From Desulfobacula sp. (lineage in GTDB: Bacteria; Desulfobacterota; Desulfobacteria; Desulfobacterales; Desulfobacteraceae): a stretch of 60,305 nucleotides of DNA. Below are positions 1 through 60,305 of this stretch, piece by piece. Below the pieces are notes generated by a model. It was not told the DNA's origin and searched no databases. It was given only the letters and a program-made list of their open reading frames with translations. Each line of letters starts with the position of its first letter. The stretch's first letter is position 1. Both the position numbers and the translations under genes were made by a program. The DNA lies in contig NZ_JABZFL010000029.1 in assembly GCF_014237455.1 (NCBI RefSeq), positions 1 to 60,305 on the forward strand. The letters run 5' to 3'.

Positions 1-72
1 TCGGAAGATGCTCAAATCGGAATCAAGGCTTTTTTAGAAAAGGAACCATCAGTGAAATGGAAAGACCGATAA
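1..72 (+). CDS. Enoyl-CoA hydratase/isomerase family protein, C-terminal end (partial)
   Basis: The window opens inside a reading frame that encodes SEDAQIGIKAFLEKEPSVKW and two more residues and stops at TAA (70-72). The pattern S-E-D-x-x-x-G-I-x-A-F-L-E-K is the usual last helix of crotonase-fold enoyl-CoA hydratases, which hydrate trans-2-enoyl-CoA in beta-oxidation or aromatic degradation. Only the last 23 residues are present, so substrate and exact subfamily cannot be assigned. What follows (73-180) shows no gene I can recognise. Confidence 0.6.
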   Translation, partial: SEDAQIGIKAFLEKEPSVKWKDR

Positions 73-180
73 CTAGATTCAGGAAACAGCACCGGGAATA
101 GAACACAATGAGTCGAATGAACCGGCCAAAGCGGTTATCTGGAGAGAAATACTGGAGAATTACAAGCAGTGTGAGTTGAG

Positions 181-582
181 ATGAGAAGAAATTTTTTTTT
201 AATTATTACCTTGGTAATTACTGCAATAATTACTCTTGTTGACAGTCATGCAAAGGAAATCCAAAATAAAGGGTTTGATCGTGTCAGAATTGAGTTACTG
301 AGGGCGCGCATTATGGATCAGACCTTTAAAGATATCAATAGTATCCTTGTTACTAAAAAGGGAAAAATCCTTATCGAGGAATATTTCAACGGAGAAGGCC
401 CTGACACCTTGCACGACATAAGGTCGGCAGGCAAGAGCATAACCTCTGCTCTGGTTGGCATTGCAATCGACAAAGGTTTTATCCCAGGCGTTGATGAAAA
501 ACTTCTTTCCTATTTTCCCGGGATCGAGTGCCAAAACGGTTGGAAATACTCAGTGGCAACCGAAAAGGGCAACACAGTATAG
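181..582 (+). pseudogene. Truncated serine hydrolase (class C beta-lactamase family), N-terminal part only
   Basis: A signal-peptide-like start (MRRNFFLIITLVITAIITLV, then DSHA) is followed by a domain typical of the beta-lactamase/penicillin-binding-protein-like serine hydrolases. The catalytic S-x-x-K appears as S-A-G-K in the stretch RSAGKSITSALVGIAIDKG. The family is normally 350 or more residues, but here the similarity ends near residue 118 and the frame stops at 582. The Y-x-N and H-x-G motifs are missing, so the product cannot be an active enzyme. In another frame the tail of an unrelated flavin reductase begins within the last part of this ORF, so this is a gene cut by a deletion or recombination. 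Confidence 0.6.
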
Positions 583-769
583 AATTGCTAAAGATATGGG
601 GTTTACGCTTGAGGCTATGCGCCTTCCTCTTGAAGCGCTGGGGTATGAGGTAATTGGAGAATTGCCTGTTTTCAGTATTTTTGACAGAGCGAAAGTAAAA
701 GATGATAACGAGATTTTGATTAAAGCCACAAAATTGGGTTCAGAACTTGCTGAAGCTCTTTTGCGATAA
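533..769 (+). pseudogene. NAD(P)H-dependent FMN reductase / flavodoxin-fold protein, C-terminal remnant
   Basis: In the frame that ends at TAA 767-769 the translation from about 540 reads like the C-terminal third of an iron-sulfur flavoprotein or NADPH-dependent FMN reductase. It has G-N-x-Q-W, then a helix with A-T-Q-Y, PLEALGYEVIGELPV, and a final helix KATKLGSELAEALL. The N-terminal FMN-binding half is absent, and the frame runs back into the serine hydrolase remnant. There is no start codon or ribosome binding site at the proper place, so this is a gene tail without a head. Confidence 0.5.
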
Positions 770-866
770 TTTTATTTTAATATTAATTAAATTTTTCAAA
801 ATATTACAGCTAACAAATCAACGGCTTTGGGGTCGCCAGGACCGGATAGCCTGGACAATTATCCAA

Positions 867-1217
867 TTACCAGCCCATGGCAAAGGCCCATTGAGCCCCC
901 AGAAAAACAGCCATGCTCACCACGATGGTCAACAACAAATTTTTAAACAGCCCGCCAACGGCACAAGCCGTAATCGCACCAATGAGATAGGGATTGTTCA
1001 GTTTAAGATTGAGCGTTTCTCCGGTTGGCATGAGCACAGAGGGAACAATAATGGCTGTCAGCACCACTGGTGGAACATATCTTAACCCCCGTTCAAACAG
1101 TTCAGGGAATCGCAATCGCCCGGAAAGCGGAAACATGATATAGCGTATGCCAAAGGTCACCAGCGCCATCCCTGCAACCATGTAAATTTCATACAGTTGA
1201 ATACCTGTTTCAAACAT
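867..1217 (-). CDS. azlD: AzlD family branched-chain amino acid transport protein
   Basis: A 116-residue, very hydrophobic protein with about four membrane segments and the AzlD-typical stretch G-I-R-Y-x-x-F-x-L near residue 25 followed by F-x-R-G-L-R-Y-V-P-P. AzlD is the small partner of AzlC; together they export branched-chain amino acids or related analogues across the inner membrane. The gene lies 2 bp after the azlC stop codon, so the two are surely one transcript. The length is normal for the family (100-115 residues). The ATG at 1217 is the only sensible start. Confidence 0.85.
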   Translation of the reverse strand: MFETGIQLYEIYMVAGMALVTFGIRYIMFPLSGRLRFPELFERGLRYVPPVVLTAIIVPSVLMPTGETLNLKLNNPYLIGAITACAVGGLFKNLLLTIVVSMAVFLGAQWAFAMGW

Positions 1218-1219
1218 CT

Positions 1220-1981
1220 TTAAATCCGCTCCTTTTTTTCTGAGAATACTTTTTCACAAATAACTCCTGCTGCAACCCCGGCAAGGGCAGCCATCATCAA
1301 CCCAAGTTTATGGGGAAGTCCTCCGGCCAGGATGGAAACTGTTCCCGCCGTAATCACAGACGCCCACATGGGTTTTGAAACAAGATATGGGATGACAATG
1401 CCGATAAAGGTGGCGGGCATGGCAAAGTCAAGCCCCCACTGGGATATCCCTGGGAATGCCTTGCCGGCCGTAAGCCCGATAAAGGTGCATAAATTCCAAT
1501 TGCCATACATAAACACCATGGAACCCAGGTTGTAGTAATGCTTGCCTGGGACCCCATCATTTTTGCTGTATCGGCTGACGGCCACGGCAAAGGTTTCATC
1601 TGTCAAGCCAAAGGCCAGCACCATCTTCCAGAGCGGGTTCAAATTTTTGTAAAAGAAAACCATGGTGGCGCCATAGAGCATATGGCGCAGGTTCACCACA
1701 AAGGTGGTCAGCACAATCATGGGCCATGCCACGCCCGCAGTCACCAGGCTGACACAGACAAACTGTGAGGCCCCGGCAAAAACGAACAGGGACATTCCCA
1801 TGGTGGCACCAAAGGAAAGTCCGGCCGTGGCCGCCAATGTGCCAAAGATGATGCCAAAGGGGATGGCGCCGACAATTAAAGGAAAGGTATCCTTTGCCCC
1901 TTCAAAGAACAGGGACACCGGGGAATTATTTTTTGGGGAGATTGCAATTCCTCTTTTCTGTCTGGAATGATTAACTGGCAT
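1220..1981 (-). CDS. azlC: AzlC family branched-chain amino acid permease
   Basis: A 253-residue membrane protein with the AzlC signature: F-x-x-G-A-K-D-x-x-P-L-I-V-G-x-I-P-F-G near residue 30, N-L-R-H-x-L-Y near residue 97 and F-G-L-T-D-E-T-F-A near residue 125. Members form the large subunit of the AzlCD exporter, which moves leucine, isoleucine, valine or analogues out of the cell. It is first in the azlCD pair and is transcribed divergently from the XRE-cupin regulator at 2166, which suggests but does not prove that this regulator controls it. About 15 residues before the conserved region form a hydrophilic N-terminal tail. Confidence 0.87.
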   Translation of the reverse strand: MPVNHSRQKRGIAISPKNNSPVSLFFEGAKDTFPLIVGAIPFGIIFGTLAATAGLSFGATMGMSLFVFAGASQFVCVSLVTAGVAWPMIVLTTFVVNLRHMLYGATMVFFYKNLNPLWKMVLAFGLTDETFAVAVSRYSKNDGVPGKHYYNLGSMVFMYGNWNLCTFIGLTAGKAFPGISQWGLDFAMPATFIGIVIPYLVSKPMWASVITAGTVSILAGGLPHKLGLMMAALAGVAAGVICEKVFSEKKERI

Positions 1982-2045
1982 TTAATAAAACCCCTGATAA
2001 ATCCATGGCCGTATAAACAAGCAGCAAGAATAAAAACAGATTGAT

Positions 2046-2069
2046 ACCCTTTCTGAAGGGTTCATTTTT
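2046..2069. terminator. Short hairpin with T-rich trail in the azlC leader
   Basis: ACCCTT (2046-2051) and AAGGGT (2056-2061) form a 6-bp stem with a TCTG loop, followed on the plus strand by TCATTTTT. No plus-strand gene ends just upstream, so a normal terminator role is unlikely. It lies in the azlC 5' leader on the other strand and could block transcription entering the regulator gene. Seen directly; function inferred. Confidence 0.25.
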
Positions 2070-2089
2070 CACCTCTTGAATAAATTACA

Positions 2090-2114
2090 TACTTGTTGTA
2101 CTGTTTAACAAACT
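2090..2114. promoter_or_regulatory. Candidate operator between azlC and the XRE-cupin gene
   Basis: An interrupted inverted repeat, TTGTT (2093-2097) and AACAA (2107-2111), lies about 55 bp before the regulator ATG in the divergent spacer. Such a position fits an autoregulatory XRE-family operator, but the arms are short and I have no second copy to support the motif. Confidence 0.2.
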
Positions 2115-2165
2115 TTTGGTCGCTATGATAACTATTGTGCAATATATTGTCAAGGAGCTTATTAT

Positions 2166-2720
2166 ATGGAACAGTCGATTGATGTTGTTGCAAGTAATCT
2201 GAAAACCATCAGAGAGTCCAGGAAAATTAGTCTGGACAGGCTATCAGAGCTGACAGGGGTCAGTAAAAGCATGCTTAGACAGATTGAGATCGGCAAATCA
2301 AGCCCAACCATCGGAACCATCTGGAAAATTGCCAACGGACTTAAGGTTTCTTTTACAAGCCTGCTTAGAAAACCGGTGGTAGAGGCAAAAGTACGATCAT
2401 TCAGGGAAGGAAAGCCCCTGACAGCTGAGTCGGAACATTACCGGGTTTATCCTTTAATCCCATTTGAACCCGAACAATCCTATGAAACCTATTTTTTTGA
2501 AATGGACCCGGACACTGTTTTTTCAGGAGAGCCCCATGAAGGCAATGTTTATGAATATGTCTTTGTGATAAAAGGTCAGCTTGAAATTAATGTTGATGGT
2601 AAAACTTTTAGCATCAATGAAAATGAGTTCCTCCAATTTCAGGCGAATTGCCCCCATGACTATAAATGTATCGGCAAAAAAATGGTGTCCGCCATCATGC
2701 AGATCAGTTATCTTTCTTAA
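2166..2720 (+). CDS. XRE family transcriptional regulator with C-terminal cupin
   Basis: A 184-residue regulator. Residues 8-65 form an XRE helix-turn-helix (L[20 protein letters not shown], then S-K-S-M-L-R-Q-I-E). Residues 105-182 form a small cupin barrel ([11 protein letters not shown]-x-L-E-I-N-V-D-G). This SutR/PuuR-like architecture usually senses a small metabolite through the cupin and represses neighbouring catabolic or transport genes. An AAGGAG ribosome site lies about 9 bases before the ATG. It faces azlC and heads the plus-strand group with the PLP enzyme and AOR, so either side could be its target. Confidence 0.85.
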
Positions 2721-2730
2721 CCCCTTAATC

Positions 2731-3441
2731 ATGCCTTGTTTGTCTGCAAGGCATCTTTATGAGAAGTTTGGGTTTAATCTGGTTAAAGAACACCCTGGTG
2801 AACAATGGGGTACAACGGTTACGAAACAATGGAAGGAAAACGATTTTGATGCAGATGGAAGTGTCTGCAATGTCACCCATCTTGCCGATATGGAAACCCT
2901 CCTGGAAACGGTTAAAAAAAAATGGTCGTCCCTTGATATTTTAATCAATAATGCAGGAACAAATATCAGAAAAAAGTTTCATGAATACACACCGGAAGAA
3001 TTCAATTTGATCCTTACCCTGAATATGAATTCAGCCTTCCATTTGTGCCGCTTGTTTTATGAGCTTTTAAAAAAGTCAGAAGCGGCTTCGGTTGTTAATA
3101 TTATATCGGTTGCCGGTTTATCCCATTTAAGAACGGGTGCGCCCTATGGAATGAGCAAGGCGGCTTTAAATCAGATGACGCGCAACCTGGCCTGCGAATG
3201 GGCAAAAAATCAGATCCGGGTCAATGCCGTTGCACCGTGGTATACAAGAACACCTCTGGCAGAACAGGTGTTGAGTGATGCCGCGTATCTGGAATCTGTT
3301 TTAAGCAGAACCCCCATGGGAAGAATCGCAGAACCCGCTGAAATTGCAGCGTCTGCAGCATTTTTGTGTATGGAAGCCTCTTCTTATATTACAGGTCAGT
3401 GCCTTGCTGTTGATGGTGGTTTTTCTGTTTATGGTTTTTGA
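2731..3441 (+). pseudogene. Chimera: GNAT acetyltransferase tail joined to a headless short-chain dehydrogenase
   Basis: One open frame joins two unrelated families. Residues 1-27 (after MPC) read [20 protein letters not shown] and then [10 protein letters not shown], the typical C-terminus of GNAT N-acetyltransferases, especially the MarR-GNAT fusions. From about 2836 the frame is a short-chain dehydrogenase of the tropinone-reductase type: [10 protein letters not shown], a catalytic Ser in IISVAGLS, Y-x-x-x-K in PYGMSKAAL, and C-terminal [11 protein letters not shown]. The first about 55 residues of the SDR, including the Gly-rich TGxxxGIG cofactor loop, are missing, so NAD(P) binding should fail. 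No good ribosome site precedes 2731. I judge it a deletion product. The catalytic core is intact, so expression from an upstream start cannot be fully excluded. Confidence 0.6.
2732..2753. repeat. Hairpin after the XRE-cupin gene
   Basis: ATGCCTTG and CAAGGCAT form an 8-bp inverted repeat with an 8-base loop just downstream of the regulator stop codon. It could end the regulator transcript, but only CTTTAT follows instead of a T run, and the repeat is also part of the GNAT-derived coding remnant. Confidence 0.25.
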
Positions 3442-3510
3442 CATTATTTTTATGGTGTAAAACAGGTTTGTACAATTATAGAGTAACTGATAAAAAAATG
3501 GAGGAGCGTG

Positions 3511-4764
3511 ATGAACAGGTTGTTTGAAAAGATGCTCAGTCGAAGAGATGATTTTCCATCATTGAAACAAGAGATTAATGGATACCCTCTGGCATACTTT
3601 GACGGTCCCGGCGGCACCCAGGTTCCGCAATCCGTGATTAATGCCGTTTCAGACTATTATTATACCAGTAACGCCAATTTTCATGGGAACTTTATCACGT
3701 CCCGGCGCACCGACCAAGTCGTGGAAGGTACCCGGAAAAAAATAGCAGCCTTTCTGGGTGCAGACGGCCCGGAAAATATCTCCTATGGCCATAATATGAC
3801 CACTCTGAATTTCTCCTTAAGCCGGGCGTTTGGGAGCTGGTTAAACCCAGGAGATGAAATTGTCATTACCCAGCTGGATCATGAAGCAAACCGGGGTCCC
3901 TGGCTGGCGTTACGCGAAAATGGAATTGTTGTCAGAGAGGTCGCTTTATTGCCGGACGGGTTGCTGGATTATAATGATTTTGAAAACAAAATAAATGAGA
4001 AAACACGGCTGGTCGCCATGGGATACTCTTCCAATGTTACCGGTACGATTAATAATGTGCCGCTGGTTAGAAAAATGACATATAAAACCGGTGCAATGTT
4101 ATTGGTTGATGCGGTCCATTATGTACCCCATTTCCCATTGGATGTCACCGCACTGGGGGTTGATTTTTTATTATGCTCTGCTTACAAATTTTATGGGCCC
4201 CATATTGGAATTCTTTATTCAAATGGAGAAAACCTGAATCGATTGCCAACTTTCAATTTAAGAACACAATTACAGCATGCCCCCTATTGTATCGAAACCG
4301 GCACGTTGAATCATGCAGCGATTGCAGGGGTTAATGCTGCCATTGATTATATTGAAACCTTTGGAGAAGGCGACTCAGCCAGAAGCAGAATGGTGAGTGC
4401 CATGAAGGAAATAAATCGATATGAAGATGCCGTGTACAAAAATATTTTCAAAAAATTAAAGACCATTGAAACCTTAACCATAATAGGGCCTTCTGATATA
4501 AAAGTAAAAAAAGCCCCTACAATCTCTTTTGATATAGCAGGAATAAACCCTTCGGATGTGTGTAACTATTTAGGGGAACAAGGGATTTGTGCCTGGAATG
4601 GTCACTTTTACGGTATCCGCCCCACTGAAATCTTCGGGTATCTGGAAAAAGGCGGCCTCACCAGGGTGGGGGTTTCTGTTTACAATACAATGGAGGAAGT
4701 TGACCGGTTAATTGCTGCCGTCACAACACTTATCAGTGGAAGACAAGGCCCATTACGTGATTGA
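3511..4764 (+). CDS. Cysteine desulfurase-like PLP-dependent aminotransferase class V protein
   Basis: A 417-residue fold-type I PLP enzyme. Near the N-terminus it has YFDGPGGTQVPQ and N-F-H-G; the segment LDHEANRGPW matches the class V aminotransferase pattern, and the PLP lysine is in SAYKFYGPHIG near residue 227. It resembles the cysteine desulfurase-like subfamily rather than IscS or SufS; I do not see the catalytic Cys loop of those enzymes, so true desulfurase activity is uncertain. GGAGG at 3500-3504 sits 6 bases before ATG 3511, which I prefer to the GTG at 3508. It is followed by a small cupin and AOR in the same direction, so a role in the same catabolic unit is likely but unproven. 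Confidence 0.75.
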   Translation: MNRLFEKMLSRRDDFPSLKQEINGYPLAYFDGPGGTQVPQSVINAVSDYYYTSNANFHGNFITSRRTDQVVEGTRKKIAAFLGADGPENISYGHNMTTLNFSLSRAFGSWLNPGDEIVITQLDHEANRGPWLALRENGIVVREVALLPDGLLDYNDFENKINEKTRLVAMGYSSNVTGTINNVPLVRKMTYKTGAMLLVDAVHYVPHFPLDVTALGVDFLLCSAYKFYGPHIGILYSNGENLNRLPTFNLRTQLQHAPYCIETGTLNHAAIAGVNAAIDYIETFGEGDSARSRMVSAMKEINRYEDAVYKNIFKKLKTIETLTIIGPSDIKVKKAPTISFDIAGINPSDVCNYLGEQGICAWNGHFYGIRPTEIFGYLEKGGLTRVGVSVYNTMEEVDRLIAAVTTLISGRQGPLRD

Positions 4765-4871
4765 GGACAGCCACCAGTCGGAAAACAGATTTTATTTATA
4801 AGCTCGAGGCCCAAGCGGCTTAATATGCAAATTCATCGGACAATTTTTAGACGAAGGGGGAGAACCTTATT

Positions 4872-5090
4872 ATGGTTTGCATGCAAATAGATCAGGGAAA
4901 GGAAGATACGGGACATGAGCACTCATTTGACCAGTGCGGAATTGTTATGGAAGGCACAATAGAAATGTTTGTAGGCCAGGAGTGCCGATTATTAAAAACA
5001 AATGAGTGCTATTTTATACCTGCGGGCAAGCACCATGGTTGGAAAACCTTTGACAAAACAGTCAAGCTTCTGGATATATCCCTGAAATAG
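4872..5090 (+). CDS. Small single-domain cupin protein
   Basis: A 72-residue protein that is one cupin barrel: the first motif reads G-H-E-H-S-F-D-Q-C-G-I-V-x-E-G and the second C-Y-F-I-P-A-G-K-H-H-G-W. The H-x-H, E and H ligands for a divalent metal are all present. Such mini-cupins serve as metabolite sensors or small metal enzymes (isomerase, dioxygenase), and the sequence alone does not decide. A GGGGGAGAACC element lies upstream of ATG 4872. It stands between the PLP enzyme and AOR. Confidence 0.65.
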   Translation: MVCMQIDQGKEDTGHEHSFDQCGIVMEGTIEMFVGQECRLLKTNECYFIPAGKHHGWKTFDKTVKLLDISLK

Positions 5091-5207
5091 CGCAAAGGAT
5101 AAGATTATAACCCACTATTGATATCATGGCGAGGCATTACCCTATGGCTATTTTTGGAAATAATAATTTTTTAAGGTATTTTACACTCAAATAAATAGGA
5201 GGAGAAT

Positions 5208-7160
5208 GTGGCTGACAATTTTAAAAAAGACACTCTGGATTCTCTAAGTCACGGTTGGTTGGGTAAAATTCTAAAGATTGATCTTTCTTTAGAAACCATC
5301 ACAGAGATTGACACTCAACCGTATGCGAATCGATTTTTAGGGGGGCGAGGAATCGCCACCCGCCTTTACTGGGAATATGTCCCTGTCACTGTCAAGGCTT
5401 TTGACCCGGGAAATCATTTGATTTTTATGACAGGTCCATTAACCGCAACAGGTGCTCAAGGCGCATCCCGGTTTGAGGTTGTGGGAAAATCGCCTATGTT
5501 GATGCCGGAAGGCTTTTGCTACGGCAATATGGGCGGATATTGGGGGGCTGCATTAAAAAGAGCTGGTTTTGATGGATTAATGGTATCCGGAAAGGCAAAT
5601 CGACCTGTTTATTTATTCATCTCCGATGGGAATGCAACGCTTCAAGAAGCGGATAAAATTCATCTTGAGGGAGTTACGCAAGTCGGGGAGTACTTACAAC
5701 AAAAACACGGCAAAAAAACACATTTTATCACAACGGGTCCGGCCGGGATGAATCTATGCCGCAATGCCAACCTGATGACTGATAATGAAGGTAGTTCAAC
5801 CGGAGGTTTTGGAGCGGTTTTAGGTGCTAAAAATTTAAAAGCCATTGCTGTGAAAGGAACTCAATCTCCTCTGGTAAGTGATCCGGAGGCTTTAAATGAG
5901 CTCAATCGTTTAACAATAAGATTGAATAAACGTGACACCTCATTCAATCCATACCCACCGGATCAGATTTCCCGCACAGGCAAGGCATCTTGTTTTCAGT
6001 GCGGTTTGGACTGTATCATGCGATCCACCTATAGAACCAAATCGAATAAAGAGGTTGTTAGAAAGTGCCAGGCCATGTTTGTATACTTTCCCTGGGTGAT
6101 GGGGCGACCGGGGGAACCCGCTGAAACTGCTTCAGATGCAACAGGGCTTTGCAACAATTTATCCTTATGCACCATGGAGATGGCCAATATCGTTCAGTGG
6201 ATCAGTGCGGGTTATGACGCAGGATATTTGAATGACTCTCAAACCGGCCTTGAAATTGACAAACTGGGGACGTGGGAGTTTTTTGAAGATCTCTGCAATA
6301 TGATCGCTTATCGTCAGGGATTTGGTAATCTTCTGGCTGAAGGGCTCTTGAGAGTGGGAGAAACCATGGGGCCAGAAGCCAAAAAACTTTTTGCCAATGA
6401 AGTCTCCGATGTGGGTGACGGCGCTACCTATTCGGCAAGAGAATATTTGATGAACGGTTTGTTGTATGCCTTTGAACCCCGGCAACCTATTGCCATGTTA
6501 CATGAGGTCAGCAGAGCTATTGGCATGTGGGTCATGAACCTGCAATATCCTGGAGCAACACCGGTTTCTGCGGATGTATATCGAAAAGCAGTAGCCAAAT
6601 TCTGGGGTCATGATAAGGCCTGGGATCTGAATACTCATGAAGGCAAAGCCATGGCAGCCTCACGCATCATAGACCGCACCTATGTTAAGGACAGTCTGGG
6701 GCTGTGTGATTCCTGCTGGCCATTGATGTTTTCGCACCATACGGAAGATAAGGTGGGTGATTCAACCTTAGAGTCCCGCACATTCAATGCAGTAACCGGA
6801 AAAGAGCTGGATGAGAATGCGCTTCTTAAATTCGGTGAAATCATTTTCAATCAACAACGTGCCATCCTGTTTCGCGAAGGTTGGAACCCCGAAAAAGATG
6901 ACACCGTTGCAGAATTCAATTTCACTGATCCGGTTCAAAGCGTTTTTATGAACACAGATGTGCTTGTGCCCGGTAAAGGGGATACCGTTTTAAACCGTAA
7001 AGGCCAAACCCTGGACCGTGAAGTCTTCAAAAAAATGCGGGATGAGTTCTATCAAATAAGAGGGTGGAATCCTGAAACCGGTTATCCCAGGACGGAAAAA
7101 CTTCATGAACTTGGACTTTCAGATCTGTTGAATGTGAGCGGATTACTAAAAAAAGGGTGA
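5208..7160 (+). CDS. aor: Aldehyde:ferredoxin oxidoreductase (tungsten enzyme)
   Basis: A 650-residue member of the AOR family, which oxidises aldehydes to carboxylates, or the reverse at low potential, using a tungsten bis-pterin and one 4Fe-4S cluster, with ferredoxin as partner. The N-terminal domain has W-L-G-K-I-L-K-I-D-L-S and G-G-R-G-I-A-T-R-L. The cluster ligands are C262-x2-C265-x3-C269 (SCFQCGLDC) and a late Cys near residue 500 (LGLCDSC). Length is slightly above the usual 600-630. The start is GTG 5208 after an AGGAGG element. It is last in the plus-strand group that begins with the XRE-cupin gene. Acyl-CoA-derived or amino-acid-derived aldehydes are plausible substrates; the sequence does not tell which. 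Confidence 0.92.
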   Translation: MADNFKKDTLDSLSHGWLGKILKIDLSLETITEIDTQPYANRFLGGRGIATRLYWEYVPVTVKAFDPGNHLIFMTGPLTATGAQGASRFEVVGKSPMLMPEGFCYGNMGGYWGAALKRAGFDGLMVSGKANRPVYLFISDGNATLQEADKIHLEGVTQVGEYLQQKHGKKTHFITTGPAGMNLCRNANLMTDNEGSSTGGFGAVLGAKNLKAIAVKGTQSPLVSDPEALNELNRLTIRLNKRDTSFNPYPPDQISRTGKASCFQCGLDCIMRSTYRTKSNKEVVRKCQAMFVYFPWVMGRPGEPAETASDATGLCNNLSLCTMEMANIVQWISAGYDAGYLNDSQTGLEIDKLGTWEFFEDLCNMIAYRQGFGNLLAEGLLRVGETMGPEAKKLFANEVSDVGDGATYSAREYLMNGLLYAFEPRQPIAMLHEVSRAIGMWVMNLQYPGATPVSADVYRKAVAKFWGHDKAWDLNTHEGKAMAASRIIDRTYVKDSLGLCDSCWPLMFSHHTEDKVGDSTLESRTFNAVTGKELDENALLKFGEIIFNQQRAILFREGWNPEKDDTVAEFNFTDPVQSVFMNTDVLVPGKGDTVLNRKGQTLDREVFKKMRDEFYQIRGWNPETGYPRTEKLHELGLSDLLNVSGLLKKG

Positions 7161-7232
7161 GGAAAAAACTCTATACAGGAATAAAGAATAGAGATATAAT
7201 TATTATTTTTGAAAATTATTCTTCACCGGAAA

Positions 7233-7919
7233 ATGGATCATATGACGCGTCAAAATGAATGTAAGCGGTGCGGCACCTGCTGCGAAAAGGGCGGTCCTGC
7301 ATTACACACCCAGGACTTACCCTTAATAGAAAAAGGGGTTCTATCCTTTGAAAAATTCATTACCATCAGGAAAGGTGAACTTATCCATGATCCGGTCTCA
7401 AATTCCATTGAGCCTGTAAAAACAGAGTTCTTAAAAATCCGCGGGATAAAGGATTCATGGACCTGTATCTTTTACGATAAAACCCGGAATGGATGCACCA
7501 TATACGATCATCGCCCCCTTGCCTGCAAGATTCTTAAGTGCTGGGATACAGATGATATTCTCGGACTTGCCGGCAGAGATCTCCTTTCAAGGCTTGATAT
7601 TGTAAAAAAAGGCAATCCGTTGAGAGAACGACTAATTGAGCATGAAGAGCTATTTCCATGCCCCGACCTAAAAACAATCTCCCGGACAATTTCCCGTTCA
7701 TCCAAGAAAACAGTCAAAAAGCTTGAACGAATCATCAATAAAGATCTTGCCTATCGTATCCGGGCAATCGATGAATTTAATCTTTCGGTTTCACAAGAGC
7801 TGTTCTATTTTGGTCGACCACTTTTCCAGCTGCTTACACACCTTGGGTTTACCGCCAGAGAAACTTCCTCAGGAATCAAACTGCGGTTTCCCCAAGCCCC
7901 TTCCAGTTCTGCAAAGTGA
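7233..7919 (+). CDS. YkgJ family cysteine-cluster protein
   Basis: About 228 residues with the YkgJ/CxxCxxCC pattern: C-K-R-C-G-T-C-C near the N-terminus and a second set C-I-F-Y-D-x-x-x-x-G-C-T-I-Y-D-x-R-P-L-A-C-K near residue 85. The family is thought to bind a metal or Fe-S centre; its biochemical role is unknown in general. The second half is charged and helical. I chose ATG 7233; ATG 7242 is equally possible, and a TTG at 7209 is in frame but lacks a ribosome site. It is 49-80 bp after AOR and may be co-transcribed. Confidence 0.75.
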   Translation: MDHMTRQNECKRCGTCCEKGGPALHTQDLPLIEKGVLSFEKFITIRKGELIHDPVSNSIEPVKTEFLKIRGIKDSWTCIFYDKTRNGCTIYDHRPLACKILKCWDTDDILGLAGRDLLSRLDIVKKGNPLRERLIEHEELFPCPDLKTISRTISRSSKKTVKKLERIINKDLAYRIRAIDEFNLSVSQELFYFGRPLFQLLTHLGFTARETSSGIKLRFPQAPSSSAK

Positions 7920-7973
7920 CTTTATAAAGGAGCAACAAATCAGTTGGCCTATGTTTTAAAGATTTGAAGAAAA

Positions 7974-7991
7974 GGGGTCAAATCTTATTAC
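7974..7991 (+). repeat. GGGGTCAAATCTT element (possible mobile-element end)
   Basis: The short string GGGGTCAAATCTTATTA in the spacer before carB resembles a motif often found at the ends of REP-associated tyrosine transposase (RAYT/IS200-like) units. No transposase is present within the spacer. This is only a hint of an old insertion. Confidence 0.2.
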
Positions 7992-8082
7992 ATTTACTAA
8001 GTTTTAATATTTTGCTAATGTGCCGCCAGCTATCACAGATGAACCGTGAAAAAGATTTAAAAAAGGAAAGGAAAACAGGAGT

Positions 8083-11000
8083 ATGCCAAAACGAAGCGAT
8101 TTTAAAAAAGTGCTGATCATTGGTTCAGGCCCCATTGTTATCGGGCAGGCCGGGGAATTTGATTATTCCGGGTCCCAGGCATGTAAGGCGTTGAGAAGTC
8201 TGGGTTACCAGATCGTGTTGGTCAATTCAAATCCAGCCACAATCATGACCGATCCGATTTATGCGGATGCAACGTATATTGAGCCGCTGAATGTAAAAAC
8301 CATTACCCAGATTATTGAAAAAGAACGACCAGATGCAATTTTACCAAATTTGGGTGGTCAAACCGGTCTTAATCTAACCTCTTCGCTCCATGAAGAAGGA
8401 ATTCTTGAAAAATTCAGCGTGAAAGTAATCGGCGTTCAGGTAGACGTGATAAAGCGTGGTGAAGATCGTATTTCTTTTAAAGAAACCATGGATCAGGTGG
8501 GTGTTGAAATGCCGAAAAGCAAACCTGCCCACACCCTGAAAGAAGCAGTGGAAATTGCAGAAAATATGGGATTCCCCCTTGTGATTCGACCGGCATACAC
8601 CATGGGCGGTACTGGTGGCGGCCATGTTTATAATATGGAGGAATTTAGAACCATTGCCCAGCGCGGACTTCAGGTCAGTCGTGTGCATCAGATCCTGGTT
8701 GAAGAATCGGTGATCGGCTGGGAAGAGCTTGAACTTGAAGTGGTAAGAGATTCAAAAGGGCAAAAAGTCACAGTTTGCTTTATTGAAAATGTGGATGCCA
8801 TGGGTGTTCATACCGGCGACTCATTTTGTGTTGCACCGATGTTAACTATCAGCCAGGAACTACAGGACCGACTCCAAAAATACTCCTATGATATTGTGGA
8901 TGCCATCGGCGTTATCGGTGGGACCAATGTTCAATTTGCGCATAATCCGGAAACCGACCGTGTGGTGGTAATTGAAATCAACCCGAGAACATCGAGATCA
9001 TCTGCACTGGCATCTAAAGCCACAGGGTTTCCTATTGCCCTGATTTCTTCACTGCTGGCTTGCGGGTTAACCCTGGATGAGATTCCATACTGGCGGGATG
9101 GAACTCTGGAAAAATATACACCAAGCGGCGACTATGTTGTGGTTAAATTCGCCAGATGGGCGTTTGAAAAATTCAAAGGTGTTGAAGATAAACTGGGTAC
9201 TCAAATGCGCGCTGTGGGCGAAGTAATGAGCATCGGTAAAACTTATAAGGAAGCGTTTCATAAAGCGATCCGAAGCCTGGAAAACAGTCGTCACGGACTC
9301 GGTTTTGCAAACGATTTCAATAAGAAAACCTTAGATGAGCTTATGAGGCTTTTAGTAGAAGCCACCAGCGAACGTCAATACATCCTTTATGAGGCTATGC
9401 GGAAAGGAGCAGATCTTGATGAACTCCACCAACGCACCCATATTAAAATGTGGTTCTTAGAGCAGATGAAGGGACTTGTTGAAACAGAAGAAAAAGTGCT
9501 CGCCTGCAAAGGAAAAGAAATACCATCTGATGTGCTCATTCAAGCAAAAAAAGAGGGTTTTTCCGATCGTTATCTAAGTCAAATTCTGGATACTTCCGAA
9601 AAATCAATTCGAGATATGAGACTTGGCCTTGGGCTCGCTCAAGCCTGGGATGCGGTACCCGTAAGTGGTGTTGAAGATGCTGCCTATTACTACTCTACTT
9701 ATAATGCTAAAGATAAAGTTTCTATCACTGATAACAAAAAAATTATTGTTTTAGGTGGTGGACCCTACAGAATTGGCCAGGGAATCGAATTTGACTATTG
9801 TTGTGTTCATGCGGCCTTTACTTTAAAAGAGGCCGGTTATGAAACAATTATGATCAACTGTAATCCTGAAACCGTTTCCACCGATTATGACACTTCAGAC
9901 AAACTCTACTTTGAGCCTCTCACTTTAGAGGATGTGCTCAGCATTTATGAAAAAGAAAAACCAGAAGGCGTCCTGATTCAATTTGGCGGCCAGACACCGT
10001 TAAATATTGCCAACGAACTCAAAGAAGCTGGTGTTAATATTATCGGGACCACTCCGGAAACCATTGATTTAGCCGAAGATCGAGAGCATTTCCGTGACAT
10101 GATGACAGAGCTTGGCATCCCAATGCCGGCGTCAGGTATTGCCCGGAGCGCTGAAGAAGCCATTGAAATCGCTACTGATATCGGATACCCGATTATTATC
10201 CGCCCCTCATATGTTTTGGGTGGAAGGGGGATGGAAATCGTTTTTAATGAAACATCACTTCGGCACTATGTAACCCAAGCCGAAGAAATCAGCCCTAAAA
10301 TGCCGATTCTGGTCGACCGCTTTCTGGAAAATGCAATCGAAGCTGAGGCAGATGCACTATCAGACGGAACATCTGCATACGTCCCATCCATTATGCAGCA
10401 TGTGGAATTTGCCGGTATCCATTCGGGTGATTCCGCCTGTGTGATTCCACCGGTAATGATTTCTGAAAAACATATGGATACCATTAATGAATATACACGA
10501 AAAATAGCCATCCAATTTGGTGTTGTGGGGTTGTTGAATATTCAATATGCCATTGGCAGTGATGACAAGGTTTATATTTTAGAAGCCAACCCGAGAGCAT
10601 CCAGAACGGTTCCATTGGTTTCAAAAGTATGTGGATTTTCTATGGCTCGCATCGCCACAGAACTGGCTCTTGGAAAAAAATTAGAAGATATGAATTTGAA
10701 AAAACGGGAATACCCTCATTTTGGTGTCAAAGAATCAATCTTCCCATTCAATATGTTTCCGGAAGTTGACCCGCTGCTGGGACCTGAAATGCGATCCACA
10801 GGTGAAGTTCTTGCCATGGCTGATTCATTTCCCCAAGCCTTTTTCAAAGCACAAGAAGCAGTACAGCAACCCCTACCCACTTCCGGCACCGTACTGATCA
10901 CGGTTGCAGAAAGAGATAAAGAAAAAATACTCGAAGCAGCTCAGGAATTTATCAACATCGCTTTTGCAATCCGCGCCACTGACGGTACTGCAAAATTCTT

Positions 11001-11286
11001 AAAAGCAAACGACATCCCATGTGAAACCGTCTTAAAAATTCACGAGGGACGACCTAACATTGTGGATGAAATCAAAAACGGCTCTATCGAGCTTTTGATC
11101 AACACCCCTCACGGATCAAAATCCGAACACGATGATTCCGAAATCCGTAAAGCCGCTATCCGCCACAACGTTCCCTACATCACAACAACCGCCGCCGCCA
11201 TGGCCGCTGCCGTCGGCATTAAACTATACCTGAAAGAAGGTACTGACATCAAATCGCTGCAAGAGCGACACGCGGTTATTTGCTAA
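8083..11286 (+). CDS. carB: Carbamoyl-phosphate synthase large subunit
   Basis: A full-length 1067-residue CarB. It makes carbamoyl phosphate from bicarbonate, two ATP and ammonia delivered by the small subunit, feeding pyrimidine and arginine synthesis. Two homologous halves are visible, each with a preATP-grasp and an ATP-grasp domain: the first opens GSGPIVIGQAGEFDYSGSQA, and the second opens with LGGGPYRIGQGIEFDY near residue 561. The oligomerisation region lies between them. A C-terminal methylglyoxal-synthase-like regulatory domain covers about residues 930-1060. AAGGAAAGG lies before ATG 8083. carA is not adjacent; the pyrimidine genes at 21.3-23.7 kb are separate. Confidence 0.97.
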   Translation: MPKRSDFKKVLIIGSGPIVIGQAGEFDYSGSQACKALRSLGYQIVLVNSNPATIMTDPIYADATYIEPLNVKTITQIIEKERPDAILPNLGGQTGLNLTSSLHEEGILEKFSVKVIGVQVDVIKRGEDRISFKETMDQVGVEMPKSKPAHTLKEAVEIAENMGFPLVIRPAYTMGGTGGGHVYNMEEFRTIAQRGLQVSRVHQILVEESVIGWEELELEVVRDSKGQKVTVCFIENVDAMGVHTGDSFCVAPMLTISQELQDRLQKYSYDIVDAIGVIGGTNVQFAHNPETDRVVVIEINPRTSRSSALASKATGFPIALISSLLACGLTLDEIPYWRDGTLEKYTPSGDYVVVKFARWAFEKFKGVEDKLGTQMRAVGEVMSIGKTYKEAFHKAIRSLENSRHGLGFANDFNKKTLDELMRLLVEATSERQYILYEAMRKGADLDELHQRTHIKMWFLEQMKGLVETEEKVLACKGKEIPSDVLIQAKKEGFSDRYLSQILDTSEKSIRDMRLGLGLAQAWDAVPVSGVEDAAYYYSTYNAKDKVSITDNKKIIVLGGGPYRIGQGIEFDYCCVHAAFTLKEAGYETIMINCNPETVSTDYDTSDKLYFEPLTLEDVLSIYEKEKPEGVLIQFGGQTPLNIANELKEAGVNIIGTTPETIDLAEDREHFRDMMTELGIPMPASGIARSAEEAIEIATDIGYPIIIRPSYVLGGRGMEIVFNETSLRHYVTQAEEISPKMPILVDRFLENAIEAEADALSDGTSAYVPSIMQHVEFAGIHSGDSACVIPPVMISEKHMDTINEYTRKIAIQFGVVGLLNIQYAIGSDDKVYILEANPRASRTVPLVSKVCGFSMARIATELALGKKLEDMNLKKREYPHFGVKESIFPFNMFPEVDPLLGPEMRSTGEVLAMADSFPQAFFKAQEAVQQPLPTSGTVLITVAERDKEKILEAAQEFINIAFAIRATDGTAKFLKANDIPCETVLKIHEGRPNIVDEIKNGSIELLINTPHGSKSEHDDSEIRKAAIRHNVPYITTTAAAMAAAVGIKLYLKEGTDIKSLQERHAVIC

Positions 11287-11380
11287 ATAAATTAAGATAA
11301 ATTCAACTCTGGAAGCATCAATCCGGATGGAAGATAGGAACGACATTGGGAAAAATTTGGATTTAGGAGGAGTACACAGC

Positions 11381-12385
11381 ATGACAAATGAAGGTACCTT
11401 TAAAGCGCTTGTGGTAGAGAAAGGTGATGGCCAACTGGTGGCGACGGTGAAACATCTGACGGTTGCGGATCTGCCCCGGGAAGATGTGCTGATCCAAGTA
11501 GACTATTCCACCTTGAATTATAAAGAAGGTCTGGGATTTGCAAACCGCAATAAAATATTTCGCATCTTTCCGATAGTACCAGGTGTTGACCTGGCAGGAA
11601 CTGTGGTTGAATCAGAATCTCCCAATTTCAAGCCCGGCGACCAGGTCATATTAAATGGATGGAGTGTGGGTGAGAGATATTGGGGTGGCTATGCGCAGAT
11701 GGCCAGGATTAAATCTGATTTCCTAATCCCCCTCCCCAAAGGTATGGATACCAGGAAGGCCATGGCCATCGGTACTGCCGGCTACACGGCTATGCTCTTA
11801 ACTATGACCCTGGAAGAAGCCGGGGTAAAACCGGACAGCGGTCCAATCATCGTCACCGGTGCCGCTGGCGGGGTGGGAAGCAACGCGGTAGCCATTCTTG
11901 CCAAGCTCGGATATGAAGTAACCACCCTCACCAAAGCGGGACAGGAATTCACCCACGATTTTTTGAGGCAAATCGGAGCCAAGGAGTTTGCCGGCGGTAA
12001 AGAATGGTCACAGATGCCGACACCTCTTGAAACTCAGAAATGGGCCGGCGCAGTTGATACAGTCGGCAGTAACGTACTCGCACGGGTCCTTTCCGAAATG
12101 AAATATGCCGGATGTGTGGCGGCCTGTGGGCTGGCAGGAGGGTACGACCTGCCCATTACAGTAATGCCATTTATTCTGAGGGGTGTTAGCCTGAGAGGGG
12201 TTGATTCGGTATCGTGCCCCAAGCAGAGAAGAATAGCAGCCTGGGATCGATTGGTGACTGATATCCCCGACGCAGCACTGGACAAAATCAATAAAATAAT
12301 AAACCTTGATGAAGTACCCCGGTACGCCAATGAAATCCTGGCGGGCAACATCACCGGCCACATTGTGGTCGATGTCAATGCCTGA
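11381..12385 (+). CDS. acuI: AcuI/YhdH family acryloyl-CoA reductase (quinone oxidoreductase-like MDR)
   Basis: A 334-residue zinc-free medium-chain dehydrogenase. It shows the YhdH/AcuI features: F-K-A-L-V-V-E at the start, D-Y-S-T-L-N-Y-K-E-G-L near residue 45, P-G-V-D-L-A-G-T-V, and the Rossmann loop TGAAGGVGSNAVAIL near residue 150. AcuI enzymes reduce acryloyl-CoA to propionyl-CoA with NADPH, detoxifying acrylate made from DMSP or 3-hydroxypropionate. An AGGAGG at 11365 points to ATG 11381; an earlier in-frame ATG at 11327 has no ribosome site. A MaoC-like hot-dog gene follows. Confidence 0.85.
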   Translation: MTNEGTFKALVVEKGDGQLVATVKHLTVADLPREDVLIQVDYSTLNYKEGLGFANRNKIFRIFPIVPGVDLAGTVVESESPNFKPGDQVILNGWSVGERYWGGYAQMARIKSDFLIPLPKGMDTRKAMAIGTAGYTAMLLTMTLEEAGVKPDSGPIIVTGAAGGVGSNAVAILAKLGYEVTTLTKAGQEFTHDFLRQIGAKEFAGGKEWSQMPTPLETQKWAGAVDTVGSNVLARVLSEMKYAGCVAACGLAGGYDLPITVMPFILRGVSLRGVDSVSCPKQRRIAAWDRLVTDIPDAALDKINKIINLDEVPRYANEILAGNITGHIVVDVNA

Positions 12386-12471
12386 TACAGTTGGAATATC
12401 GATAACGAGGCAATACATACTTCCCTGTAGGGAAATTAAGAAAAAATAATATTAAGAGGAGTAATCATCTT

Positions 12472-12927
12472 ATGGGTAAAATAACAGCAGGTACAAAAAT
12501 TCCTTGTCGGGTATGCAGAACACTTGATGTGGGGGACTTCTCCATACTGCATCAACTCACCTGGTTCAATATGGCAGTTCACAGCAATTCCGAGTATGCC
12601 AAGAGAACATGGTTCAAGGAACGCTCTCTGGCAGGCCCGATCATCTTTGCCGTAGCCGACGGTCTGGTCCACCATGCGGACAATATCGCTGAACTTCTGG
12701 CCCAGGACGGGTATGAAATTTATGCTTACATTGGCGTAGACAATATGAAGATCACCTCTCCAGTGCTATTTGGGGATACACTCAAGGCTGATGCCGAAGT
12801 GGTTGATATTCGTCCCACCAAAAACCCGGAAAGATTTTTGTTCATATACAAAAATAAAACCTATAACCAGCGTGATCAGCAGGTGATCGAATACCAGACT
12901 AGCATGATAGTCACTAAGAAAGAATAA
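12472..12927 (+). CDS. MaoC-like hot-dog fold protein (putative acyl-CoA hydratase/dehydratase)
   Basis: A 151-residue single hot-dog domain. The pattern G-P-I-I-F-A-V-A-D-G-L near residue 62 and the late strand pattern I-T-S-P-V-L-F-G-D-T-L-K-A-D-A-E-V are typical of MaoC/FAS1-like hydratases (D-x-x-P-V-x-x-G-D-x-L). Such proteins hydrate enoyl-CoA or act as thioesterase-like partners. AAGAGGAG precedes ATG 12472. The nearest gene is acuI 86 bp upstream, which suggests the two act on the same short acyl-CoA. The classical hydratase D-x-x-x-x-H dyad is not clearly seen, so the reaction is uncertain. Confidence 0.65.
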   Translation: MGKITAGTKIPCRVCRTLDVGDFSILHQLTWFNMAVHSNSEYAKRTWFKERSLAGPIIFAVADGLVHHADNIAELLAQDGYEIYAYIGVDNMKITSPVLFGDTLKADAEVVDIRPTKNPERFLFIYKNKTYNQRDQQVIEYQTSMIVTKKE

Positions 12928-13065
12928 GCAAGTGCCCTGGCGGGACCGTTCTGTCCGCGAACGGTTCGAACGGAGGCGAGCTAATTTAAGGACTATACAT
13001 TATGACAAGTGAACCAGGATTTTTAAAGGAGTAACAGGATTTTTCAGATTGAAATTACTAAACAG

Positions 13066-13761
13066 TGGCACGATACTTTTCCTGAGGGTCATGTTGGCGT
13101 ATTGATCATTGATAATGTGGATAATGCCAGGCGCATAACTCTTCTGGATCAGAGGAAAAAACGAATTGAATCAAGTCTTCGTGAAAAGTTCGCGGAGTTT
13201 TCTCGAACAGACTTCATCGAGATGGAGGTTTTGAAGGCCTATCGAAATTACTATAAAAAATTCAAAAAAACGTATCATGTACAGCTTCAGTTAGAGTCAG
13301 TTGTGCAAAAGGGTAAGTCTCTGCCGAATGTAAGTCCGCTAGTTGATGCGAATTTTGCCGCTGAGTTGGAAACACTTGTACTAACCGCCGGACATGATGT
13401 AGATTTGCTTGAACCCCCATTAACCATTGATGCTACACAAGGGGATGAAGTGTTTATTCAGATGAATGGTTCAGTCCGATCTCTGAAGCCAAATGATATG
13501 ATGATGTCAGACGGTAAGGGAGTTATATGCACTATTATCTATGGTCAGGATAAGCGTACGCCAATTTCCCCGGACACCCGTCGTGCGCTTTACGTGGCAT
13601 ACGGGCCTCCGGGAGTACCAGTGGCGGTGGTCCAGCAGCAACTCGATACAATCCGAGAGAACGTACTACTCTTTGCGCCGGAAGCTAAGGTTAAAATGGT
13701 TAAGATATACTCTGCATTAAAAGAGGAGAAGAAAAATACCAGCGTTAAGCGACATATATAA
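13066..13761 (+). CDS. B3/B4 tRNA-binding domain protein with disturbed 5' end
   Basis: A B3/4-domain protein (the fold of the editing domain of phenylalanyl-tRNA synthetase beta), recognised by the core Y-Y-K-x-F-K-K-T-Y-H-V-Q-L-Q-L-E-S-V and by G-D-x-x-x-M-N-G followed by L-K-P-N-D-M-M-M-S-D. Stand-alone members may deacylate or sense amino-acyl compounds; function is not proven. The conserved frame has no ATG: GTG 13066 or TTG 13102 are the only starts after stop 13060. The expected N-terminus (FQIEITKQWHDTF) is readable one frame away just upstream, behind an AAAGGAG site, so a base seems to have been lost in the T run at 13078-13080. It overlaps the next gene by about 26 bp. Confidence 0.6.
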   Translation, partial: WHDTFPEGHVGVLIIDNVDNARRITLLDQRKKRIESSLREKFAEFSRTDFIEMEVLKAYRNYYKKFKKTYHVQLQLESVVQKGKSLPNVSPLVDANFAAELETLVLTAGHDVDLLEPPLTIDATQGDEVFIQMNGSVRSLKPNDMMMSDGKGVICTIIYGQDKRTPISPDTRRALYVAYGPPGVPVAVVQQQLDTIRENVLLFAPEAKVKMVKIYSALKEEKKNTSVKRHI

Positions 13762-14299
13762 AACCTTTGAGGCAAAAACCCGTGGGTATAAAAAAGATGC
13801 GGCCTGCGAGAAGGGGTGCGGATTCTGTTGCAAAGAGGCCGGAAGAATTGATATTACCACCCTTGAAGGGCTGGTCATCAGAAAGGCCATGAAAGGGTTT
13901 GCAAGGTCCCGGCAGAAAAGCCTGACCAAGCTTTTTCAGCAGGAAATCAAGAAAAGGGAAAACAAGGTCATGGCCCCCTGTCCGTTTTTAATGAAGAACA
14001 ATGCCTGCATGATTTATGAGGTCAGGCCATTTTCCTGCCGTAGGATCTATTCCGCCCATGTATGCTCCCGGGAAAATCCACCTGTGGTGAACCGCCAGGT
14101 CATGGAAGCAGCAGATCGATCCATAAAGGAATTACAACGATTGGACATTATCGGATATACGGGCCATTTGTCCTATATTCTTTACATGCTTTCCTCTCCG
14201 GCTTTTTTGAACACCTATAAAAAAGGGGAGTTCAAGCCGGAAGAGATCATGGAATTTGGAAAAGCCCATAAAATTGCTATTAATAAAATGATGGTGTAA
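13736..14299 (+). CDS. YkgJ family cysteine-cluster protein without a canonical start codon
   Basis: The frame from 13736 reads I-P-A-L-S-D-I-Y-K-T-F-E and then the YkgJ cluster A-C-E-K-G-C-G-F-C-C, with a second set P-C-P-F-L-x-x-x-x-A-C-M-I-Y-E-V-R-P-F-S-C-R near residue 80. The family is assumed to bind a metal centre. No ATG, GTG or TTG lies between the stop at 13718 and the cysteine cluster. The first ATG, at 13889, would remove the first cysteine cluster. An AGGAG element sits about 6-8 bases before the ATA at 13736, so either ATA is used or an ATG was lost. The length (about 187 residues) is otherwise normal. Confidence 0.55.
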   Translation: MPALSDIYKTFEAKTRGYKKDAACEKGCGFCCKEAGRIDITTLEGLVIRKAMKGFARSRQKSLTKLFQQEIKKRENKVMAPCPFLMKNNACMIYEVRPFSCRRIYSAHVCSRENPPVVNRQVMEAADRSIKELQRLDIIGYTGHLSYILYMLSSPAFLNTYKKGEFKPEEIMEFGKAHKIAINKMMV

Positions 14300-14354
14300 C
14301 GTGTAACCTCGGACCCTGGTTGACCATCAAGGACCAAATCATTTGATCTCACCA

Positions 14355-16007
14355 TTAGCGCCGATCCAGCCAGATATCTAAAGACATCTGTGTGAGTTTG
14401 TATTTCTGGATCTTGCCTGATGCAGTCATGGGGTAATCTTCAAGAAAATGGACATATCTGGGAATTTTGTACCGGCTGATTTTGCCCCGGCAAAAATCAC
14501 TGACATCACTGGGCTCAATTTGGGCGTCTTCTTTTAGTATGATAAAGGCACCCACTTCCTCTCCATATTTTTTGCTGGGAACGGCAGCCACCTGGATATC
14601 CCGAATCTCATCCATGCGATAAAGAAATTCCTCGATTTCTCTTGGGTAGATATTTTCACCCCCACGGATAATCATATCCTTATGACGACCGGTGATGGAG
14701 AGATTGCCATGTCTGTCCATGATACCCAGGTCCCCGGAGTGGAGCCAGCCCTCTGAATCTATGGTTTCTTTTGTGGCATCCGGGTTATTGTAATATCCCT
14801 TCATGACATTGTACCCCCGGCAGCAGACTTCTCCTTGAGTGCCATGTTCAAGTGTCTGTCCGGTCTCGGGGTTCACAATTTTGAGTTCAATATGGGGAAG
14901 GGCACGGCCAACGGTTTCCACCCGGAGGCGGATATCATCACCAATGCGAGTATAGGTCATGACAGGGGACGCTTCTGTTAGTCCATAGCAGATGGTGACA
15001 TCTTTCATGTTCATCTGGTCGATGACTTGTTCCATGACATGTACCGGGCAATTGGACCCGGCCATTATACCGGTGCGCAAAGAGGAAAAATCAAATTTAG
15101 CAAACATGGGATGCTCAAGGATAGCAATGAACATGGTGGGCACCCCATAAAGGGCTGTGCATTTTTCCTGCTCTACTGAAGCCATGACCAGCAGGGGATC
15201 AAACCCTTCCAGAATAACCATGCAGCTAGCATGGTTCACAGCGGCCAATACCCCCAGGACACAGCCAAAACAATGGAAGAGTGGTACTGGAAGGCATACC
15301 CGATCGTTTTCAGTGAAATTCTGGTTTGCACCTATCCAATATCCGTTATTGCCAATATTGTAATGGGTAAGCATGACTCCCTTGGGGAATCCGGTTGTAC
15401 CGGATGTATATTGCATATTGACCACATCATGTGGATTTAAATCGTCCTGCCGGGCTTGAAAGTCAGCATCGGGAACCATCACACCCAGGGCACGAATTTC
15501 CGGTATGCTGTACATGCCCCTGTGTTTTTCAGGGCCTAAAAATCCCACCCTTTTTAAATGAGGAAAATTCGGACTCGATAACGACCCTCTCTGGCAGGTT
15601 TTTAATTCCGGTACCAGATCATAAATTGTGTTGACATAATCGGTGTCCTGGAACCCGTCAATCAAAAAGATGTTTTCTGTCTCCGACTGGGTGAGCAGGT
15701 ATTCAAGTTCAGCTGCCTTATAGTTTGTGTTTACGGTCAAAAGAATGGCCCCGATTTTGGCGGTGGCAAATTGAAGGGTGACCCAGAAGGGGATATTGGT
15801 GGCCCATACAGCCACTTTCTCACCTTTTTGAATGCCCAGTGCCATCAACCCTTTGGCTGTTTCATTCACTACGTTGGAAAATTGTTTGTAGGTCAGCCTG
15901 AAGTCCCGGTCAACATATACAATAGCCGGATGATCCGGAAATTTTTCCACGGCCCGGTCCAGGATCTGGCCCAGGGTCCGCTCTCTTAATCCTTGCTCTG
16001 TATCCAT
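14355..16007 (-). CDS. AMP-binding acyl-CoA synthetase (fatty-acid CoA ligase family)
   Basis: A 550-residue ANL-superfamily enzyme that activates a carboxylic acid with ATP to the acyl-AMP and then the CoA thioester. Visible motifs are the P-loop YTSGTTGFPKGVMLTH near residue 205, Y-G-L-T-E-A-S-P near residue 340, H-S-G-D-L-G near residue 423 and the catalytic lysine in ASGKIQKYKL near the C-terminus. It is closest in pattern to medium/long-chain FadD-like synthetases, but the chain length is not readable. It begins 15 bp after the XRE-cupin gene, so regulator and enzyme form one transcript and the regulator probably senses its substrate or product. Confidence 0.9.
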   Translation of the reverse strand: MDTEQGLRERTLGQILDRAVEKFPDHPAIVYVDRDFRLTYKQFSNVVNETAKGLMALGIQKGEKVAVWATNIPFWVTLQFATAKIGAILLTVNTNYKAAELEYLLTQSETENIFLIDGFQDTDYVNTIYDLVPELKTCQRGSLSSPNFPHLKRVGFLGPEKHRGMYSIPEIRALGVMVPDADFQARQDDLNPHDVVNMQYTSGTTGFPKGVMLTHYNIGNNGYWIGANQNFTENDRVCLPVPLFHCFGCVLGVLAAVNHASCMVILEGFDPLLVMASVEQEKCTALYGVPTMFIAILEHPMFAKFDFSSLRTGIMAGSNCPVHVMEQVIDQMNMKDVTICYGLTEASPVMTYTRIGDDIRLRVETVGRALPHIELKIVNPETGQTLEHGTQGEVCCRGYNVMKGYYNNPDATKETIDSEGWLHSGDLGIMDRHGNLSITGRHKDMIIRGGENIYPREIEEFLYRMDEIRDIQVAAVPSKKYGEEVGAFIILKEDAQIEPSDVSDFCRGKISRYKIPRYVHFLEDYPMTASGKIQKYKLTQMSLDIWLDRR

Positions 16008-16022
16008 CTTTTACTCGCTTAT

Positions 16023-16592
16023 TTATTCAGGTATATAGATGACAGCGTGAATTTCGGCTTTTTCCTGGCCGACACAAGACACATAATGGGGGACAATGGA
16101 GTTGTAGTAGACAGAGTCTCCGGTATCCAATATATGGGTTTCATTACCGTATATCACTTCTATACTGCCCTTAATCACCGCAATAAATTCTTCTCCTTCG
16201 TGGGAAGAAAGGGCTTTTTCACTGGCGGACTCGGGCAGAATTTCGACAAAAAACGGTTCCATGTGGCGGTCGGCCTTACCTTGTCCCAGTGAATAAAAAT
16301 TCAGTGCAGTGGTTTTGTTTTTTCCACCAAGAACTGAAAATTTTGAGGCTCTATTCGCCTTGCGGACAATATAAGGGTCAGATGTTTCCTGGTCATCCAA
16401 AAAGGTACCCAGTCTCACCCCCAGTGCCCTGGCAATTTTCATTAAAGGCCCCAAGGGGGGGTAAACATCCTCTTTGAGCATGGTGTCAATAAAGCTTGAG
16501 TCAAGACCTGTTGTATCAGCAAGCCCATGGACATCCATCTGTCGTTTTTCCATATATGTTTTGATTCGTTTGTTCACTTTTACAGTCTGCAT
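16023..16592 (-). CDS. XRE family transcriptional regulator with C-terminal cupin
   Basis: A 189-residue XRE-cupin protein, a second member of the architecture seen at 2166. The N-terminal HTH covers about residues 5-65 (V-H-G-L-A-D-T-T-G-L-D-S-S-F-I-D). The cupin covers 110-185 (S-S-H-E-G-E-E-F-I-A-V-I-K-G, G-D-S-V-Y-Y-N-S-I-V-P-H). GGAG lies 8 bases before ATG 16592; an in-frame TTG five codons upstream is less likely. The acyl-CoA synthetase follows 15 bp later. The likely role is substrate-responsive control of that gene. Confidence 0.85.
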   Translation of the reverse strand: MQTVKVNKRIKTYMEKRQMDVHGLADTTGLDSSFIDTMLKEDVYPPLGPLMKIARALGVRLGTFLDDQETSDPYIVRKANRASKFSVLGGKNKTTALNFYSLGQGKADRHMEPFFVEILPESASEKALSSHEGEEFIAVIKGSIEVIYGNETHILDTGDSVYYNSIVPHYVSCVGQEKAEIHAVIYIPE

Positions 16593-16698
16593 CGTTTCTC
16601 CACGCAAAATTAAAAAAAATAGATATAATATATGGTGTAGCGTTTGTCAAAATAATCATAATAAAAAACTGTTTTTTTACAAGGCTTTGACAAGAACT

Positions 16699-17445
16699 AT
16701 GAAAATTTTTATACAATTTGACAGGCAATTTGAATTTTTTTTAACCAAGAAGAAAATCAGCCGGGGATTTGAATTTTTTTTAGATAGAAACGCCTCGGTC
16801 AAGGATATCATTGAATCATTTGGTGTCCCGCATACAGAAATCGGCAATCTTTATTTTAATCATCAAAAAATTGATTTTTCATTTATCCCCGGCACCCATG
16901 GGATCTTGGATGTCCATGGCATAACGCCCCCTTTCAATGTCCAGTTGTCTTCAAATTTACGACCCAAACCGTTTAATACGATTAAGTTTATTGCAGATGT
17001 CAATGTGATCCGGTTAGGAAAGCTTATGATCTTATTGGGATTTGATGTTGATCTCTCATCATCTAATTCTGACAATATGATAGCCCAGATAGCCAAATCT
17101 CAGAGTCGAATCGTCTTGACCCGTGATACCGCTCTTTTAAAAAGAAATAAAATCGTTTATGCAAGGAGGATCCGGGCAAACATGCCCTGGGAGCAGCTTG
17201 TTGAAACAATTACTTTTTTTGGATTGGAAGGGATGATCTCTTTTTTTTCAAGATGTACGGCGTGTAATATCAAGCTTGCAGAGGTCGAAAAAAAAGAGGT
17301 GCTTCATCTTTTGGAACCAAAAACAAAACGTTATTTTCATACTTTTTTTCAATGCCCCCAATGTAAAAAAGTTTTTTGGAAGGGTTCCCATTACGATAAT
17401 ATATGCCAAAAGATATCATCCATAGGAATTTCAATAAATCATTGA
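16699..17445 (+). CDS. Mut7-C RNase domain protein with N-terminal ubiquitin-like fold
   Basis: A 248-residue protein with a ThiS/ubiquitin-like beta-grasp region (residues 1-80) and a Mut7-C domain (about 90-245). The second has K-F-I-A-D-V-N-V-I-R-L-G-K-L-M-I-L-L-G-F-D-V, R-I-V-L-T-R-D-T-A-L-L, and a zinc ribbon with C-T-A-C and C-P-Q-C-K-K-V-F-W-K-G-S-H. Mut7-C is a PIN-like RNase fold with acidic residues, here with the first Asp in FIADVNV, and the beta-grasp fusion is common in bacteria. RNA target and role are unknown. ATG 16699 is the natural start; no strong ribosome site is present. Confidence 0.8.
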   Translation: MKIFIQFDRQFEFFLTKKKISRGFEFFLDRNASVKDIIESFGVPHTEIGNLYFNHQKIDFSFIPGTHGILDVHGITPPFNVQLSSNLRPKPFNTIKFIADVNVIRLGKLMILLGFDVDLSSSNSDNMIAQIAKSQSRIVLTRDTALLKRNKIVYARRIRANMPWEQLVETITFFGLEGMISFFSRCTACNIKLAEVEKKEVLHLLEPKTKRYFHTFFQCPQCKKVFWKGSHYDNICQKISSIGISINH

Positions 17446-17508
17446 AAAAAAATTTTGTTTGATTATCCAAAGACTAGATTCATATTTACAAAATTTGCAT
17501 AGAAAAAA

Positions 17509-18603
17509 TCACTTGCGTGAATGTTTCATAACAAGATCAATAATCACAGCACATTCCAGCCCGAATGGCAGATAACCGGCATACCCCAGCACCGGCATTT
17601 CAAACAGATGAAACACCTGTACATAAGGGATAGTGTATTGCCACCTGGCCAGGCTGTAGAAATTAAACATTTCCCAGAAAAAACCGCAGATCAATGCGGC
17701 GGTGGCATAGGCTGCCACCATTGTATAATCCCCTTTTTTTACACCTTCCAGGATATGAGGGGGATCAAATAAAATCCAGCATCCCAAAAAAATAAAAAAA
17801 GGACAAATCCATACCAAAAAAAAGAGTGGATCCGGGAACACACCAATAAAGAGAAGAAGAACAGAAGATAAAATCAACAAAAATAAGGCGCCATGTCTCG
17901 AATTAAGTCTTTTAATACCAGGCATATTCTTAAAACCGTTTTTAAACCGGTCAAAGGTTAAAAGGTATTCTTTCATACTTTCGACTGCCGGCAGCACCGT
18001 GGAAAAACTTAAAGTGGCCAGAAAAAAATACTTGCCGGCCGAATACTGGCTTCCGGAATAATACCAGTTCCCGACAAACCGATTTAAATATTCAAACATC
18101 CACCAGAATACAGCACTAATAATAAACAAGCCTATGAATTTATATGGAAAATTCACCAAAAGGCATTGATGCTTAGACCGAAAGGTCAATGCATTAACAT
18201 AGACTATCCAACAGAACCATATGGGGAAAAAAGTATGGGCCTGATAAGTCGAAAACCAGTCAAACCGGGTCCAGGCCAATATCCAGAAACAGGCAAGACC
18301 TGCAAATGAACCATATCCCCACCAGGGCAATTGTCCGGCTGTCAAGGGGGTTGTTCTGCCCGTATAGGTCAGGCCTTTTTTAAAAACCGGCAGGACTGTA
18401 ACGACTACAAATAGAAATATCGCAATGAAAACAGGTCCGGAAAAGGGCGCATGGGAAGTGATGACAGATTTTGGTGGAAATACAAGATATGGCAGAACAT
18501 TATGCCCGGAAAAGAGGACCCCTAAAAGCGGCAATGCCAGAATTAATCCCATTGGGATGATGAAAATTAAAATAATCAAAACAATTGTAACACCCACCAC
18601 CAC
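17509..18603 (-). CDS. Polytopic integral membrane protein of unknown function
   Basis: A 364-residue protein with about ten hydrophobic segments, rich in Trp and Phe. Readable conserved-looking pieces are W-W-M-F-E-Y-L-N-R-F-V-G-N-W-Y-Y near residue 170, F-F-W-E-M-F-N-F-Y-S near residue 315 and FEMPVLGYAGYLPFGLECAV near the C-terminus. The repeated W-E-x-x-N patterns suggest an internal duplication of a membrane unit. I do not know its function. The frame opens with three GTG codons right after TAG and no clear ribosome site. An ATG 31 bases upstream (18634) is in another frame, so the true 5' end is doubtful. Confidence 0.6.
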   Translation of the reverse strand: MVVGVTIVLIILIFIIPMGLILALPLLGVLFSGHNVLPYLVFPPKSVITSHAPFSGPVFIAIFLFVVVTVLPVFKKGLTYTGRTTPLTAGQLPWWGYGSFAGLACFWILAWTRFDWFSTYQAHTFFPIWFCWIVYVNALTFRSKHQCLLVNFPYKFIGLFIISAVFWWMFEYLNRFVGNWYYSGSQYSAGKYFFLATLSFSTVLPAVESMKEYLLTFDRFKNGFKNMPGIKRLNSRHGALFLLILSSVLLLFIGVFPDPLFFLVWICPFFIFLGCWILFDPPHILEGVKKGDYTMVAAYATAALICGFFWEMFNFYSLARWQYTIPYVQVFHLFEMPVLGYAGYLPFGLECAVIIDLVMKHSRK

Positions 18604-18718
18604 CTATTGGTGGATTTTTATTCCTTTCCATTGATATAATGATGCATAATCTTATCGTAAAATACACAGGTAGACAACACAAACCTAATTTCAGTAGAAT
18701 GATAGAGAAAGGAAAAAA

Positions 18719-19561
18719 ATGAAGTATATCGGAGCCCATGTCAGTATCAGCGGAGGTGCAGAAAAAGCCCCTCAAAATGCGGAAAAAATTGGCGCAAAAG
18801 CCTTTGCCATGTTCACCAGGAACCAGAGACGGTGGGCATCAAAATCCCTGACTGACAAAACCATTGCCCAATTCAAGGAGAACTGCAAGAGCACCGGTTA
18901 CGATCCCAGGCACATCATCCCCCATGACGGTTACCTGATCAATCTCGGGCACCCGGAAGCAGAAGCTCTTGAAAAATCAAGGATTGCCTTTCTTGACGAG
19001 ATGCAGCGCTGCGAACAACTGGGTCTTCGATACCTGAACTTGCACCCGGGAAGTCACCTGAACAAAATAGATCCCGATCACTGCCTGAAACGGATCGCTG
19101 AATCCATCAACCTGGCCCTGGACCAGACAGCCGGCATCACGGCAGTCATCGAAAACACCGCCGGCCAGGGAACCAATATGGGACATCGATTCGAACACCT
19201 GGCCCGGATCATTGGGAATGTTCAGGACAAGAGCCGCATAGGGGTCTGCCTGGACACCTGTCATATCTATTCTGCCGGGTACGATATCAAGACAGCCAAG
19301 GCCTTTGAAGACACTCTCCAGAAATTTGACAATCTCGTGGGTATCAGCTACCTGAAAGCCATGCACCTGAACGATTCGAAAAAACCTTTTGGAAGCCGGG
19401 TGGACAGACACGAGAGCATTGGAAAAGGATCTCTGGGGCTTGAGCCTTTCAAATTCATCATGAACGACCCGCGCTTCGACCATATTCCCATGGTTCTTGA
19501 AACACCGGATCACTCCATCTGGGAAGAGGAGATCAGACTCCTCTATGACCTGATTGAATAA
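18719..19561 (+). CDS. nfo: Endonuclease IV (deoxyribonuclease IV)
   Basis: A 280-residue AP endonuclease of the Nfo family, a TIM barrel with three zinc ions that cuts 5' to abasic sites in base excision repair. Visible landmarks are [11 protein letters not shown] at the N-terminus, N-L-H-P-G-S-H near residue 105, E-N-T-A-G-Q-G near residue 145, G-V-C-L-D-T-C-H near residue 178, H-L-N-D-S-K and [12 protein letters not shown]. All carry the expected metal ligands. The ATG is at 18719 with AGAAAGGAAA upstream. It stands alone. Confidence 0.95.
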
Positions 19562-19572
19562 AAATATAAAAA

Positions 19573-19673
19573 ATGCTAACGCCAATTTCATCAAAAAAAA
19601 TAGATCGGAACAAATTGGCCGCCCTGGCAAGTAGCATCTTTCTGTACCATTTAATAGTAAAACGTGTTAGCAT
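19573..19673. repeat. Nested inverted repeats upstream of the selenoprotein gene
   Basis: ATGCTAAC (19573-19580) pairs with GTTAGCAT (19666-19673). Right inside it GCCAATTT (19581-19588) pairs with AAATTGGC (19612-19619). A further stem TTCGGTT/AACCGAA lies just downstream (19676-19705). Together they could form a long folded leader or mark the ends of a small inserted element. The rest of the 296-base spacer 19562-19857 shows nothing else I recognise. Confidence 0.35.
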
Positions 19674-19857
19674 CATTCGGTTCCTCTTTGGCATGAAACC
19701 GAAGAAGAAAACGATCTTTGTTAAAAAGTAGACACTTTGTTACTCGTATGTATAATCAATAACGGTTTGTATTCAATCAGAAAATGTATCGGATAAAAAC
19801 CAGTATATTTTCAATGTTGGGCTTTCTTATCTTCTACCCAAACACAGGAGAATTATA

Positions 19858-21204
19858 ATGAACGAAAAAAAGAATTTTATTGTCATTGGATGCGGCGGGG
19901 CCGGCGGGCCGGCTGCTATTCTTACCAGCAACATAAATCCGGACGTTGATGTGACAGTGATAAGGGCGGAACCCAATTTCATTGTCAGATGAGCGCTTCC
20001 CCACGTTGTGGCCGGTCTGGCCACCAGTGACTCCATAGTTGCCCCGGATGCCATGCTGGAAAATGCAGGTATAACTGTTATCAAAGAGAGGGTGACAGGT
20101 GTTGACAGCAAGGAGAAAAATGTGACCCTGGAAGGGGGCAAGGTGCTTTCATTTGACAAGCTTCTCCTTGCCAACGGCGCTGACCCTGTCATACCTCCGC
20201 TGCCAGGCAAGGATCTCCAGGGTGTTTTCACATTACGAAGCACACCGGATGCCGAAGCAATGATACAGTTTATTGATGAGAGGAAGATAAACAGCCTTAC
20301 AGTGGTTGGGGCAGGCTTTATAGGTCTTGAGGTGGGCACCCTGCTGAAGCAGACCCATCCGGGTCTCAAGGTGACGGTGGTGGAACTTCTGGATCATCCC
20401 CTCCCGTATATGCTTGATGCCGATATGGCCTCAAAGGTTGCTTCTTATCTTGCAGAACAGGGAATCGAGCTGCACACAGGCGTCAGGGTTACGGGACTTT
20501 CCGGAAAAGATGGATATATAAACGGCGTTGAGCTTGATTCAGGCGATGTAACAGATTCGGATATGGTCCTTCTGTCAGTTGGGGCCAAAAGTAACTTTGA
20601 CCTTGCAAAGCAGGCCGGACTTGATATTGGAGAATTCGGCATAAAGGTAAACCAGTACATGGAGACATCTCACCCGGATATCTTTGCCGCAGGTGACAAT
20701 GTGGAAAACAAATGCCTTATTACCGGCAAAAATATACCCGGGCAACTCAGGGGTGCTGCAGTTTGTCAGGGACGTCTTGTTGCCAAACGGCTGAACGGCG
20801 CTGCCATCCCTTTTACAGGGCCGCTAAACAGCTCCTGTGTCAAGCTGTTTGATCTCTGTGCAGCAAGCGTTGGCCTTACAGAGAAGCTTGCCAAAAAACA
20901 TGGCATCAAGACAGCCTGTTTCACAGTTGACTCCCGCAGTAAGCATGGCATGATCAAGGGAATGAAGCCATGGACTCTGAAGGTGGTTTTCAACACGGAG
21001 AATAGAAAAGTTATAGGAAGCCAGATCGTGAGCATGAGCGAGTCCCCGGCAAAGGAGATTGATGTCATGAATTTGGCCATAAAAATGGGCGCAGTCCCTG
21101 AGGATCTTTTGACCATCAACTGTGCCGGACACCCGGATCTTTCTTCAGAACCCAGTTTGGAACCCATATCCATCATAGGGGTCCAGGCATCAGGAAAGAT
21201 TTGA
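19858..21204 (+). CDS. Selenocysteine-type FAD-dependent NAD(P)H disulfide/sulfur oxidoreductase (TGA read-through)
   Basis: If TGA 19990-19992 is read as selenocysteine, the gene gives a 448-residue protein with all parts of the CoA-disulfide reductase/NADH oxidase family. It has an FAD loop VIGCGGAGGPAA at residues 9-20, U45 in F-I-V-R-U-A-L-P-H, a second Rossmann loop VVGAGFIGLEVG near residue 150, FAAGDN near residue 280 and a C-terminal dimerisation domain ending with INCAGHPDLSSEPS. Family members use the Cys at position 42-43 as the redox centre, which is exactly where the TGA stands. AGGAG lies 7 bases before ATG 19858. A SECIS-like hairpin follows the TGA. A start after the TGA would lose the FAD site. 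Likely substrates are disulfides, persulfides, polysulfide or peroxide. Confidence 0.85.
19990..20024 (+). promoter_or_regulatory. UGA selenocysteine codon and SECIS-like stem-loop
   Basis: TGA 19990-19992 is followed by a 15-base spacer, then GTGGCC (20008-20013), the loop GGTCT (20014-20018) and GGCCAC (20019-20024): a perfect 6-bp stem. The loop GGUCU is the same as in the Escherichia coli fdhF SECIS, where the paired G-U of the loop is read by SelB. The distance from UGA to loop, 21 bases, is inside the range known for bacterial elements. Seen directly; function inferred. Confidence 0.75.
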
Positions 21205-21323
21205 TTGCTGCATTTTTTAATGAAAGGATTGCTGTTCAAAAAAACAATTCTTCATTGTTTCAAATTGTCATAGTATGTTAATAAATGGCAGTAAAAATTA
21301 ATTTATAAAAACGGACATGCATA

Positions 21324-22229
21324 ATGACAATCCAGTTTCTTGGGAAGACATTGAAAAACCCCATGGTTCTTGCTTCAGGGATTCTTGGGAACAGCAGGGA
21401 CATCCTTGAAAGAGTCCATGAAAACGGCTGCGGCCTTGTGACCATGAAATCCATCGGCCCTGAACCCAGGGACGGACATAAAAACCCCACGGTGATTGAT
21501 CTGGGTCACGGCATGATCAATGCCGTAGGACTGCCGTCTCCCGGGTATTTGAACATGGAAAATGAGTGGGAGGACCTTGAAAAAAGAGAGTTTCCCTTAA
21601 TTGCAAGCGTTTATGGCGGGTCTGTTAAAGAATACCGGATGGTGGCAGAATTTGTATCTTCCAAAAACCCGGATTTTATCGAAATTAATATTTCCTGTCC
21701 CAACTCTGAAAAGCATGGCATGATCTTCGGGATCAACCCGCAATCTTCCCATGATGTTGTGTCTGCTGTTAAAAAAGTCATCAATGTTCCGCTCATTGTA
21801 AAACTGACCCCCCAGGCCCCGGATATCGGTGACGTTGCCAGGGCCTGTGAAGATGCAGGGGCCGATGCCATCTGCGCCATCAACACGGTGGGCCCGGGAA
21901 TGGTGATTGATATTGAGTCCAAAATGCCGGTGCTGGCCTTTAAAAAAGGGGGGCTTTCCGGCCCCATGATAAAGCCTGTTGCCGTCCGGTGTGTGTTTGA
22001 TATTTATAAAGCAGTAAAAATTCCCATCATCGGGCTTGGCGGCATTACCACAGGAGAAGACGCCATTGAAATGATCATGGCAGGGGCAAGTCTTGCGGGC
22101 ATCGGAAGTGCTGTCCGGTACCGCGGGATTGATGTGTTTCAAAAAGTCACCCGGGAAATGGAAGCCTGGCTTTCAGATCATCATTACAGTCATGAAGATA
22201 TTATAGGAGCAGCCCATAAGGAAGGATGA
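21324..22229 (+). CDS. pyrD: Dihydroorotate dehydrogenase, class 1B catalytic subunit
   Basis: A 301-residue FMN barrel enzyme that oxidises dihydroorotate to orotate in UMP synthesis. It has L-K-N-P-M-V-L-A-S-G-I-L-G at the start, M-I-N-A-V-G-L-P-S-P-G near residue 65, I-S-C-P-N-S near residue 127 with the catalytic Cys of class 1B a few residues on, and G-L-G-G-I-T-T near residue 235. The next gene, pyrK, overlaps by 4 bases, the typical arrangement of the NAD+-linked PyrDK heterotetramer. Confidence 0.93.
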   Translation: MTIQFLGKTLKNPMVLASGILGNSRDILERVHENGCGLVTMKSIGPEPRDGHKNPTVIDLGHGMINAVGLPSPGYLNMENEWEDLEKREFPLIASVYGGSVKEYRMVAEFVSSKNPDFIEINISCPNSEKHGMIFGINPQSSHDVVSAVKKVINVPLIVKLTPQAPDIGDVARACEDAGADAICAINTVGPGMVIDIESKMPVLAFKKGGLSGPMIKPVAVRCVFDIYKAVKIPIIGLGGITTGEDAIEMIMAGASLAGIGSAVRYRGIDVFQKVTREMEAWLSDHHYSHEDIIGAAHKEG

Positions 22230-23041
22230 TGAAACCCATTACCGATCAAAGACATATCATGCTCAGGGTTGCGGAAAAACAGATTGAAAGCCAGGAGTTT
22301 GCCACCCTGTTTTTTAATTATGCCCTGCCCTTCAAACCCGGTCAGTTCATCATGGTCTGGATTCCGGATATTGATGAAAAACCCTATACCATTTCCTATC
22401 ATTCAAAAGACAGGTTTGCCATCACCATTGAGGCCAAAGGCATTTTCTCCCAAAAAGCCATTACCCTGGAAAAAGATGATCTGGTTGGCATCCGGGGGCC
22501 TTTTGGCAACGGGTTTAATATTAAATCAGACGATACGGTGGCAGTTGTTGCCGGTGGCTGCGGCATGGCGCCATTGGCCACATTGGTGGAAAAGCTTAAT
22601 AAAAATACAACTTTTATCCACGGGGCAAAATCCAAAGAATATATCTTATACCCGGACCGGTTTGACCTTGACCGACTCTTTTGCACGGATGACGGAAGTT
22701 TCGGCCGCAAAGGATTTGTCACAGAACTCCTGGAAAATGAAATTGCTTCAGGCAAAAGCTTTGACAGAGTCTATACCTGCGGGCCTGAAATCATGATGTA
22801 CCATATTTTCAACATCTGTGAGAAGCACCACATTCCCTGCCAGGTGTCTCTGGAACGCTACATGAGGTGCGGATTCGGAGTTTGCGGGGCCTGTGTCTGC
22901 GGCAAACAGGTGGTCTGCAAAGACGGCCCGGTCTTTGATTCTTCCGCCCTTCGTGGTATAAAAGACTTTAATACAAAAGCCCTGTTAAAATCCGGCAAAG
23001 ATGTCAATCTTGCCCAGTATTTTTCCTGGCGTTGTAAATAG
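22226..23041 (+). CDS. pyrK: Dihydroorotate dehydrogenase electron-transfer subunit
   Basis: A 271-residue FAD/2Fe-2S protein that passes electrons from PyrD to NAD+. The ferredoxin-reductase-like part has F-K-P-G-Q-F-I-M-V near residue 33 and the NAD-site T-C-G-P-E-I-M near residue 185. The C-terminal 2Fe-2S ligands are in M-R-C-G-F-G-V-C-G-A-C-V-C-G and V-C-K-D-G-P-V-F. The ATG at 22226 overlaps the pyrD stop (ATGATGA), which indicates translational coupling. Confidence 0.92.
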   Translation: MMKPITDQRHIMLRVAEKQIESQEFATLFFNYALPFKPGQFIMVWIPDIDEKPYTISYHSKDRFAITIEAKGIFSQKAITLEKDDLVGIRGPFGNGFNIKSDDTVAVVAGGCGMAPLATLVEKLNKNTTFIHGAKSKEYILYPDRFDLDRLFCTDDGSFGRKGFVTELLENEIASGKSFDRVYTCGPEIMMYHIFNICEKHHIPCQVSLERYMRCGFGVCGACVCGKQVVCKDGPVFDSSALRGIKDFNTKALLKSGKDVNLAQYFSWRCK

Positions 23042-23065
23042 ACATATTGTAAAGGATTGTTGTAA

Positions 23066-23734
23066 ATGACATACAAAGAAGAATTTATTGAATTTTTAAT
23101 TGACTGCAATGCCTTAAAATTTGGCAAGTTTGAATTAAAAAGCGGCAGGATTGCCCCTTACTTTATCAATACCGGCATGTTTGACACCGGCCTTAAAATT
23201 AAAAAACTCGGCACCTGTTATGCTAAAGCCATACAGGAACATTTCCCCGGCAACTTCGACGGAATCTACGGCCCTGCTTACAAAGGAATCCCCTTATGTA
23301 TCTGTGCAGCCCTGGCACTCTCTGACATGGGTATGGATAAAGGGTATGTATTCAATCGAAAAGAAGCCAAAACTTATGCTGACAAAAGCCTTGTTGTGGG
23401 CATGCCCCTGACATCCGAATCCAGACTGATCCTTGTGGACGATGTCATTACTTCCGGAAAAGCCATCAGGGAATCTCTTGAAGTCCTTAAGTCCTGTGAC
23501 AACCCGACGGTCACCGGTATTATCATCAGTGTCAACCGACAGGAAAAAGGAAAAACCGATAAAAATGCACTAAAGGAAGTTGAGGAAACCCTTGGCATTC
23601 CCATTCATTCCATTGTCACCATCACAGAAATTAAAAAATATCTTCACAATAAAAAAATAAATAACCGAGTTGTTCTGGATGATGGCATGCTTGCAAAAAT
23701 TGATACCTATCTTGAAGAATATGGTGCACCATAA
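23066..23734 (+). CDS. pyrE: Orotate phosphoribosyltransferase
   Basis: A 222-residue type I phosphoribosyltransferase making OMP from orotate and PRPP. It has the early F-E-L-K-S-G-R-I-A-P-Y-F-I-N-T-G, G-P-A-Y-K-G-I-P-L, Y-V-F-N-R-K-E-A-K and the PRPP loop R-L-I-L-V-D-D-V-I-T-S-G-K-A near residue 125. AAGGA precedes ATG 23066, 24 bases after pyrK. It is the third gene of the pyrDKE run; pyrB, pyrC and pyrF are not in the window. Confidence 0.95.
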   Translation: MTYKEEFIEFLIDCNALKFGKFELKSGRIAPYFINTGMFDTGLKIKKLGTCYAKAIQEHFPGNFDGIYGPAYKGIPLCICAALALSDMGMDKGYVFNRKEAKTYADKSLVVGMPLTSESRLILVDDVITSGKAIRESLEVLKSCDNPTVTGIIISVNRQEKGKTDKNALKEVEETLGIPIHSIVTITEIKKYLHNKKINNRVVLDDGMLAKIDTYLEEYGAP

Positions 23735-23736
23735 AA

Positions 23737-25608
23737 ATGATTCCCCCCCTTGAAATGACCTCGGATATGATGATTGTATTCGGGTTTTTAATTTTTGTAA
23801 CAATTTTATTTGTTTTTGAAATTGTAAGAGTTGATATGGTCGGGCTTCTAATGATGGTACTCCTGCCCTTATCCGGTGTGATAACAGGGTCCCAGGCCAT
23901 CAGTGGATTAAGTTCCAATGCTGTTGTCTCTATCATTGCCGTTATCATCATCGGGGACGGCCTTGATAAAACAGGCGTCATGAATATCTTTGCCAGGCAG
24001 ATCATAAAATTTGCCGGGAAAAGTGAAGTCCGAATCATGGCCTCGATTGCCGGAACCGTGGCATTTATCTCCAGTTTTATGCAGAATATTGGTGCGGCAG
24101 CCCTGTTTTTACCGGCAACCAACAGAATCTGCCGGCAACTGAATGTATCCATTTCAAGAATCCTGATTCCCATGGGGTTCTGTGCTGTTATCGGGGGATG
24201 TATCACCTTGGTGGGATCAAGCCCTTTAATCCTGTTAAACGATCTGATGGCATCCTGGTGGTCCAACAATCAAGCCATTTTAGGGGATAAACCCTTTGAG
24301 GCCTTTGGCCTTTTCAGTGTCACCCCCATCGGTATAGCCCTTGTTATAACGGCGGTTCTATATTTCATTCTTTTTGGAAAATTCATATTACCGGAAGTAA
24401 AATCAAAAACTGACCCTGACTGTCTGCTGAACCAAGATCTTGAATGCACCTATGGCGAAGAAATTCACAATGCCTATGAACTGAATATTCCGTTAAATTT
24501 TGAAACAAAACGACTGGATGAATTAAAAATCCGGCCATTGTATCATTCAACGGTTATCTGCATCTGCAAACAGGGTAAGCGAGATGGGAGAATCAAAGTT
24601 ACTGTTCCTGCCAGGTCAGATATTGTTGAACCCGGAGATACCATCGGTGTCATCAGTAATAAGGAACATATAAAAAAACTTGCCCAGGATATGGGGTGGG
24701 AACTTTGTAACGAACTCAACAAGCTGAATGAAATATTATCCCCTGACAACTCCGGCATCACTGAAGCCATTATAAGGCCCCGGTCTGAACTGGTGGGGAA
24801 AACACTGCACCAGATCTATTTCAGGAAAAAATACCAGGTCAACCCTTTGGCTTTATTCAAAGGGAATAAGGTTTTTTATGAAGATATCTCTGAAACTAAA
24901 ATTCAAACCGGAGACGCATTCCTTCTTTTTGGCCAATGGGAAAAATTTCATTTATTGAAACAAAAAAAAGATTTTGCTTTTACCGAGCATATCCCGGGAG
25001 AGATCATGCACCCTGAAAAAGCAGGGTTTGCCATTGGCAGCCTGGTCCTGGCCCTTGTCCTGGCCCTTGGGTTAAACGTCCAATTGTCCATATCATTACT
25101 GGCAGGTGCTGTCACTATGATTCTCACCAGGGTTCTGAGCATTGACGAGGCATATCGCGGTGTTGACTGGATGACGGTTTTTCTGCTGGCCGGCCTGATA
25201 CCTTTAGGGCTTGCCTTTGAAAAAACAGGCGCAGCACTTTATTTATCCACAGCCATTGCCAACCTCATGCAGGGGGCACTGACGCCTCTTGTTCTGTTTT
25301 TACTCATCGGATTTTTAACATCCTTTTTTACTCTGGTAACATCAAATGTCGGTGCCACTGTACTCATGATTCCCCTGGCCATGAACATGGCTGTCCAATG
25401 TAATGCTGATCCGAGAATGGCAGCATTGCTGGTTGCTGTAGCCGCATCAAACACCTTTATTCTTCCCACCCACCAGGTCAATGCGTTAATCATGAGACCG
25501 GGCGGGTACAAGGTAATTGATTATGTCAGGGCCGGCAGCGGGATGACACTCCTGTACATTGGCGTGGTCATGACCATTATGTATTTTTTCTATGGTATCT
25601 CAGGCTGA
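23737..25608 (+). CDS. SLC13/DASS-type (CitT/ArsB-like) permease with two RCK-C domains
   Basis: A 623-residue membrane protein with the ion-transporter (IT) superfamily layout: about five or six helices, a soluble middle with two TrkA-C (RCK-C) domains at about residues 235-320 and 325-410, then about six more helices. Transport-site-like sequences are F-M-Q-N-I-G-A-A-A-L-F-L-P near residue 112 and T-S-N-V-G-A-T-V-L-M-I-P near the end. Family members import di- or tricarboxylates or sulfate with sodium, and RCK-C-bearing ones are common in sulfate reducers. The gene starts 2 bp after pyrE, so it is in the same transcript. The substrate is unknown. Confidence 0.85.
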   Translation: MIPPLEMTSDMMIVFGFLIFVTILFVFEIVRVDMVGLLMMVLLPLSGVITGSQAISGLSSNAVVSIIAVIIIGDGLDKTGVMNIFARQIIKFAGKSEVRIMASIAGTVAFISSFMQNIGAAALFLPATNRICRQLNVSISRILIPMGFCAVIGGCITLVGSSPLILLNDLMASWWSNNQAILGDKPFEAFGLFSVTPIGIALVITAVLYFILFGKFILPEVKSKTDPDCLLNQDLECTYGEEIHNAYELNIPLNFETKRLDELKIRPLYHSTVICICKQGKRDGRIKVTVPARSDIVEPGDTIGVISNKEHIKKLAQDMGWELCNELNKLNEILSPDNSGITEAIIRPRSELVGKTLHQIYFRKKYQVNPLALFKGNKVFYEDISETKIQTGDAFLLFGQWEKFHLLKQKKDFAFTEHIPGEIMHPEKAGFAIGSLVLALVLALGLNVQLSISLLAGAVTMILTRVLSIDEAYRGVDWMTVFLLAGLIPLGLAFEKTGAALYLSTAIANLMQGALTPLVLFLLIGFLTSFFTLVTSNVGATVLMIPLAMNMAVQCNADPRMAALLVAVAASNTFILPTHQVNALIMRPGGYKVIDYVRAGSGMTLLYIGVVMTIMYFFYGISG

Positions 25609-26782
25609 AACCCCTTTTAAAAAGATTGAATCGATTATGAAACACTATATTAAAACCCGACACGAAAAATTTATTACAGATTTTGAAACCATCGTTAATA
25701 TTGACAGCAGCAGCGACAATAAAGACGGAATCGAAAGAGTCGCCCGCTTTTTTGAAAATCGATTCAAAAATATCGGCCTTGATACCAAAATTTTATTTTT
25801 AGGTGAGGAAAAAGTTCCCTGCCTTTATGCGGAACATCGGCCTTCCAAAAAACCTTTTGATATCATGTTCCTGGGGCATATGGATACGGTATTCCCCACC
25901 GGCGAAGTTGAAAAGCGCCCTTTTTCAATCAAAGATAACAAGGCCTTCGGCCCCGGAGTCTGCGACATGAAAGGGGGGTTGCTTGTGGTGCTGCATGTTC
26001 TTGAAACCCTTAAACATGAGGGTATTCTTGATTCACTATCCGTCTGCGTGGCGTTTAATGGCGATGAAGAGACAGGATCAAACGCCTCAAAAGAATGGAT
26101 CATGTCGACGGCTGAAAAAAGCCGGCGAACCTTTGTGTTTGAGCCCTGCCGGCCGGGATATCGGTTTGTTCTTCAACGGAAAGGCGGGGGCTGGTTCCAG
26201 GTAATTGTAAAAGGACAGGAAGCCCATGCCGGAGCTGATCCGGAAAAAGGAATCAATGCCGTGGTCGAACTTGCCCATCAGATTGTCAAAATTAATCAGC
26301 TGAATCAGAATAAAGTAGAAACCACGGCCCAGACAACCGTTATCAAAGGCGGGGATAAGGTTAATATTATCCCCAACAGGGCCGAAGCATGGGTTGATGT
26401 ACGAATTTTAAAACTTGAAGAAAAAGAACGCATTGAAACCTTTTTTAAAACCCTGGCAAAACATCCCTATTTAAAAGGCTCTGAAATAACGATTCAAGGC
26501 GGCATCAACAGACCACCCATGGAATCGGGGGATGCAACCCGCAAGCTCTGGGAGCTGGTTCAATCAACAGGGAAAAAAATCGGCTTGCCCATGGAATGGA
26601 TTTCAACAGGCGGTTGTTCCGACGGCAATTACACGTCTGCTGCCGGCACCCCCACCATTGACGGGATGGGCATTGTGGGAGCAAATTCTCACAGGACAGA
26701 TGAATATGCCGAACTTGGCAGTATTGATAATATGGTACTTCTTGTGGCACAGGTCTGTAGGGCCATTGGAGAGAAAGGCTAA
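25592..26782 (+). CDS. M20 family metallopeptidase (glutamate carboxypeptidase G2/ArgE-like)
   Basis: A 396-residue M20 zinc hydrolase. The catalytic core shows L-G-H-M-D-T-V-F-P-T-G near residue 90, G-V-C-D-M-K-G-G near residue 128 and N-G-D-E-E-T-G-S near residue 155, carrying the His, Asp and Glu that hold two zinc ions. The dimerisation domain lies at about 195-310, and the C-terminal S-H-R-T-D-E-Y-A metal site is present. The subfamily removes acyl groups or C-terminal glutamate from small peptides. ATG 25592 lies inside the permease end; ATG 25637 (M-K-H-Y-I-K-T-R-H) is a likely alternative. The 17-base overlap with the permease suggests that the two work together. Confidence 0.85.
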   Translation: MVSQAETPFKKIESIMKHYIKTRHEKFITDFETIVNIDSSSDNKDGIERVARFFENRFKNIGLDTKILFLGEEKVPCLYAEHRPSKKPFDIMFLGHMDTVFPTGEVEKRPFSIKDNKAFGPGVCDMKGGLLVVLHVLETLKHEGILDSLSVCVAFNGDEETGSNASKEWIMSTAEKSRRTFVFEPCRPGYRFVLQRKGGGWFQVIVKGQEAHAGADPEKGINAVVELAHQIVKINQLNQNKVETTAQTTVIKGGDKVNIIPNRAEAWVDVRILKLEEKERIETFFKTLAKHPYLKGSEITIQGGINRPPMESGDATRKLWELVQSTGKKIGLPMEWISTGGCSDGNYTSAAGTPTIDGMGIVGANSHRTDEYAELGSIDNMVLLVAQVCRAIGEKG

Positions 26783-26815
26783 TTGAGATGATAAAACCGT
26801 GCCGGTTCTGTCAGG

Positions 26816-27397
26816 TTATGTATCCTTGAAAAGTTTTAGAATCGGGTCTGAACTGATAATATAATAGACCTGGCCTGTGGCGGGCTCTTTTACCGTCTCC
26901 ATGATGTTAATGTCACTGATAAATTTCACCGTTGCAAGAATATTCAGTTGTTTCTTGTTCTGCCTTGCCGTATCAAATTCTATGGAGGTTATTTTCCCTT
27001 TTTTTGTATAGGCCCAGTAAACTACTTTATCGTGGGCCAGAACCGTTGGGTCATCAAAATTCATATAAAGATCACCGACCAGATCCTGAATTTTCTGCTG
27101 TGATGCAGCTTCAAGCTGCTCATAGATGACAAGAACCCGATGACTTGTTTTCTGTGCCACAACATATAAATTTTTATCCTTGAACTTAAATGTGTCCGGG
27201 GACGCAGCATCAACTGGATTGGCTGCAGCAGTCTCCATCTGCCCCTGATTCAACGCTGCCCCTAAAATATATCCGTGCCGTTCTATTTTTAACTTTTCAA
27301 CCTGCTCAAACAGGCTGCCCAGATCATTGGCAAGAGCCAGGCCTGAGAATAAAAACAATACTAGTATACAGATTGGCCAAACAATTTTTTTGTACAT
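26816..27397 (-). CDS. Exported protein of unknown function, last gene of the HAO operon region
   Basis: About 193 residues with a signal peptide (VWPICILVLFLFSGLALAND, cleaved near ALA). The mature part is soluble and alpha/beta. It includes K-F-K-D-K-N-L-Y-V-V-A-Q and H-R-V-L-V-I-Y-E-Q-L-E-A-A, and no haem or metal motif. I do not recognise the family. It lies downstream of the octahaem cytochrome but after a strong terminator, so it may be a separate unit. An ATG at 27397 or GTG at 27415 may be used. Confidence 0.6.
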   Translation of the reverse strand: MYKKIVWPICILVLFLFSGLALANDLGSLFEQVEKLKIERHGYILGAALNQGQMETAAANPVDAASPDTFKFKDKNLYVVAQKTSHRVLVIYEQLEAASQQKIQDLVGDLYMNFDDPTVLAHDKVVYWAYTKKGKITSIEFDTARQNKKQLNILATVKFISDINIMETVKEPATGQVYYIISSDPILKLFKDT

Positions 27398-27468
27398 TTT
27401 TTTACTTTTTCCCACTTTTAATATTCTTTTACTTTTTCCCCACTTTTTTTTACATTAAGGGGACGGAT

Positions 27469-27511
27469 AAAAAAAATCCGGCAGGACAGCATGTCATGCC
27501 ATCCTGCCGGA
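27469..27511 (-). terminator. Rho-independent terminator after the octahaem cytochrome gene
   Basis: TCCGGCAGGA (27477-27486) and TCCTGCCGGA (27502-27511) form a 10-bp stem, with an inner GCATG/CATGC extension. On the minus strand it is followed by a run of eight T (27469-27476 as A on plus). It directly follows the octahaem cytochrome stop codon (27526). A clear terminator for the minus-strand respiratory operon. Confidence 0.85.
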
Positions 27512-27525
27512 GATAATAATCTTTG

Positions 27526-29115
27526 TTACTGGTTATATCTTAATTTATTTTCTTCTTCGATTAACTTCATGGTTGCCGCACTGCCGCCGGTTTCTATCCA
27601 TAAATGTTCCGGTTTGGCCAGAAGCTCCTTAATATGCTGGCGATATTTTTCACCCTTACCTGCATGGTCGGCCAGTTCCTGAACTTCGGGCAGAAATTCA
27701 TGGTAAAAATTTCTGGCAATTTCATACATGCCGTGCCAATGGGTATAATCCGGTGCAAACATAGCCGCCGCCATTCTGGCACGTCTGCCTTCATGGTGCC
27801 ATATTTCAAACCAAGTATACCCGATTTTATGCTGGAATCCCGTGTTTTCCCAGATCCCGTCTTTTTTCAGCATTTTGACCAGGGCCAGGCCTGGTTTGGC
27901 AAATTTCTCATTGTAGAGATTCACCAGATCATCCAGCTGGGAATAAAAATCTCTTACCTGGTTGACACCATGACAGGATTTGCAGACTTCCTGCATGGTA
28001 GCACGTCTTTCCTGCCAGGAAACAACAGTCTTGATGGTTTTTTCTGCGATCACTTTTTTGAGTTTATCACCTTCCCGGACATAACTCTTAGCTTTGGCTG
28101 TCTGACCGGGGCGAGGTGCAATATCACCGGTGATATCTGCCACCGTACCATCTGTAAATGTCGCACGGTTTAATTTTGCAGAAACAGGGGCTCTCAAATT
28201 CCATGAAAGCCTGTCACCCACATTATGGCTGTTTTTAGCAACAGCACCATTGAGCTTAATATACGATCCCATGTGGCAGGTGGAACATACCGGTGCGGTA
28301 TGGTAATCATCTCCCAATACCCAGGAACCGTCTTTCATGATATTCATGCCATTCGGGGATGCCCCCTTATCAGCAGAATAATAGGCAATACCATGTTTGG
28401 ATTCTTCATAGATCTCTTTTTGTGGATGATCCGGTCCTAAATGGCATTTGCCGCAGTTTTCAGGCTGTCTTGCTCTGGATGCAGAAAAAGAATGCTTGGA
28501 ATGACAGGCATTACAGACACCCTTGCTCCCGTCAGGATTAATTCGGCCAATACCGGAATTGGGCCAGGTATTGTAATCCATCTGGGGTGCATCGGTTTTG
28601 GATCGCATGGGTTTCCCATCCTTATCACGTTTCAGCGATACCACTGATCCATGGCACTGCCAGCAGCCGCTGGCCATATTCCCTTTGTTGGTTGGCATAC
28701 CGCCGACCACTTCCGCCAGCATATTATCAAGAGATGCCATGATTTCACCGGCAGTAGCATGATGCGATATGGCCATTTCCTTTGCCTCGGGTTCATGGCA
28801 TTTTGCGCAGTCATTGGGTGAAAGAATGGCCTTGATAAAGGCGCCTTCATGGTTGTAACCCATTTCATCACCTTTTTCTGCCGCATGGCAGTTGTAACAC
28901 CCGACCTGACCTTCTTTGGCTGCTGCATGGGCACTTCTTTCCCACTGGAGGACCAGGGACTTGTTCTCTTTTAGATGACAGGTGATGCATTTTTTGTTCA
29001 TTTCGATGTTTTTCGGATTTTTTACATCAAAGGACGCTTCAGTCAAAGCAAAAGCTGCCCCTGTTGTAAAAACAAATACAATCATAAAAATCAGTAATGA
29101 CCTTAAAACAGTCAT
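27526..29115 (-). CDS. Octahaem cytochrome c of the hydroxylamine oxidoreductase (HAO) family
   Basis: A 529-residue exported cytochrome with a signal peptide and eight C-x-x-C-H haem sites (CITCH, CYNCH, CAKCH, CWQCH, CNACH, CGKCH, CSTCH, CKSCH). The C-terminal helical part includes W-F-E-I-W-H-H-E-G-R-R-A-R-M-A-A-A-M-F-A-P-D-Y-T-H-W-H-G. Length and haem number match HAO and its reductive relatives (octahaem nitrite/hydroxylamine reductases). A good GGGAGGG site sits 8 bases before ATG 29115. The genes upstream provide a quinol-oxidising module, so I infer that it works as a reductase of nitrite, hydroxylamine or NO in the periplasm. Whether the P460 cross-link tyrosine is present needs an alignment. 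Confidence 0.88.
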   Translation of the reverse strand: MTVLRSLLIFMIVFVFTTGAAFALTEASFDVKNPKNIEMNKKCITCHLKENKSLVLQWERSAHAAAKEGQVGCYNCHAAEKGDEMGYNHEGAFIKAILSPNDCAKCHEPEAKEMAISHHATAGEIMASLDNMLAEVVGGMPTNKGNMASGCWQCHGSVVSLKRDKDGKPMRSKTDAPQMDYNTWPNSGIGRINPDGSKGVCNACHSKHSFSASRARQPENCGKCHLGPDHPQKEIYEESKHGIAYYSADKGASPNGMNIMKDGSWVLGDDYHTAPVCSTCHMGSYIKLNGAVAKNSHNVGDRLSWNLRAPVSAKLNRATFTDGTVADITGDIAPRPGQTAKAKSYVREGDKLKKVIAEKTIKTVVSWQERRATMQEVCKSCHGVNQVRDFYSQLDDLVNLYNEKFAKPGLALVKMLKKDGIWENTGFQHKIGYTWFEIWHHEGRRARMAAAMFAPDYTHWHGMYEIARNFYHEFLPEVQELADHAGKGEKYRQHIKELLAKPEHLWIETGGSAATMKLIEEENKLRYNQ

Positions 29116-29211
29116 ATTCAATCCCTCCCAAAATTTAAGTTAGAATGCAAAAATATAAAGTCTTGCCTGCACCACCTCCTTTCATGATTTATCTTAAATT
29201 TTTGTTAAAGT

Positions 29212-30402
29212 TTATTTTACGTTTGTCTCATTGTCTGGTGTCCAGAATGGAAAGATCCTGCTCAACACAAAAAGGATGATAAACGGAATGGCCATGACAA
29301 TGATCACCGCCAGTATCCCCTCCTTGTCAAACCACTCAGGATGAAATTCAGTATAACCCCTTGCACTCTTACTCATCAGCTGACCACCGATCACAACGTT
29401 CCATCGCATGATCAATACCTGCAGCAAAAGGATGGCCGAGACAACGGCTGCAGTAAAATTATAAATATGCTTATTTATGGTAAAAATACCCATCACGCCC
29501 AGAACAAACAAAGGGATCACCGAGCAGATCTTGACCTGCCATAACCAGAATGAACTTGCCAGGGGACCGTTTAAAAGTCCTTCAACCATATGGTGATACC
29601 CGGATTTTAAGTACGAATGGGAAAACACCTCCAGCATCTCAAAGGTGAAGGCCATAATAAAAAAGAGCGTCAGCGTTTTAATACACGTTTTGATACAATC
29701 ATGATCAATGGATCGCCCCTTTACCTTGCGGATAACAATGTAGGCCAGGATAATGGCGGATATTCCCGATACACAGGCAGAAAACAAAAAGATCACCGGC
29801 ATCAGCGGGGTTGACCATGTGGGGTTGGCTTTAACCCCGCCAAAAATAAAGCCCACATATCCGTGAAGGACGACCGCAATAGGAATGCCGATACCTACCA
29901 GAAACCGGATGATTTTTCGGTCAAGCTTACGGGCATCTTCTGAAACATCAATGCTGTCAAAGGTCAAAGCCCGGTACAAAAGCTGGAGCCAGCCTTTTGA
30001 AGTGGCCCTTAATTCCACCAGATCTTCTCTGTACACAAACAAAATAATAAAGACAACAACTCCCATGGACACGGCATAGATATATCCAAACCCTGCCATA
30101 GCTGAAGAGGGGCTGGGGGTTAAAAGCATATTAAAATTTCGTTCGGGCCGCCCCAGATGGAGCAAAAGCGGCAGGGTGGCAATGGCCAGAAAAGCCAGAG
30201 CAAACAAAAGAGAAAACCTTGCAACCGGGCGCAGGCTTTTGACATCAAAAAGATAATAAAGGGCTGCAATGATAAAGGCTCCGTCCACAAGGCCAGTGAT
30301 ATATGGATATAGGACAATCATCATACTCCAATGGACATGAAGATCATTGGGGAAGACATAATTGGAAACTAACATGGCTGCCGAGCTGTGGGCTGCATCC
30401 AT
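29212..30402 (-). CDS. nrfD: NrfD/PsrC-type membrane quinol-interacting subunit
   Basis: A 396-residue membrane protein with about ten helices. It has D-G-A-F-I-I-A-A-L-Y-Y-L near residue 40, L-H-L-G-R-P-E-R near residue 83 and H-G-Y-V-G-F-I-F-G near residue 180, the pattern of the polysulfide-reductase/NrfD family. These proteins oxidise menaquinol at the outer face of the membrane and hand electrons to a ferredoxin-like partner. A near-perfect GGAGGTGAT lies just before ATG 30402, which overlaps the previous stop by one base (TGATG). It forms a complex with the 4Fe-4S subunit next to it. Confidence 0.9.
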   Translation of the reverse strand: MDAAHSSAAMLVSNYVFPNDLHVHWSMMIVLYPYITGLVDGAFIIAALYYLFDVKSLRPVARFSLLFALAFLAIATLPLLLHLGRPERNFNMLLTPSPSSAMAGFGYIYAVSMGVVVFIILFVYREDLVELRATSKGWLQLLYRALTFDSIDVSEDARKLDRKIIRFLVGIGIPIAVVLHGYVGFIFGGVKANPTWSTPLMPVIFLFSACVSGISAIILAYIVIRKVKGRSIDHDCIKTCIKTLTLFFIMAFTFEMLEVFSHSYLKSGYHHMVEGLLNGPLASSFWLWQVKICSVIPLFVLGVMGIFTINKHIYNFTAAVVSAILLLQVLIMRWNVVIGGQLMSKSARGYTEFHPEWFDKEGILAVIIVMAIPFIILFVLSRIFPFWTPDNETNVK

Positions 30403-31178
30403 CAGATCACCTCCCTTCTGGCACCTTTGTAATAGAGTGCGGGAAAGGTCCCCATCTCTTTTTTAAGAACCGTCAGAACACCGGGGCCTTTTAATATTTT
30501 ATAGACTTCAGATGTTTCATCCTTCATGGAACCAAATTTTCTGGCCCCTGTGGGACAGACCTCAACACAGGCCGGCAACAGTCCTTTTCTGACCCTGTGG
30601 TAACACCAGGTACATTTTTCGGCTACCTTTGTCACGGGATTTAAGAACCGGGCTGAATAGGGGCAGGCCTGAATGCAATAAGCACACCCCACACATCGTT
30701 TTTCATCCACAAGGATAAAACCGTCAGGCGATATAAAGGTGGCTCCCACCGGGCATACCTGGACGCAGGGAGCTTCCTTGCACATATTACAAAGCTTGGG
30801 CACAAAAAAGGTGTCCCTTATTTTTTCGTCAATGTCTGTTCTGGGATGCTGATATCCGTCCAGGCCGCCATGGGGGCTGTCTACATAAATCTGATCGCTG
30901 AATCCCTTGACATACCGCTCAACCCAGGTCCGGTAATTCCCATCGGGAACATTGTACTCCCGCTTGTCTGCAACGCAGCAGGACCCGCAGCCGATACATC
31001 GGGTAACATCCACGATAAAGGCAAATTCCTGATGAAGAATATCATAGTCTTTCCCCTTGATGCCCGGAATCTCTTCAGGAATTTCAAGACTGTCACCCCC
31101 CATTGGCCAGACCAGATATAACGAACCCGCAATGGTTCCGTTTAACACTTTTTTAACAAACGACCGTCGATCCATCAT
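30402..31178 (-). CDS. nrfC: Tat-exported 4Fe-4S ferredoxin subunit (NrfC/PsrB type)
   Basis: About 258 residues. A twin-arginine signal (D-R-R-S-F-V-K-K near residue 3) is followed by a hydrophobic stretch and a polyferredoxin domain with C-I-G-C-G-S-C-C, C-N-M-C-K-E-A-P-C-V-Q-V-C-P, C-V-G-C-A-Y-C-I-Q-A-C-P and C-T-W-C near residues 60-210, which can hold four 4Fe-4S clusters. It moves electrons from NrfD to a periplasmic cytochrome. GGAGG lies 7 bases before the ATG at 31178. The first residues overlap the tetrahaem gene end by 4 bases (ATGA). Confidence 0.9.
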   Translation of the reverse strand: MMDRRSFVKKVLNGTIAGSLYLVWPMGGDSLEIPEEIPGIKGKDYDILHQEFAFIVDVTRCIGCGSCCVADKREYNVPDGNYRTWVERYVKGFSDQIYVDSPHGGLDGYQHPRTDIDEKIRDTFFVPKLCNMCKEAPCVQVCPVGATFISPDGFILVDEKRCVGCAYCIQACPYSARFLNPVTKVAEKCTWCYHRVRKGLLPACVEVCPTGARKFGSMKDETSEVYKILKGPGVLTVLKKEMGTFPALYYKGARREVI

Positions 31179-31711
31179 GATCCTGCCTCCATCAATCCTG
31201 TTATCTGTTTTGCCCGGATAATATATTTTAAAGGCGCATGAACATAATGGCATTGATTGCAATTGTGGGTAATTTTAACAGTCTGATCCTTGAGATGATT
31301 CGGCATGGCAACTGTCTTGATAACTTCTTCATGTCTAGCCTTGATCTCAGTGTTATGACACCGCAGGCAGAGGGTGGTAATCTCTTTTTCTTTTTTAACG
31401 GGCAGTGTTCCGATCTTCTTGTCATCCGCTATATGATCGGCATAAGTTCCATGACAAAATTCACAGGATATGGTCTGATGGCGACCTTTTTTATGAAACT
31501 TTGCTTCATGGGAATGACATTTGAAACAAGACGTGTTGGTTCCATGGCGGATGGGGACAAGGGCTGCTTCTGTGATGGCATCCGCCCTGTAAGGACCGTA
31601 ATCACCAAAAGAATCAGGGAGCAGCAATTGTTTAAATAAAAGCCCTCCCCCGGCCAGCACACCAATACTTAAGACCACGATCAAAAGACGCAACCGATAG
31701 CTTAAATCCAC
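31175..31711 (-). CDS. Membrane-anchored tetrahaem cytochrome c
   Basis: A 178-residue protein with an N-terminal uncleaved helix (L-R-L-L-I-V-V-L-S-I-G-V-L-A-G-G-G-L-L-F) and four C-x-x-C-H sites (CFKCH, CEFCH, CLRCH, CNQCH). It is shaped like a small NapC/NrfH or cytochrome c3 relative, but the spacing of haem sites is not that of classical NrfH. It heads the operon (GTG 31711 after AGGAGG) and could link the NrfCD module to the octahaem enzyme. Confidence 0.85.
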   Translation of the reverse strand: MDLSYRLRLLIVVLSIGVLAGGGLLFKQLLLPDSFGDYGPYRADAITEAALVPIRHGTNTSCFKCHSHEAKFHKKGRHQTISCEFCHGTYADHIADDKKIGTLPVKKEKEITTLCLRCHNTEIKARHEEVIKTVAMPNHLKDQTVKITHNCNQCHYVHAPLKYIIRAKQITGLMEAGS

Positions 31712-31889
31712 AACGACCTCCTGTGTTTTTTCGTACAGCTCTTTATATAGTTGTTTACAGCCGTGAGCTTTGGAACTTTAAATCGTATTACAATATGTTT
31801 TCATGCGCAAATTTTGAACAGCGCACTAAGAAACGTTTGTGTAACAATCGTAACATTATCATTACAAAAAGGTTGCAGGCAAGTTTTTT
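31712..31889 (-). promoter_or_regulatory. Promoter region of the HAO operon
   Basis: This 178-base AT-rich spacer lies before the tetrahaem gene and after the Nudix gene end. On the minus strand it carries two GTTAC repeats (GTTACGATTGTTAC) and TTGTAATG nearby, which might be sites for an FNR/CRP-type regulator. No consensus match can be claimed. I see no clear -35/-10 pair. Confidence 0.25.
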
Positions 31890-32414
31890 TTAAAAAATTT
31901 TAAAGGGAAATTTCCCCTTTTTCCTATCTGAAAAATAATGCTTTAGGGTTTGTTTGATGACTTCAAAGGCAATATCATCCCAGGGGATATCTTTTTCGTC
32001 GAACAACCGGACATCTGTGCTTTCATTTGTAGGGCCGAATTTATCAGAAATCAGGTTTGCCCTGAACATGAAATAAATCTGATCAACAAAAACAATGTTA
32101 AAAAGCCGGTAGGGTTCAATGTTTTGAACATCCGCCATTGTTTCTTCCCTGGTTTCACGAACAGCACCATCCTGAACCGACTCTCCGTTTTCAAGGTACC
32201 CTGCCGGCAGGGTCCATTTACCTTTTCTTGGCTCAATATTTCTTTTGCACAGCAACACCTGTCCGTTTAATTCGGGAATACATCCCACTACCATTTTGGG
32301 ATTGCTATAATGAACCAGGCCGCAGTTTGTACATACGGACCGGGCATGATCATCATCGGGCGGAATTTTCAATTCTGTAAGAGACCCGCACGTCGTGCAA
32401 AATTTAATGTCCAT
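31890..32414 (-). CDS. Nudix hydrolase with N-terminal zinc ribbon
   Basis: A 174-residue protein. A zinc ribbon (C-T-T-C near residue 7 and C-T-N-C-G-L near residue 28) precedes a Nudix domain whose box runs G-Y-L-E-N-G-E-S-V-Q-D-G-A-V-R-E-T-R-E-E-T, the full G-x5-E-x7-R-E-x2-E-E motif. It cleaves nucleoside diphosphates linked to another group, with Mg2+. The ribbon is like that of NudC, but the rest is short, so the substrate is open. Its start lies 6 bp after the hrpB stop codon on the same strand. Confidence 0.87.
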   Translation of the reverse strand: MDIKFCTTCGSLTELKIPPDDDHARSVCTNCGLVHYSNPKMVVGCIPELNGQVLLCKRNIEPRKGKWTLPAGYLENGESVQDGAVRETREETMADVQNIEPYRLFNIVFVDQIYFMFRANLISDKFGPTNESTDVRLFDEKDIPWDDIAFEVIKQTLKHYFSDRKKGKFPFKIF

Positions 32415-32420
32415 AATTAA

Positions 32421-34961
32421 TTATCTCTCCTTTGGTTTTACCCGGTTTGTCGGTCTGGCACCAAGGGGATCATCAGGCCAGAAATGTTTTGGATACCTGC
32501 CCATCAGATCTTTTTTTACATATTTATAAGTGTTCTTCCAGAAATTTTCAAGATCCCTGGTTATCTGAACCGGTCGTCCAGCGGGTGACAACAGATGAAG
32601 GGTAATCGGAATGGTGTGATCCGCAATTTTCGGAGTTGCAGTCAGGCCAAACATTTCCTGTAGCCGGACTTCAAGGACTGGTGAATCAAGAAGACCGTTT
32701 TCACTGCTGTACTTTAATGGCTTTCTAGAGCCGCTGGGGACTTTGATATGGGTTGGTGCATTTTTCTCTATGATCTGCTGCTCTTCCCAGGTCAGCAGAG
32801 ACAAAAAAGCTGCTTCAAAATCAATCCTTTCAAGCTGTTTTAAGGAAACAACGCCAATCAGAAAAGGTTTCAGCCAAATAGTCAACTCCTCTTCAAGAGC
32901 CTTGTCTGAAAGATCCGGCAGGTCCGGAAATCTGCCTGTGTTCTTAAGAAACACTGCGCGTTCTTTCATGCTCTTCAGCCTTTTGGTCCAGGGAAGCCAG
33001 GAAAGTCCCCTTCGCTGGATTTCCTTAATCAGGATAGTACCGGCCATATCTGGATCAATGTCTGATATAGTGCGCCGATGAACCACAAGCTTTTCAAAGA
33101 CAGTGTCTTCTCTTGCCCGGACACCACCCATTTTTTTATCCCATGAAACCGTCTGAACTGTTTTAAATCGTTCGCAAAAATCCAGTTCAAAGTCCTGCTT
33201 TGAATAGGGCGCGCCAAGAAAAATCTTTGCATTTTGTGGATTCCCGTCAAGATGAACTGCAACAATATATTCGCTTAAGGAAACACTATTTGTTCCTGTA
33301 AAAAATGCCCCCTTCCCCGAGGCTGTTAAAAACGTATTGTTCCTGTTGTCCCTTTTCCTGGCGATCCGATCAGGATATGCATGGGCAAGCAACACACCCG
33401 TTTTTTCAATATCTGTCCCCGTCGGCTTTACGCCAAAATCTCTTGCTATCTTTTGCCCGGATTCTATAATCCTGTGAATGGCCCCTTCATTTATCTTGAA
33501 TTCTTTTTTCCATACCTTTTTCTTACTTGTAAACGTTTCAATGATCTCAAGGCGAAGCCGGATATCAGGATCAGCCGCTTTGGGGTCAAACCGGATAAAA
33601 TCCCGCTCATTGAGAAAAGCTGCGATCCTGCAGGCCAAAAGGCCCTGGCCTTTTTCATCTGCCTTGATGACCATATGGGCAAGCCGGGGATGAAGGCCGG
33701 CAGAAGACATTTTTTTACCATGAAATGTAATACGTCCCTGTTCATCAAGGGCACCCAGGGTTTTAAGAAGATTTTGGGCCTGTTCAAAGGATGTTGGTTC
33801 CGGTGGGTCAAGCCATTTTAATTGCCCGGGATCTGATATCCCCCAGGCCGCCAGTTCCAAAGCAAATCCAGTCAAATCAATACTTAAAATTTCTGGCTTT
33901 GTATAGGCTTTCAACAATCGATGATCATATTCAGACCATAACCTGTAACACTTCCCCGGTTCTGTCCGGCCTGCCCGCCCCCTTCTCTGATCAGCAGAGG
34001 CTTTTGAAACCGGGAGAGTCTCAAGGTGGGTCATTCCTGTTTGAGGAGAAAACCTTGGAACACGCATGAGGCCTGCATCAACCACAACGCTGACACCCTC
34101 AATGGTGATAGAGGTCTCTGCAATGGATGTGGCAATCACAATTTTTTGCTTACCTGGGTTTGAGGGGCGAAAGGCTCTGGCCTGATCTTTCTGAGACAGA
34201 TTCCCGTACAAAGGAAACACATGGATCGCTGATTCAAGGTCTTTTTCAAGAATTGAATATAAGATTTTAATTTCCTTTACACCGGGCAAAAAGACCAGCA
34301 TATCCCCGCCGGTTTCTGACAGGGCACGCCTTATAACCGAAGCGCAGGCAGTTTCAATGGGAACGCCCCTTTTTTTCCTGTCTAAAGGAGAAACATAAAT
34401 CGTTTCTACAGAAAAACTTTTTCCCTTTGAAACAATAACAGGTGCATTATCCATGAGCTTTGATACAGCAAAAACATCCATTGTGGCAGACATGACAAGA
34501 ATGCGTAAATCATCGCGCAATGCTTCAAGCGTCTCCAGACAGAGGGCAAGACCGAGATCACTGTGGATATTTCTCTCATGGAACTCATCAAATATCACCA
34601 GCCCGACATCTTCCAGAGACGGATCATTCTGAATTTTCCGGGTAAAAATTCCTTCGGTGATCACTTCTATTCGACTACCCGAACCGATCTTCCTGTCCAA
34701 CCGGATCTGATACCCAATGGTCTGCCCCACTTTCTCTTTCAGAAGATCTGCCATATGGGCAGCACAGGACTTGGCTGCCAGCCGTCTTGGCTCAAGCAGA
34801 ATAATTTTTTTATTCGCAAGCCAGGGTTCATCCAGGAGGGCCAAAGGAACCCGGGTGGTTTTACCTGCACCGGGCGGGGCCTGAATCACAGCGCATCTGG
34901 AGGCCTCAAGAGCTTTTACGATATCGGGGATATGTTTTTGAATTGGAAGGGTCTGATTCAT
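32421..34961 (-). CDS. hrpB: ATP-dependent RNA helicase HrpB
   Basis: An 846-residue DEAH/RHA helicase. Motif I is A-P-P-G-A-G-K-T-T-R-V-P near residue 25, motif II D-E-F-H-E-R near residue 123, motif III S-A-T-M-D, and motif VI Q-R-R-G-R-A-G-R near residue 328. The HrpB-specific C-terminal region ends with R-P-V-Q-I-T-R-D-L-x-x-F-W and G-R-Y-P-K-H-x-W-P-D-D-P. The RNA role in most bacteria is unclear. The start overlaps the stop of the ilvY gene by 4 bases, so the two are co-transcribed. Confidence 0.93.
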   Translation of the reverse strand: MNQTLPIQKHIPDIVKALEASRCAVIQAPPGAGKTTRVPLALLDEPWLANKKIILLEPRRLAAKSCAAHMADLLKEKVGQTIGYQIRLDRKIGSGSRIEVITEGIFTRKIQNDPSLEDVGLVIFDEFHERNIHSDLGLALCLETLEALRDDLRILVMSATMDVFAVSKLMDNAPVIVSKGKSFSVETIYVSPLDRKKRGVPIETACASVIRRALSETGGDMLVFLPGVKEIKILYSILEKDLESAIHVFPLYGNLSQKDQARAFRPSNPGKQKIVIATSIAETSITIEGVSVVVDAGLMRVPRFSPQTGMTHLETLPVSKASADQRRGRAGRTEPGKCYRLWSEYDHRLLKAYTKPEILSIDLTGFALELAAWGISDPGQLKWLDPPEPTSFEQAQNLLKTLGALDEQGRITFHGKKMSSAGLHPRLAHMVIKADEKGQGLLACRIAAFLNERDFIRFDPKAADPDIRLRLEIIETFTSKKKVWKKEFKINEGAIHRIIESGQKIARDFGVKPTGTDIEKTGVLLAHAYPDRIARKRDNRNNTFLTASGKGAFFTGTNSVSLSEYIVAVHLDGNPQNAKIFLGAPYSKQDFELDFCERFKTVQTVSWDKKMGGVRAREDTVFEKLVVHRRTISDIDPDMAGTILIKEIQRRGLSWLPWTKRLKSMKERAVFLKNTGRFPDLPDLSDKALEEELTIWLKPFLIGVVSLKQLERIDFEAAFLSLLTWEEQQIIEKNAPTHIKVPSGSRKPLKYSSENGLLDSPVLEVRLQEMFGLTATPKIADHTIPITLHLLSPAGRPVQITRDLENFWKNTYKYVKKDLMGRYPKHFWPDDPLGARPTNRVKPKER

Positions 34962-35833
34962 CCGTCACCAGCAATGCTCCATAATGCCTTGACTCTGGGA
35001 TTGGCAAGATTCTTTTTCCGGGTACAAAGGCCGATGATAAAGGGTGGCAGTTCCGGAGCCCCGTCCAGAATCTTTACCTGATTAAAGAAAGGGCTCTTTT
35101 CCAGCACCATTCTGGGAACAAGTCCAATGCCGCAGCCAAGGCTCACCATGACAATGATGGCCTCGTTTCCTGCCACCTGGGAGTAAATTTTTGGAATAAA
35201 ATTTTCCTCTGAAAACCACTGGTCAATGCGGTCCCTGCTCAACCCGTGATCCGGTATGATCAAAGGGGTCTGCTCCCAGTCAACCCCGTCTGCTGTTTCT
35301 ATAATGATCTCAGGATATTGCAACGGCGCAATAAAAACCAGAGGCGTCTGAAAGATGGTTTTAAAAACAAGATCTTTGGGCACAACATCCGGCAAGGCGG
35401 CAATAACCATGTCTGCATCCTGGCTTGAAAGCTTAATCAAGGCTTTGGCCGGATCACCGGTTTCAAGGTGTATCCGCACACCGGGATGGGCCTTTCGATA
35501 TTTTTCCATCATGTCAGGAAGGATGCCGTAGGCTGCGGTAACAGAGCAATATAACGAGAGCTCACCCTGAAGGATATTATCAGAAGACAGCTCGTCATGG
35601 AGCCTGTCCCATCGCTGGAGAACATCATCTGCATATTTTTTGAATGCAATCCCGGCCGGGGTCAGCTCCACAGACCGGTTATCCCGGACAAAAAGTTTTT
35701 CATCTAGGTCTGTTTCGAGTCGCTGGATCACCCGTGTCAATGCAGATGGTGTGATATAACAGGCCTGGCTGGTCCTTGCAAAATGCAATGTTCCGGCAAG
35801 ATGCCTGAAAAGCTTTAAATTTCGAATGTCCAT
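34958..35833 (-). CDS. ilvY: LysR family transcriptional regulator IlvY
   Basis: A 291-residue LysR regulator. The N-terminal winged helix (residues 1-60) has F-R-H-L-A-G-T-L-H-F-A-R-T-S-Q-A-C-Y-I-T-P-S-A-L-T-R-V-I-Q-R-L-E. The C-terminal effector domain follows from about residue 90. It is divergent from ilvC by 143 bases, the same layout as in enterobacteria, where IlvY activates ilvC in response to acetolactate or acetohydroxybutyrate. This context supports the IlvY name. Confidence 0.85.
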   Translation of the reverse strand: MDIRNLKLFRHLAGTLHFARTSQACYITPSALTRVIQRLETDLDEKLFVRDNRSVELTPAGIAFKKYADDVLQRWDRLHDELSSDNILQGELSLYCSVTAAYGILPDMMEKYRKAHPGVRIHLETGDPAKALIKLSSQDADMVIAALPDVVPKDLVFKTIFQTPLVFIAPLQYPEIIIETADGVDWEQTPLIIPDHGLSRDRIDQWFSEENFIPKIYSQVAGNEAIIVMVSLGCGIGLVPRMVLEKSPFFNQVKILDGAPELPPFIIGLCTRKKNLANPRVKALWSIAGDG

Positions 35834-35860
35834 CTCTCAATACCTAACAGTATGTTTCAA

Positions 35861-35875
35861 ATTATGCAACATAAT
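35861..35875. promoter_or_regulatory. Candidate IlvY operator
   Basis: ATTATGCAACATAAT is a perfect inverted repeat (6-bp arms, CAA centre) in the ilvY-ilvC divergent spacer, with a second TTGCAAATGC-like half next to it. LysR regulators bind such T-x11-A dyads, and IlvY is known to bind tandem operators here in E. coli. Activity is not tested. Confidence 0.5.
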
Positions 35876-35976
35876 ATTGCAAATGCTTCATTTGACGCAA
35901 CAATAAAATTGATGATAATTATACAACCGGTTCAATTCATATTAATGTTCAATTTTTCATAAAAGAGGAGCACACC

Positions 35977-37449
35977 ATGGGCCAAAATTATTTTAATACC
36001 CTGCCATTAAGACAACAGCTAAAAGAGCTTTCCCAATGCCGTTTTGTAGCGTCATCCGAATTCAACAGCGTTGAAGCGTTAAACAACAAAAAAATAGTCA
36101 TCATCGGATGCGGTGCCCAGGGATTTAACCAGGGGTTAAATTTGCGCGACAGCGGTCTTTCTGTGTCCTATGCCCTTCGGGATGCCGCCATTGAAGAAAA
36201 ACGGCAGTCCTGGAAAAATGCCACGGAAAATGGATTTTATGTGGGAACCTATGAAGAATTGATCCCCACAGCAGATCTGTTGATCAACCTGACCCCGGAC
36301 AAACAGCACACCAATGTGATTGAAGCTGTCATGCCGCTGATGAAACAGGATGCGTGTCTCTCATATTCCCATGGATTTAATATTGTAGAAGAAGGCATAC
36401 AGATCAGAAAAGATATCACCGTTATCATGGTGGCACCAAAGTCCCCTGGAACAGAAGTCCGGGAAGAATATAAGCGGGGATTCGGAGTACCGACACTGAT
36501 TGCCGTTCACAAGGAGAATGATCCGAGAGGAGAGGGAATGGAACTTGCCAAAGCTTATGCCGCAGGAACTGGCGGAGACCGGGCAGGCGTCCTTCATTCT
36601 TCTTTTACAGCTGAAGTAAAATCTGATCTCATGGGGGAACAGACCATTCTCTGCGGTGTTCTCCAGACAGGGTCTCTGCTCTGTTATGACAAAATGATTG
36701 AAAAAGGAATTGATCCCCAATATGCCTCAAAACTGGTTCAACATGGATGGGAAACCATTACCGAAGCCTTAAAACACGGCGGTGTCACCCATATGATGGA
36801 CCGGCTTGACAACCCGTCAAAACTTATTGCCCATGAACTTTGCGAAGAATTGAAAACCCTTCTTAAACCCATGTTTAACCAGCACATGGACGATATCATG
36901 TCAGGAAAATTTTCCCAAACCATGATGGAAGACTGGGCAAATGATGATGCCGACCTGCTCAAGTGGCGAGATGAAACCGCCCAAACCGCGTTTGAACAAT
37001 CAACATCAACCGATCAAAACATCCCGGAACAGGCGTATTTTGACAATGGGATTCTCATGGTTGCCTTTGTCAAAGCAGGCGTGGAACTTGCCTTTGACAC
37101 CATGGTCGCAACCGGTATCGGTGAAGAATCCGCCTACTATGAATCGCTTCATGAACTTCCCCTGATTGCAAATCTTGTTGCAAGGAAAAAACTGTATGAA
37201 ATGAATGTGGTCATCTCAGATACAGCCGAGTACGGATGTTATCTTTTCAACCATAAAGCCATTCCATTGCTCGCAGATTTCATGAAAAAACTCGATGCCG
37301 ACGTCATCGGTAAAGGGCTTGATTTTGAAAACAGTGGTGTGGACAATGTCAAACTCATCAAGTTCAATGAAGCCATCCGTTCCACTGGTGTTGAACGTAT
37401 TGGGAAAAAACTGCGCACATACATGGAAGCCATGAAACCCATTTATTAA
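35977..37449 (+). CDS. ilvC: Ketol-acid reductoisomerase, class II (long form)
   Basis: A 490-residue enzyme that converts acetolactate or acetohydroxybutyrate to dihydroxy acids with NADPH in valine and isoleucine synthesis. Its length is that of class II (E. coli 491) with a duplicated C-terminal helical domain. It shows [15 protein letters not shown] near residue 45, S-Y-A-L-R in the cofactor region, H-G-F-N near residue 130, D-L-M-G-E-Q near residue 215 and [20 protein letters not shown] precedes ATG 35977. The class II form is common in Gammaproteobacteria. Confidence 0.96.
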
Positions 37450-37490
37450 GCCTGTTTTTATACCGGATCATACAAAAATACATAGGTTTA

Positions 37491-38732
37491 TTATAAATTT
37501 TCAGACGGTTTTTTCAAATAAAATGAAAAAATCATTCCCACAAAAGAGATGCCTCCGGCGATAAGAAACGGAAGTGTAAAAGAGTTGCTGATATCCGCAA
37601 GATATCCTCCCAGAGCCGGACCTATAGATTGCCCGATGCCAAAGAAAAGGGTTATAAACCCCAGCCCGGCAGGCGCCAGCCGGGGACCCACAAGATCTCC
37701 GGCTGCGGCTGCCATAATGGTCGGAATGCTCCATGCGGTTAAGCCAAAAAGAACAGCAGACAAATAAAATCCGGCTTCAGACTTGAATACCGCATAGACG
37801 ATATAGGAAAGTCCAAGGACAAGATAGGCCAGTGCGGCACCTTTACCCCGGCCGATCCGATCTGATATGCTTCCCCAGATCACACCGCAAAAAATGCTTA
37901 ATCCGCCGACTGTGGCCCATAAACCACCTGCCCATGCCGCTGTGTAGCCCATCTCCTTTACCAGATAAGCAGCAAAAAAAACAATATAAATAATATAGGA
38001 CAGGCCGTAAAAAAAATAAACAACTCCCAGGTACCAAAGTGCCTTCATCCTGTATACTTTACCCCAATCCAGAGAAGAGACTTTATTCTTTGCCGATGAA
38101 TTTTGGAGGTCGCCTTTTTCTTCCTGCCCTACCGGAAGTAATCCTTTGTCCTCGGGATGATTCCGTAAAAATAAAAATACAATAATTGCCACCAGTAGAA
38201 CAATGCTTCCCAGAATGTACCATGAATACCGCCAGCCATCTGCTCCATATGAAGTCAGAATAAAGGGTACGATGATCCCTGATAAAAACGTCCCCAATCC
38301 AATGCCGCCTGAAACAATCCCGGTGGCAAATCCGCGTTTGTTAACAGCGAACCATGCCGACCCTAGAGCCATGGCAGGTACAAAAGCAGCACCATTCCCC
38401 AGGCCCGTTAACAACCGCATGGAAAAAGCGAAACCAAATGATTTGGCCAGGCCCGTCAGTATCATGGTGACACCCATGAGGAGTAAAGCAAATGTAATGA
38501 CTGTTCTTGGGCCGAACCTGGCCGCCAGGAATCCGCCTATGATGGCCATGGAGAGATAACCGATAAAATTTCCCGTCCCCAAAAGCCCCAGCTGGGTATA
38601 ATCGAAATTTAGCCCGTCCTTCATGGCCGGCAGTAAAATTGTATAGGCCATTCGTCCAAAACCATGAGCAGCAACTGTTGTAACCAGTCCCATGAAAATC
38701 ACAATCCATCCGTAATGTATCTTCTTTTCCAT
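37491..38732 (-). CDS. Major facilitator superfamily transporter (YbfB/OFA-like)
   Basis: A 413-residue protein with twelve predicted helices. The MFS loop motif between helices 2 and 3 is G-G-F-L-A-A-R-F-G-P-R near residue 67, and the C-terminal half has I-S-D-R-I-G-R-G-K near residue 290. It begins H-Y-G-W-I-V-I-F-M-G-L-V, as in oxalate/formate antiporter-like and YbfB-type carriers. The substrate is not readable. It is transcribed away from the DUF362 gene in one direction with a 46-base gap (38733-38778). Confidence 0.85.
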   Translation of the reverse strand: MEKKIHYGWIVIFMGLVTTVAAHGFGRMAYTILLPAMKDGLNFDYTQLGLLGTGNFIGYLSMAIIGGFLAARFGPRTVITFALLLMGVTMILTGLAKSFGFAFSMRLLTGLGNGAAFVPAMALGSAWFAVNKRGFATGIVSGGIGLGTFLSGIIVPFILTSYGADGWRYSWYILGSIVLLVAIIVFLFLRNHPEDKGLLPVGQEEKGDLQNSSAKNKVSSLDWGKVYRMKALWYLGVVYFFYGLSYIIYIVFFAAYLVKEMGYTAAWAGGLWATVGGLSIFCGVIWGSISDRIGRGKGAALAYLVLGLSYIVYAVFKSEAGFYLSAVLFGLTAWSIPTIMAAAAGDLVGPRLAPAGLGFITLFFGIGQSIGPALGGYLADISNSFTLPFLIAGGISFVGMIFSFYLKKPSENL

Positions 38733-38778
38733 ATACTTTTCCTTTAACTGATCCTCCCAAAGGAGCCCGTTATTAACC

Positions 38779-39846
38779 TCATTTCAGAGTCATCGCCTTT
38801 TCAAGACAGATCTCCTGACAGCAAAAACAAGTAATACAGATGTCGACATCCGCCACAGGAAAGTTTTCTTTCATTGTGAGAGCAGATACAGGACAATGAT
38901 CTATACAGTCACCGCATGCCGTGCACAGTTCCGGATCGGCCTGGGGCCTGACCAGCGTCTTGGTTTTCATAAATTCCTGAATCTCCGGGTTACCGAAAAT
39001 AGCCTCACCGCCTAAGGGCGGAAGCTTGAAATCAGACAAAATTCGCATTTCCCCCTCTATTTGAACCATTTGGGAATCAAACTCCCCAAGCCCCATAGCC
39101 TTTGCTTTTTGAAGAAACCGAAGGCGGGCAGGATCAAGTCCCATCATTCTCGCAACAACCCCATCCATAGCCACGCCATTATCGGCAGCCAGAATCAGGC
39201 CGATCTCCCTTAACTCCGGTGAGGCCGGACCATTTCCCTCCATGCCCACCACTGCATCCATGATAAAAAAATCCGGAACCCGCAGGCGAAAAACCTCTAC
39301 GATAACATCATGAAACCGCTCCGGCGTACCGGCAATCTGATGCAGCCGTGCTTTCTGTGCACCGGGCAGGATCCCATAACTGTTTTTAATAGCCCCGGTC
39401 ATAACGGTAAGGCCATGGGTTTTAAATTTGGGCAGGCTGATAAGAACATCAGCATCTAATATTTCTTTAGAAATTCCCACTTCGGGCATGAAATCAGGAT
39501 TAAAGGCAACGTGTTGCGTTATGTTGCCCAGGTTCCTGTAATAGCCCTTTGCCGCATCCATCAATCCGGTTTTTTCAAAGCTGTTCTCATTGTCGCCATA
39601 GTTAAACAGACCCGGATTATCACCCACCACAATCTCAGCCGGGGACATCTCCTCAACTTTTTCAACAACAGCCCGTAATAAAGGCGGGTGCGTCACAATG
39701 TGCTCTTCTGCTGTGGACGCCCGGAGCACATTAGGCTTAATCACAACTTTTTTTTGGGCAATCTCCCGGGGAAAAATCTCAAAGGCTCGATCCACTGCAT
39801 CCCGGCAGTTATCGTAAGATGCCGGATGTATCATGACACGATGCAT
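38779..39846 (-). CDS. DUF362 domain protein with C-terminal 2x[4Fe-4S] ferredoxin
   Basis: A 355-residue protein. The DUF362 domain (about 1-270) has V-V-I-K-P-N-V-L-R near residue 35, D-N-P-G near residue 80, L-P-K-F-K-T-H-G-L near residue 142 and A-x-x-N-G-V-A-M-D-G-V-V. The end has two 4Fe-4S motifs: C-T-A-C-G-D-C-I-D-H-C-P and C-I-T-C-F-C-C-Q-E-I-C. DUF362 proteins are common in anaerobes; their reaction is unknown. AAAGGAG lies before ATG 39846. It stands at the border of the defence island. Confidence 0.85.
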   Translation of the reverse strand: MHRVMIHPASYDNCRDAVDRAFEIFPREIAQKKVVIKPNVLRASTAEEHIVTHPPLLRAVVEKVEEMSPAEIVVGDNPGLFNYGDNENSFEKTGLMDAAKGYYRNLGNITQHVAFNPDFMPEVGISKEILDADVLISLPKFKTHGLTVMTGAIKNSYGILPGAQKARLHQIAGTPERFHDVIVEVFRLRVPDFFIMDAVVGMEGNGPASPELREIGLILAADNGVAMDGVVARMMGLDPARLRFLQKAKAMGLGEFDSQMVQIEGEMRILSDFKLPPLGGEAIFGNPEIQEFMKTKTLVRPQADPELCTACGDCIDHCPVSALTMKENFPVADVDICITCFCCQEICLEKAMTLK

Positions 39847-39861
39847 ATCTTCTCCTTTCCG

Positions 39862-40065
39862 TTAATGCATGTTCTCCTGGTCTTGGGTAGCAGATTTCTG
39901 CTTATTTTCCGTGCTGATTCCTTTAATTTCCGCAGATGTTATTACAATATCCGGAATTTTAACCCCGAGCGAATTGAGCTCTTTTTTTGTAAACGATGAT
40001 TTAAACCCAGAGTCAAGCATATCCTGAATAGTTGTTCCAATTGCTTCTTTTATTGATTTTCTCAT
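39862..40065 (-). CDS. Truncated HTH-type antitoxin/regulator remnant
   Basis: A 67-residue protein. It begins M-R-K-S-I-K-E-A-I-G-T-T-I-Q-D-M-L-D-S-G and continues with F-T-K-K-E-L-N-S-L-G-V, the usual N-terminal arm of a family of XRE antitoxin-like regulators. The HTH that should follow after S-A-E-I-K (S-Q-x-x-F-A-x-x-L) is not there; the end (KQKSATQDQENMH) looks like frame-lost sequence. GGAGG precedes the ATG. It is 15 bp after the ParD-like gene. Probably a non-functional remnant. Confidence 0.5.
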   Translation of the reverse strand: MRKSIKEAIGTTIQDMLDSGFKSSFTKKELNSLGVKIPDIVITSAEIKGISTENKQKSATQDQENMH

Positions 40066-40080
40066 TCGATATCCTCCAAC

Positions 40081-40383
40081 TCAAATAATACTTTTTGTGA
40101 TATTGCCTTCTTTCTTTGCCCGTTTCTGGTGTAGCTCCTCGATGGTTTTAAAGGCTGTATTAAACGGAACGGGTTCACCGCTTTGCTCTGAATGTGCCAG
40201 ACGTTCCCGGATTAAAGAGATTCTTGCTTTGTGCTCTTCTTCTCTTTTCTGCCATATTCTCATGGCTTCCCTTATTAGTTCACTCGTTGAACCATAAGAG
40301 CCTGAGCGAACCTCTTTTTTGATAGAAGCCAGCATATCGGGCGGCAAAGTGATTGTAATTCTTTCAGCTTTTTCTTGTTGCAT
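40081..40383 (-). CDS. ParD-like ribbon-helix-helix antitoxin
   Basis: A 100-residue protein with an N-terminal ribbon-helix-helix (E-R-I-T-I-T-L-P-P-D-M-L-A-S-I-K-K-E-V, then Y-G-S-T-S-E-L-I-R-E-A-M-R) and a charged C-terminal tail of the kind that wraps a ParE toxin. No ParE-like ORF follows; the next gene is an HTH remnant. GGAGG lies 7 bases before ATG 40383. An orphan antitoxin or one whose partner was lost. Confidence 0.75.
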   Translation of the reverse strand: MQQEKAERITITLPPDMLASIKKEVRSGSYGSTSELIREAMRIWQKREEEHKARISLIRERLAHSEQSGEPVPFNTAFKTIEELHQKRAKKEGNITKSII

Positions 40384-40476
40384 ATATGATCCTCCATTAA
40401 AGTATGATTTAAGTATTGTCCCCCAAATTTCACAGAATCGGTTTTAAGATTTCAGGGATTTTTTTGGAAAAGCTGT

Positions 40477-41859
40477 TCATCTAAGCAAATCTTTTAATAT
40501 TTCCAGATCGCTGATTGCATTTTTTAATTCTTCAGAGTGAATATTTTTTGTATTAATATGGCACAATGGATTGAGTATATGCTGTCTGTCAGAGTTTAAT
40601 TTTTGCAGAATCGTTTTTGCTTCACTGTCGGTTTTTGATATTGCCCGTTCAATTAAGCCCGCAAGATTTAGCTCTTCGCAGTTTTTATTACGCTGCTCTT
40701 TTGGTGTAAGATAATTTTTTATGGTTTTTTCAAACCCTTTTCTCAATAATAAAGCACAGGCATCATACTCTTTTTGTGCATAAAAAACCTTTGCCCTTTC
40801 AATTTCAGATCTGCCCTGTTTTAGAATCAGACCCGGAATTTCATCATTATCATCAAGGTAAAATTCATATTTTTTCCAGTTGAGCTTATCTTTGTAAATT
40901 TCATAAAGCTCCTTGTCGTGGGTAAAGAAGAATATCTGAAACTCTGAAAACTCATTTTTTAATATTTCAAGAAGTTTTAATCTGTTTTCCATATCAAGAC
41001 TGATAAGAAGGTCGTCAAGCACAAGAATTTTAAGGCTGTCTGTTTCCAGTACATCAAGAAGTTTTTTTATTGCGACCATATAAATAGAGATTGCAAGAGC
41101 AGAAAGCCGGGCTTCATTGAGAAAGGTATGATATTTTTCAATTGAATACTCTTTATAATAAAGGATAAGATTGATAACAGGTGTAGCTGTTGCTGTGTTT
41201 TTATCTATTTTGGTTTTATACTCAAATTTCTCAATATTAAAATCTGCTTTAAAATAACTCTCCAGGTATTTATTTATCTTTTTGAGAAAATCTTTTTCCA
41301 GAATACTCTCCAACAGTTTAAAATATTCAGTCAAGTCTTCTATTTCAGCAAGAATAGTTTTTTGACCTTCCTGCTCCACAGGATAGTTGTCCAACAATTT
41401 TCTAAACATATAATAGAGATTAATCCTATCCTGGTTTACATCCGGAGCATAATGAACTGACAATAATTTTTTATAATCCAGCATGGGTTTAAATATTGAA
41501 AGCCCTGAAATAAAACCGACATGGTCCGGCATCCCTTCCAGATCAGAAGAAATAATCAACTCCTGACCGTTATTAAAGCCAAATTCGACCAGAACTTCAT
41601 CATCTTGTGCAAAAATATTTTTATTTTTTCCAAAATCAGTAAAACTCTTTTCTGCAAGCAATTCCAATGCGTTATAAACAGAGCTTTTCCCGCTGCCGTT
41701 TTCTCCATACACAAGCAGATTCTCTCCATTTACAGGCAAATCAAACTCTCCATGGAAAAATTTATAATTGAAAAATCTTATTTTTTCAATCCGTACAGCT
41801 TTTCCGTATTTTTCTACTGGCTCTTCTACTTTCAGGCTATCTAATCTGCCATCACTCAT
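40477..41859 (-). CDS. SMC/RecF-like AAA ATPase, third gene of the defence trio
   Basis: A 460-residue ABC-type ATPase without a membrane or nuclease domain that I can see. Walker A is V-Y-G-E-N-G-S-G-K-S-S near residue 50. A signature-like region A-R-L-S-A-L-A-I-S-I-Y is near residue 245, and Walker B is L-K-I-L-V-L-D-D-L-L-I-S-L-D near residue 275, followed by F-F-T-H-D. The C-terminal 120 residues are helical and charged. Such proteins often act as sensors or regulators in restriction-like systems. The ATG overlaps the methyltransferase stop by 4 bases (ATGA), so the two are translationally coupled. GGAG precedes the ATG. Confidence 0.8.
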   Translation of the reverse strand: MSDGRLDSLKVEEPVEKYGKAVRIEKIRFFNYKFFHGEFDLPVNGENLLVYGENGSGKSSVYNALELLAEKSFTDFGKNKNIFAQDDEVLVEFGFNNGQELIISSDLEGMPDHVGFISGLSIFKPMLDYKKLLSVHYAPDVNQDRINLYYMFRKLLDNYPVEQEGQKTILAEIEDLTEYFKLLESILEKDFLKKINKYLESYFKADFNIEKFEYKTKIDKNTATATPVINLILYYKEYSIEKYHTFLNEARLSALAISIYMVAIKKLLDVLETDSLKILVLDDLLISLDMENRLKLLEILKNEFSEFQIFFFTHDKELYEIYKDKLNWKKYEFYLDDNDEIPGLILKQGRSEIERAKVFYAQKEYDACALLLRKGFEKTIKNYLTPKEQRNKNCEELNLAGLIERAISKTDSEAKTILQKLNSDRQHILNPLCHINTKNIHSEELKNAISDLEILKDLLR

Positions 41860-44800
41860 TTTGTCTCTCCATTAATAATTTTTACCACTTTGACATTCCT
41901 GCGATGTATCAACCCCCGAAAAATCGTTTTGTCATTTCGGCAAAATGTATGAAGCTTTTCAATGTATTCTTTCTTAAATTCATCGCTGTCATCCTTTTTA
42001 AAGGGCTTTAGCACATCATTTACTCTGTCTGTGATGTAGCAGTTGGCTTTTTTCATATCCTCTTCAAAATAGAGGTCATAAACCATACCGTCAATGACAG
42101 ACTCAAAAGTATCAGCTTCAGTTTTCATATTGTTTTCTTTGGCAAACAAGATGCAGTCAACAAGGATTTCAAAGGGGAGTCGTTTTTTTTGTGAGGGTTT
42201 ATGTACCAATAAAGGCTCTAGTGCTTGGACGCTAATTATCGCATCACCAGTACCTGTTTTGGGAGAATTATCAATTAGTTCTTTAATGTGTAATTTTGAG
42301 TTCAAAAGAGCTGTTAAATACTTAACATCTTTCCCTGTAGCAATAACGGTACTATCCAAGCATAACTCACCTTGCTGGGAATAGGAAAAACGAATAACAG
42401 AACCAATTCGTTTCCAGACAATCTTTTCTTTCTCGAATTCTTCAATATAAGCACAGTTTCTTAAATTATACGGTGTAACCCCTTTATCATATCGTTTTTC
42501 AATATTGGCCCAGTAATTATCCAAATGGTTTTTGATGGCAGGATAATCATCTATATTAATTGGCGGGACATTCCCATAACCATTATGTGAATTTATTAAC
42601 CACAAATCAGCAAATTCTGCCTTATATCGTTTTATATCCCGGCCTCTTAAAATAGGTTTTAATATTTCAGCAGATTTAGGGTCTTTTGCTATAAATTCAT
42701 CTTTTTTCGCACCATCTATGATAAACGCTTTATTAAAACCCGTTTTAATACCAAAATGGATTAATATATCCCACTCTTTAAGCGGAGTGCCGATCTCTTC
42801 AATTCTTTCTTGAATCTTATATTCTGCTTTACTTGAGATTATCCAGCTCTCTTCGGAAAGGTTTATAAGTTCTACACCGTTTACTTTTAAATAGTGGTCA
42901 ATATCAATTTTGGAATTGAAATCTTTACCAATTGTGCAGGCAATTGCGGTTCTTTGATTTTGAGATATTTGTTTTTCTTTTTTTGCAAATATCAAAATAT
43001 TAGTATCTACAGTTGCTGAGTCAAAAATCTTATAACCGCCAAAATCTATCAACTTAAGAGGGATTGTAGATTCTGTAAAATATTTTCGTGTTTTTTTACC
43101 ATAATTTGCCCGCATCCACTTGTTTGAAGTTATGAAGGCCAAAATCCCACCATCCCGCAAAACCTGATTTCCTTTTTCATAAAAAAGGGAGTAAATATCA
43201 CCGGTTTTTACAAAGGTTTTATATTTTTGAGACTCCCAGTCTTTTTGGCACTGCTGCCCGCTGAACTTTTGAATCTGCACATATGGAGGGTTCCCAATCA
43301 CAATATCAAACCCATCCTTAATATCAAACATCCATTCAGGGTCAAAAAAGGGTGAAACACCATTTTGGTCGTAAGGGTCCCATTTTGCCAGTTGCTCGGC
43401 AGATTCAACAGGCAAATTTCTTTTTTTTAAAATATCTGCTATTTCATTTCTGAGTTCTTCATCTTTTTTACGATATTTTACCTTGGTTGCTTTGGTTTTG
43501 GCTCCAAAGAGTTTATGCCGGATTGCTTTTAACTCAGCTTCTTTCTTTTTTACTTCTTCTGTGAGAAAAAGTTCTTCATCTTTTTCAATCCCAATGAGCG
43601 TATTGGCAGTCACAAATCTGGTTTCAAGGTTTGGCAGCGGTCTTATCCCAAAATTATCCTTCTCTTTGTTAACCTTCTGCTCAACAACAAGGGAAATAAA
43701 AAACCTCAATTTTGAAATCTGGGCTGCAATGGGCTGAATATCAACGCCATAAATACAATTTTCTACCAAAAAAAGTTTACGGGCATAATCGGGATTATTT
43801 ATTGATAAATCAAAAGCATCATTAATATCATCCAGAAGATTTTTTCTCTCTTCTTTGTCTTTTATGATAAAAACATCGTCACTCTCCTGTTTTGCTTTTT
43901 CAAGTTGCAAATCCTGCCAATAGCCATTTTCAGGGTCAACCTTTTGCAGGATATGCACCATTTTTTGCAGGATACCCATGGGAAAAGCTCCGCTGCCACA
44001 GGCAGGGTCAAGGATTTTACAATTATCAAGGGACTGTATAATCTCTTTTGACAGACTTATGTTATCGTTAAAGGGATTAACAGGGTCAAAAGAGACAAGT
44101 TTATGCAATTTCCCGTCTAATTCTTTTTCCTCCATATTCCAATTGAAAACACTGTTTTTAAGATGAGCGATCAGGCTTTCATCCACCATATAATTGACTA
44201 TCTCTCTTGGTGTATAAAAAGAGCCTGTCTGTTTCCGAGCAGTTGTTTTTGTTTCTGGATTATAACTTGCCAAAAGATTTTCAAAAACTTTCCCCAAAAG
44301 TTCTGGGTCAAGGGCAACATCCTCTTCAATGGGTGTGTTTTCTGCAATAGTGAATTTATAGGATTTGAGAATATTGATTAAGCCTTTAACCGCTGACTCT
44401 TTTGTGCCTTTATTTTTTGCACCTAAATCAGAGCTTAAATCGGTTTTTTCTTCCCTGCCGAAAAAAAGATAATCAGGAACAATCAGGTTATTAACCTCTC
44501 CATTTGTTTTGCTCATATTATCAGAAAAACCGTCTATATAAATTTTGTTCTCTTTATCATCAAGACACTCAAAAAGACCGCCGTTCAAGAATGGAACAAC
44601 CCTGTTGACCATCTCAAGAAATGCATCCGGGTCTTTAAAAGAATTTTTGTAACGCATCAGGTAGTCAACACCACGATGTTTGCCGTAACTTTCATCTCCC
44701 CTGAAACCCCGCTCTCTGCTATCAACGCTATCCGGTTTTACTGGACAGTTAAGCGTGGCAAAAAAGAGGTTCTGCAAGATAGCCTTGTAATAAATACTTT

Positions 44801-45746
44801 TTTTACTGTCGTCTTTGTTTGTTTTATCAAACAAGGTGTGTTTTTCATGAAAAGGGGATATTTTCTTTAAAATATTTTTTTGCAAAGCTTCTAAATCAAA
44901 CAATTCTTCCGGTATCAATTTCTTCTCTTTAATGAACCAGACAAACAGCAGCCGGGTAAGAAGGCGGATAATATTTTTGGCATTATGCTCCTTGACCTTT
45001 GACTCTATCTTAAACAGACCACCGCTGTCAGTTTCGGATAAAACGCCAGGGAAAGAAACTTTTTTGATTGCCCAAAAATACCAATTTGAAAGTTCAGTAT
45101 AGAATTTTTTATTAAGAAGGCTGACACTGAAAACTTTCTGCCAGTATTGATAAAGCCCTTCAAAAGAATTGATTCCTTTTTTGCCTGACCGGGTAATTTT
45201 TAATTCTTCAAGTATTTTTAGATGACCGGTATGCGGGTTTTTGATTTCAACATCACGCAAGATAGAAACTTTGCCTGCCTTCTCACCTTCACGCCATTCC
45301 TGTTTATATTTCAGCCTTTCAGCACTGGCAAGGGATATATGATTTTCATACCTGAAAACAACGACAACCGGAGTATAGTGAAATTCCCGATTAAAGGCTC
45401 TGGTGACTTCTGCAAGCTGGGTACGGGTTGGCAAAAGACTATTTTCCCTGTCTGTCAGAGTAACACCGAAAATAAGAATCCCATCGTAATCTTTTCCCCG
45501 TTTTTTTATTTCGGGAATATTCTCACTTTTTATGCCTTCAAAAGCTTTGTCATCAACCATACCAAGAATATAGACATCGCCCATAAGTTGATATGCGGGG
45601 TTAGTATCCTTATATGTTTTTGATAAAATATCCTGTGGTTTCAGCGGCTTTTCATCAATATAATTAACAGGAATATTCAAAGAATTAAAAAGGGTTTGGA
45701 GTCCTTTATAAAAATTATCTTGTTTTTTAAAATAATCTAAATTCAT
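41856..45746 (-). CDS. Large Eco57I-type N6-adenine DNA methyltransferase
   Basis: A protein of about 1296 residues. The methyltransferase core has motif I L-D-P-A-C-G-S-G-A-F-P near residue 580 and motif IV I-G-N-P-P-Y-V near residue 818, typical of gamma-class N6-adenine enzymes (Eco57I/PglX-like). Between them lies V-D-I-Q-P-I-A, and the C-terminal part (about 950-1250) looks like a TaqI-C-type target-recognition region. The first 250 residues form a separate domain with T-R-T-Q-L-A-E-V-T-R-A-F-N-R-E-F and V-V-V-V-F-R-Y-E-N-H, seen in methylases that partner helicases. I find no PD-(D/E)xK nuclease in it. The start is ATG 45746 after GAGGA; an in-frame GTG at 45761 has no site. The helicase upstream ends 21 bases before. 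Confidence 0.85.
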   Translation of the reverse strand: MNLDYFKKQDNFYKGLQTLFNSLNIPVNYIDEKPLKPQDILSKTYKDTNPAYQLMGDVYILGMVDDKAFEGIKSENIPEIKKRGKDYDGILIFGVTLTDRENSLLPTRTQLAEVTRAFNREFHYTPVVVVFRYENHISLASAERLKYKQEWREGEKAGKVSILRDVEIKNPHTGHLKILEELKITRSGKKGINSFEGLYQYWQKVFSVSLLNKKFYTELSNWYFWAIKKVSFPGVLSETDSGGLFKIESKVKEHNAKNIIRLLTRLLFVWFIKEKKLIPEELFDLEALQKNILKKISPFHEKHTLFDKTNKDDSKKSIYYKAILQNLFFATLNCPVKPDSVDSRERGFRGDESYGKHRGVDYLMRYKNSFKDPDAFLEMVNRVVPFLNGGLFECLDDKENKIYIDGFSDNMSKTNGEVNNLIVPDYLFFGREEKTDLSSDLGAKNKGTKESAVKGLINILKSYKFTIAENTPIEEDVALDPELLGKVFENLLASYNPETKTTARKQTGSFYTPREIVNYMVDESLIAHLKNSVFNWNMEEKELDGKLHKLVSFDPVNPFNDNISLSKEIIQSLDNCKILDPACGSGAFPMGILQKMVHILQKVDPENGYWQDLQLEKAKQESDDVFIIKDKEERKNLLDDINDAFDLSINNPDYARKLFLVENCIYGVDIQPIAAQISKLRFFISLVVEQKVNKEKDNFGIRPLPNLETRFVTANTLIGIEKDEELFLTEEVKKKEAELKAIRHKLFGAKTKATKVKYRKKDEELRNEIADILKKRNLPVESAEQLAKWDPYDQNGVSPFFDPEWMFDIKDGFDIVIGNPPYVQIQKFSGQQCQKDWESQKYKTFVKTGDIYSLFYEKGNQVLRDGGILAFITSNKWMRANYGKKTRKYFTESTIPLKLIDFGGYKIFDSATVDTNILIFAKKEKQISQNQRTAIACTIGKDFNSKIDIDHYLKVNGVELINLSEESWIISSKAEYKIQERIEEIGTPLKEWDILIHFGIKTGFNKAFIIDGAKKDEFIAKDPKSAEILKPILRGRDIKRYKAEFADLWLINSHNGYGNVPPINIDDYPAIKNHLDNYWANIEKRYDKGVTPYNLRNCAYIEEFEKEKIVWKRIGSVIRFSYSQQGELCLDSTVIATGKDVKYLTALLNSKLHIKELIDNSPKTGTGDAIISVQALEPLLVHKPSQKKRLPFEILVDCILFAKENNMKTEADTFESVIDGMVYDLYFEEDMKKANCYITDRVNDVLKPFKKDDSDEFKKEYIEKLHTFCRNDKTIFRGLIHRRNVKVVKIINGETK

Positions 45747-45767
45747 CTTTTCCTCATTCACAATTCA

Positions 45768-48700
45768 TTATTCACAATTAACCAAAAACCATGTGATCAG
45801 ATCGAAATTTTGTAATTTATACTTATCACTTACGCTTGTATTTTTCTTTACCCGCTCTACTGCCGAGCTGTCACCTGTCTTCAATTTAGCGAGAATATCT
45901 TTGGTTTCTGCTCCTGCCCGTTTTTTAATGGAGCCATCCTTTTGGATCTCCTCTTCACTTGATTGTGAATCAAGCCACTTTCTCATGGAAGTTACAAGCT
46001 CTTTTATTGCGGACTCTTCTCCTCTTTCGATTTTTTCCGGGACAAATCGTGATTCTCCCTTATGCTGAGAAAGTGCATCTAAAACCTCTTTTTGATTCAA
46101 CAGCACTTGTTTTCCGTTTTTATTTATGTAGATGAGGTCATAGGTTTGATATTCATGGTCTAATACTTTTGAAGGTTTGGACGGATATCCAAGTAGGGCT
46201 ATCATTCCCGTCTCCGGGCAGATAGATTTATTGGCTTCAAAACCGGTATAAACACCTTTGGGCATATTTTTGTAATACTTTTCATCTTTTTGAAGTTCTT
46301 CAAGCAGGTCTTGACGAAAATCTTCAAGGGACAAATTATCAAAACCAAGACCTGCATCATTTTTTTCAATTTCATCCCATGAGGTTTGCATCTGGGATAG
46401 CATTCTTCTGTTCAGTTTATCTTCAAAGTCATCATCTGATGCCATCTCTTTAAAACTGTCTGAAAATTCAAGATTAACCTCTGAACCTGCAAGTTTCATC
46501 ATTGTCATGCGCTCTTCAATTCTGCCTTTAAGATTTAGATAGGAATTTATGTTATCTGAAGGCCAATAATTTATCCCATAAATTTTTTTATTTGGAGAAC
46601 CAAGCCGATCAATACGACCAAATCTTTGAATAACTCTGACGGGATTCCAGTGTATGTCATAATTAATAACCATGTCACAATCCTGTAGATTCTGACCTTC
46701 ACTTAAAACATCGGTGGCAATAAGGATATCTATAGGGTTTTTTATTTTAGAATGAACTTTTTTATCATTTTCGGCCACCCATTCTACCCACTGCTTGTAT
46801 TGTTCGTTTAATGGAAGATTTTTCCCGTTTGGAGTAAAATCCCACTCTTTTTCATTAAATAATTTAGTGAAAGGAGCAAATCTTTCCAGAATAGGTTCAA
46901 ACAATTTTGTTTCATGTTGTGTGCCATCTGTTTTAGATACATCACCGCTGACAACAGCCATTTGAGTAAAACCTCTTTGTTTAAGCTGATCAAACAGATA
47001 AAATGCTGTATCTTTATATACGGTAAAAATCACAACTTTTGGGTTGTCATTATTATTACCCGATTTTCTTTTTTCTTTAATTTCTTCAATCAGCGATTGA
47101 AGTTTATCATCTTTACTTTTATGATTTTTATCATATGCAACTTCATTCTTTATGGATTTCCCAAATTTTTTCAGATTGTTAATTAATGATTCAAGCGCTT
47201 CAATATCTTTTTTAAGATCCTTTTTATAGTTATCAATATTACCTGCTTTATCAATATCAGATAATAGAACCTTTCTTTTTTTACCAAGGGTTAAATTATC
47301 AACCAGGTCATCAGCAATATCTTCAAATTCGTTATCTTCTAAAATATCCAGCTCTAACTCATGGGCAATATCCCGATCTTGTTTCTTTTCTAAATATATA
47401 TTTATTTTATCTAAAGCATTTTGGTGATGATCAAGTATTTTTTGAGTAGTTGAATAAAATGAAAACCATGAAGATTCAAGCCGTTTTACAAGTAAAATAT
47501 ATAACATTTTTACGAGAAAACGATCTCTTTGTCTTTCATCATGCAGCTTATCCACATCTTCTGTCTGCTCAATATAAAATGAAGGCTGGTATCCTGAAAG
47601 CATAGGGGGAAAATGATCAAAAAGTTCTTCAAAACTTTCAAAATTCCCTATCTGTCTTGGGGTAACAAATATATTTTTTGGTTTTTGTTTCTTTGGAAAA
47701 TGCAGCCCTGCTTTCTGTGCTTCAATCATTTGTCTTGTTCTGGCTACTGTAAGTGAATCGGTAAGTTTAAAGAAATCAGCTGGCAACATTTTGATAAAAT
47801 CTGTTATTTTAGGACTGTCGTCATCACGCCATTTTTTAAACGCTTTTTGTGCTCTGTTAAAAAGATGGTCTATATTTCTTATGGAATGAGATTCATGAAA
47901 ACCATCCCTGTTACCTTGTTTGATAAGTTTAAACTGATTCCTGATATCAAGAAGCGTATTATTTATCGGAGTTGCAGATAACATTAAGACTTTAACGTCA
48001 TCATTTTTCTTTAATATCTCATTTACAAAAAATTGATATCTGTTTGATTTCCCGTTTCTTAAATTATGACTTTCATCAATAATAAACAGTTTTGGTTTGT
48101 CGTTAATGAATAAGGTGTCTGCTCTTTCAATCCTGTAAGCTTCTTTATCCATTCTTTCAAGAATCATATCTGTATGAAAACGAATAAAAAATTCAAGGTT
48201 ATCTTTTTCAAATTTTGAATTTTGATGGCGGGAATACCTGTTCCAGTTATATTGAAGTTTTTTAGGACAAATCAAAATAATTTCACGTCCCTGTAATTGA
48301 AAAAACTTCATAATAGCAAGAGCAGTCCATGTTTTTCCAAGCCCAACCGCATCTGCTAAAATCGCTCCATCATATTTTTGAAGCATCTTTATTAAACTTA
48401 GAACCCCTTTTTGTTGAAAATCATACAAAGTATTATATATGATTGTATTTTCCAATCTGCCAACCTGCCGGTTAAATTCAGGATTGTCCTGCTCTGAAAG
48501 GAGCTGATTGCCAAAAAGTTCAAAAAGTACTTTATAATAAAGCTGTTCTGGGGTGTATTTGATAAATATTTGTTCTATGGCCTCAATCAGGTACTCTTTA
48601 AATGGAGTTGTATGTTTCTTCCCGGTTTCATCAATGATTGTTTTTGTTTTATGTGCTTCTTTACTTTTCCATAAATCATTAAACCATTTCCTTAGTTCCT

Positions 48701-49184
48701 GATACTGGTTGTTATTGCCAGTCTCAGCTATATTAAGTTCGATATTGTTTGTTTTCTTTAAACCCATACCTGCTTCTGTTAAGTTAGAACTTCCGGAAAC
48801 AAAGTACTTGTGTCTGTCATCTTTTTCAGGATTGAAAAGGTATATTTTTGCATGGCAAAAATTGGGCTCAAGTGTTTTGGCCAAAATTTTTTCTTGCTTT
48901 AAAAATTCCACGGCTTCTCTTGCTACAGCAGAAAGTTCTAAAGCTGCTTCTATTGTGATATTTTCATTCAGCAAGTCAATTGTGCGATCGTGTATCATAT
49001 CAATATTAACGATATCTCCAAGAACCATTCTAAGGTTTTTAATTTTATCGTTTATCTGTCTGGAAAGATATGCAAGGGCTCCAATAGTGAAATAACCGGT
49101 AACGATATCAATCTTACCGGATTCGGTGTATTCCCTGAGCCACTCGTAAACTTTTGGGTTTTCATTTTTATTGTCTAAAATCAT
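45768..49184 (-). CDS. PLD-nuclease / SNF2-type helicase fusion
   Basis: A 1138-residue protein. Residues 1-180 form a phospholipase-D-like nuclease with one HKD motif: H111-A-K113, then D122/D123 and G-S-S-N-L-T at 131-136. A superfamily 2 SNF2-like helicase follows: motif I A-D-A-V-G-L-G-K-T near residue 280, motif II I-D-E-S-H near residue 370, motif III L-S-A-T-P-I-N near residue 402, and in the second lobe T-D-V-L-S-E-G-Q-N-L-Q and Q-R-F-G-R-I-D-R-L-G-S. It would supply the cleavage and translocation function for the methyltransferase next to it. The C-terminal 200 residues are of unknown fold. It heads the trio. Confidence 0.85.
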   Translation of the reverse strand: MILDNKNENPKVYEWLREYTESGKIDIVTGYFTIGALAYLSRQINDKIKNLRMVLGDIVNIDMIHDRTIDLLNENITIEAALELSAVAREAVEFLKQEKILAKTLEPNFCHAKIYLFNPEKDDRHKYFVSGSSNLTEAGMGLKKTNNIELNIAETGNNNQYQELRKWFNDLWKSKEAHKTKTIIDETGKKHTTPFKEYLIEAIEQIFIKYTPEQLYYKVLFELFGNQLLSEQDNPEFNRQVGRLENTIIYNTLYDFQQKGVLSLIKMLQKYDGAILADAVGLGKTWTALAIMKFFQLQGREIILICPKKLQYNWNRYSRHQNSKFEKDNLEFFIRFHTDMILERMDKEAYRIERADTLFINDKPKLFIIDESHNLRNGKSNRYQFFVNEILKKNDDVKVLMLSATPINNTLLDIRNQFKLIKQGNRDGFHESHSIRNIDHLFNRAQKAFKKWRDDDSPKITDFIKMLPADFFKLTDSLTVARTRQMIEAQKAGLHFPKKQKPKNIFVTPRQIGNFESFEELFDHFPPMLSGYQPSFYIEQTEDVDKLHDERQRDRFLVKMLYILLVKRLESSWFSFYSTTQKILDHHQNALDKINIYLEKKQDRDIAHELELDILEDNEFEDIADDLVDNLTLGKKRKVLLSDIDKAGNIDNYKKDLKKDIEALESLINNLKKFGKSIKNEVAYDKNHKSKDDKLQSLIEEIKEKRKSGNNNDNPKVVIFTVYKDTAFYLFDQLKQRGFTQMAVVSGDVSKTDGTQHETKLFEPILERFAPFTKLFNEKEWDFTPNGKNLPLNEQYKQWVEWVAENDKKVHSKIKNPIDILIATDVLSEGQNLQDCDMVINYDIHWNPVRVIQRFGRIDRLGSPNKKIYGINYWPSDNINSYLNLKGRIEERMTMMKLAGSEVNLEFSDSFKEMASDDDFEDKLNRRMLSQMQTSWDEIEKNDAGLGFDNLSLEDFRQDLLEELQKDEKYYKNMPKGVYTGFEANKSICPETGMIALLGYPSKPSKVLDHEYQTYDLIYINKNGKQVLLNQKEVLDALSQHKGESRFVPEKIERGEESAIKELVTSMRKWLDSQSSEEEIQKDGSIKKRAGAETKDILAKLKTGDSSAVERVKKNTSVSDKYKLQNFDLITWFLVNCE

Positions 49185-49304
49185 TTTTCTCTCTTTAATT
49201 TATTTTGGATTTAATTTTAATTTATACACATAATGAGTCAGTAGAAAAAGCCCCGACAATATTTTTTATTAAAATTCTATCCAAAATTTAGCTAACCCCC
49301 AAAT

Positions 49305-49358
49305 AAGCGGTTCATCCGCTTCATTTGTCTCGTTGAAATTAAGTGCGGGAATCCCGCA
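49305..49358. repeat. Two hairpins between Gabija and the trio
   Basis: AAGCGG (49305-49310)/CCGCTT (49316-49321), and TGCGGGA (49344-49350)/TCCCGCA (49352-49358) with a one-base centre. They stand in the 202-base spacer between gajB and the helicase gene. On the minus strand neither is followed by a T run of normal length. They could slow transcription from Gabija into the trio, or mark a recombination border of the two modules. Confidence 0.4.
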
Positions 49359-49386
49359 ATTTGCGACTATCTTCTTAAGCATAATT

Positions 49387-50934
49387 TTACATTGTTTTTT
49401 CTATTTTAAATTCCAAATTCCTTATTTTTTCTAAATCCTTAACTGTCAATTTTTCAAGGCAAGAAATGCAGAGAAGCTTTCGAGCTCTACTAAATGCAAC
49501 GAAACCTAATCTTGTAGTGTCACTTTCTTCTTTTACCTTTTCAAAATTTAGCCAATCAAATAATTGCTTCTTTTTATTAACACAAACCAAAACCGAAGTT
49601 GCTTCTAACCCCTTTGAGGAATGAATAGTCGAATAATATTTATCATTTGAATTATATGATTTAAGTTCGGCTCTCCTAAGTTCTTTCAACGTGGTTTTTA
49701 AATCTGTATTTTTATCTATTGATTTCCAATCATTTGGAAATTTATATCCAAATGATTCCGTAAACTGTTTTTTGATTGTTAAAGATGTATCTTCAATACC
49801 ATTAGTCTTAATCAATCTGTATGAATTAATACAGAATGTTCTAAATGAAAGCAATTTGTCTTCTTGTGAACTTTTTCCTATTAATTCAATCGCTTGTTTC
49901 TGTGTCATACCTAAAACACCTAATACATAGCGTTTAATTTCAGACATCAAGGAGGAATTTTTATGTTTGCCTTTATCTATCATGGCAATCTTCAAATCTG
50001 TTCTTATATCATCCCAGAATTTCCATTCTTGTGATAAATGTAAATACTGAATTTTTTTTGGTTCCAGTAAAATACCCAATTCATTTTTAATATTATAAAA
50101 TTTCTGACTTATTTCTTTTTTATCTGTTCCATCAATAAAATAAATAGGATAGTCATCTTCAATTTTTGAAATTTGTTGATACCCGATATAATCGGTGTAG
50201 CGACTTATTAATTTTGTAATAGATGGGGTTGATCTATTATTGTCTTTAATTTCTATTAGGCTTGTAGGGTATTTTGCTTTTAATTTTAGAATTGGTGAAT
50301 CATCTAATTTTTCAACCTTAAATCCCTTTTTAATCCTAATTTGACTTTGTCCATAACTAAACTTAAAAATAGATTGTAAAGGGTCTCCAACACTATAAAA
50401 TTTAGTCTTCCCTTTTTGTATTATTTCCTGCAATACATAATGTATATATGAATGCATATCTTGGTATTCATCAACAAACAGATGACTAACTCTTTTTGCA
50501 ACATTATTACATAATCTTTTCTCTTCGATTAAATCTTGTGAAAGTTGTAATACTTTATCATAAGTTATGATGCCATGCTTCGCAAACATGCTAACTTTTA
50601 TAAATTCAAATTTCTTCTCTTTTTGTTTAACTATGCTGTCAATATAATTTTTATTGATATCAATCTCTCTGAAAAGATGACTGTATGGTTCAATAATAAA
50701 TTGAATTAAAAAGCTATGAGAGGTCCCAATAAATATATTTTTAGGAATATTTATCTCTTTTTCTAATCTTTCTTTAATTTCCTCTGTAGCTGCGTTTGTA
50801 TATGTAATAATTGCACAAATTCTATGTGGATTGTTTTTAACCTCAGGCACAACTTCTAAAATTTCACCAATCATATTATGAGTTTTTCCTGCCCCGGGTC
50901 CAGCAATAACTATTTGCAAATTATTTTTTGTCAT
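49387..50934 (-). CDS. gajB: Gabija helicase subunit GajB (UvrD/Rep-like)
   Basis: A 515-residue superfamily 1 helicase with motif I A-G-P-G-A-G-K-T near residue 11, motif II F-V-D-E-Y-Q-D near residue 152, motif III V-G-D-P-L-Q-S-I-F near residue 180, and the C-terminal Y-S-T-I-H-S-S-K-G-L-E and V-A-F-S-R-A-R-K. Length and the position just after a gajA-type OLD nuclease fit GajB (about 495 residues in Bacillus cereus). GajB senses DNA ends and works with GajA against phage. It overlaps gajA by 14 bases. Confidence 0.87.
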   Translation of the reverse strand: MTKNNLQIVIAGPGAGKTHNMIGEILEVVPEVKNNPHRICAIITYTNAATEEIKERLEKEINIPKNIFIGTSHSFLIQFIIEPYSHLFREIDINKNYIDSIVKQKEKKFEFIKVSMFAKHGIITYDKVLQLSQDLIEEKRLCNNVAKRVSHLFVDEYQDMHSYIHYVLQEIIQKGKTKFYSVGDPLQSIFKFSYGQSQIRIKKGFKVEKLDDSPILKLKAKYPTSLIEIKDNNRSTPSITKLISRYTDYIGYQQISKIEDDYPIYFIDGTDKKEISQKFYNIKNELGILLEPKKIQYLHLSQEWKFWDDIRTDLKIAMIDKGKHKNSSLMSEIKRYVLGVLGMTQKQAIELIGKSSQEDKLLSFRTFCINSYRLIKTNGIEDTSLTIKKQFTESFGYKFPNDWKSIDKNTDLKTTLKELRRAELKSYNSNDKYYSTIHSSKGLEATSVLVCVNKKKQLFDWLNFEKVKEESDTTRLGFVAFSRARKLLCISCLEKLTVKDLEKIRNLEFKIEKTM

Positions 50935-52804
50935 CCGATTTCTCTAATGGGAAAATATGTTTAAATCCATCAAGTATATACTTAGGAATAGTAAAATCAG
51001 CTTTTTTTGATTTGGCTTTCCTTTGAAGAGTATATTTTAAATCTGTCGCAAAGTCTGCTTTATAAGATTCAATCAATTCGAAATACTCTTCTACCTCTAT
51101 TTCAATATTTTTGTATTTTCTATGAAATTCTTTTGCTTTATTTCTACGAGTAGAGAATAAGGTTAATAATAAAAAATTTTTGCCTTTATCATTTAAATTG
51201 GAATTAATTAATTCTTTTTCAAATGTATCCGTTTCGTGTGTAATAGAAATCAAAATATTATTATCATTATATTTATCCTTTAAATCTGGTGCTCTCATTT
51301 GAGTTTGTTTCTCTGAATCACTATCTGTTAAAACTAAACATTTTTTGAAATATCCATTTTTTATTATTTCTAAAAAGTGACTAAATGCTACTCCATTAAC
51401 ATTAACCACAGAGCAACCTATCTTTTCTAAACTAATTCCGTTGGAATATTGTTCGAATAATTGTGGTACTAAAATTTGCTCTGATATGCCTTCAACTAAG
51501 ATAATATTACGGGCAAAAAACATTGTCGATTTCGTTGAATCAAGATATCTTTCTAAATATCGGACATGTTTTTTTGATTTAGATTTAAGGTTGCCATTTT
51601 TAAACCGCTCAAAGCCATCAAGTATGTAATGGCACTTAACATTGTTTTCTTCGTTAAAAAATATAACTGTATTGTTAAGAGATAACTTATTTATTATATG
51701 AGTTGAATGAGAGGTAATAATAAGTTGTAATTTTTGGGAAACTTCTTCTTCGATATTTTTTGCTAAATGTTCTTGTAAATGTGGATGCAAATGAGCCTCT
51801 GGTTCTTCAATTCCAATAAGTCTGTAATATACACCATCTTTTTTTGCATTTATCAAATGAGAAAGGATAAGAGATATAAAAAGTAAATTGTTACGACCTG
51901 TTCCATTCCGCTCAATTGTTAAAGGAGAATCGCCATACAACAGACTAAGTTTCTTTAAAATATCGTATTCTTCAAGATTTGAGAATTGAAATTCAATTTT
52001 GTTTTGATTCTCTTTTTCAACTAATGATGTTTTTGCTAAATATTTCGAAATCTGATTTTCAATATTTTTAAGTTCACTATTCGCTTTTACTGTGGTGTCT
52101 AATTCTCCAATAGCATCGAGGATATCTTGGTATTTACCATCTTCTCTATTGGTTAACACCTTATATAGCATGCGATAATTGCCATTTGCAGTTAATTCTT
52201 TTTTTACATCCCTAATAGCATCTAAAAATTCATATTTTAACATTTTCAAGAAATAGAAATCAATTTGCTTTGTTTGGTTTAATCCGCCATAAATAGTGTA
52301 GTTATATTTGCTGATAGGAAAATTTATGTTTTTTATTAAATCTTCTTTTGATAGTTGTCTTTCGTTGTTTAAAGTATTTAATCTATCTCTTTCTTTTTGT
52401 ATCCAATCCTTTAATTCTACTTTAGGATGAAAAAGATATGTAATTTTTACTCTATCAAGTTTTTTATTAATTGCCCAATCTGCTACTACACTCTCTTGAT
52501 CTTCATTAAATCCAACCAATTCAGCTATTACTTCAACTGACGGAATCTCTATGTCTGAAATAGGAATTTTGTCGTTTATTAATTCTTTTTTAAAATTTTC
52601 AATCGCTTGATAATTAATATCATCAATTTCCAAATTACGTTTCTTGAAGAATGTAATATCTTGACTAAAAATCAAACCTAAAGCATTCAAAAAGTTTGTC
52701 TTTCCTATATTGTTTTCTCCAATTATTAAAGTGAATGGTTTTAATTCCACTTCTAAATTTTTGAAATTTCTATAATTCTTAATTATTAACTTTTCAATAT
52801 GCAT
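50921..52804 (-). CDS. gajA: Gabija OLD-family nuclease GajA (ABC ATPase + TOPRIM)
   Basis: A 627-residue OLD nuclease. The ATPase part has Walker A G-E-N-N-I-G-K-T near residue 28, E-E-P-E-A-H-L-H-P near residue 330 and the loop T-S-H-S-T-H near residue 360. The C-terminal TOPRIM has I-L-V-E-G-I-S-E near residue 437 and L-T-D-S-D-S near residue 493, the metal-binding E and D-x-D. GajA cuts DNA when nucleotide pools fall during infection and assembles with GajB. Slightly longer than the B. cereus protein (578 residues). First gene of the pair; AAAAGGG precedes the ATG. Confidence 0.88.
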   Translation of the reverse strand: MHIEKLIIKNYRNFKNLEVELKPFTLIIGENNIGKTNFLNALGLIFSQDITFFKKRNLEIDDINYQAIENFKKELINDKIPISDIEIPSVEVIAELVGFNEDQESVVADWAINKKLDRVKITYLFHPKVELKDWIQKERDRLNTLNNERQLSKEDLIKNINFPISKYNYTIYGGLNQTKQIDFYFLKMLKYEFLDAIRDVKKELTANGNYRMLYKVLTNREDGKYQDILDAIGELDTTVKANSELKNIENQISKYLAKTSLVEKENQNKIEFQFSNLEEYDILKKLSLLYGDSPLTIERNGTGRNNLLFISLILSHLINAKKDGVYYRLIGIEEPEAHLHPHLQEHLAKNIEEEVSQKLQLIITSHSTHIINKLSLNNTVIFFNEENNVKCHYILDGFERFKNGNLKSKSKKHVRYLERYLDSTKSTMFFARNIILVEGISEQILVPQLFEQYSNGISLEKIGCSVVNVNGVAFSHFLEIIKNGYFKKCLVLTDSDSEKQTQMRAPDLKDKYNDNNILISITHETDTFEKELINSNLNDKGKNFLLLTLFSTRRNKAKEFHRKYKNIEIEVEEYFELIESYKADFATDLKYTLQRKAKSKKADFTIPKYILDGFKHIFPLEKSDDKK

Positions 52805-52848
52805 GAGTTTTCCCTTTTAATGGGTGACCCTAGTCTTTCCCATTGTGT

Positions 52849-53217
52849 TTAGATATTTTCGGCAAATGACTTTGCGAGTTGAGAGGGAGTTGGAGGATAT
52901 AAGTTATACCAATCATATTCATAGACTTTTTCACGCTCACGATCCATTAAATTGGGATCGACCGGAATGTCTTTGCCAGGGGTCCCACGACCTTTCCCTA
53001 CGACAATAGAAGTCAGGGCTGGTAGTTTATTGTCACTGCAAAAATATGCTATATGACCAAGTATTCTATCGAGAACCCCAGCTGCCTCTTTTTTGTACAT
53101 TAACTGAGACAAACCTTTGTATGTAAGTGTTTGGCGATTCATTGCTGCGCTTATTAAAATTTGCCAAGCTTGTAATGCACGATCTGGATGTTTAGAAGAA
53201 GGATTAAATTTTCCCAT
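52849..53217 (-). CDS. Small conserved protein, possibly alkyltransferase-like (winged helix)
   Basis: A 122-residue protein. It begins M-G-K-F-N-P-S-S-K-H-P-D-R and contains A-W-Q-I-L-I-S-A-A-M, T-Y-K-G-L-S-Q-L-M-Y, and L-P-A-L-T-S-I-V-V-G-K-G-R-G-T-P-G. The order helix, Y-x-x-L, helix, L-P-x-x-x-x-V-V is like the DNA-binding half of O6-alkylguanine transferase-like proteins, but the PCHR active site is absent. Possibly a DNA-lesion or flipped-base binding protein; this is inference. GGAG precedes ATG 53217. It is between gajA and the CoiA-like gene. Confidence 0.6.
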   Translation of the reverse strand: MGKFNPSSKHPDRALQAWQILISAAMNRQTLTYKGLSQLMYKKEAAGVLDRILGHIAYFCSDNKLPALTSIVVGKGRGTPGKDIPVDPNLMDREREKVYEYDWYNLYPPTPSQLAKSFAENI

Positions 53218-53250
53218 ATTTTATCTCCGTTGTTATGCCCATTGTTTGAT

Positions 53251-53916
53251 TCATTCGTCTTCATCCAATTTAGAAACACTGATTTCAGTACCTTTCAGAC
53301 AATCATCAATAAAAACAGACTTAGGCAGCGGGCCAACAGCACCGATCTTGTTCGTGCTATCAAAAAACACCAATCTCCAAATAATGTCTTTACCGAAATC
53401 GAGATAAACTTTAACTTTTGATTCTCCCCAATTATGAAGAAGTTTGCCACGACTTAACCAAGATATCTGATAGGCTAACGGATCTTTTTGGATGGGACCA
53501 CTAAGCCCCATATTGAAATAACTTTCATCTAAACTGCCTCGCGTTCCATTTACAACCCAAACCATTTTTCCGTAGAACTCTTCACGTGAGCAACGCTCCT
53601 CATATTTGATTGGGGAGTGCTGAAATTCAATTACTAATCCGTGCGAGTTCTTAACGTCTGCAATGTGTTTTTCACCAGTTATAGGATCTATATGTGTTAC
53701 TTCCTGCCACTCAACAGGGAAATGTCCTTTCCAATCCCTATGCCATTCGGTTTCTGACTCCCACCAAGGGTCGCACACTTCTTTTGTTTTATGAGCCCAA
53801 TGCCATACTTTGACCCTTCCGCATCTGGCTATCATTTCAGCGCCGCAATGAGGACAAAGGCCTTTAAGCTTTGGCAGCGCTTCTGACTTATGTTCATTAA
53901 CAATAGAAAATTTCAT
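53251..53916 (-). CDS. CoiA-like nuclease-fold protein
   Basis: A 221-residue protein. A zinc-binding N-terminal part (L-C-P-H-C-G-A-E-M-I-A-R-C, W-H-W-A-H near residue 40) is followed by T-E-W-H-R-D-W-K, H-I-A-D-V near residue 87 and L-V-I-E-F-Q-H-S near residue 93. This is the competence protein CoiA layout: a C-x-x-C-type ribbon and a PD-(D/E)xK-like core with D and E-x-Q. CoiA-like proteins promote DNA recombination in competence; in islands they may be restriction-related. It is the outermost gene of the defence island and is 33 bp before the small protein. Confidence 0.7.
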   Translation of the reverse strand: MKFSIVNEHKSEALPKLKGLCPHCGAEMIARCGRVKVWHWAHKTKEVCDPWWESETEWHRDWKGHFPVEWQEVTHIDPITGEKHIADVKNSHGLVIEFQHSPIKYEERCSREEFYGKMVWVVNGTRGSLDESYFNMGLSGPIQKDPLAYQISWLSRGKLLHNWGESKVKVYLDFGKDIIWRLVFFDSTNKIGAVGPLPKSVFIDDCLKGTEISVSKLDEDE

Positions 53917-54127
53917 TATTTATCGAATCCTGATTTAACAAGTAATTAAGCGGTTGTTAGCATATCATTCATTCCGGAGCGGTAGTAACAAATGGATATC
54001 ATGATGGAGAAAATACCTCAACAATTAATGAAAAACAAAATTTCAACTGAAAATAATAATCTCTTTAGAAGGGGGGAAGAAGACAGGCCCCCGGATACAG
54101 GATTTAAATCCGGGGGTGTTGCTTGGC
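53917..54127. other. Spacer between defence island and electron-transfer operon
   Basis: This stretch holds no gene I recognise. It is AT-rich near the island and carries a CCCCCGGAT/ATCCGGGGG hairpin near the electron-transfer operon. It is the island's right border. Confidence 0.4.
54088..54116. terminator. Hairpin at the end of the electron-transfer operon
   Basis: CCCCCGGAT (54088-54096) pairs with ATCCGGGGG (54108-54116), a 9-bp GC-rich stem with an 11-base loop. It stands just after the stop codon of the Fe-S oxidoreductase gene on the minus strand. The following minus-strand bases are CCTGTCTTCTT, so it is a weak or Rho-assisted terminator. Confidence 0.45.
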
Positions 54128-56236
54128 TCACGCCATATTATTTGCCACAAGTTCGGCGATATCCTGTGTCTTGATATCCTCGTCTTTGTCCAGCTCTTTC
54201 ATACCGTCTTCGATCATGGTTAAGCAGAACGGGCAAGCCACGGCTACCGTCGCCACTTCTTGACCTGCGATTTCTTCTGATCGTTCCACGTTGATTCTTT
54301 TACCAATGGTCTCCTCCATCCACATTCTTCCGCCGCCGGCACCACAGCAGAAACTTTCCTGTCCATGCCGGTCAAGTTCTTTGAGTCCGTCTTTTGATAT
54401 GGCCTCTAAAATTGATCTGGGTTGATCATAAATTGAATTGTACCGCCCCAGATAGCAGGGATCATGGTAGGTCAGAGCGCCTTCCAAAGATTTGGTTAAA
54501 GTAATCTTACCGGATTTTATGAGCTGGTCGATGAAGTCGGTATGATGGATCACTTCATAATTTCCGCCCATTTGCGGGTATTCATGCTTCAGCGCATTAA
54601 GGCAATGGGGGCAGGCTGCGATAATTTTTTTAACCTTGTAATTATTCAGGGTTTCAATGTTTTCCTGGGCCATCATCTGGTACATCATCTCATTACCGAC
54701 ACGTCTGGCAAAGTCGCCGGTGCATTTTTCTTCCTTACCCAGGATGGCAAAGCTGATATTGGCTTTTTGAAGGATTTTGACCAGGCTTTTGGATACTTTT
54801 TTGCTTCGATCATCAAATGACCCGGCACAGCCAACCCAGAGTAAATAGTCAACATCTGCGTCATCCGCCATTGTTTTAACGTCCAGGCCGTCTGCCCACT
54901 CGGCGCGTTTGTCATACCCGATGCCCCAGGGATTGCCGTTGCGCTCAAGGCCTTTAAGGGCCACATTCAACTCCTGGGGGTAGACGCCGGCCATCAAGGA
55001 CTGTCCCTGTCTCATGGCCATGATGCGGGGAACATGCTCAATGGTCACGGGGCAGACTTGTTCACAGGCCCGACAGGTGGTACAGGCCCAGAGTGTGTCT
55101 TCGGAGATCACATCACCAATGAGCGGCTTTTTGCTGTTAAGCTCAGCCATTTGGGCTTTAATTTCTTCATTTTGTTCGGGATCGCCGTCCTCTTTTATAG
55201 TGGCGGCTAACTTAGCTCTTTTAATAAGGTTGTCTGCATTATCGAAGAGTTCAGCTTTCAGTGTATCATTGAAGTCATGCAGGTTTAACGGTTTGTCAGT
55301 GGTATAAGTGGGGCAGACCTCTTTACATCGGCCGCACTCGGTACAGGTGTAAAGATCCAGACCCTGTTTCCAGTTAAGCTGATGGATATGGTTGATCCCC
55401 AGGGATTCATCTTCCCAGACGGATTCATCTTCCAAATCCAGAAGTTTGGTCTTTTCATGGGGATATCCCAGATTCTTTAAAAACACATTGGGAAGTGCTG
55501 TAATGACATGAAAGTGTTTTCCCAGGGGCAGAAAATTAAGAAAAGTCAACTGGGTAATGATGTGCAGCCAGAACATAGTGGTCAGGATAAGCCTGTTGGC
55601 ATCGGCACTGAAACCGGATATGAGGCTTGCTGCTCCCACGGAAACAGGTGTCCAGAGGAACTCGGAACCATATTGGGGGTTATTAAAAAAATGAAGATGA
55701 TCAGGGTTATTATGCAGCATAATCAAGTTATACCGGGCGCCATCAAGTAAGAGATCGGAAATCATCAAAACCCCGATCATGCCTAAAACAAAATAGGCTT
55801 CCCATGTATTATGCAACCGTGTGGGTTTAAGAACGGCCCGGCGAAAGATGGCGTAAACAGCCATCAGCAAAACAATGCCTTCCATGACGTCTTTTAAGGC
55901 GATATACAGATACCCCAGTATGGAACCGTCTCCAAATAAAGGCAGCTGAAATCCTTTTACAAAGCCCTCTCCATATAAATTCAGGCTGCGGATTAACAGG
56001 ATACAAAATCCCCAAAAAATGAAAGCGTGCATGATCCCTGCGGCCCACTCTTTTTTCCTTCCCACCAGTCGCTTCTGAGCCAGTGCGATAATCACGACAT
56101 TCTTAATTCGGTCCATGATATGATTGACCCGATCCGTGGGTTCAAGTGCCATCAGCAATTGAATTTTTTGAACCATTGTGCGGCCAAAAATCGCCAGCCC
56201 GACAATCAGCAGTAAAGACATAAAAAGTGGGTTCAT
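54128..56236 (-). CDS. Membrane Fe-S EtfAB:quinone oxidoreductase (FadF/HdrD-like, EMO type)
   Basis: A 702-residue protein. Residues 1-270 hold about six membrane helices of the nitrate reductase gamma/cytochrome b type. Then come two 4Fe-4S motifs (C-T-E-C-G-R-C-K-E-V-C-P near residue 300 and C-T-T-C-R-A-C-E-Q-V-C-P near 385), and two CCG-type domains with H-D-P-C-Y-L-G-R and F-C-C-G-A-G-G-G near residue 640. Such proteins take electrons from EtfAB and pass them to menaquinone. It is 12 bp after etfA, so EtfBA and this protein form one unit, as in many syntrophs and sulfate reducers. A heterodisulfide-reductase-type non-cubane cluster is expected at the CCG sites. Confidence 0.92.
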   Translation of the reverse strand: MNPLFMSLLLIVGLAIFGRTMVQKIQLLMALEPTDRVNHIMDRIKNVVIIALAQKRLVGRKKEWAAGIMHAFIFWGFCILLIRSLNLYGEGFVKGFQLPLFGDGSILGYLYIALKDVMEGIVLLMAVYAIFRRAVLKPTRLHNTWEAYFVLGMIGVLMISDLLLDGARYNLIMLHNNPDHLHFFNNPQYGSEFLWTPVSVGAASLISGFSADANRLILTTMFWLHIITQLTFLNFLPLGKHFHVITALPNVFLKNLGYPHEKTKLLDLEDESVWEDESLGINHIHQLNWKQGLDLYTCTECGRCKEVCPTYTTDKPLNLHDFNDTLKAELFDNADNLIKRAKLAATIKEDGDPEQNEEIKAQMAELNSKKPLIGDVISEDTLWACTTCRACEQVCPVTIEHVPRIMAMRQGQSLMAGVYPQELNVALKGLERNGNPWGIGYDKRAEWADGLDVKTMADDADVDYLLWVGCAGSFDDRSKKVSKSLVKILQKANISFAILGKEEKCTGDFARRVGNEMMYQMMAQENIETLNNYKVKKIIAACPHCLNALKHEYPQMGGNYEVIHHTDFIDQLIKSGKITLTKSLEGALTYHDPCYLGRYNSIYDQPRSILEAISKDGLKELDRHGQESFCCGAGGGRMWMEETIGKRINVERSEEIAGQEVATVAVACPFCLTMIEDGMKELDKDEDIKTQDIAELVANNMA

Positions 56237-56248
56237 GGGTACCTCTTC

Positions 56249-57208
56249 CTAACTTCTAATTTTATTAATCTCTTCACGGAGAATCGGAACCACTTCAAAG
56301 AGGTCTCCGACAATACCATAGTCAGCCACGTTAAAGATGGGTGCTTCAGGATCTTTATTAACCGCCAGAATCGTTTTTGAACCGTTCATTCCCGCAAGGT
56401 GCTGAATGGCTCCAGAGATACCGATTGCCATATAAAGGGTTGGCGCAACGATTTTACCGGTTTGCCCGACCTGCTTGTTATGTGCCATAAAACCGCCATC
56501 CACCATGGCGCGGGAAGAACCAAATCCTGCGGAAAGATCATTGGCCAGTTCTTTGACAAGATCTATACCGGCTTGATCCTTGGCACCCCGCCCTACTGAA
56601 ATAACAACGTCGGCATCGGCAAGATCGATTTCTCCGCTGGCATCTGATACGAGTTCCTTGATCACGGTCTTTAAATCAGGTGCCGGGGCAGAAAGCTTGA
56701 CCACATTTTCGGTTCCGCTTATGCCTTCGTCTGCCTCAAATGCGCCTGCTCTGACAACTGCTACAAGTCGTTCAGTATTTACTTTAACACGTTGCATTAC
56801 TTTATTTGCAATGGCGGGTCTTGTTACTTCTATTTGATCTCCATCAAGCGTTACATCGGTAATTTCAGTTGCGCACGCGGCCTCTAATTGAGCGGCTACT
56901 CTCGGCGCCACCGCTTTACCGCTTTCGGAAAAACCAAACCAGATCAGGTTGGCTTCAAATTGATTGGCTGCGTCAACGACACAGGATGCAAAAGGTCCTG
57001 CTGAAAAAAGTTCAAGATTGGCATCATCGGCAATATACTGGGTATCTGATCCGGCATTTGCCAAATCTGACGCCAATAATTCGATATTGGATCCAATCGC
57101 CACGACAGCGGTCTGGGCGCCAATGGCTTTGGCTTTTGATAAAAGTTCAGCTGTGCTGCCTTTTAGTACACCTTGTTTGATATCTGCTATTACAAGTACT
57201 TTAGCCAT
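56249..57208 (-). CDS. etfA: Electron transfer flavoprotein alpha subunit
   Basis: A 319-residue EtfA. The N-terminal half is the alpha/beta adenine-nucleotide hydrolase-like domain. The C-terminal FAD domain has V-S-V-G-R-G-A-K-D near residue 208, G-S-S-R-A-M-V-D near residue 235, Q-V-G-Q-T-G-K and I-G-I-S-G-A-I-Q-H-L-A-G-M near residue 270. It takes electrons from acyl-CoA dehydrogenases with EtfB. It is in the etfBA-oxidoreductase operon. AAGGAAAAC precedes ATG 57208. Confidence 0.94.
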   Translation of the reverse strand: MAKVLVIADIKQGVLKGSTAELLSKAKAIGAQTAVVAIGSNIELLASDLANAGSDTQYIADDANLELFSAGPFASCVVDAANQFEANLIWFGFSESGKAVAPRVAAQLEAACATEITDVTLDGDQIEVTRPAIANKVMQRVKVNTERLVAVVRAGAFEADEGISGTENVVKLSAPAPDLKTVIKELVSDASGEIDLADADVVISVGRGAKDQAGIDLVKELANDLSAGFGSSRAMVDGGFMAHNKQVGQTGKIVAPTLYMAIGISGAIQHLAGMNGSKTILAVNKDPEAPIFNVADYGIVGDLFEVVPILREEINKIRS

Positions 57209-57252
57209 AATATTGTTTTCCTTATTTAAAATCGGGTAATATGCGATTAGTA

Positions 57253-58035
57253 TTATAAAACCTTTGCTTCATTGGCCAGAAGATCGACGACCCTGGCTGT
57301 GATTTCAGCTGCATCGCCTTCAAATTTCTGTCCGGCCTGGCGTGATTCCGAAGCCATAAATTCAGCAACTTCCGACTTAAGCGCAGCACCTCCGACTTCA
57401 TCGAGCGAAGTCCCTAATGCTGCCAGATCCATTACTTCGATCTTCTTTTTCTTGGCCATCATGATGCCGCGCATTGCGGGCAGTCGAGGTTCATTAATAC
57501 TATCACTAACCGTTACCACGGCAGGTAATTCAACTTCAACAATTTCTGTTCCGGCATCTCCCAGCCGGGAAACTTTAACATGCTGGTCGTCCACGACTTC
57601 GATGTCAATTACATTACTGACGCATGGTATTCCCAAACCCTCTGCTAAAATAATCCCGGTCTGGCCGCTGTCTGTATCCTGGGCCTGTTTCCCAGTGATA
57701 ACAAGATCATACTCACCTTTCTCATAGACCTTTTGCAGCACGTTGGCAAAAACAAATGAATCCGCCTTATCCAAGGCGGGATCATCAATATGAATACCAT
57801 TTTCAATTCCCATGGCATAGCATTTTCGGATCATATCGGTGTTATCACTACCGCCGATGCTCACCAGGGTTGTCTCGGCCCCGTTATTTTCCTTTAACTG
57901 GACAGCGGCTTCCACTGCATTTTCGTCCCAGGCGTTTATAACATATTGCAACCCGTCTTCGACAATGGCGCCGTTCTCCACGTGAATAGTCAATTCCACA
58001 TCTACTACTTTTTTTGCTGTTGTGAGAATTTTCAA
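57253..58035 (-). CDS. etfB: Electron transfer flavoprotein beta subunit
   Basis: A 260-residue EtfB. It has I-N-A-W-D-E-N-A-V-E-A-A near residue 31, G-K-Q-A-Q-D-T-D-S-G-Q-T-G near residue 120 and the EtfB signature near residues 150-200 (V-S-R-L-G-D-A-G, R-L-P-A-M-R-G-I-M-M-A-K-K-K). The second subunit completes the EtfAB dimer. The start is TTG 58035 after AGGAGG. Sequence alone does not show whether it is bifurcating; the partner membrane oxidoreductase points to a quinone-linked, non-bifurcating form. Confidence 0.93.
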   Translation of the reverse strand: MKILTTAKKVVDVELTIHVENGAIVEDGLQYVINAWDENAVEAAVQLKENNGAETTLVSIGGSDNTDMIRKCYAMGIENGIHIDDPALDKADSFVFANVLQKVYEKGEYDLVITGKQAQDTDSGQTGIILAEGLGIPCVSNVIDIEVVDDQHVKVSRLGDAGTEIVEVELPAVVTVSDSINEPRLPAMRGIMMAKKKKIEVMDLAALGTSLDEVGGAALKSEVAEFMASESRQAGQKFEGDAAEITARVVDLLANEAKVL

Positions 58036-58107
58036 ATTATCCTCCTATTAATTATTTTTTTTGATTTGATCGCTTTCAGGTAAATTTGTGATATCCTTTT
58101 CGCATCT

Positions 58108-58938
58108 TTATCTTCTCTTGATGCGGTTTTCACCGCAAACTATTATTAATCCAGATTCCTCAACAGGAAAGGCAAGCGTCATATTAAGGGCCTGCCCCAT
58201 TTCTACGGCAAGGGAGGTGGGTCTTGAGTTAGAAATCATCACCGGCAAACGCGCTCTGGCAGCTTTTTGAACAAGTTCATAACTGATTCTTGAAGATAGA
58301 ACCAGGATGCTGGCATCAGACAGTGTACCGTCCATAAAGATTTTTCCAATCGCCTTGTCAAGCGCATTATGCCGACCCACATCCTCAGCAAAAGAAATCG
58401 CTTGCAGCTGGTCATCAAATATGATTGCAGCGTGTGACCCCCGGGTTCTCTGATAGTATTTCTGATTTTTGGAAAGTTTACCAATGCAATCAAAAACGTG
58501 ATTAATTTCAACCTCAAAGCCATTTTCCGCCGGCGTTAATATCTGGTTGAGTTCCTTCATCATCTCCTTACCACAGATACCGCAACTGGTCTGGCTGACA
58601 AAGCCCCTTCTTTCAAGAAGATGCGGAATCTTTTCACGGCGCTCGGGTTTGAGCCAGATATCAATAATATTTGGGTCCAGATCTTTATCATATCCAATGG
58701 TCTTAAAATCATCCGGAGTATCCGCAATCCCCTCCCCTAAACAGAATCCTGCCGCGTGAAATACCTCTTCCCCGGGTGTTCTCATCACTACTGAGTAGTC
58801 CTTATCATCAATGCGGATCAAAAAGGGTTCCTCTCCTATCAATTCCAGATCCATTGTCTGGTCGAGAGTACCGGTCCTGCCGTCTCCTGTTTCACACCGA
58901 AGCGTTTGATAAAATTTGGTATTCTTTCCTGCACTCAA
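58108..58938 (-). CDS. fdhD: Formate dehydrogenase accessory sulfurtransferase FdhD
   Basis: A 276-residue FdhD. It inserts the sulfido ligand on the bis-MGD cofactor of formate dehydrogenase, taking sulfur from IscS. The catalytic C-G-I-C is in Q-T-S-C-G-I-C-G-K near residue 118. Other landmarks are the R-T-P-G-E-E near residue 50, T-R-G-S-H-A-A, and D-V-G-R-H-N-A-L-D-K near residue 190. The start is TTG 58938 after AGGAG. It is 40 bp after fdhA, so fdhA-fdhD is one unit. Confidence 0.93.
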   Translation of the reverse strand: MSAGKNTKFYQTLRCETGDGRTGTLDQTMDLELIGEEPFLIRIDDKDYSVVMRTPGEEVFHAAGFCLGEGIADTPDDFKTIGYDKDLDPNIIDIWLKPERREKIPHLLERRGFVSQTSCGICGKEMMKELNQILTPAENGFEVEINHVFDCIGKLSKNQKYYQRTRGSHAAIIFDDQLQAISFAEDVGRHNALDKAIGKIFMDGTLSDASILVLSSRISYELVQKAARARLPVMISNSRPTSLAVEMGQALNMTLAFPVEESGLIIVCGENRIKRR

Positions 58939-58978
58939 TTGTTCCTGCTCCTATTATCAAACTGCCTGATGAAAAATT

Positions 58979-60305
58979 CTAAACTTTTGCAAGTTTTACA
59001 GCACAAACCTTGAGCTCCGGAATTTTGGCAATGGGATCATAAGCCGGATTGGTCAACTTATTGACCCTGGCCTCTTCAAAATGGAAAGGCATAAAAACCA
59101 CACCTTTTTTCACCCGGTCTGTGATGGTAATCCGTGTTTCAATTTCTCCTCTCCTGGAAGCCATTTTGATCTTATGGCCGTCACCGATATCAAGTGACTT
59201 TGCATCTTCAGGATGAATTTCAAGAAATCCTTCAGGCACTTCATTATCAAGAGCCTTGGAATTTCGGGTCATGGTACCGGTATGATAATGGGCATAAACG
59301 CGTCCGGTGGTCATCCAGAACGGATATTCATCATCCACCACTTCTGCCGGCGGTTTATATTCAATGGCGTGGAAAAGCCCCTTTCCCCGGGAAAACTTCC
59401 CATCCTTGTGAAGGAACGGGGTTCCCGGATGTTCAAGGGATGGGCATGGCCATTGAAGCCCCGGCCCTTCAATGCGTTCATAGGTGATCCCGGCATAAGA
59501 AGGGGTAAGTTCTGCAATTTCCTTGAATATGTCCTCAGGAGAATCATAGTTCATTTCATACCCGATACGGTTGGAAATATCCATAATAATCTGCCAGTCC
59601 TGCCGGGCGTCGCCAACGGGTTCAACAGCCTTTCTCACACGCGACACCCGTCTTTCCGTATTGACAAAGGTGCCGTCCTTTTCTGCAAAGGAAACCCCGG
59701 GCAGCACCACATGGGCAAGCTTAGCCGTCGGTGTGAGGAAAATATCCTGAACAATAAGGAGTTCTATCTTTTCAAGTGCTTTTACCACATGATCTGCATC
59801 CGGATCCGACACCACCGGGTTTTCACCCATGATCCAGAGCGCCTTAACCTCTTCCTTTTCAATGCCGTCCATTAACTCGGGAATGGTCAATCCGATGTTA
59901 GTCGGCAATTCATCCACGCCCCAGGCCTGGGCAAATTTTTTATTGTCAGGCCCGATGGTTACGGGCTGGTACCCTGTATAAAAATTGGGAAGCCCGCCCA
60001 TGTCGCAGGCGCCCTGCACATTATTCTGGCCTCTAAGAGGATTAACCCCGGTTCCGACTCTTCCGATATTTCCGGTCAGCATGGATAAATTGGCAAGGGA
60101 TTTTACATTGTCGACCCCGGTGGTATGCTGGGTTATACCCATGCAGTAAACAATAGAGGCCCTTTTGGCTTTGCCATATTCTTCAGCAAGGGCTTCGATA
60201 TCTTCTTGGGATACGCCGGTAATCTGTGAGGTTTTTTCAATACTGACGGTATCCATCTGTTTTTTAAATAGGTCAAACTCCTCTGTATTTTTTGCAATAA
60301 ATGTC
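58979..60305 (-). CDS. fdhA: Formate dehydrogenase catalytic subunit, C-terminal part (partial)
   Basis: The frame is open to the window edge and gives the last about 442 residues of a molybdopterin oxidoreductase of the formate dehydrogenase type: G-I-T-Q-H-T-T-G-V-D-N, N-P-L-R-G-Q-N-N-V-Q-G-A-C-D-M-G, W-I-M-G-E-N-P and a C-terminal MoCo-binding domain with T-G-R-V-Y-A-H-Y-H-T-G-T-M-T-R. It oxidises formate or reduces CO2 with a bis-MGD Mo or W centre. The 4Fe-4S and Sec/Cys active site are before the window start, so whether it carries selenocysteine is not visible. The FdhD gene follows. Confidence 0.93.
   Translation of the reverse strand, partial: TFIAKNTEEFDLFKKQMDTVSIEKTSQITGVSQEDIEALAEEYGKAKRASIVYCMGITQHTTGVDNVKSLANLSMLTGNIGRVGTGVNPLRGQNNVQGACDMGGLPNFYTGYQPVTIGPDNKKFAQAWGVDELPTNIGLTIPELMDGIEKEEVKALWIMGENPVVSDPDADHVVKALEKIELLIVQDIFLTPTAKLAHVVLPGVSFAEKDGTFVNTERRVSRVRKAVEPVGDARQDWQIIMDISNRIGYEMNYDSPEDIFKEIAELTPSYAGITYERIEGPGLQWPCPSLEHPGTPFLHKDGKFSRGKGLFHAIEYKPPAEVVDDEYPFWMTTGRVYAHYHTGTMTRNSKALDNEVPEGFLEIHPEDAKSLDIGDGHKIKMASRRGEIETRITITDRVKKGVVFMPFHFEEARVNKLTNPAYDPIAKIPELKVCAVKLAKV

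Follow-up and report, generated by a model that had tools for sequence, protein, structure and literature searches.

A flavoprotein reading frame with one internal TGA

The locus described here raises the question whether an in-frame TGA in a flavoprotein gene of Desulfobacula sp. is read as selenocysteine (Sec) and, if so, what kind of enzyme would result. The window, by which we mean the whole stretch of DNA that was analysed (60,305 nucleotides, contig NZ_JABZFL010000029.1), carries on its plus strand a frame of 448 codons that runs from an ATG at 19858 to a terminal TGA at 21202-21204. The first-pass annotation had described the gene as whole except for TGA 19990 at residue 45, and this is borne out: codon 45 (19990-19992) is the single internal TGA of the frame, whose translation places it in F-I-V-R-U-A-L-P-H. 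The features of this part of the gene are as follows.

19858..21204, + strand: gene for a pyridine nucleotide-disulphide oxidoreductase of 448 residues with predicted Sec at 45 and stop codon TGA 21202-21204 (translation, domain and structure-sequence matches)
19846..19851, + strand: Shine-Dalgarno-like AGGAGA preceding the ATG upstream of the TGA (sequence; string kept in relatives)
19888..19905, + strand: FAD-binding glycine-rich loop G11-C12-G13-G14-A15-G16 (lost if translation starts at 20008)
19990..19992, + strand: in-frame TGA, codon 45, the candidate Sec codon at the redox-active position (alignment, relatives)

The read-through protein contains a Pyr_redox_2 domain (173.1 bits) and a Pyr_redox_dim domain (53.9 bits). 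In the CoA-disulfide reductase/NADH oxidase family the redox-active cysteine is located near residue 43. Codon 45 aligns opposite the cysteine of the NADH oxidase NoxA-3 (6pfz) and of the CoA-disulfide reductases 3icr and 3cgb, in agreement with the earlier claim that the TGA occupies the redox-active residue of this family. A mechanical open reading frame call without read-through yields 20008-21204, with GTG 20008 as the start, just as had been expected of a routine annotation, and the FAD-binding loop is then missing. Gene calls that stop at the UGA drop the FAD-binding end of the enzyme in this manner, and the gene may therefore be misread in other genomes too. The window genome has one further, more distant paralogue, which is 30% identical and lacks the TGA.

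The TGA recurs in related genomes

A search of 389 genomes of the class (threshold E<=1e-90) matched 48 genomes at 49 places, 45 of which have exactly one TGA, so that the putative Sec form is common among relatives. At the level of the phylum 9 of 395 genomes were matched, five of them with the TGA. Pooling of both searches gave 54 distinct places including the window: 47 have the TGA, six have cysteine and one has a broken frame. All 47 TGA members read FIVR-U-(A/S)-L-P, and the 46 others are approximately 48-92% identical to the window protein. A looser search of 116 relatives (E<=1e-60) returned 19 places; the TGA is present in seven and absent from the other 12, of which nine are just 31-37% identical. 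Moreover, 13 of 80 loci on contigs of named genomes were read for the codon, and eight have the TGA; three of these eight fall outside the count of 47 (L123, L124 and L130, which are 84%, 71% and 48% identical, respectively). The complete chromosome of Desulfosarcina widdelii PP31 (NZ_AP021875) carries the TGA as well (L129). A sequencing error that turned TGC or TGT into TGA might be suspected in a window taken from a draft assembly of 113 contigs, but it is for all practical purposes excluded because the same TGA is present in 46 of the 53 other places, in assemblies that include the complete D. widdelii chromosome.

Homologues have either Cys or Sec opposite the TGA, as the alignment suggested by the first-pass annotation brought out. 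The near relatives of the Cys type with the motif FIVR-C-S-L-P (L105, L088 and L127) resemble the window protein over its full length, at about 48-52% identity. G042 (apparently Desulfobacterium autotrophicum HRM2), a genome of the window's family, carries L109 as the Sec form and L105 as the Cys form, with 56% identity between the two. With one active site available in Sec and in Cys versions across the superfamily, and in this one case within a single genome, the benefit of selenium to a flavin-dependent reductase could be tested directly. L127, from a bin labelled Acidobacteria, shares 52% of its residues with the window protein and groups near the CSLP forms from the order to which the window belongs, pointing to transfer or mis-binning.

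In the window's own genus the gene is patchy: few genomes have it, with the TGA in G000, G006 and G007 and a broken copy in G010. In this copy (L116) the TGA and the hairpin described below are kept, the frame is interrupted near the hairpin and the TGA is visible in another frame, suggesting either an assembly error or decay. The peptide patterns matched nothing among viral contigs, and among the matches listed for plasmids all were below 60% identity.

A conserved hairpin follows the TGA

The first-pass annotation had reported a 6-bp hairpin with the loop GGTCT, 15 bases past the TGA. This is what the window contains: the TGA is followed by 15 bases (19993-20007) and then, in this order, by three elements.

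20008..20013, + strand: 5' arm GTGGCC of the candidate SECIS hairpin (sequence, conservation, pairing)
20014..20018, + strand: apical loop GGTCT of the candidate SECIS (sequence, conservation, fdhF comparison)
20019..20024, + strand: 3' arm GGCCAC of the candidate SECIS hairpin (sequence, conservation, pairing)

The identity of the loop with that of the E. coli fdhF SECIS, which had also been claimed, holds: in fdhF, too, a short stem that follows the UGA carries the loop GGTCT. The two elements differ, however, in the distance from UGA to loop, which is 18 bases in fdhF and 21 here, and in their host protein. We scanned the window for TGAs, in any frame, that have 10-24 bases further on a perfect stem of 6 bp closed by a loop of 4-7 bases beginning with GG. 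Such a hairpin accompanies two of 1175 TGAs on the plus strand and two of 1347 on the minus strand.

Among 97 four-fold degenerate columns of the alignment the lowest synonymous entropies are those of codons 52, 51, 53 and 55; the hairpin contains these four of the 97 columns and no others. Their entropies are 0, 0.15, 0.15 and 0.66 bits, compared to a mean of 1.59 over all 97 columns; if ranks were random, these four columns would be the lowest once in 3.46 million cases (reckoned by hand). At the Val codon 50, which adjoins the hairpin, all four third bases are used. The hairpin pairs are formed in 99.3% of 270 cells, compared to 17-52% when the partners are slid by 1-3 columns. The hairpin is selected as RNA. 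Measured against what defines a SECIS, a hairpin just after the UGA that is under selection at the RNA level, it is conservation that speaks for the element. Covariation is weak because the arms hardly vary (the observed score was reached by 69 of 500 shuffles). The folding energy of the 45-base stretch is ordinary for its composition (z -0.70), and energy alone would therefore miss the hairpin that conservation reveals. The CSLP relatives L105 and L088, in contrast, have the Cys codon TGT and fold without this hairpin: the matching stretch of L105 (-15.4 kcal/mol, z -1.29) adopts a different shape of lower energy, and that of L088 has a z-score of 0.86.

The codons upstream of the TGA are translated

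Over codons 1-44, pN/pS ranges from 0 to 0.36 among 11 pairs of close relatives and is at most 0.14 in 10 of them, and codons 51-56 show zero or one synonymous change. The 44 codons before the TGA are translated and under selection at the protein level. All 47 TGA members, the window included, have a GGAG, GAGG or AGGA string within 18 bases upstream of the start assigned to them (for L117 the assigned start is an internal one). The gene has, as is characteristic of a selenoprotein gene, an in-frame UGA with coding sequence on both sides. That the TGA is a true stop, which would make the gene a pseudogene or restrict its product to the part starting at GTG 20008, would agree with the mechanical call of 20008-21204. 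It is nevertheless highly improbable: the TGA is kept in 47 of 54 places (window included), both the selected codons and the Shine-Dalgarno string lie upstream of it, and GTG 20008 falls within the stem of the hairpin.

The window genome encodes the machinery for selenocysteine

A check of the genome for selA, selB, selC and selD had been proposed in the first-pass annotation. All four are present above curated cut-offs: selC (tRNA-Sec) with 76.5 bits, selB with 346.1, selA with 596.9 and selD with 370.6. The selD gene has an in-frame TGA of its own, followed by a hairpin with the loop GGACG. In 14 control genomes the cut-offs were exceeded for selC in five, for selB in two, for selA in one and for selD in two; at low thresholds tRNA-Sec, SelB and SelD had matches in all 14 and SelA in four. 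Since five of the 14 controls pass the cut-off, a tRNA-Sec match alone is indecisive; the four genes together are decisive. Of the 47 TGA-bearing genomes, 43 have SelA above the cut-off, 38 have SelB at E<=1e-60 and 46 have at least one of the two (counted by hand from the tables). Correspondingly, in TGA-bearing drafts selA was not found in four of the 47 and selB not at this threshold in nine, and in G337, an 89%-complete draft with the TGA gene, neither was found. Of five genomes that have an intact Cys form only, four have SelA (G121, G074, G528 and G500; it is absent in G553), and the Cys form is thus no marker of a loss of selenium use.

The genome of L111 (apparently Desulfococcus oleovorans Hxd3) contains the TGA gene together with selA and selB above cut-offs. 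For Desulfococcus oleovorans Hxd3, 0 selenocysteine proteins are given in Table 1 of PMC2702500. As to FdhA, the only formate dehydrogenase gene covered by our check of the earlier claim, the C-terminal part of the alpha subunit is indeed present at 58979-60256, cut by the end of the window; a possible Sec site would lie outside the window.

The conserved TGA, the hairpin, the sel genes and the Cys homologues all support the earlier view of a probable selenoprotein. Judging from this sequence evidence, the gene almost certainly encodes one, with Sec at codon 45. With the hairpin 16-32 bases downstream as the signal, tRNA-Sec and SelB would decode UGA codon 45. According to the alignment, the resulting Sec would take the place of the redox-active Cys that adjoins the flavin in the relatives. 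Overall, the best explanation of the locus is a full-length FAD/NAD(P)H selenoflavoprotein with the chemistry proposed below, to which we assign a probability of about 0.9.

The UALP proteins form a lineage apart from other Sec forms

The selenoprotein idea has a precedent: in 2006 one NADH oxidase with Sec was counted, in Geobacter metallireducens (PMC1794560). One was also counted in the Global Ocean Sampling data (PMC2398784). In their accessible text, reviews of 2022 and 2026 list an FAD-dependent oxidoreductase (CoA-disulfide reductase, NADH oxidase) with WP_011365774.1 as the single accession (PMC9312934, PMC13188914), which we infer to be the Geobacter metallireducens protein. The 2022 review files such proteins under COG0446 (PMC9312934) and the 2026 review under TIGR03385, with the motif UGxP (PMC13188914). 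The UALP form was not found named in the accessible text, supplementary lists aside, of the selenoprotein literature searched (PMC13188914, PMC9312934, PMC1794560, PMC2398784, PMC12013277, PMC2702500, PMC5109826, PMC8318568, PMC5029168).

A TIGR03385 search over the 395 genomes of the phylum revealed at least 41 places with one TGA. Thirty-seven of these were fetched (L233-L269), and every one of the 37 has its TGA at the active-site position that it occupies in the window gene; the proteins are 26-32% identical to the window protein. The triplets after the TGA are GIP, ETP, SEP, DLP, PTP and others (UETP, USEP, UDLP, UGIP, UPTP), a variety broader than the lone UGxP form in the accessible text of the 2026 review (PMC13188914). 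Four of them from different tree groups (L257, L241, L236 and L240) were folded and gave hairpins of 7-10 pairs with a GG-starting loop 18-22 bases after the TGA, the z-scores of the stretches ranging from -0.48 to -4.11. Selenocysteine is widespread in the CoA-disulfide reductase superfamily of this phylum.

We masked the active-site residue and inferred a tree from 101 proteins. It took in 28 of the 47 TGA members (window included) and L123, L124 and L130, together 31 UALP proteins; the loci omitted are 14 of the 30 of the Cys type (L203-L232) together with L032, L036 and L039. In a starred group that stands apart from the rest, the 31 UALP proteins are joined by seven Cys relatives. At least five Sec/Cys changes at residue 45 are needed on this tree, which was obtained by a quick search method, contains long branches and does not distinguish gain from loss. 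The three CSLP Cys forms are placed inside the Sec group; still, a topology that unites the 31 UALP forms in a single clade is not rejected (p 0.627). A topology that does so for all 68 Sec forms of the tree, among which the exemplar WP_011365774.1 is not represented, is rejected (p-AU 1.65e-77). Judged by their sequences, the UALP proteins make up a Sec lineage of their own, of an already known kind and apart from the other Sec forms fetched.

These results bear on the possibility that the gene is a mere orthologue of the catalogued Sec CoA-disulfide reductase/NADH oxidase with the motif UGxP, and thus one more member of it. Superfamily and Sec position are identical, the position of Sec at the redox-active Cys being that of the other Sec forms fetched, and the reviews, in their accessible text, put such proteins in one family (TIGR03385 in PMC13188914, COG0446 in PMC9312934). 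D. widdelii, a carrier of the UALP form, has 38 in a row of the table of the deep-Sep paper that we read as known selenoprotein genes (PMC12013277, table), and the gene may be among them. However, all 47 members read UALP or USLP instead of UGxP, identity to the 37 other Sec forms is low, and the C-terminal active-site motifs differ. Moreover, the tree tests reject the common Sec clade and not the UALP clade, which is deep and separate (the exemplar sequence is outside this comparison). Finally, CoA-disulfide reductase TIGR03385 is the top NCBIfam model for the protein, with a score of 252.3 bits that is below its cut-off of 578.8, a weak test as 0 of the 395 genomes of the phylum reach that cut-off. 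Simple orthology with the catalogued family is improbable.

Active-site motifs and likely activity

Two C-terminal segments of the protein correspond to active-site motifs of its relatives.

20932..20961, + strand: residues 359-368, S-R-S-K-H-G-M-I-K-G, opposite Y-Y-P-G of CoA-disulfide reductase-like Cys relatives (alignment)
21124..21162, + strand: residues 423-435, A-G-H-P-D-L-S-S-E-P-S-L-E, opposite Y-A-P-P-Y-(S/G) of CoA-disulfide reductase-like Cys relatives (alignment)

In an alignment of four UALP rows with three CGLP rows, Y-Y-P-G and Y-A-P-P-Y of the Cys relatives are replaced by S-R-S-K-H-G-M-I and S-S-E-P-S. At least 46 of the 47 members share K362, H363, M365, E431 and P432. The flavin-binding loop has Cys12 in 43 of the 47 TGA members; three have Arg there and one has a gap. 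Among seven Cys-type relatives the same position is Cys in L115 and Thr in L119, L120 and L121, and the CSLP forms L105, L088 and L127 again differ from the window protein in having Gly. Besides Sec, the only columns in which Cys is the majority by a wide margin are Cys12 (43/47) and position 281 (45/47, Asn in the window). Cys12 is a candidate partner of Sec45 and may act as such.

The active-site tyrosines in Y-Y-P-G and A-P-P-Y have a role in S. aureus CoADR. The window protein has the redox residue near 43-45 and both the Pyr_redox_2 and the dimerisation domains of a CoA-disulfide reductase; the tyrosine motifs are missing, and the gene is therefore not filed as one. Of the assignment to the CoA-disulfide reductase/NADH oxidase family made in the first-pass annotation, the superfamily and the redox position stand, but the exact enzyme name is uncertain. 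The solved CoA-disulfide reductase, CoA-disulfide reductase-rhodanese and CoA-persulfide reductase (3cgb, 3icr, 8a56) share with the window protein the order of Pyr_redox_2 and Pyr_redox_dim and a redox residue followed by x-x-P. They have Cys where Sec is predicted here, and the window protein is unlike them in both replaced motifs and in its TIGR03385 score.

By analogy, the domain order together with the redox residue suggests chemistry of the CoA-disulfide reductase/NADH oxidase/NADH peroxidase type. In the superfamily, electrons pass from NAD(P)H to FAD, then to the active-site chalcogen and on to the substrate. In the proposed mechanism NAD(P)H would reduce the FAD, and the flavin would in turn reduce the oxidised selenium. 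The selenolate would then attack a small disulfide or persulfide to give a mixed selenenylsulfide that is resolved by the flavin. Tentatively, and at close to even odds, we predict an NAD(P)H-dependent reductase of a small (low-molecular-weight) disulfide or persulfide.

Gene neighbourhood and the choice of substrate

Across the 54 loci, many of which are on short contigs, there is no conserved operon that points to a substrate. Annotation of recurring neighbours was based on eight representatives, one per cluster, with cluster 0 (12 loci, the most frequent) and clusters 3 and 4 (seven loci each) outside. A second CoA-disulfide reductase-like gene recurs at nine loci (by sequence, and by a TIGR03385 match beside the gene in G123). 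Representatives above cut-off are MrpORP (six loci), thioredoxin (six loci) and an arsenic-efflux-like protein (three loci); below cut-off are a NifU-like protein (eight loci) and a weak TusD/DsrE-like match (four loci).

Alternatively, Sec might act as in an NADH peroxidase or oxidase, reducing peroxide (or oxygen) via a selenenic acid and without a disulfide substrate. The best sequence match of solved structure is the NADH oxidase NoxA-3 (6pfz; 221.5 bits with the single sequence, 302.5 with the profile), even though that protein has Cys and 551 residues and ours has predicted Sec and 448. NADH peroxidases align over residues 6-420, and the short list of conserved Cys columns given above (Cys12 and 281) fits this activity, too. 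Several of the annotated neighbour clusters, however, are genes of thiol, sulfur or Fe-S metabolism, and a peroxide-stress gene is not among the eight representatives (clusters 0, 3 and 4 outside). We regard a peroxidase or oxidase as rather unlikely and prefer the reductase of a small disulfide or persulfide.

A bolder reading goes further and is possible, if doubtful: the UALP clade may be a separate selenoenzyme class of sulfate reducers and their kin. It would have gained Sec independently of the UGxP forms and would have its own SECIS, a rebuilt active site (K362-H363-x-M365, S-S-E-P-S, Cys12) and a substrate other than CoA-disulfide, e.g., a persulfide or a metal-thiolate bound for sulfur-transfer or Fe-S proteins. 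In this phylum several further clades of the superfamily would have turned to Sec on their own.

A link to the selenocysteine-assisted organometal (Sao) system was considered and rejected, as no Sao model was matched when the eight neighbour proteins were compared with NCBIfam. In the window itself the gene follows one for a xylose isomerase-like barrel and precedes pyrD/pyrK-like genes, neighbours that give no hint of the substrate. The pyrD- and pyrK-like genes (21324-23734) follow directly on the same strand, and the same three downstream genes are found in G006 of the same genus (L071).
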